Source: Pseudomonadota bacterium
GTDB taxonomy: Bacteria; Pseudomonadota; Gammaproteobacteria; Pseudomonadales; Pseudohongiellaceae
Direction: 5' to 3'
DNA length: 23,246 nucleotides
NCBI GenBank assembly: GCA_022563075.1
Contig: JADFOC010000002.1
Span: 1-23,246 of the forward strand
The translations under genes were made by a program, and so were the position numbers. This document shows, one piece after another, positions 1 through 23,246 of this stretch. The notes under the pieces are model-generated. The model was not told the DNA's origin. It searched no databases and saw only the letters and a list, made by a program, of their open reading frames with translations. Position 1 is the first letter of the stretch, and each line of letters starts with the position of its first letter.

Positions 1-1143
1 GGTTAACAACCAACGGTCCTTATTGTCGCGGCTGATGGCCTGAAACAATAGATTATTGCCATCGGCGGACCAGCGAATACCGGTTAGCTGCACTTCCCTC
101 GGTGATTTCTCTTCATCTTTCTCTGCGTCGTTCTCTTCCTCTTTATCGTCGTTGCCATGTTGCAACTGACTGCCCAGTGGGTCTTCTTCCCGCGTCGGCA
201 GCAGTGATAAATCGAGTTCGGCGTAGCGATGCGCTGGCAGGTCAAAGATGAAGAGTTGCTGATCGGCAAAATCGGTGGTACCGACGCGGCTGCGTACTTC
301 CTGGTTTTCCACATAACCGGAGGCGGTCACGTAATTGGGCATGGATCCCACTCGGCCAGGTTCGCGCTCCTCGCTGTTGCGGGTCACTGCCAGCAGCCAC
401 TTCTCATTGGGTGATAGTGCCGTGGAGACGATTTCCGTGTCTGCCCCGAGATACCAGGGTAGGCCGATTCGGGATGCATCGAGCTGTTGGGTTTCGTCCG
501 CAAATTCTTGGGCTAACCGTTCTCTTTGCTCCTGTAGCTTGATGATATCGAAAAGGCGTAGCTGCTGTTCTTCAAGATAGTCCTTGTCTTCCTGCTCAGA
601 TGGAGGGTCTTCGGTTCGCAAATCCGCCGCCTGGTATTCCAATCCACTGCCGAGGTTGCGTACGAACACCGTGTTGTCTCGATTAAAGATGACTTTGTGG
701 TTATCAGACGAGAATATCGGATTGGTTTCACGAGCTGCGCTGCGTGTAAGTTGGGTTATCTCACCATTACGCAAGTTCTTTACAAAGATGTCGCCTTCGC
801 GTTCGTAGGTTTTTAATCTTTTATTGGGAGAAAGCGTGCCACCTGGCGCATCAACTGAACCAAGGTTCTCGGCGGCAATTCTTTCGAGCTCATTGCCATT
901 GCGACTGACGCGATACAGGTCGATCAATTCCGATCCTTCTCGCTTCTGTCTGAAGTAAATTGAAGCACTATCGTCGGCCCAGTACGGTTGTTGGGGTGAC
1001 CGGCCAATCCAGTCCGGATCGGCCATGATCTGTTGCAGAGAAATTGATTGCGAAGCGGCTTGATTGGCCCCTATTACGACTAAGACTGCAAAGGTTAATC
1101 GCATCGAACGGTGGAAAGTAGAAGATGAAATATTCATTGTCAT
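1..1143 (-). CDS. S9-type exported peptidase, N-terminal part (partial)
   Basis: This is an open frame of 381 codons that reaches the left edge without a stop, so only the N-terminal part is present. After an n-region it has a hydrophobic signal-like stretch (MRLTFAVLVVIGA, ending near AASQ). It then shows beta-propeller-type blades typical of the DPP-IV N-terminal region of S9 peptidases: paired SPN-K and SSDN-K motifs and 'WLLAVTRNSEER'. A very acidic Glu/Asp-Lys linker lies near residues 327-347, followed by another blade ('IRWSADGNNLLFQ'). The catalytic alpha/beta-hydrolase domain would lie to the left of the window, so peptidase activity is inferred from the propeller only. Possible starts are ATG at 1143, 1137 or 1104; no strong ribosome-binding site separates them. 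It could instead be a non-peptidase propeller (TolB/PD40-like) protein. Confidence 0.75.
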   Translation of the reverse strand, partial: MTMNISSSTFHRSMRLTFAVLVVIGANQAASQSISLQQIMADPDWIGRSPQQPYWADDSASIYFRQKREGSELIDLYRVSRNGNELERIAAENLGSVDAPGGTLSPNKRLKTYEREGDIFVKNLRNGEITQLTRSAARETNPIFSSDNHKVIFNRDNTVFVRNLGSGLEYQAADLRTEDPPSEQEDKDYLEEQQLRLFDIIKLQEQRERLAQEFADETQQLDASRIGLPWYLGADTEIVSTALSPNEKWLLAVTRNSEEREPGRVGSMPNYVTASGYVENQEVRSRVGTTDFADQQLFIFDLPAHRYAELDLSLLPTREEDPLGSQLQHGNDDKEEENDAEKDEEKSPREVQLTGIRWSADGNNLLFQAISRDNKDRWLLT

Positions 1144-1187
1144 GACCAATAGGTTTTAAACAAACCGAGAGCTAAGTAATTTATTAA

Positions 1188-1793
1188 CTAAGCAGGTGCC
1201 AGTCGAGTCGCTCTGATCCAGTATTCCGCAAAACCGCAGTGCAGGAAAAAGGCAATGGTAAATGAGATGATAGAGAGTGCTTCTATCTCAGAGCGAGTAG
1301 GATCGCCCACGATGATCAATGCAGGAATAAAGATCAAACGCATGGTGGCGATGCTGAGTCCGATGGCGAAGGCTCGCAGCATCCATTCTCTATGTAATGT
1401 GATCTGTTTAGCCCGTGCGTAGTTGAAACCCTTAACGATAGAAAGAAGAAACAATAGACCGAAGAAACCGATTATGATTTGTTCCGGAAAGCCAGAAAAC
1501 GGAATAACGATTCCGATAAAGACGGCCGCCGCTCCCAATGCCAGTCCGATAGCACTAAGCAGTCTTCCGCTCCAACGGTGATAATCCAGTGATTTTTTGC
1601 GCACTCTTGCCGAGAACTGAAACGGTGCTAACGCTAGATAGAGCGCGCCGAGTAAAACATGCAGGTGCGTTGTAACGGGGTAGAGCAGGAAGCCCTCATT
1701 AGCGCCCCCACTGATGAGGAAAAAAACAGAAGCGCCAATTCCAGCTACTGCCAGGAATCCTACAACAACGGAAAGTACGGTTTGGCCTGTCAT
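1188..1793 (-). CDS. DUF2306 membrane protein
   Basis: This is a 201-aa integral membrane protein with about six hydrophobic segments. Motifs match the DUF2306 family: 'HLHVLLGALYLALAPFQF' in an early helix, then a basic loop with 'YHRWSGRLL', and 'REWMLRAFAIGLS' in a later helix. The conserved His and Arg residues sit at helix ends. The biochemical function of the family is not established. It begins 18 nt after the stop of the upstream VOC gene on the same strand, so the two are probably co-transcribed. There is no signal peptidase site; the first helix is likely a retained anchor. The family call is reliable, the role unknown. Confidence 0.8.
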   Translation of the reverse strand: MTGQTVLSVVVGFLAVAGIGASVFFLISGGANEGFLLYPVTTHLHVLLGALYLALAPFQFSARVRKKSLDYHRWSGRLLSAIGLALGAAAVFIGIVIPFSGFPEQIIIGFFGLLFLLSIVKGFNYARAKQITLHREWMLRAFAIGLSIATMRLIFIPALIIVGDPTRSEIEALSIISFTIAFFLHCGFAEYWIRATRLAPA

Positions 1794-1811
1794 GTTAAAG
1801 GTAGGGGTTCT

Positions 1812-2612
1812 CTAGTACTGGTCATAGCCTTCGGTGAGTTCGATAAAGACGCCCGCTGGATCTGTGATAAACGCAATCTTCAAACCAATCGAGGGAATCT
1901 CGCGAAAAGGCACATCAAATTCGATGCCCTTGGCTTCCAGTTCTTTGCAGAAGGCCTCCAGGTCATCAAATTCGAAGCCGATGTGATCGATGGCCGTGCC
2001 GCGGGTGGCAATTCTTTCCTGGTCGGTGTTGCCGAAGCTGAGATTCATCCCCGGTGCATTGGTGGTGGTGGCGATACGGCCGCGAGGTCTGACTTCGATG
2101 CCGAAGATATCGGTGTACCAGGCCAACAGCTCGACATAGTCCGAGGTAATGAAATGCACGTGATAGCCGCTTATTTCGGTGGATAAACCCTGGTCTTCCT
2201 GCATTTCCACATAGATTTCATCGGGCAGCATGACGTAGGCGTTGGTCTGGCCTTCGGCGCCGGTGAAGATGCGGCCGACTTCCAGACCGGCAGCGCGCCA
2301 TTTATCGAGAAACTTGTCCATGTTGCGCACCTTGAAGCCAAAGTGATCCATGACGGTGGCTCTGGAACCCATGGTGGGCTCGCGCGCAGTTAATGCCACC
2401 AGCATATTGGGGAGGCGCACCGCGGTGAGTGAGCCTTTCTGGACCACGACCCCGCCAAAATGCTCTACCCAGATCTGTTTGTGCAGATCCATGTCGGAGA
2501 CATTCAGGTGTACATGACCATAGGTCATGCCCGCCTCATTGGGCACGGCTAATTGGCTATAGGCGGGTGCCGAAAGAAGATAAAGTAATGCCAGGGAAGA
2601 GAGAAAGCGCAT
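1812..2612 (-). CDS. Exported two-module VOC (glyoxalase-fold) protein
   Basis: A 266-aa protein with a clear signal peptide (MRFLSSLALLYLLSAPAYSQ). Two vicinal-oxygen-chelate modules follow: the first from 'YGHVHLNVSDMDLHKQIW' to 'YVEMQEDQG' (about residues 30-140), the second from 'GYHVHFITSDYVELLAWY' to 'GVFIELTEGY' (about 148-262). Candidate metal ligands are His in 'HVHLNV'/'HVHFIT' and 'DHFGFKV'/'DHIGFEF', and Glu in 'YVEMQ' and 'FIELTE'. The fold supports metal-dependent chemistry (glyoxalase, dioxygenase or isomerase type), but the substrate cannot be read from the sequence. The periplasmic location is unusual for glyoxalases. AAGGAG lies 8 nt before the ATG, which fixes the start. 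It precedes the DUF2306 gene in a short operon. Confidence 0.85.
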   Translation of the reverse strand: MRFLSSLALLYLLSAPAYSQLAVPNEAGMTYGHVHLNVSDMDLHKQIWVEHFGGVVVQKGSLTAVRLPNMLVALTAREPTMGSRATVMDHFGFKVRNMDKFLDKWRAAGLEVGRIFTGAEGQTNAYVMLPDEIYVEMQEDQGLSTEISGYHVHFITSDYVELLAWYTDIFGIEVRPRGRIATTTNAPGMNLSFGNTDQERIATRGTAIDHIGFEFDDLEAFCKELEAKGIEFDVPFREIPSIGLKIAFITDPAGVFIELTEGYDQY

Positions 2613-2720
2613 GCTGAGTACTCCTTATTTTTGTCCACCTAGCATAAAGACTCTGTCCTTCGGCGTCTATCAAGGAAGTCCTCAAGCTCAGACGGCCTCG
2701 GCCAGTGGCGAAGGCCTCGA

Positions 2721-3725
2721 CTAATCCCAGGCGGCGGCAATGAGTTCATAGGAGCGGCGGCGTGCGGCTGGGTCATGGGTGATGGTGACCAGCATGATCT
2801 CATCGAGTTTGAATTGATCTGCCAGTTGCCGCATTTTAACGGTGACCTGCTCGGCTGTGCCTACCGCACGTCGGCCCCGGTTCTCCTCGATGACCTGCAG
2901 TTCGCTGTCGGAGTACGGATAGTCCATGGCTTCCTGCACCGAGGGAAACGGCCCGGGATTGCCCTGTAACAGCCGAAGATACCAAAGGTCCCTGCTGCGT
3001 GACAGTTCTAATGCTTCTTGCTCCGTGTCTGCGCAGATACTGAAGAGGGTGAGGCAGGTGTGGGGTTTGGCGAAATTGGGACCTGCTGCAAATTTATCTC
3101 GGTAATAGTCAAAAATATCGGGCCTTATGTTGGGATTTATAAAATAAGCGAAGTTATAGGGCAATCCGGTCAGCGCCGCCAGGCTGGCACTGTCTTCACT
3201 GGAGCCTAACATCCATAGCTCAGGTGGCAGCTCGACCTTGGGAAACGCCCGAGCCTGTTCCATGCCCGGTGTGGGGGGATCGGTATCATTCAACAGTGCT
3301 TGTAAATCCAGCACCATATTCGGAAAGTGTTCGGGGCCGACTCTGGAGCCATAACGAATCGCCGCCGCCGTAAAAGGGTCGGTGCCGGGAGCGCGCCCGA
3401 TACCCAAATCGATTCGATCTGGATACAGCGTCTGTAATAGCTTGAAATTTTCGGCCACTTTGTACGGACTGTAATGTGGCAGCATCACGCCACCGGAGCC
3501 GATGCGAATACGGTTTGTTTCGACTCCCAGTCGACCCAGTAACACTTCCGGTGAGCAACCAGCCAATGCATCGGAGGCATGATGCTCGGCGACCCAATAA
3601 CGATAGTAGCCGAGTCGATCGCACAGTCGCGCCAGTTGCACGGTCTCTTGGAGTGAATCGGCGGCGCTACTACCGCTGCGTATCGGCGATTGGTCTAATA
3701 CAGAAAGCTTGATTTTGTTATCCAT
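2721..3725 (-). CDS. LLM-class flavin-dependent oxidoreductase (luciferase-like)
   Basis: A 334-aa cytoplasmic protein of the bacterial luciferase-like monooxygenase superfamily, subgroup with 'LSVLDQSP' at the N-terminus (MsnO8/YhbW-like). Typical motifs are 'GYYRYWVAEHH' near residue 40, 'IRIGSGGVMLPHYSPYKVAENF', 'YPDRIDLGIGRAPGTDP' and 'ELWMLGSSEDSA'. Members use reduced FMN and oxygen on varied substrates; here the substrate is unknown. An upstream in-frame TTG at 3731 would add two residues, but the ATG at 3725 aligns with the family N-terminus. Length matches the family. It ends about 110 nt before the VOC gene, so co-transcription is possible but not shown. Confidence 0.88.
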   Translation of the reverse strand: MDNKIKLSVLDQSPIRSGSSAADSLQETVQLARLCDRLGYYRYWVAEHHASDALAGCSPEVLLGRLGVETNRIRIGSGGVMLPHYSPYKVAENFKLLQTLYPDRIDLGIGRAPGTDPFTAAAIRYGSRVGPEHFPNMVLDLQALLNDTDPPTPGMEQARAFPKVELPPELWMLGSSEDSASLAALTGLPYNFAYFINPNIRPDIFDYYRDKFAAGPNFAKPHTCLTLFSICADTEQEALELSRSRDLWYLRLLQGNPGPFPSVQEAMDYPYSDSELQVIEENRGRRAVGTAEQVTVKMRQLADQFKLDEIMLVTITHDPAARRRSYELIAAAWD

Positions 3726-3784
3726 CGACAACGTATCCAGCGTGCAATACCATCGAATTTCCTTGCTGCTTTATTTCGAAGTCT

Positions 3785-5059
3785 CTAATCCACGATCGCC
3801 TGATAGATGCCGCTGCGTAACTTGGCGTAATCATCGAGGCCAGTCGCTGGAATAATTTGAGTGAAGTAAACCACCACCAGATCTTCTGTTGGATCTACCC
3901 AATAGGTTGAGTGGTAGGCTCCACCCCAGCCGTATTCACCTTCGGAACCCAAGGTGCCACGTGACCCTAAATCGGTAACGACTGAAAATCCCAATCCGAA
4001 TCCCTGGCCACTACGAAACGGGATGTCCCCGAGATGATTTGTAGTCATTAATTCGATGGTCTTGCGAGAGAGAATACGATTACCATTAAATTCACCACCG
4101 TTTAATGTCATCTGCAGAAAGCTGGCATAGTCGTTAGCAGTGGAGAGCAATCCAGCCCCGCCTGAGTAACTGATTCGCGGACCGTTTACATACATGCCCT
4201 GGCTACGCATACCGTCAGTTGCCGGTATGGCTTCTACGCCACCACCGATCTTCGGCTGATAGACGATGGCGAGCCGGTCGATCTTCGTTTCTGGTAGGTA
4301 GAAATGCGTGTCTTCCATGCCCAGTGGTTCTAGAATCTGGGTGCGTAAAAAGGTATAGAGGTCGGTGCCACTGGCTTTCTCGATAACGGCACCAAGAATA
4401 TCGGTATTGTAGCCATAGATCCATTGTTCTCCAGGGTGCGCATTGAGCGGCAGCGCCGCCATTCGAGCAATAGACTCGCCGATAGGTTCATCGCGATTGG
4501 CAAAGTACCAGCCCTGAAAACCCGCCGCCTGCCATTGGTCGGAGCCAACACCACTGCCGTAACTCATGCCACCGGTATGGGTGAGCAGATGGCGCAGTGT
4601 GATTGGTCTGGCAGCCGGCTCCAGGTCATACCCCCCCTTGTCGTTAGCCACGGCCACGTTCATGTTTTCCCATTCGGGAATATAGCGGCTGAGTGGGTGG
4701 CTGATATCCAATTGGCCACGTTCGTGCAAGATCATGATGCCGGTACTGACGATGGCTTTGGTTTGAGAGGCGATACGAAAGATCGTGTCTGCGGTCATTG
4801 GCAGCCCTGCTTCCAGATTGCGCATCCCATTGGTGGCAGAATAAGCGATCATGCCATGGCGCAGTACCAGTACAACCTGACCCGCAAGCTGGTCATTATC
4901 GACATAGGATTTAAGCACTGAATCCAGGCGTTGCAGACGTTCGGCAGACATCCCCAATCGTTCCGGAGTGGAGCGATCAAAATCAGCGGCGATGACGGTG
5001 CTGGAATAGACCAGTAATAAAGTGAGAGAGAGTACCAGGCGAAGCTTAGGTCTCATCAT
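3785..5059 (-). CDS. Exported serine hydrolase, class C beta-lactamase family
   Basis: A 424-aa protein with a signal peptide (first ~24 residues, ending VIAA). It has the hallmarks of the class C beta-lactamase/esterase/D-aminopeptidase superfamily: the nucleophile motif S-Q-T-K with Ser98 and Lys101, the tyrosine motif in 'WIYGYNTDILG', the 'LLTHTGGMSYG' segment, and a C-terminal 'GWGGAYHSTYWVDP' block that replaces the KTG motif of true beta-lactamases. That last feature favours an esterase, transesterase or peptidase over antibiotic hydrolysis. It probably acts in the periplasm. It lies about 60 nt upstream of the flavin oxidoreductase gene on the same strand. Substrate unknown. Confidence 0.88.
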   Translation of the reverse strand: MMRPKLRLVLSLTLLLVYSSTVIAADFDRSTPERLGMSAERLQRLDSVLKSYVDNDQLAGQVVLVLRHGMIAYSATNGMRNLEAGLPMTADTIFRIASQTKAIVSTGIMILHERGQLDISHPLSRYIPEWENMNVAVANDKGGYDLEPAARPITLRHLLTHTGGMSYGSGVGSDQWQAAGFQGWYFANRDEPIGESIARMAALPLNAHPGEQWIYGYNTDILGAVIEKASGTDLYTFLRTQILEPLGMEDTHFYLPETKIDRLAIVYQPKIGGGVEAIPATDGMRSQGMYVNGPRISYSGGAGLLSTANDYASFLQMTLNGGEFNGNRILSRKTIELMTTNHLGDIPFRSGQGFGLGFSVVTDLGSRGTLGSEGEYGWGGAYHSTYWVDPTEDLVVVYFTQIIPATGLDDYAKLRSGIYQAIVD

Positions 5060-5152
5060 GTTGTTATTCTCTTCTTGTTGGTGGCAGAGGGCGGAGTATA
5101 TCTCTAATCTTGATGGTCAGTAATCTATTGTCCTACCAAGGTCGAGCCTGAA

Positions 5153-5746
5153 CTACCGTGTATCGACTTCTGCCAACCAGGCTCGAAACAACGCAATCTT
5201 GGATTCATCTTTTCGGGTCTCGAGACAGACAAAGTAATAATGCAGGTCGGAAAAGTATTCGATATCAAACAGACGCACCAGAATACCTGATTCGAGATGA
5301 TCCTGAACCAATTCTTCGCGCACCAGACATATACCTTGTGCTTCGATGGCGGCCCTGATCTGGGTGCCGGTGTCGTCATAGTACTTGGTGTTTTTTACCG
5401 CATAAGCCTGCCCAGCCCCCTCGAACCAGTTTGCCCACTCATCGTACGGCAGGGAATCTATAAGCACCGTATGGCTGCGCAAATCGGCGATTTTATCGAT
5501 GCCTTTGGCCAGCGCCGGGGTGCAAACCGGGAACATCCTGTCCTGGGTCAGTTGTTGGCAGAACAAGCTGTCCCATTGACCATTGCCCAGCCTGATGCCG
5601 GCGTCGATATCGACTTTTACCGCGAAGTCCACATTGCTATAGGACGAGGCTAGCCGAACAGAAAGATTCGGGTGTTTAGTCTCGAATTGTCCCAGTCGAG
5701 GCAGTAACCAGTTGCTGGCAAAGCTTGGCAGTACCGACACGGTCAA
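5153..5746 (-). CDS. LysR regulator, C-terminal (effector-binding) part of a frameshifted gene
   Basis: This 197-residue open frame carries the substrate-binding domain of a GcvA-like LysR-type regulator, starting with 'LTVSVLPSFASNWLLPRLGQF', the usual first beta-strand after the linker. The family-typical 'DAGIRLGNGQWDSLFCQQL' follows. It overlaps the 3' end of the DNA-binding half by four bases in another frame. Its apparent start is a TTG in the middle of the conserved linker with no ribosome-binding site, so it is unlikely to be an independent gene. Reading the frame upstream of the TTG gives linker residues R-Q-S-N-T-T that fit the family, so one base appears to have been lost near 5763-5769. 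Joined, the two parts would make about 295 residues, normal for the family. Confidence 0.85.
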   Translation of the reverse strand: MTVSVLPSFASNWLLPRLGQFETKHPNLSVRLASSYSNVDFAVKVDIDAGIRLGNGQWDSLFCQQLTQDRMFPVCTPALAKGIDKIADLRSHTVLIDSLPYDEWANWFEGAGQAYAVKNTKYYDDTGTQIRAAIEAQGICLVREELVQDHLESGILVRLFDIEYFSDLHYYFVCLETRKDESKIALFRAWLAEVDTR

Positions 5747-6027
5747 CGTGGTGTTGGATTGCCTGCTAAGCTGTCCACTCCGTGATTAATGATATCCAAT
5801 GCGGCGGTGACGCTTTCCAGAAACTGTTCGCCGTGCTGGGTGAGGGACAGATAGGGGCCTTTACGGGCGAACAGCCGACAATCCAGCTGTGCCTCCAATA
5901 ACTTGATTTGCTTACTCACTGCCCCCTGGGTAACGAAGAGTTCAGCGCCGGCCTTGGTAAAGCTGAGGTGTCTGGCCGCGGAATCGAAGAAGCGGATAGC
6001 GTTTAATGACGGCAATGATTTTTTCAT
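5743..6027 (-). CDS. LysR regulator, N-terminal (DNA-binding) part of a frameshifted gene
   Basis: This 94-aa open frame is the winged helix-turn-helix of a GcvA-like LysR regulator: 'LPSLNAIRFFDSAARHLSFTKAGAELFVTQGAVSKQIKLLE' followed by the wing 'LDCRLFARKGPYLSLTQHG' and the linker helix. It stops in the linker after 'DSLAGNPTPR', where family members continue into the effector domain found in the next frame. As read, only the DNA-binding domain plus a partial dimerisation helix would be made, which might still bind DNA weakly but could not respond to ligand. It starts with ATG at 6027 behind a weak ribosome-binding site. It is divergent from the DUF4329 gene, across a spacer holding a perfect LysR-type dyad. 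Confidence 0.85.
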   Translation of the reverse strand: MKKSLPSLNAIRFFDSAARHLSFTKAGAELFVTQGAVSKQIKLLEAQLDCRLFARKGPYLSLTQHGEQFLESVTAALDIINHGVDSLAGNPTPR

Positions 6028-6099
6028 GATCTTGTAATAATCAAATCCAAGCCTACGGTGTCTACCCGCACTCGGGGGAGTGCCTTCGCAAGCCAGGCG

Positions 6100-6118
6100 T
6101 ATAATGAGAATATCTCAT
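6100..6118 (+). promoter_or_regulatory. Candidate LysR operator overlapping a -10 element
   Basis: The divergent spacer between the LysR gene and the DUF4329 gene holds a perfect dyad ATGAGA-ATA-TCTCAT (6104-6118). It contains the T-N11-A pattern expected for a LysR-type regulator site (T6105 to A6117). A perfect TATAAT (6100-6105) on the plus strand overlaps its left arm. No convincing -35 box is seen at 16-18 bp, which would suit an activator-dependent promoter for the rightward gene. That the neighbouring regulator binds here is inference from position and symmetry. Confidence 0.5.
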
Positions 6119-6219
6119 CATAGGGTGTTGATTAATTCGCTTTTGCAATGATTTTAGACATATGCAATTACATAAAGTCATGAATCAGGTCTATAGAAAC
6201 ATTCACTTGGAGTACCGCC

Positions 6220-6771
6220 ATGAACTCGTTGTACGCGGTAGTTTTGCTCGCACTATTGGCTGCGCTGGAGTCATCAGCAGTTACAGCTCAATCCCTAACC
6301 CTGTTTGATTCAGAATTGGCCGCGGTGAAGGCTGCTGCCGACATCTACAATCCTTTATCGATACAGGAGGATCGCGAATACATGGGAACGATCTACCAAG
6401 TGGGTGGCCAATTTGCATACACGGTCACACCTGGAGTCAGACATGTTGATGCGATGAAACTCAGCATTCCGCGAGTGGACTGCGACAACGTCGTCGCGTT
6501 TTGGCATACCCGCGGAGATGCTTCACCCCAGCACCGTTATTTTTCCAATATCGATACGCAGACGGTGGAAAAATTTGGCAGGCCATTCTATTTGGCAGAT
6601 TACACGGGTTTTCTCAAAGCATTTCGCCCCGGGCACAGGACCTTGTCAATTATTGCAGCCCGCCGCTTAGGACTGCCTGCCGCACGCGGCTCCGCCACCG
6701 GAGAATTTGTAAGAGACCGCTTCAATCGGACGGTGAAGGTGAGCACCCGAAGATCCAAACAGGCGAGTTAG
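6220..6771 (+). CDS. Exported DUF4329 (JAMM-like) protein with altered metal motif
   Basis: A 183-aa protein with a signal peptide (cleavage probably after VTAQ, residue ~24). The remainder fits DUF4329: 'AVKAAADIYNPLSIQEDREYMGTIYQ' at residues 35-60, a central strand 'NVVAFWHTRGD', then 'YFSNIDTQTV' and 'GRPFYLADYTGFLKAFRPG'. The His...Ser-x-x-Asp spacing resembles JAMM metallopeptidases (H96, S109, D112, possible Glu50 or Glu53), but the second His of the usual H-x-H is Arg98 (CGC at 6511-6513). GGAG lies seven nt before the ATG. It is divergent from the broken LysR gene and may have been its target. The family is poorly characterised; some members occur in toxin-like proteins. The function here is unknown. 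Confidence 0.72.
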   Translation: MNSLYAVVLLALLAALESSAVTAQSLTLFDSELAAVKAAADIYNPLSIQEDREYMGTIYQVGGQFAYTVTPGVRHVDAMKLSIPRVDCDNVVAFWHTRGDASPQHRYFSNIDTQTVEKFGRPFYLADYTGFLKAFRPGHRTLSIIAARRLGLPAARGSATGEFVRDRFNRTVKVSTRRSKQAS

Positions 6772-6797
6772 GCACAACTGGACACCAAAGCTCCGCT

Positions 6798-8579
6798 CTA
6801 CCTTGAGACGAGATGACCGTAGTAGTGTCCCGCCGCAGCCAGAGAGGAAATTGGCTGATATTCTCCTGCATAGACCACCTGGTTTCTGCCGCTAGCTTTG
6901 GCCCGGTAGAGCGCCTTGTCGGCTTCGGTAAATAATTTTCTTGGTTTTGGCGCTACCTCGTTGTTCGAGACGGGCTTATAGCTGACGGCGCCGATACTGA
7001 CCGTGAGCACTTCAGCGGTACGAGAAGACTCGTGAGGAATCTGTAAAGCGTAAATTGCGCTGCGCATTGTCTCTGCTCTTTCCTGCAGTTCCAGCCCATC
7101 GCATCCCGCAAGAATAATGGCGAATTCTTCACCACCGTAGCGGGAAGGCATATCGCCACTGCGTTTAAATACCTTTTTCATGCATTTGGAAACTTGAATT
7201 AGACATTCATCACCGGCAGCGTGTCCATAGTGATCGTTATATTGCTTAAAAAAGTCGATGTCGATGACAATAAGCGAAAGTGGTGAGAGTTGGCGGGTTG
7301 ATCTTTTGAGTTCTTTGAGCAAGGTCGAATCAAAGTGGCGACGGTTGTAAAGATCGGTTAAAGAGTCAGTTATCACGGTCTTGGCCAGGCGAGCGTTAGT
7401 CTGACTCAATTGTACGTTTAGCGCCATCAGTTGCTCTTCCATGGATTTCAAGTGAGAGATGTCGTTTAGCACCCCAATGAATACAGTATCGTCCTCGATT
7501 TCCATCTTGCTAAGTGATAGTCGAACGGGTAAAACACTGCCGTCCTTACGCCGCACCTGCACTTCGCTTTCCGGTGCCGAGTCCTGCTCGCGTTGGTGAT
7601 CGATGAAGCCGTTGAGATATTTTGCTGCGTCCTTGGCATCGGAGTCAGTAATGAATAAAGTAATATGGCTATCGATCAGCTCGTGGTGGCTGTAGCCTAG
7701 TAATTCCTCCGCAACAAGATTCATCGACTCTACGGTACCGTCCATGCGCACGGTAATAAGTCCATCCGGCATGGTGTCGATCAGTGATTCATAGCGTATT
7801 CGTTTTTCGTTAGTTATTCCGTCATCGGTATCGATTTTGTCAAACAATTCGTTGATGGAGTTGCCAATAGAAACCAATTCGTTGTTTCCATGCATGATGA
7901 TGCGCGTTTTTCGGTCACCCTGCTTGAATCGGCTAATATTCTTAATAATGTCTCGTGCTCGATTTGATACAGTGAGAGTGAGGATAAGCAGGATGATGCC
8001 TGCCGCCAATACGGTTCCGGCCCCCGAGATAGACAGTCTATTTGATCGGGCTAATTCGATTTGACCGAGGTGATAGGCCAGGTCAATTTCTATGTAAAGT
8101 ACGCCGCAGCTTTGCGGGCTTGGTATGCCTGCATCGGAGAAATTACAGATTCGGGTCATACCTGCCAGAACTTGGCCATCGTCCAATACCGTCACTTGTA
8201 ATTGTCCCCCGGACACCGCGTTGATCATGGCAGACAAGGGTGCATGATTTATCGGGTTCCAATGTTTTCCTAATTGTTCAGCATTGGTGGCGGCGACAAC
8301 AATGCCGGCCGGATCGGCTACGAAAAGCGCGATCAGATCTTCGGCCAATATGAAGCTGGTAATCGAATTCTGTAATTCCCTGTTTGCGCCCAGTGAGAGA
8401 AAGAGTTCACTTGAGCTTTGTAAGTAGTTCAAGGTATTTCTTAGTGTGATTGTACTCGAGTCGAGAATGTGCTGATTGTCCAAGCGCCTGGACGTGGCGT
8501 AATCGAGGGACAGCGTAGTGGCTGCCAGCAGCAGCAGACATAAGGGGATAACAACCCGTGTGCTGAGTAAATATTTCAT
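6798..8579 (-). CDS. Membrane diguanylate cyclase (sensor-HAMP-PAS-GGDEF)
   Basis: A 593-aa signalling protein. A first transmembrane helix (residues ~8-25) and a second (~185-205) bracket a periplasmic sensing region. A HAMP-like segment (~205-255), a PAS domain (~260-375, 'LIDTMPDGLITVRMDGTVESMN') and a GGDEF domain (~400-570) follow. The catalytic motif is GGEEF at 482-486, with 'DIDFFKQYNDHYGHAAGD' for metal and substrate binding. The product-inhibition I-site RSGD lies at 473-476, five residues before the motif, so the enzyme should be active and feedback inhibited. It would make cyclic di-GMP in response to a periplasmic and/or PAS-sensed cue. It converges with the DUF4329 gene with 26 nt between stops. 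No EAL or HD-GYP domain is present. Confidence 0.93.
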   Translation of the reverse strand: MKYLLSTRVVIPLCLLLLAATTLSLDYATSRRLDNQHILDSSTITLRNTLNYLQSSSELFLSLGANRELQNSITSFILAEDLIALFVADPAGIVVAATNAEQLGKHWNPINHAPLSAMINAVSGGQLQVTVLDDGQVLAGMTRICNFSDAGIPSPQSCGVLYIEIDLAYHLGQIELARSNRLSISGAGTVLAAGIILLILTLTVSNRARDIIKNISRFKQGDRKTRIIMHGNNELVSIGNSINELFDKIDTDDGITNEKRIRYESLIDTMPDGLITVRMDGTVESMNLVAEELLGYSHHELIDSHITLFITDSDAKDAAKYLNGFIDHQREQDSAPESEVQVRRKDGSVLPVRLSLSKMEIEDDTVFIGVLNDISHLKSMEEQLMALNVQLSQTNARLAKTVITDSLTDLYNRRHFDSTLLKELKRSTRQLSPLSLIVIDIDFFKQYNDHYGHAAGDECLIQVSKCMKKVFKRSGDMPSRYGGEEFAIILAGCDGLELQERAETMRSAIYALQIPHESSRTAEVLTVSIGAVSYKPVSNNEVAPKPRKLFTEADKALYRAKASGRNQVVYAGEYQPISSLAAAGHYYGHLVSR

Positions 8580-8749
8580 CCAAATAGGACCGATAATATT
8601 GATTTAAGCCATTGATATATAAAATAATTCATGTGATTAGCAACAACTAAGAATTGCACTGGAATAGAGGTCACCTACTTATAGTTTAGCCTTAATAATC
8701 ACCAATGCAGGGGTGTATAGAAGGCAGCATGTCTGGCGATCGATTTGAG

Positions 8750-8778
8750 TTGACATCGCCCGAGCCGGGGCGCATCAT
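8750..8778 (+). promoter_or_regulatory. Candidate trp promoter (-35 TTGACA, 17-bp spacer)
   Basis: A perfect -35 TTGACA (8750-8755) is followed after 17 bp by CATCAT (8773-8778), a 4/6 match to the -10 consensus. Transcription would start around 8785-8788, at or just before the ATG of the leader peptide, so that peptide would be translated from a leaderless RNA. A perfect inverted repeat, GGGGCGC (8767-8773) and GCGCCCC (8780-8786), flanks the -10 region. It could be an operator or a 5' hairpin, depending on the true start site. Confidence 0.55.
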
Positions 8779-8787
8779 CGCGCCCCT

Positions 8788-8850
8788 ATGAATACACGAT
8801 TTCATTTCTGGTGGCTTGGCAAATCGGGCTGCCGCAGGAAACTCTTCTAA
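8788..8850 (+). CDS. trpL: trp leader peptide (20 aa, tandem Trp)
   Basis: A short ORF beginning MNTRFHFWWLGKSG and ending RRKLF. It has two adjacent Trp codons (TGG TGG, 8809-8814) at positions 8-9 of 20 codons, a combination rarely met by chance in a short ORF just upstream of an anthranilate synthase gene. There is no Shine-Dalgarno sequence. The putative -10 ends nine bases before the ATG, pointing to leaderless translation, which is the known arrangement for rhizobial trpL upstream of trpE(G). Ribosome stalling at the Trp codons when charged tRNA-Trp is scarce would alter downstream RNA folding. Its stop lies 101 nt before the trpE(G) start codon. Confidence 0.75.
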   Translation: MNTRFHFWWLGKSGCRRKLF

Positions 8851-8931
8851 AGTTCTTCCTTGGCCGTCCATGAGTTGTGGCGGTCTATTGCTCTCCAAAA
8901 ATTACTAGCTCGCCATGACTGTTACCGTCCA
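8809..8931 (+). promoter_or_regulatory. Candidate trp attenuator with four complementary segments
   Basis: Segment 1 is the Trp-codon stretch TGGTGGC (8809-8815). Segment 2 is GCCGTCCA (8863-8870). Segment 3 is TGGCGGT (8878-8884). Segment 4 is ACCGTCCA (8924-8931). Segments 2 and 4 share the same CCGTCCA, so segment 3 can pair with either, and segment 1 can pair with segment 2. This is the 1:2, 2:3, 3:4 logic of a classical attenuator. There is no clear U-run after any hairpin, so an intrinsic terminator is not visible; segment 4 ends about 20 nt before the trpE(G) ATG and might act on translation or through Rho. Pairings were found by eye. Confidence 0.45.
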
Positions 8932-8951
8932 AGTAGAGACAGGTATTGGTT

Positions 8952-11147
8952 ATGCAAACTCACCATCAGATACAGTATCAATGTGATAGCGGTGTGCGGG
9001 TGCGCCGGTCAACCGCGCAACTAGACTATAAAAACGCGACAGATAAACTGGCCAGTTCGCTCAATCAATATCAGGGTGTATTGCTCGCATCCAGTTTTGA
9101 GTATCCGGGTCGTTACACACGCTGGGATATCGGCTTCATCAATCCACCGCTGCAGTTGACCGGCAGAGGGTACAGCTTAACGATCGATGCCCTAAATACA
9201 CGGGGCGAAATTTTACTTCCGGAAATTTATCGTGCGCTGCAGGTTAGCGATGCGATCGATCAACTGGAGGCGAACCGGGACAGCATAGAATTGTCAGTAG
9301 TGCGCGATGCCTCCGAGTTTACCGAAGAGATGCGCAGTCGCAGACCCAGTGTATTTTCCGTCTTGCGAGAGATAGTGAGCTGCTTTGCCAGTCCGGTTGA
9401 CCACTATTTGGGGCTCTATGGCGCCTTCGGTTACGACCTCACTTACCAATTCGAAGACGTCGAACGATTTCAAGCCAGGGCAGCCATGGATCGAGATCTG
9501 GTTTTGTATTTGCCGGATCAAATCACGGTGGTCGATCATCGCGTCGAAAAAGCGATCTGCTACAGCTATGAGTTTGTCTGTCGCAGTTGGGATTCCGACA
9601 AGCGATCTGAAACCACCGGCGGCTTCAGGCGCACCGGTGCGACCAATCCCTACGCCCCTGCGATGCAGGTGCAGCAGGATTGTGATCACGCGCCCGGTGA
9701 ATACGCGAATCGGGTGAAGCAAGCGCTGGAATATTTTCGTCGTGGAGATCTGTTTGAAGTGGTGCCAGGTCAAATGTTCTACGAGCCCTGCAAAGATAGC
9801 CCGGCCGAAGTATTTAATCGCTTAAAGGAAAGTAACCCGGCACCCTATGGCGCATTGATGAATCTAGGAGAGCAGGAGTATCTGGTGGCGGCATCGCCAG
9901 AGATGTTTGTGCGTGTCGATGGCAAACAGATTGAGACCTGTCCAATTTCCGGCACGATAAAACGCGGCACCGATGCTATCGATGATGCCAATCAGATTAA
10001 AATCCTGCTGAATTCCGATAAAGATGAATCGGAACTCTCTATGTGCACAGATGTGGACAGAAATGACAAGTCACGGGTTTGCGAGCCCGGCTCGATACAA
10101 GTTGTAGGGCGGCGGCAAATTGAAATGTATTCCCGCCTTATTCACACCGTCGACCATGTGAAGGGAGTGTTGCGAGCCGAGTTCGATGCACTGGATGGTT
10201 TTCTGGCTCACGCCTGGGCCGTTACCGTGACCGGCGCCCCCAAGCTGGCCGCCATGCAGTTCATCGAACAGTATGAGAAGTCGCCTCGGCACTGGTATGG
10301 CGGCGCCCTCGGTCACATCGGCTTCGATGGTAATTTAAATACTGGTTTGACCCTGCGCACGATTCGAATCAAAGATGGCATCGCTGAAATCAGAGTAGGG
10401 GCGACACTGTTAATCGATTCAAATCCAGCGGAGGAGGAAAAAGAAACGCGACTGAAAGCTGCCGCTTTGGTTGATGCCGTCAGAGGTAACTCGAAGCGCA
10501 ATCAAGATAATGCGTCAGAATTATTTTCGGGTAACCCTGGTGCCGGTATCAAGGCGCTGATGGTGGATCATCAAGATTCATTCGTGCACAATCTTGCCGC
10601 TTATTTTCGTCAATATGGCGTCGAATTGATCACCATGCGACCGGCGATGGCGCGCCAGTGGTTACAGCAACAGCATGTTGATTTACTCATCTTGTCCCCT
10701 GGGCCATCGAAACCGGAGACTTTTTTGATGGATGAAACTATCGGGCACGCGCTACAAAAAGATATTCCAATCTTCGGTGTGTGCCTGGGGTTGCAGGGAA
10801 TTGTCGAATATTTCGGCGGCGAGTTAACCGAGCTGGCTTATCCCATGCACGGAAAATCATCACAAATTAAACATTCCGGCAGTGCATTGTTTGCCGGTAT
10901 CGCCGAGGATTTCACCGCGGGCAGGTATCACTCCCTGATAGCTAAAACTGTGCCTGATTGCCTGCGAGTGACGGCGACGACTGCAGACGGCTGCGTGATG
11001 GCCGTCGAGCATGCGACGCTGCCAATTCAGGCGGTTCAATTTCACCCCGAATCAATAATGAGTCTGGAAAATCAGACAGGTCATCGTCTGATTTTAAATG
11101 TAGTCAAAAGCGTTGCTGCGCAGAAGACAATAAATAAAACCGGCTAA
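8952..11147 (+). CDS. trpE(G): Fused anthranilate synthase TrpE-TrpG
   Basis: A 731-aa fusion of anthranilate synthase components I and II, converting chorismate and glutamine to anthranilate, the first committed step of tryptophan synthesis. The TrpE part (about 1-520) has 'ASSFEYPGRYTRWDIGF' near the N-terminus (inhibitor-binding region), 'CPISGTIKRGTD', 'ELSMCTDVDRNDKSRVCEPGS' and 'HAWAVTVTGAPKLAAMQFIE'. The TrpG glutaminase part starts near residue 533 ('LMVDHQDSFVHNLAAYF') with Cys611 in 'GVCLGLQG' and His698/Glu700 in 'QFHPES'. ATG at 8952 has AGG eight nt upstream and is preferred to an in-frame TTG at 8946. The motifs resemble the fused alphaproteobacterial clade. No other trp gene follows. 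It is probably controlled by the leader upstream. Confidence 0.95.
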   Translation: MQTHHQIQYQCDSGVRVRRSTAQLDYKNATDKLASSLNQYQGVLLASSFEYPGRYTRWDIGFINPPLQLTGRGYSLTIDALNTRGEILLPEIYRALQVSDAIDQLEANRDSIELSVVRDASEFTEEMRSRRPSVFSVLREIVSCFASPVDHYLGLYGAFGYDLTYQFEDVERFQARAAMDRDLVLYLPDQITVVDHRVEKAICYSYEFVCRSWDSDKRSETTGGFRRTGATNPYAPAMQVQQDCDHAPGEYANRVKQALEYFRRGDLFEVVPGQMFYEPCKDSPAEVFNRLKESNPAPYGALMNLGEQEYLVAASPEMFVRVDGKQIETCPISGTIKRGTDAIDDANQIKILLNSDKDESELSMCTDVDRNDKSRVCEPGSIQVVGRRQIEMYSRLIHTVDHVKGVLRAEFDALDGFLAHAWAVTVTGAPKLAAMQFIEQYEKSPRHWYGGALGHIGFDGNLNTGLTLRTIRIKDGIAEIRVGATLLIDSNPAEEEKETRLKAAALVDAVRGNSKRNQDNASELFSGNPGAGIKALMVDHQDSFVHNLAAYFRQYGVELITMRPAMARQWLQQQHVDLLILSPGPSKPETFLMDETIGHALQKDIPIFGVCLGLQGIVEYFGGELTELAYPMHGKSSQIKHSGSALFAGIAEDFTAGRYHSLIAKTVPDCLRVTATTADGCVMAVEHATLPIQAVQFHPESIMSLENQTGHRLILNVVKSVAAQKTINKTG

Positions 11148-11266
11148 CCCCTGGCAAAAAGCCATGCCAATGCAACTGGCACGATTATCTGAGACAGATT
11201 AGTAAGGCCTCGGTAGCCTTGTAGATTAAACAGTCCTGCATCGGTCAGCATGTTTGAACCAGCCCA

Positions 11267-11659
11267 CTAGCAAAGCGACGGCGACGCAATGACCGCATGC
11301 GAGCTGATATTGATGCATCGCTTGGTCAGTAACTTATAAAGCCGTAGAGGTCTGGCCAGGGTGCCATAGATCATCCCGACGCTGTAGATTTGCAGCAGAT
11401 AGGCTTGATTCAATTCCAGCGCAATCGAGAAAATCAGTATCACCGCGCCAAGAAAAGTGGGTAAGTACACCAGGATCATGAGTAGCGCCTCGAGCCGAAT
11501 GGTGGGATAACTCAAGTCCAGATGCCGGAACAGAGCCTCGAAGGGGATGGTCGCTAATACCAGGAATAATCCCAACAATAACAGCTCGACAGTTGCACCG
11601 GTGGCGCCGATAGGTCCTGCCCAATGCATGGCAGCGAGTGCACAGTGGATGAAAAACAA
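11267..11659 (-). CDS. Small hydrophobic membrane protein, unknown
   Basis: A 130-aa open frame with about three to four hydrophobic segments: 'VELLLLGLFLVLATIPFEALF', 'EALLMILVYLPTFLGAVILIFSI' and 'AYLLQIYSVGMIYGTL'. A basic C-terminal region follows (RPLRLYKLLTKRC). I do not recognise the family. It begins 21 nt after the S1/P1 nuclease stop on the same strand, so it is probably co-transcribed with it. The start is uncertain: TTG at 11659 or an ATG eleven codons in, at 11629; an in-frame TGA lies just upstream. The competing 113-aa frame in the same place lacks membrane character and looks like a shadow. Confidence 0.5.
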   Translation of the reverse strand: MFFIHCALAAMHWAGPIGATGATVELLLLGLFLVLATIPFEALFRHLDLSYPTIRLEALLMILVYLPTFLGAVILIFSIALELNQAYLLQIYSVGMIYGTLARPLRLYKLLTKRCINISSHAVIASPSLC

Positions 11660-11680
11660 AAATATCGTGGCTCAAGCCGG

Positions 11681-12673
11681 TTAATCTAATTCGTTCTCAA
11701 ACCAGATCGCCAGTCTTAAACCGGCCAGCCCAAGTTGTTGTCGCGCGATGCGTTTCATTTGCAGGACATAGGCAGGCCTGAGTACCGACACTTGCATGTT
11801 TCGACCTGATTGGTCGGCCACTGCAATCTGACTTTTCATTGCGTCGGTGTAAACGCTGCTTAACAGTAATTGCCGACTCTCACTCAGCCACTGCGACCAG
11901 TCAGATTCAACTCCCTGAATTCTGGGTTTACCCAAACTCGATTGTTGTTGCAAAATAGTGACGAGAGTATCGGCGATAGGCTCCTCGCCGAGTGCTCTAT
12001 CCCAACGAAGGTGCAGATTATCATCATCGGTGGCGATGCCGTTGCCGCCTCTATCACCATCGGCGAAAACTCCCGCCGAGAATAAAGAACCCGTGTGCAG
12101 CGGTTGGTGAATGTCGCCGAAGAGATGCAGTACCCAACACAAAGCGATGGCACGATCTGCCGGTGGGTTATCCGCGCCAGTCAGCACCCGGGTCTGGTAG
12201 TCCAGTGCTGTCATCACGTTGTGAACTTGCTGTTGGTTGCGCACGCCCTCTGCAGCCTCGCCGGGCGTGTCGGCAAAGCGGTCAATCCCGATGTAACTGT
12301 TCCCCTGAGAGGTAGCCGCATCGCGAACCCAGGCGCCGTCGATGTAGTGCCAGGCTGGCCGATTGTATTTCTGTCGTTCTGCGTCCGATAGACCCCTGGC
12401 TATATCCGGCCAGTAGGCTGCCTGTCCGAGCAGCCAATCCAGGCGTTGCTCTGCATCAGCTCGGGCGATGGATGCGGGCATCGCTTCGATAAAGTCTTGT
12501 TGAAAACGTGGGTGCTGCCGCAGAATGCCAAGCAGCTGTGATTTTTTGTCCTGGCTAAGATAATTCATTGCAACCGAAGCCGTGAGTCTGTGACCGATGC
12601 GATCCCATGCCAGCGCGGTGTTGGACGGTAGCGTGCAACACAGGAACAAGATGCAGGAGAAAATTCTGTTCAT
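11681..12673 (-). CDS. S1/P1-type zinc nuclease, exported
   Basis: A 330-aa exported nuclease of the S1/P1 family, which cleaves single-stranded DNA and RNA using three zinc ions. The signal peptide ends so that the mature protein begins at Trp23 ('A-WDRIGHR'), as the N-terminal Trp is a zinc ligand in the family. Other ligand motifs are 'YWPDIARG', 'AWHYIDG' and 'CWVLHLFGDIHQPLHTG', then 'DRGGNGI'. ATG at 12673 is chosen over a GTG at 12718 because it gives a proper signal peptide. It follows the LivF-like gene by about 80 nt on the same strand. It probably scavenges nucleic acids for phosphate or nucleosides in the periplasm, which is inference. Confidence 0.92.
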   Translation of the reverse strand: MNRIFSCILFLCCTLPSNTALAWDRIGHRLTASVAMNYLSQDKKSQLLGILRQHPRFQQDFIEAMPASIARADAEQRLDWLLGQAAYWPDIARGLSDAERQKYNRPAWHYIDGAWVRDAATSQGNSYIGIDRFADTPGEAAEGVRNQQQVHNVMTALDYQTRVLTGADNPPADRAIALCWVLHLFGDIHQPLHTGSLFSAGVFADGDRGGNGIATDDDNLHLRWDRALGEEPIADTLVTILQQQSSLGKPRIQGVESDWSQWLSESRQLLLSSVYTDAMKSQIAVADQSGRNMQVSVLRPAYVLQMKRIARQQLGLAGLRLAIWFENELD

Positions 12674-12751
12674 ACCAGTAAGCCTTATCCGCGGACCGGG
12701 ACCAGTCTGAAAGATCACAGGATATTTAGCAATAGACTGCCGCAGCTGACT

Positions 12752-13447
12752 TTAGACTTCTAACCATTCGGCACGAACATCATCGGCTTGCATCAAGCTA
12801 TCCGGAGTGCCTTCGTACACGACCGTACCGTGTCCCATGACGTACAAGCGATGAGAAATCTTCAGTGCGATGGACAGTTTCTGCTCTACCAGCAAGATGG
12901 CGACACCACGCTTAGCTATTTCCTGTAGTAGCTTGGCTACTTGCTGAACAATTTTGGGCGCCAGGCCTTCGGTCGGCTCATCGATCATTATTAAATCGGG
13001 GTCGCCCATCAGGGTTCGGCACATGCAGAGCATTTGTTGTTCACCACCGCTGATGACGCCGCCATCTACGTCGGCTCTTTCACCCAAGATTGGGAACATA
13101 TTGAATATATCTTCGATACTCCAACGTCCCCGTATCTTGGTGGATTTCATGCCCAGGATTAGGTTTTGTGACACAGTGAGAGTGGGGAAGATATCGCGAT
13201 TCTCCGGCACGTAGCCCAGGCCCATTTGAGCGATTTCAAAACTCTGCTTGCCGGCTATCTCTTTACCCTTAAATTTTACTGAGCCCTGTGGTGCCACTTC
13301 TCCCATGATGGTCTTCAAGGTTGTGGATCTGCCTACGCCATTACGTCCCAGCAGGCTGACTATCTCACCTTCGGCCACATTGAAATTGACGCCCTGTAAG
13401 ATATGGCTCTTGCCGTAATAGGCATGTAAATCTGAGACTTCAAGCAC
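12752..13447 (-). CDS. livF: LivF-like ABC ATPase with Walker A Lys-to-Arg change
   Basis: A 231-aa ATP-binding subunit of a branched-chain-amino-acid-type importer. The Walker A reads G-R-N-G-V-G-R-S-T: the nucleotide-binding Lys is Arg (codon AGA, 13328-13330; residue 40 from the GTG start). Other motifs are intact: signature 'ISGGEQQML', Walker B 'LIMIDEPTEGL', switch region 'ILLVEQ'. GTG at 13447 is preferred because GGAGG sits nine nt before it; the TTG at 13456 abuts GGAGG directly. It overlaps the 3' end of the LivG-like gene by eight bases, indicating translational coupling. Last gene of the operon. The Arg could cripple ATP hydrolysis in this subunit or be a sequence error. Confidence 0.92.
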   Translation of the reverse strand: MLEVSDLHAYYGKSHILQGVNFNVAEGEIVSLLGRNGVGRSTTLKTIMGEVAPQGSVKFKGKEIAGKQSFEIAQMGLGYVPENRDIFPTLTVSQNLILGMKSTKIRGRWSIEDIFNMFPILGERADVDGGVISGGEQQMLCMCRTLMGDPDLIMIDEPTEGLAPKIVQQVAKLLQEIAKRGVAILLVEQKLSIALKISHRLYVMGHGTVVYEGTPDSLMQADDVRAEWLEV

Positions 13448-14192
13448 TGACTGCAACCTCCCCCAGGTAGGCTTCCTGCACCCGAGGATTGGCGCGTATG
13501 TTTTCAGGATTGTCCGTGGCTATTATTTCTCCATAGACCAGCACCGAAATTCTGTCGGCCACATCAAATACGATATTCATATCGTGTTCTACCATGATAA
13601 GCGTCTTGCCTTCGGTTATTTTTCGAATCAGCTCTACCGCATTCTCTGCCTCGCTATGGCTCATGCCCGCCACCGGCTCATCTAACATTATTAATTCCGC
13701 GCCACTTGCAATCGCTATACCGAGTTCCAGCGCTCGTTGCTGGGCATAAGCCAGTTCACCGGCTGGAAACAAGGCTTTATCTTGCAAGCGGATCTGTTCC
13801 AGTACATGCATGGCTTTTTCGTTGAGCTCGTGTTGCTTGCCAAGCAGGTGCCAGAACGAATATCGATACCCACAACTCCACAGCAGAGCACAACGAACGT
13901 TTTCAAACACATTCATGCGAGCAAAAATGTTGGTTACTTGGAAACTGCGTGCCAGACCGAGCCGATTTACTTCGTAGGGTGTCTTATTCTGTATTTCATT
14001 CTGCTTGAACTCAATAGTGCCGCTCGTCACATTAAAGAGTCCGCTTATTAAGTGAAATAACGTGGATTTACCGGCGCCGTTAGGTCCGATGATCGCATGT
14101 TTTTCACCTGGTTCAATATCGAGTGAAACTCCACGGATGATTTCGGTTTCACCAAAATTCTTGCGTACATCTTTAAGCGAGAGAATGGCCAC
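13440..14192 (-). CDS. livG: LivG-like ABC ATPase
   Basis: A 250-aa ATP-binding subunit. Walker A is canonical: GPNGAGKST with Lys42. The signature region reads 'LAYAQQRALELGIAIASG', in which the usual LSYGQQR is LAYAQQR. Walker B is 'LIMLDEPVAGM' and the switch His lies in 'LIMVEHDMNIV'. It pairs with the LivF-like subunit to power uptake; since that partner has Arg in its Walker A, this may be the principal catalytic subunit if the heterodimer is functional. It starts with GTG at 14192, three nt after the LivM-like stop, with AGG upstream. Fourth gene of the five-gene cluster. Confidence 0.93.
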   Translation of the reverse strand: MAILSLKDVRKNFGETEIIRGVSLDIEPGEKHAIIGPNGAGKSTLFHLISGLFNVTSGTIEFKQNEIQNKTPYEVNRLGLARSFQVTNIFARMNVFENVRCALLWSCGYRYSFWHLLGKQHELNEKAMHVLEQIRLQDKALFPAGELAYAQQRALELGIAIASGAELIMLDEPVAGMSHSEAENAVELIRKITEGKTLIMVEHDMNIVFDVADRISVLVYGEIIATDNPENIRANPRVQEAYLGEVAVSA

Positions 14193-14195
14193 GAT

Positions 14196-15428
14196 CTACC
14201 TGTCCTCGCTATCGGGAAATGAATTAGCGGATTCCCACGCATCGCTCAGTTGTCCAACTGATCTGCGAGTTGCATAGAATGAGCCGGCCGCGATAGCAAT
14301 CGTTATTATCCAGGTTAGTGTTGCCGATGGATCTAGCTCCAAGCCCAGGTAGTGAAACACTTCTTCCTCGAGATGACTCATCTCGACTAAGGCGATGCAG
14401 GCTGATGTGAATATGGCAGCGGGAATGCCCGTAATCAAATAGGGGAGAATCAATGATTTCAAGTTTCCTCTAAGCCAGACTACCTGGTGCATCATGATGA
14501 AGCCGGCAAAACCCCGTGGTAAAAACATCACCGTGAGCACGAACATGATGCCGAGATAGAGCAGCCACAGGTCGCTGTAATTACTAAGCAGTGAATTCAT
14601 CAACGTAAGGATGACGGCGCCGACGATGGGGCCGATGAAATAACCGAGACCGCCAATGTATGCCATTAACAACACGCGACCAGAGGTAATGGCATTCAGA
14701 CTTTCATCGGTTATAAATTCGTAGTTCAGGGCAAACAAACCGCCGGCGATTCCGGCGAATAACCCGGATGCACAAAAAGAGATGAAGCGTACGCGACGAG
14801 CGCTGTAACCGATGAACTCAGCTCGTTCGGGGTTATCCCGAACGGCATTCGCCATGCGTCCGGAAGGAGTCTGGGTGAACAGGTACATGAAGACGGTGGC
14901 GATGAATACCCAGACCGCCGACAGGTAATAGATCTCCAGATCTTGAGCAAAATCCACACCAAAAAACAGTGGCCCAAAGGTCCGGTCACCACTAATGCCA
15001 GCTTCGCCTCCAAAAAAACTCACGAAGATAAGTGACGATGCCGCAATCAGTTCGCCAATTCCCAGTGAGATCATGGCGAATACAGTACCGGCCTTGTGGG
15101 TAGAGAAACTCCCGATAAAAATCGCGGCGATTAAGCCAAACGCACCCCCAATCAGTGGAATCAACAGGATTGAAAAATAGGCCGTCTCAGATTCGATCAT
15201 GATTAGTGCATGCACCGCCATGAATCCACCCAGACCGAAATAAACCGCATGGCCAAAGGACAACATGCCGCCTTGGCCTAATAACATGTTGTAGCTGAGC
15301 GCAAAGACAATGCCGATTGCCATTTGATTGAGAATTGAAATGGCGAGGATGGAATCAAACAATCGCGGTAATATTAATAAAACCACCAGGTATCCGATCC
15401 AGACAGACAGTTTTTTAACCATGCTCAT
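14196..15428 (-). CDS. livM: LivM-like permease with C-terminal extension
   Basis: A 410-aa inner-membrane permease. The core (about residues 1-310) has the family motifs 'LSYNMLLGQGGMLSFGHAVYFGLGGF' and 'YSARRVRFISFCASGLFAGIAGGLFALNYEFITDES', and ends in 'MFLPRGFAGF'. About 95 further residues follow, with two more hydrophobic segments and an acidic tail, which ordinary LivM proteins lack at this end. The frame is open further upstream to 15533, but ATG at 15428 overlaps the LivH-like stop by one base (TAATG), so coupled translation from there is preferred. It forms the channel with the LivH-like subunit. Confidence 0.92.
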   Translation of the reverse strand: MSMVKKLSVWIGYLVVLLILPRLFDSILAISILNQMAIGIVFALSYNMLLGQGGMLSFGHAVYFGLGGFMAVHALIMIESETAYFSILLIPLIGGAFGLIAAIFIGSFSTHKAGTVFAMISLGIGELIAASSLIFVSFFGGEAGISGDRTFGPLFFGVDFAQDLEIYYLSAVWVFIATVFMYLFTQTPSGRMANAVRDNPERAEFIGYSARRVRFISFCASGLFAGIAGGLFALNYEFITDESLNAITSGRVLLMAYIGGLGYFIGPIVGAVILTLMNSLLSNYSDLWLLYLGIMFVLTVMFLPRGFAGFIMMHQVVWLRGNLKSLILPYLITGIPAAIFTSACIALVEMSHLEEEVFHYLGLELDPSATLTWIITIAIAAGSFYATRRSVGQLSDAWESANSFPDSEDR

Positions 15429-16378
15429 TATTGCTCTCGCTTGCCAAGTAATCCGGTAGGTCTGAAAATCAATACCAGCACTAACAATAAAAATGGCAGA
15501 ATTGGCGCCACCTGTGGCAGGGTGAGAGTCCATAAGTCGTTGAGCGGGTGACTACGCTCGAAAGAAAGCCCCAACAGATTTAGTAGATCGGGCACACCAA
15601 CGTCAGAGGCAATGGCGTAGGACTGTAACAGGCCAATAAGTAGCGCGGCGATAAACGCACCTGCCAGCGAACCCAGACCCCCAATCACAACAATCACGAA
15701 CACGATGCTGCCCAACACCGCCGCCATGCCAGGGAATGTGGTTAATACAGGTCCTGCGATCACCCCGGCAACGCCGGCTAAAGCCGTGCCCACGCCAAAT
15801 ACACCCATGAATATCAATGGTACGTTGTGCCCCAGATTGGCTACCGTATGTGGATGGGTGATGGCGGCCTGAATAATAATGCCGATGCGACTGCGGGTGA
15901 GCACGTAATAGAGACCGATGAATATGGCGATGGATATGCCGATCATGAATCCACGGTAGGCTGAAAATTCCTGTCCAAAGAGGGTAAACAAGGGAAAATT
16001 GAGAATGTCTGGGTATCGATAGTTTTTGGTATCGGTTCCCCAGAAGAAGGAAATTGACTCTTCGATCAAGAAAGCCATGCCGAAGGTAAATACCAGCTCT
16101 GCCACATGACCCAATTGATGCACGCGTCGCAGTCCATAGCGTTCAACCCCGGCGCCGAGTACTCCGACAATAATTGGCGCGAACAGTAATCCAGCCCAAA
16201 AACCCATGTACTGGCTGATGGAATAAGCAAAGTAAGCGCCCAGCATATAGAAACTGGCATGGGCAAAGTTGAGCACACCCATCATGCTGAAAATCAGGGT
16301 TAGACCGCTGGCTAACATGAACAGCAACAGACCGGTCACCAGGCCATTGAGAGTGGCGAATATGAAGACTTCTAGCAT
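15428..16378 (-). CDS. livH: LivH-like permease
   Basis: A 316-aa polytopic permease with about eight hydrophobic helices. Family motifs: 'LNGLVTGLLLFMLASGLTLIFSMMGVLNFAHASFYMLGAY' at the N-terminus, 'YYVLTRSRIGIIIQAAITHP' in the coupling region that contacts the ATPases, and 'VIVVIGGLGSLAGAFIAALLIGLLQSY'. It is the partner of the LivM-like subunit, whose start codon overlaps its stop. It begins 42 nt after the stop of the binding-protein gene. Substrates in the family include branched-chain amino acids, urea, amides and aromatic acids, so the cargo is not certain. Confidence 0.94.
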   Translation of the reverse strand: MLEVFIFATLNGLVTGLLLFMLASGLTLIFSMMGVLNFAHASFYMLGAYFAYSISQYMGFWAGLLFAPIIVGVLGAGVERYGLRRVHQLGHVAELVFTFGMAFLIEESISFFWGTDTKNYRYPDILNFPLFTLFGQEFSAYRGFMIGISIAIFIGLYYVLTRSRIGIIIQAAITHPHTVANLGHNVPLIFMGVFGVGTALAGVAGVIAGPVLTTFPGMAAVLGSIVFVIVVIGGLGSLAGAFIAALLIGLLQSYAIASDVGVPDLLNLLGLSFERSHPLNDLWTLTLPQVAPILPFLLLVLVLIFRPTGLLGKREQ

Positions 16379-16420
16379 GGTAGCTTCAGCGCGTCCTCTT
16401 CCGTAACTACTGTATACGGA

Positions 16421-17680
16421 TTAACGACTAGGACGCTTCATATTACAGCTTGAATCGACGATGGTTTCTTCTGCAGGAACGTGGTATACGCTGAATAAAC
16501 CATAACCGGAATTATCGGCATCGAACTCGATTCCTTCGTCGGTGTGTACCGATATATGCAAGGATTGAAAGATCTGATGATCGGAGCCTCGCATCCAAAT
16601 CTCTTCACCACTTAAGGTAGTAAATCGCATGTCTTCCAGTGCCAGGGCAATATCATAGGGGTCAGTGCTCTGGGTTTGTTCCATCGCCGCTACCACCATC
16701 GACAGTGCATTGATTATGCGTGGTTGGGTGACGTCGTTATTCGGATGGCGTTTCTTAAACGCGCGGATGAATGCCTTGCGTTCTTCAGTTGGGATAGGGT
16801 TGGAAGTTTCGTTGTGGATCAATCGGATCCTGCCCTTGCCGTCTTCACCCAGGGTGGCGGTGATACCGTCGTAAGCCGCATAGAACGTATAGATAGGAAT
16901 GTCCAATCCACTATCGATGATCGAACGAGCCAGCGAAACCATGTCGGCGCCAAAATTTCCGGTGATAACTGCATCGGCTCCCGACGAAACTATTTTGGTG
17001 ACATAGGGGGTGAAGTCCTTGACCTGGCCGATTGGATGAAACTCGTTGCCCACAATTTCGATGTCGGGTCGCTTTTCGTTGAGCAGTCTAATAGCGGTTT
17101 CGGAGACGATGTGGCCAAAAGAATAGTCTTGGCCGATGATGTACATGCTCTTGATGTCCTCATTCATTGCGATGTAATCTGTGAGAACGTTCAGTTTCAT
17201 GACTGCATGGGCATCGAAGCGAAAATGCCAGAAACTGCAATTCTCTTCGGTGAGTATCGGATCGACTGCAGAATAATTAATCTGCAGGACCTCCATGCCG
17301 GGGTTGCGACGGTTGTGTCGGGAGATAGTGGCGCTCAGCGTATTTGCCACGGCAGAGCTATTGCCTTGAAAGATGATTCGAAGACCTTCGCTGATAGCGC
17401 GTTTAAATTGTAGTTGAGTTTCGGTGGGGCTCTGTTTGTTATCCAGGGGCACGATTTCGATCATGCGTCCCCCTAAAATCCCGCCTCTGGAGTTAAATAA
17501 ATACTCGGCCGCGAATTGAATCTGTTTCAAACCACTGGTGCCGATGGAGGCAAAGGTCCCGGAAAGTGGATCCATGAAAGCGATTCTCACCGGTTCTTGA
17601 GCCAGGCTGATAGGGCTGATGGAAAGTAGTGCGGCAAGCAGTAAGCTGTTCAGTTTAAGCGCAAATTTTGACTTATTCAT
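16421..17680 (-). CDS. livK: Periplasmic substrate-binding protein of Liv-type ABC importer
   Basis: A 419-aa protein with a signal peptide (MNKSKFALKLNSLLLAALLS..., cleavage near ISLAQ). The type I periplasmic binding fold is shown by 'VRIAFMDPLSGTFASIGTSGLKQIQFAAEYLFNSRGGILG' at the N-terminus, 'IFQGNSSAVANTLS' near the ligand cleft, and 'SMYIIGQDYSFGHIVSE' and 'GADAVITGNFGADMVSLAR' in the second lobe. It is first in the cluster of binding protein, two permeases and two ATPases, all on the minus strand with short gaps. The 'LivK' name reflects the position and fold; this divergent type may bind other amino acids, amides or organic acids. No strong ribosome-binding site or promoter was recognised in the 154 nt upstream. 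Confidence 0.9.
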   Translation of the reverse strand: MNKSKFALKLNSLLLAALLSISPISLAQEPVRIAFMDPLSGTFASIGTSGLKQIQFAAEYLFNSRGGILGGRMIEIVPLDNKQSPTETQLQFKRAISEGLRIIFQGNSSAVANTLSATISRHNRRNPGMEVLQINYSAVDPILTEENCSFWHFRFDAHAVMKLNVLTDYIAMNEDIKSMYIIGQDYSFGHIVSETAIRLLNEKRPDIEIVGNEFHPIGQVKDFTPYVTKIVSSGADAVITGNFGADMVSLARSIIDSGLDIPIYTFYAAYDGITATLGEDGKGRIRLIHNETSNPIPTEERKAFIRAFKKRHPNNDVTQPRIINALSMVVAAMEQTQSTDPYDIALALEDMRFTTLSGEEIWMRGSDHQIFQSLHISVHTDEGIEFDADNSGYGLFSVYHVPAEETIVDSSCNMKRPSR

Positions 17681-17834
17681 GGGCAGTATCTGTCTTTTTC
17701 TAATTGTAAATTCGGCGCAAGTCCCTGAGACCGAGGCAAAGTCGACATTAACCTAGACCGCTGTGTGAAGCAAGAAAACCCATGGCATGAGCGTCAAAAC
17801 GAAGGATAAGTACTACCAGGCAATATTTACCTGA

Positions 17835-18038
17835 CTAATCTCGTGTGCGCCTCGGTTCCGCCAGTGCCAGCGTGTTATCCGTCGGGTCCTTGAAAAAAGC
17901 CATATATTCCGTGTCTCCCGGGTTGCCGAAGAGACCCTCGACGTCTTTGCAGACAGCCTGTACTTCGGTGTCAAACTGGACCCCTAGTGCTTTCAGGGAA
18001 CTTACTTTGTGCTCTATATCTTCGACTCGAGAATACAC
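17835..18038 (-). pseudogene. 5'-truncated VOC protein remnant
   Basis: A 67-codon frame (GTG start) that matches only the second half of a VOC/glyoxalase-like protein: 'YSRVEDIEHKVSSLKALGVQF' then 'DTEYMAFFKDPTDNTLALAEP', the usual C-terminal strand-helix-strand block. The frame continues about 16 codons upstream of the GTG ('NNKIGL', which also fits) before an in-frame TGA at about 18086-18088, and the N-terminal beta-alpha-beta module is absent because arfB begins there on the other strand. It looks like a gene that lost its 5' half, perhaps when the arfB segment was joined. If made, it could not fold as a complete VOC module alone. Confidence 0.6.
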
Positions 18039-18107
18039 CAGGCCGATTTTGTTGTTGGCATAAGCTGGAATCCTGTAGCATCAGTGAAACGAAGAACGTC
18101 GGTTGAA

Positions 18108-18515
18108 ATGAACAGTCCAAAGATATTAGATTCAGAAATCGAATTCAGTGCCATTCGCGCCAGTGGTCCTGGTGGACAAAACGTCAATAAGGTTTCGACC
18201 GCGGTACAGCTTCGATTCGATATCAATCGTTCAAGTTTGTCACCGGAAATTAAAGTAAAACTTCTACACTTCGCTGATAGAAGAATCAACAAAGACGGAT
18301 GGGTAGTAATTAAGGCGCAGCGCTTTCGAAGTCAGGACAAGAATAGGCAGGACGCGATCGATCGCCTGCATGCGCTATTGGCCGCCGCATCAAAGCAGCA
18401 AAGACAAAGGATTGCCACCAGACCTGGCCGGGCGGCGAAGGAAAGACGATTAAGAAACAAGAAGATAACTGGCGACAAAAAGACCGGAAGAAGCGCGATA
18501 AAATCATTGGAATAA
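18108..18515 (+). CDS. arfB: Alternative ribosome-rescue factor ArfB
   Basis: A 135-aa peptidyl-tRNA hydrolase of the ArfB (YaeJ) type that frees ribosomes stalled on non-stop mRNA. The GGQ catalytic motif lies at residues 22-24 in 'SGPGGQNVNKVSTAVQLRFD'. 'DGWVVIKAQRFRSQDKNRQDAI' follows, as in the family. The C-terminal ~40 residues are very basic (many Arg/Lys) and would thread the empty mRNA channel. The frame extends upstream to 18009, but ATG at 18108 aligns with E. coli ArfB and gives its usual length. It is the first gene of a short plus-strand cluster, with the VOC gene 25 nt downstream. Confidence 0.92.
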   Translation: MNSPKILDSEIEFSAIRASGPGGQNVNKVSTAVQLRFDINRSSLSPEIKVKLLHFADRRINKDGWVVIKAQRFRSQDKNRQDAIDRLHALLAAASKQQRQRIATRPGRAAKERRLRNKKITGDKKTGRSAIKSLE

Positions 18516-18540
18516 GGATGACGAACTAAAAGGCAACGCT

Positions 18541-18924
18541 ATGGCGATCAGCAGAGTTTCACATATCACCGTTTACGTAGAAGACCAGGAAGAAGCGCTA
18601 CGGTGGTATCGCGATAAACTGGGATTTGAGGTGTGTATGGACAACAGCGATGTGGTCTCAGACCTGCGGTGGCTGACGGTGATTCCAGCTGGTAATAACG
18701 ACATCCAGTTTGTGCTGCTGGAGGCGCGCAGCGAAGACGATAACTCTCGTATCGGTACTAACCTGATGACAGTGCTCAGCACCGACGATTGCACGGCAGA
18801 AATGGCGGCTTTGCAAGCCAAGGGTGTGCAGATAGTGGATCCTCCTGCTGAGGTCCCCTGGGGTATCTCGGGCATTATCAAGGATCTGTACGGTAATCCG
18901 TATAACCTGGTAGGCCCGAAATAA
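18541..18924 (+). CDS. Single-module VOC (glyoxalase-fold) protein
   Basis: A 127-aa cytoplasmic protein forming one complete VOC module: 'ISRVSHITVYVEDQEEALRWYRDKLGFEV' at the N-terminus, 'WLTVIPAGNNDIQFVLLEA' in the middle, and 'GVQIVDPPAEVPWGISGIIKDLYGNPYNLVGP' at the end. His8 is a candidate metal ligand, but the C-terminal Glu typical of glyoxalase strands is Asn ('YNLV'), so it may be non-catalytic or bind a different ligand. AAGG lies eight nt before the ATG. It sits between arfB and an unknown exported protein in the same direction. The substrate is unknown. Confidence 0.88.
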   Translation: MAISRVSHITVYVEDQEEALRWYRDKLGFEVCMDNSDVVSDLRWLTVIPAGNNDIQFVLLEARSEDDNSRIGTNLMTVLSTDDCTAEMAALQAKGVQIVDPPAEVPWGISGIIKDLYGNPYNLVGPK

Positions 18925-18925
18925 A

Positions 18926-19498
18926 ATGCTGCGAGTTCACCGCAATACTATCGGCTCGGCAACAGTGCAAATAATTCTTCGAAAGCTGTGTGTTTACCCG
19001 TTGTTGTTTTTCTGCCTCGGTGTTCAGGCTGTTCAGGCGCAGACAACTATCGAGAGTGCAGAGTCCAGCTTCAAATACATCGCTAACATCTTGCATACTT
19101 TTCGCACGACCGGAAGACTCGCCAGGAATCCTGGTATTGATGGTGCCGATCTGGAACACTTCATCGCTTTGCTGGAATCTTTTTATCAACAATTTAGCCG
19201 TGAGTTTGGTCGTGATAGTGCCATGTGTCAGTTTTACCTGGACCCGGAGAATGGCAGAATGACCATCGAAGAAAGGGCAGAGATAAGTTTTGGTTTCATG
19301 CGGGACCTTAATGCTCGGCTCTCGATGTATATGGCAATCGATCGCGATTTTCAGGACACAGTTACAAATGAATTTGGCAGTATGTTATTGCGGAATATCA
19401 ATGAGGCTAAATCCACAGCGGTGAGTAATCAACGGTTGCCTTCATCTGAGTTTGATGAGGCAGCCATTATCAGTTTTGCCGATACCGTATGTATCTAA
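18926..19498 (+). CDS. Exported protein of unknown function
   Basis: A 190-aa protein. A positively charged N-region is followed by a hydrophobic stretch ('VYPLLFFCLGVQAVQAQ') with a likely cleavage site after VQAQ, residue ~39. The mature part is mostly helical by composition, with acidic residues and two Cys ('AMCQFYLDP' and the C-terminal 'DTVCI') that might pair in the periplasm. I recognise no family. It starts one base after the VOC stop, so it is almost certainly co-translated with that gene. The start at 18926 gives a long n-region; no better internal ATG is seen before the hydrophobic core. Confidence 0.65.
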   Translation: MLRVHRNTIGSATVQIILRKLCVYPLLFFCLGVQAVQAQTTIESAESSFKYIANILHTFRTTGRLARNPGIDGADLEHFIALLESFYQQFSREFGRDSAMCQFYLDPENGRMTIEERAEISFGFMRDLNARLSMYMAIDRDFQDTVTNEFGSMLLRNINEAKSTAVSNQRLPSSEFDEAAIISFADTVCI

Positions 19499-19610
19499 AA
19501 GTATTGGCTAACTTGTCGATTTTCTCAACATAGATTATGCCGCAGGGTAAACAGAATTGGCGGCAACTGTTTCAGCGTACTGCGATCGAGGGATCGTCCG
19601 GGGCCATGCA

Positions 19611-20795
19611 CTAATATACCTCAAACAAGCCGGCTGCACCCATGCCTCCGCCGACACACATGGTACAAACAACATACTTTGCGCCGCGACGCTTGCCTTC
19701 GATGAGAGCATGGCCAACCATGCGGGCACCGCTCATACCGTAGGGATGTCCGATTGAGATGGCGCCGCCATTGACGTTTAACAATTCGTTGGGAATGCCC
19801 AGCTGATCGCGGCAATAAATGACCTGAACCGCAAACGCTTCATTAAGTTCCCACAAGCCAATATCGTCCATCGACAGATTGAAGCGCTGCAACAGTTTTG
19901 GTACCGCGAAAACAGGCCCAATTCCCATTTCGTCTGGGCTCACACCGGCTACGGCAACGCCGCGATAGGCGCCCAATGGTTCAAGACCTTTCTGTTCCGC
20001 GAGTTTACTGTCCATGATCACCGAGGCTGAAGCCCCATCGGATAATTGACTGGCATTGCCAGCGGTGATTACGCCACCTTCGAATACGGTTTTCAAACCA
20101 TTCAGGCCTTCCAGGGTAGTGGTGGGGCGATTGCCTTCATCTTTTTCTAGGGTCACGTCGTGAACGCTTTGCTGTTTGGTTTCCTTATCCGTGAACAGCA
20201 TCTTCGACGCCATCGGCACCAGTTCATCATCGAACTTTCCAGCGTCCTGCGCCGCGGCGGTTCGTTGTTGACTCTGTAAGGCATATTCGTCTTGCTGCTC
20301 GCGAGTAATGCCATAGCGTTTGGCAACCACCTCTGCCGTTTCCAACATGGATATATAGGCCTGCTCTGACTGGGCGATCACATTGGGATCTTGCGCGCGA
20401 TAGTTATTGCGATGCTCATTCTGCACCAGAGAGACCGATTCGAGTCCGCCACCGATAATGATGGGCACGTTGTCGGTAATAACTTGTTTGGCGGCGGTGG
20501 CAATCGCCATCATGCCGGACGCACATTGCCGGTCGATGCTCATGCCCGCTACCGAGCTGGGTAGTCCGGCAACCACACCGGCAGTACGACCGATGTTATA
20601 ACCGGATGAACCCTGCTGCATGGCACAGCCCATTACCACATCATCCACTTCGCCCGGCTCAATCCCTGCACGTTTTACGGCGGCGGCGATAGCATGACCA
20701 CCCAGTGAGGGTGCATCGGTGTCATTAAATGCGCCACGGTATGCCTTGCCAATGGGTGTTCTAGCTGTCGATACGATTACGGCTTCTCTGGTCAT
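19611..20795 (-). CDS. Thiolase (acetyl-CoA C-acyltransferase)
   Basis: A 394-aa thiolase that either cleaves 3-ketoacyl-CoA or condenses acetyl-CoA units. The nucleophile is Cys91 in '[11 protein letters not shown]'. The other catalytic motifs are 'ELNEAFAVQ', '[17 protein letters not shown]' with the active His, and '[13 protein letters not shown]' with the second Cys, so it should be active. ATG at 20795 is chosen because GGAG lies six nt upstream; the frame also contains ATG at 20807 and TTG at 20816. It follows the UGSC selenoprotein by about 110 nt on the same strand, so it may have its own promoter. It probably works in beta-oxidation or a related acyl-CoA route. Confidence 0.94.
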
Positions 20796-20907
20796 TCTTG
20801 TCTCCATCAACTCCAAAAAATATCTTAAGGTGCAAACGATTACTGCATCTAACGTTCGATAACGCGACAGCTGCTTGCTTATACGGCCTAGGGTCTTATC
20901 TCAGCGC

Positions 20908-21432
20908 TTACTTCTCATAAATCAATGCTGTGACCGCAGCGGCTGCATCTCGCGCTAACTGCGCCATCTCCTCATCGGTGCGATCCTGAATTGGATGGGA
21001 GACGAATACACTCGCCGGTTTGATTCCCAGTGATTTACCTTGTGCCTCGGCTGCTTCAACGAATTCACAGGAAGCGATAAAGCCTGCGGGAATTCCTCTG
21101 CTTTCCAGGTCCATGATGTCATGCAAACTGCACGAGGTACATGAGCCTCAGTCGGCCAGTCCTTCGATAACGGCGTCACACTCGACGCTGATTTTCTGAT
21201 TTAGCTCGGTTGGAGCCGTTCTGGCAAAGGTTGGCTTCATGTATCTGTTTACTTTGGCTCCCAACTTCAGCAAGTGCTTTTCGATGACATCGAGGAACTC
21301 TTTGCCCCGGGGTTTGGAGATATCGAGTAGACCTATGGTTGCACCTGCAATACTGGAGAGCCGTGGTAATAATTGGCGTTCCGATGGCTGCAACTCGGCC
21401 GTTGGATCTAACAATGTTGTTGAACTAATCAT
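20908..21432 (-). CDS. UGSC-family selenoprotein (in-frame TGA = selenocysteine)
   Basis: Read through one in-frame TGA (21148-21150), this gives a 174-aa protein. The TGA is codon 95 and falls in 'VIEGLAD-U-GSCTSCSLHDIMDLE', which is the U-G-S-C motif that names this family, with two further Cys nearby. Coding character continues in the same frame after the TGA ('GIPAGFIASCEFVEAAEAQGKSLG', 'VFVSHPIQDRTDEEMAQLARDAA') to a normal stop. A candidate bacterial SECIS hairpin lies just downstream of the TGA. ATG at 21432 has AGAGAG upstream. It follows the CPTC thioredoxin-like gene by 14 nt. The family is reported from marine metagenomes and is presumed to be a thiol/selenol redox protein; the reaction is not established. 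Standard gene callers would split it into 94- and 72-aa ORFs. Confidence 0.88.
21119..21150 (-). promoter_or_regulatory. Candidate bacterial SECIS element
   Basis: Just after the TGA (21150-21148) the minus strand can form a hairpin: TCATG (21144-21140) pairs with CATGA (21123-21119), then a U-G pair, two bulged U residues, a two-base-pair AC/GU helix, and an apical loop CUCGUGCA containing G-U. The bulged U and the G-U in the apical loop, about 15 nt after the codon, resemble the SelB-binding features of the E. coli fdhF element. The pairing was found by eye and no energy was calculated. Confidence 0.5.
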
Positions 21433-21446
21433 GACTTACTCTCTTA

Positions 21447-22895
21447 TTAAAATTTCTGGGAAACGATTTGACTGCCTCGTTCCCCCGATGCGACCCAGCC
21501 ACCGATGATGGCTGAGAATAATCCGGCAGTGCCACCGGTAGAAACGATATGTAGCCCATCGTCTCGAAACTTGTTAAGTAGTTTTTCCTTGAATTTTTCC
21601 GGCATGCCTTCGGCGATGTCGTTAGCGCCTCGCACAAGTTCAGCGCCAGGTGTCCTTAATTCATCATATAAAGCCTGCTTCACATCCGCTTTGCTCCATC
21701 CTCCGCTGCGATACACGCGTCGATGTTCCGGCGAGATGACGAGCATGGCGTCGGCGAGTCCGAAGATTTTAGCATGGGCGACGCTACGCAGGCTTAAAGC
21801 CATGCTTTTTGCCAGAGACTCTGGATTGCGCGATTGTTGATCTACAATGGGTTGCAGCCCATCACCCGCAAATAGACTTATTACCGAGTCGTCGCGCTGA
21901 AATCCCCGGTCCATGGCCAGTGATGGCCAGTCGCTGTCTGACTCGTCCTCGGCAAAGCAGAAGCTGTATTTTCCTGGATTGCCCATGGTGGCTCGGTCGA
22001 TGCCGCCAGGTACGCCGCCACCCACATTGCGGATCACCAGTTGCAGGGCGCGGCCGATAGTGGCGTTAGCCCGGTTACCCTGGCCCAGGGCATTAACCCC
22101 TGAATTCATCCCGATCTGTTTGCTGATGGGCCCGTTAACCACCATTACCGGTGATGAAAAATAAGTGGTGCAGAGCAGGCCGTGCATACAGAATCGGTCT
22201 TGCAACGCGGCCTCGATGGAGGCAATGACCACTGAAAAATATTCTGGTTTACATCCGGCCATGACTGCATTGATAGCGAGCTTCTCGATAGTGCAGGAGA
22301 CATTGTCCGGAGGAATCTTACCTATTATTTCGTCGGCGCTGCGATCGCTACCCTTTAGCATTCGCATCACCCGCAAAGGTGTCGGAGGAACCACGGGCAA
22401 TCCATCACTCCAGCCACGATCGAAGCAGGCCTCCATGGTGTCTTCTGATTCTGCGAGTTGTATTTTTCGGGCGCTAAATTGTTCCTTGCCAAATCTCAGT
22501 GCCAGCCGTTCATCCATGCCGGGATCTTGTGTCTTGGAACCACAACCGGGTTTAAAATCGATTAGTTCTGCACCGAGATCGTCAATACCGGTGAATTCTC
22601 GCCATTGTTGTTTGTCCCATCCGACTATTCTGGATTCTTCTTCTAAGTCATTGCCCAGACGCATCAGTGTAGGTACGATTTCGATGGCATTCCTATAGGA
22701 ATATTCCAGCGAAGTATCATCTATGCGAGTAGAGATACTGGCTGGAAACGATGGGTCGTCCTGCACATAGACTGTGAGCTTAGCGTCGAACTGCTCCGCC
22801 AGCGACCTTATTACTGGCTCGATTAGAACACAGGTCGGACAGTCTCGTTTGACTATGAGTGCGTAATTACGTTGCTTTGCCTGATCCAAAAACAA
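21447..22895 (-). CDS. Thioredoxin-like plus UGSC-associated large protein
   Basis: A 482-aa protein. The N-terminal ~90 residues look thioredoxin-like: 'YALIVKRDCPTCVLIEPVIRSLAEQF' has a CPTC redox motif and 'IEIVPTLMRLGN' could be the cis-Pro region. The long C-terminal region carries 'FDRGWSDGLPVVPPTPLRVMRML', 'GGVPGGIDRATMGNPGKYSFCFAEDE' and 'STGGTAGLFSAIIGGW', a pattern I associate with proteins encoded next to UGSC genes; its reaction is unknown. The start is uncertain: TTG at 22895 or the TTG two codons later, which has the better-spaced GAGG. It is directly upstream of the UGSC selenoprotein (14 nt), so the two probably act together as redox partners. No signal peptide is seen. Confidence 0.8.
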   Translation of the reverse strand: MFLDQAKQRNYALIVKRDCPTCVLIEPVIRSLAEQFDAKLTVYVQDDPSFPASISTRIDDTSLEYSYRNAIEIVPTLMRLGNDLEEESRIVGWDKQQWREFTGIDDLGAELIDFKPGCGSKTQDPGMDERLALRFGKEQFSARKIQLAESEDTMEACFDRGWSDGLPVVPPTPLRVMRMLKGSDRSADEIIGKIPPDNVSCTIEKLAINAVMAGCKPEYFSVVIASIEAALQDRFCMHGLLCTTYFSSPVMVVNGPISKQIGMNSGVNALGQGNRANATIGRALQLVIRNVGGGVPGGIDRATMGNPGKYSFCFAEDESDSDWPSLAMDRGFQRDDSVISLFAGDGLQPIVDQQSRNPESLAKSMALSLRSVAHAKIFGLADAMLVISPEHRRVYRSGGWSKADVKQALYDELRTPGAELVRGANDIAEGMPEKFKEKLLNKFRDDGLHIVSTGGTAGLFSAIIGGWVASGERGSQIVSQKF

Positions 22896-22975
22896 GATCC
22901 CTCATCCAGTTATTAAGTGCCGAGCCTGTTAGTTTAACCCAACCGCGAAGAAACTAGCCGTACAGTGATGGTAGC

Positions 22976-23009
22976 TAGGGCACCTCTGAACAATGCAGTA
23001 ATGTCTCAG
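22976..23009 (+). repeat. Left terminal inverted repeat (34 bp)
   Basis: It begins TAGGGCACCTCTGAACAATG and ends CTCAG. It matches the reverse complement of the right terminus at 32 of 34 positions; the two differences are transitions. Confidence 0.85.
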
Positions 23010-23211
23010 CGGGTCCTGAAGCGTTCAGTTGCAAGGCACGCTTCGCAGGCAATGGCCTTAGTCCTTGTCAACAAGTGTAACGCCGCAAATGAGCGCTTCA
23101 GGGCCCGCCCTACGGGGCTTTCAGGCAGCTTAGCACTCGGCGTTAGGACCGCTTGAAAGGTAATAAACATTTCTGCGCGATCCTGTCTTGATTGCTAACC
23201 TGCCTGAAAGC

Positions 23212-23245
23212 CTGAGGCATCACTGCATTGTTCAGAGGTGCCCTA
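23212..23245 (-). repeat. Right terminal inverted repeat (34 bp)
   Basis: Read on the minus strand it begins TAGGGCACCTCTGAACAATG and ends CTCAG, pairing with the left terminus with two mismatches. Base 23212 is shared with an internal 19-bp inverted repeat. Confidence 0.85.
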
Positions 23246-23246
23246 A

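Follow-up and report, generated by a model that had tools for sequence, protein, structure and literature searches.

A UGSC-family selenoprotein gene with a constant thioredoxin-fused partner in a Pseudohongiellaceae contig: a candidate two-component selenoenzyme

We analysed a stretch of 23,246 nucleotides of contig JADFOC010000002.1 (the window) and found three neighbouring genes on its minus strand. The first is a partner gene of 482 residues (21447..22895), in which a thioredoxin-like N-terminus with a CPTC motif is fused to a domain that we refer to as X (about residues 141-482, ~350 residues; 21450..22475). It is followed by a UGSC selenoprotein gene (20908..21432; 174 residues with Sec95) and by a thiolase (acetyl-CoA acyltransferase; 19611..20816), the next gene downstream and a possible member of the same operon. 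Upstream of the partner, at the contig end, lies a 270-bp element (22976-23245) whose 34-bp ends are inverted copies of each other (94% complementary) and which has further inverted repeats inside. Two further near-identical pieces of it begin contigs C496 and C492, and there is a 71% copy on C450; the element thus has the appearance of a MITE-type repeat at which the assembly broke. Elsewhere in the window, a LysR-type regulator (5153-6027) was found as two overlapping ORFs in different frames, with the HTH part at 5743-6027 and the substrate-binding part at 5153-5746, a putative frameshift or sequencing error.

The UGSC gene starts with an ATG at 21432 and runs on the minus strand for 94 codons to a TGA (21150-21148), then for another 79 codons to a TAA (20910-20908). 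The first-pass annotation had described one frame hidden as two ORFs by this TGA, and we recovered it with the same coordinates, strand and codon counts, together with the exact motif on read-through (GLAD-U-GSCTSCSLHD). That annotation had also proposed a comparison of the 174-residue product with the UGSC family. Against a cut-off of 125, the read-through product scored 141.5 bits with NCBIfam NF041046 ('UGSC family (seleno)protein'), and against a cut-off of 25 it scored 138.7 bits with Pfam PF24696. It is thus above both curated cut-offs and has Sec or Cys at the UGSC motif, as expected of a member. The part before the TGA reached 49.4 and 56.3 bits on its own, respectively; the difference between 49.4 and 141.5 bits with NF041046 indicates that family sequence is also present 3' of the TGA.

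We scanned the DNA of relatives with one genome per species, which gave 239 confirmed places, and kept the best 80, so that distant UGSC members are under-sampled. According to their titles, these 80 loci were mainly from Gammaproteobacteria (several from Pseudohongiella/Pseudomonadales), with some from Actinomycetota and Latescibacterota. The codon at the site was TGA in all 81 aligned loci (the window and the best 80 of 239), and the matched stretch had no other stop in any of them, which bears out the conserved sequence that had been claimed for both sides of the TGA. A conserved in-frame UGA flanked by coding sequence, the pattern by which bacterial selenoproteins are recognised, was therefore found in 81/81. 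Homologues ending at the TGA had been named as a finding that would speak against selenocysteine. They do occur in the protein database, where we found 248 UGSC relatives and where the sequence stops immediately ahead of the TGA in 110 of the 120 listed (the others have Cys in 3 cases, Trp in 2 and Arg in 1 at the site, and 4 are of other kinds), but in the DNA the frame continues past the TGA and is conserved, so we read the 110 short homologues as gene-caller truncations. One relative, L121 (genome G547, contig C6, about 6790-7246, minus strand), is a Cys-type UGSC copy with TGC at the Sec site, a frame shift and an in-frame TGA off that site, and is probably decayed; acyl-CoA dehydrogenases and an AMP-binding enzyme are found in its vicinity.

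A hairpin directly after the TGA had also been noticed from the sequence. A fold is predicted there (21107..21148, minus strand), a putative bacterial SECIS that begins at the third base of the UGA and is modest by energy: -15.8 kcal/mol over 46 nt (z -1.76), a value equalled or bettered by 12 of 200 shuffles. Folds of 61 nt and 94 nt did not stand out (z -0.74 and -0.73), and Rfam at gathering scores had no match in the whole window. Stronger evidence for the hairpin than its fold energy comes from codon constraint. Among the window and the best 80 of 239 loci, the Ser102 codon was AGT in 81/81, when AGT makes up 13% of the serine codons in the partner genes of the same loci, and the Cys101 codon was TGC in 81/81 (background 61%); residue 100 was TCG in all 76 loci with a serine there (background 14%). 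Ser97, two codons past the TGA, varied (TCA 52, TCC 14, TCG 13, TCT 1, AGT 1). Judging from these aligned codons, the apical stem (nt 16-21 with 27-32, counted from the U of UGA) and its loop AGUUU (21119..21135, minus strand) are the constrained core of the putative SECIS. The sole intact Cys homologue that was compared at the DNA level has TCG and not AGT at the Ser102 position, which suggests that the codon constraint accompanies Sec (n=1).

For a SECIS alignment we chose 42 distinct sequences by hand, without near-duplicates and without L122 and L129 (no AGT motif) or L119/L106 and L121 (Cys forms). The six apical pairs were formed in 98.0% of the cells of these 42 sequences. Three of the six were invariant, one was G-U in 33, G-C in 8 and A-U in 1, and the lowest departed in 5/42. 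One further pair was changed on both sides (C-G to G-C) in L118, accompanied by Cys to Trp and Leu to Phe replacements. Covariation was thus slight, and 11 to 13 of 500 shuffles reached the observed values. L122 (7077) and L129 (6622, minus strand) belong to a divergent UGSC subfamily with the motif YGH-U-GSCTTGTVRD, which retains the TGA without the AGT hairpin motif and without the third cysteine. These two loci count against the hairpin motif, and a search of them gave no SECIS.

The first-pass annotation had further implied that the host has Sec machinery, and this held for most of the components. The host assembly, which is 73.8% complete (2.97 Mb in 531 contigs), contains selA (571.6 bits) and one tRNA-Sec (63.7 bits; anticodon tca according to ARAGORN). 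It also contains a selB that is truncated at a contig edge; the match covers positions 103-580 with 223.5 bits, short of the cut-off of 242.25. However, selD was not found in this 73.8%-complete assembly. Across 41 genomes of the genus, the window's included, selD was above the cut-off in 38, and the three without it were the window's own genome and two others that are 85% and 66% complete. A weaker selD-like match (about 40-70 bits) that is general in congeners is also absent from the window's genome, which fits incompleteness of the assembly. Regarding selD itself, one congener (L101; G269, contig C40) has a selD with an in-frame TGA in a 349-aa frame, and in most other congeners the match lies inside frames of ~750-800 aa, which suggests fusion proteins. 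A further UGSC gene (L095) in the window's genome shares 32% identity with the first and has the TGA and the same AGT hairpin codons. Taken at the level of sequence comparison, and not of experiment, recoding of the UGA in the window gene is supported, and we consider it almost certain that this UGA is read as Sec.

A partner relative was found at most 500 nt upstream of UGSC in all of the best 80 of 239 loci (77 by ORF call and three by tblastn), and a CxxC was present within the first 110 residues in 69 of the 78 called partner ORFs, the window's included. Domain X had no Pfam match at E <= 0.01. It also occurs without the thioredoxin part, in L088 and in a second copy in the window's genome. 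A profile of X only and the UGSC family were found in the same 5 of 398 sampled Pseudomonadota genomes and in the same 24 of 38 relatives' genomes, and neither sample (398; 38) had a genome with X or UGSC singly. The independent part of this co-occurrence is smaller than these counts, since the window's genome is counted in both samples and two of the five positive genomes supplied rows of the X profile (L103, L106). UGSC and X are usually, but not always, adjacent: 2 to 4 kb with intervening genes separate the two in L127 and L128. Among the positions invariant in 15 aligned X domains were Cys75, His98 and Asp160-Arg161 (numbering of the first row). In L118, two X genes follow UGSC, which is itself preceded by a thioredoxin-reductase homologue (168.9 bits with TIGR01292, below the cut-off of 343.45). 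An in-frame TGA first seen in the X copy of L137 was that copy's own terminal stop.

Searches for solved relatives of the partner by sequence gave only weak thioredoxin matches (best E 0.38 and 0.083), and in the structure search the thioredoxin domain filled the match list. A fumarate hydratase fold for X (Foldseek, Leishmania) was rejected as too weak, with E 4.6e-3 to 9e-3 and rmsd of about 15-17 A.

A second Sec/Cys site was found in the partner, at the Cys118 codon (22542..22544, minus strand) of a PGCGS motif between the thioredoxin part and X. In the 73 loci that matched the pattern, the residue was Cys in 70 and TGA in 3 (TGC 37, TGT 33, TGA 3). The other 8 of the 81 loci were L016, L023 and L063, where a contig ends within or just before the partner, L088, where the thioredoxin part is lacking, L091 and L065, which have Cys, and L017 and L059. 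The three TGA codons (L085:4853-4855, L086:4853-4855, L089:4859-4861) are from Actinomycetota according to the titles, with the frame conserved on both sides, so that these loci have two putative selenoprotein genes in a row. Among the 120 listed database relatives of the partner, which are close relatives of the window's protein, the residue was Cys in 119 and not found in 1. The hairpins after the partner TGA were no better than shuffles (z -0.33, -0.07 and 0.26 for L085, L086 and L089, respectively), so Sec in the partner rests on position, conserved frame and host. Since the three loci are also close to each other, the evidence is suggestive that their partner is itself a selenoprotein and that Cys118 is a working redox residue that forms a Sec/Cys pair across loci.

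The neighbours of UGSC differ among loci. As in the window, a thiolase was present at most 1 kb downstream in 55 of the best 80 of 239 loci (the sequences of L045 and L069 are too short on that side to show it). Near divergent UGSC copies we found CoA-transferase III (L124, L125) and enoyl-CoA hydratases (L123, L124, L130), and the neighbours of other copies included a molybdopterin dehydrogenase, a dicarboxylate symporter, an ABC ATPase, a sugar dehydrogenase and others. The thiolase and the CoA enzymes hint at a connection to CoA-ester metabolism. Some 2 kb past the window's thiolase, on the same strand, there is a five-gene ABC transporter set of the branched-chain amino-acid/urea type (12752-17680), parts of which are also found downstream of UGSC in about 30 of the best 80 of 239 loci; this transporter might import the UGSC substrate.

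In the structure model of UGSC (mean pLDDT 91.5), helices alternate with five strands, and the protein is predicted to be a flavodoxin-like alpha/beta protein with Sec95 at a helix start. The beta-alpha-beta-alpha-beta-beta-alpha topology of a thioredoxin fold is not in the predicted model, which speaks against that fold. No credible solved relative was found by sequence (best E 0.83 and 0.26), and the top Foldseek rows were, by their titles, receptors and catalases with a flavodoxin-like domain, a common fold.

We compared 53 UGSC members (47 derived from DNA and 6 database proteins) with the families of glycine and proline reductase. TIGR01917 was matched by 39 of the 53 (best E 8.4e-6) and GrdF by 35 (best E 1.7e-5), E-values that stem from related proteins and are not independent. 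None of the UGSC members reached the curated GrdB/PrdB cut-offs (TIGR01917, TIGR01918, TIGR04483, PF07355), the window protein scoring 15.2 bits vs a cut-off of 602.2; PF07355 had no match among the 53 at E <= 1, and no GrdB match was found in six divergent Sec-type members. GRDB matches were present in 3 of 229 genomes of the class (1 over the cut-off) and 7 of 398 of the phylum (6 over the cut-off). The eight GRDB proteins from these genomes have the motif NCPxCHQ, with Cys and without Sec, and hhalign of UGSC with these Pseudomonadota-derived proteins gave E 0.012 and a probability of 3.5%. From these profile matches, UGSC appears to be distantly related to glycine reductase protein B.

The reading that we prefer, with a probability of about one half, is that UGSC is a thioredoxin-reduced, GrdB-like selenoenzyme of two components, with the domain X protein as the other. 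SelB would bring Sec-tRNA to the UGA, aided by the hairpin just 3' of it, and the 174-residue protein would be made. UGSC would then be one half of a two-component redox enzyme and the upstream X protein the other half. This two-component reading follows from the presence of X upstream in 80/80 loci (best 80 of 239) and from the shared 5/398 and 24/38 genomes; the constant partner is supported by comparison, and the union of UGSC and X in one enzyme is what we infer from it. UGSC would play the part that protein B has in glycine/sarcosine/betaine reductase: Sec95 may attack a substrate held with domain X, and Cys98 may resolve the selenium adduct. A relay through partner Cys118 (Sec in some Actinomycetota) and the thioredoxin domain would restore the reduced state; it is proposed because of the CxxC in 69/78 partners, the TGA at Cys118 in three loci and the thioredoxin-reductase homologue that adjoins UGSC in L118. 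The reaction would be a GrdB-like reductive cleavage, and its product would probably enter CoA-ester metabolism, given the thiolase in 55/80 (best 80 of 239) and the CoA enzymes near divergent copies. Several results stand against the preferred reading: no curated GrdB/PrdB cut-off was reached, PF07355 matched none of the 53 members and the six divergent Sec-type members gave no GrdB match, the hhalign comparison was weak, domain X matched no Pfam family, the neighbours vary among loci, L122 and L129 have the TGA without the AGT hairpin motif, and selD was not found in the host assembly. More tentatively, and with lower odds than the two-component reading, UGSC and X could form a widespread branch of the glycine/proline reductase superfamily that has so far gone unrecognised and that carries out thioredoxin-driven, selenium-dependent reductive cleavage and feeds CoA esters.

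The strongest competing explanation is that UGSC is a general thiol-disulphide or peroxide oxidoreductase without glycine-reductase chemistry, for which the upstream protein serves as a substrate or as a redox partner. The UxxC motif of UGSC, the thioredoxin domain of the partner and the guess in print, in the accessible text of the 2008 GOS paper, of a thioredoxin-like, redox-active protein (PMC2398784) agree with it. However, the five alternating strands of the model (pLDDT 91.5) are not a thioredoxin fold, and a general oxidoreductase would not usually co-occur so strictly with a single, specific partner domain; we regard this explanation as possible, though rather unlikely. A cofactor- or metal-binding chaperone or activator with a fold like that of Mmp7/McrC, which would mature or activate X and not act as a catalyst, is clearly less probable still, since the fold is common, no connection was seen at the level of sequence families (the NCBIfam matches of the 53 UGSC members included no methanogen marker), and the almost constant retention of selenium points to catalysis. 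Under a further alternative, the TGA would be a true stop or stem from a mistake in assembly, leaving a split pseudogene or a genuine 94-residue protein. This would suit the selD not found in the host assembly, the frame-broken Cys-type L121 and the 110 of 120 listed database homologues that end before the site, but it is dismissed as extremely improbable because the TGA stands in an intact conserved frame in 81/81 loci (best 80 of 239 and the window), the hairpin codons are fixed (AGT 81/81, TGC 81/81, TCG 76/76), and selA, selB and tRNA-Sec are present.

The UGSC family itself is already known; what this analysis adds is the constant partner, the second Sec/Cys site and the distant relation to GrdB. 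The partner gene and the relation to GrdB were absent from the first-pass annotation. According to the accessible parts of the publications, the GOS survey had 255 Sec and 21 Cys UGSC sequences (PMC2398784), UGSC made up 8.2% of the selenoprotein genes in a later survey (PMC9402790), and a 2026 review counts it among largely uncharacterised selenoprotein families (PMC13188914), which agrees with the statement of the first-pass annotation that the reaction of the family is undefined. The family is in print in the GOS work of 2008, in surveys of 2016 and 2021 and in reviews of 2022 and 2026, and its function is not given in the accessible parts of these. In the literature searched, mostly non-subscription, we found no paper on UGSC function, and the accessible text had no link between UGSC and GrdB and no Sec form of the partner. 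The 2008 GOS paper describes, in its accessible part, a fusion of UGSC to an 'Unknown_1' domain with a conserved Cys (PMC2398784); this domain, known here by description only, may be the partner domain.

As far as the accessible survey texts go, UGSC is among the commonest selenoprotein families of ocean surveys. With the constant partner, a predicted fold other than thioredoxin, the second Sec/Cys site and a distant enzyme relative, a family of unknown function becomes open to a co-expression and activity test. If the proposed superfamily branch is real, it would be found in marine and other bacteria outside the amino-acid-fermenting clostridia, X would be a new substrate-binding subunit, and both subunits would be selenoproteins in some Actinomycetota.

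Compared with known systems, the window protein is a member of the UGSC family (NF041046/PF24696), with the TGA at the motif and UxxC, and does not differ from it. Its putative SECIS resembles that of E. coli fdhF in the apex UGC-AG..U-GCA, with the GCA equally distant from the UGA. The loops differ (UGC-AGUUU-GCA in the window, UGC-AGGUCU-GCA in E. coli fdhF), and the predicted apical stem of the window is without the bulged U, which has a role in the fdhF SECIS. With Mmp7/McrC of the MCR activation complex, UGSC shares a likeness of fold only, without a link by sequence and without any sign of FeS clusters in UGSC. The closest comparison is with GrdB/GrdF/GrdH and PrdB, whose Sec region can be aligned (UGSC residues 81-151 on TIGR01917 positions 333-398), and a motif of the UxxCxxC type, present in UGSC, is also named for GrdB in the accessible text of the 2026 review (PMC13188914). 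UGSC is shorter (174 residues vs 238-435 for the GrdB/PrdB profiles) and scores far below every cut-off, and, unlike those proteins, it has a different partner domain and is found here in genomes outside the clostridia.
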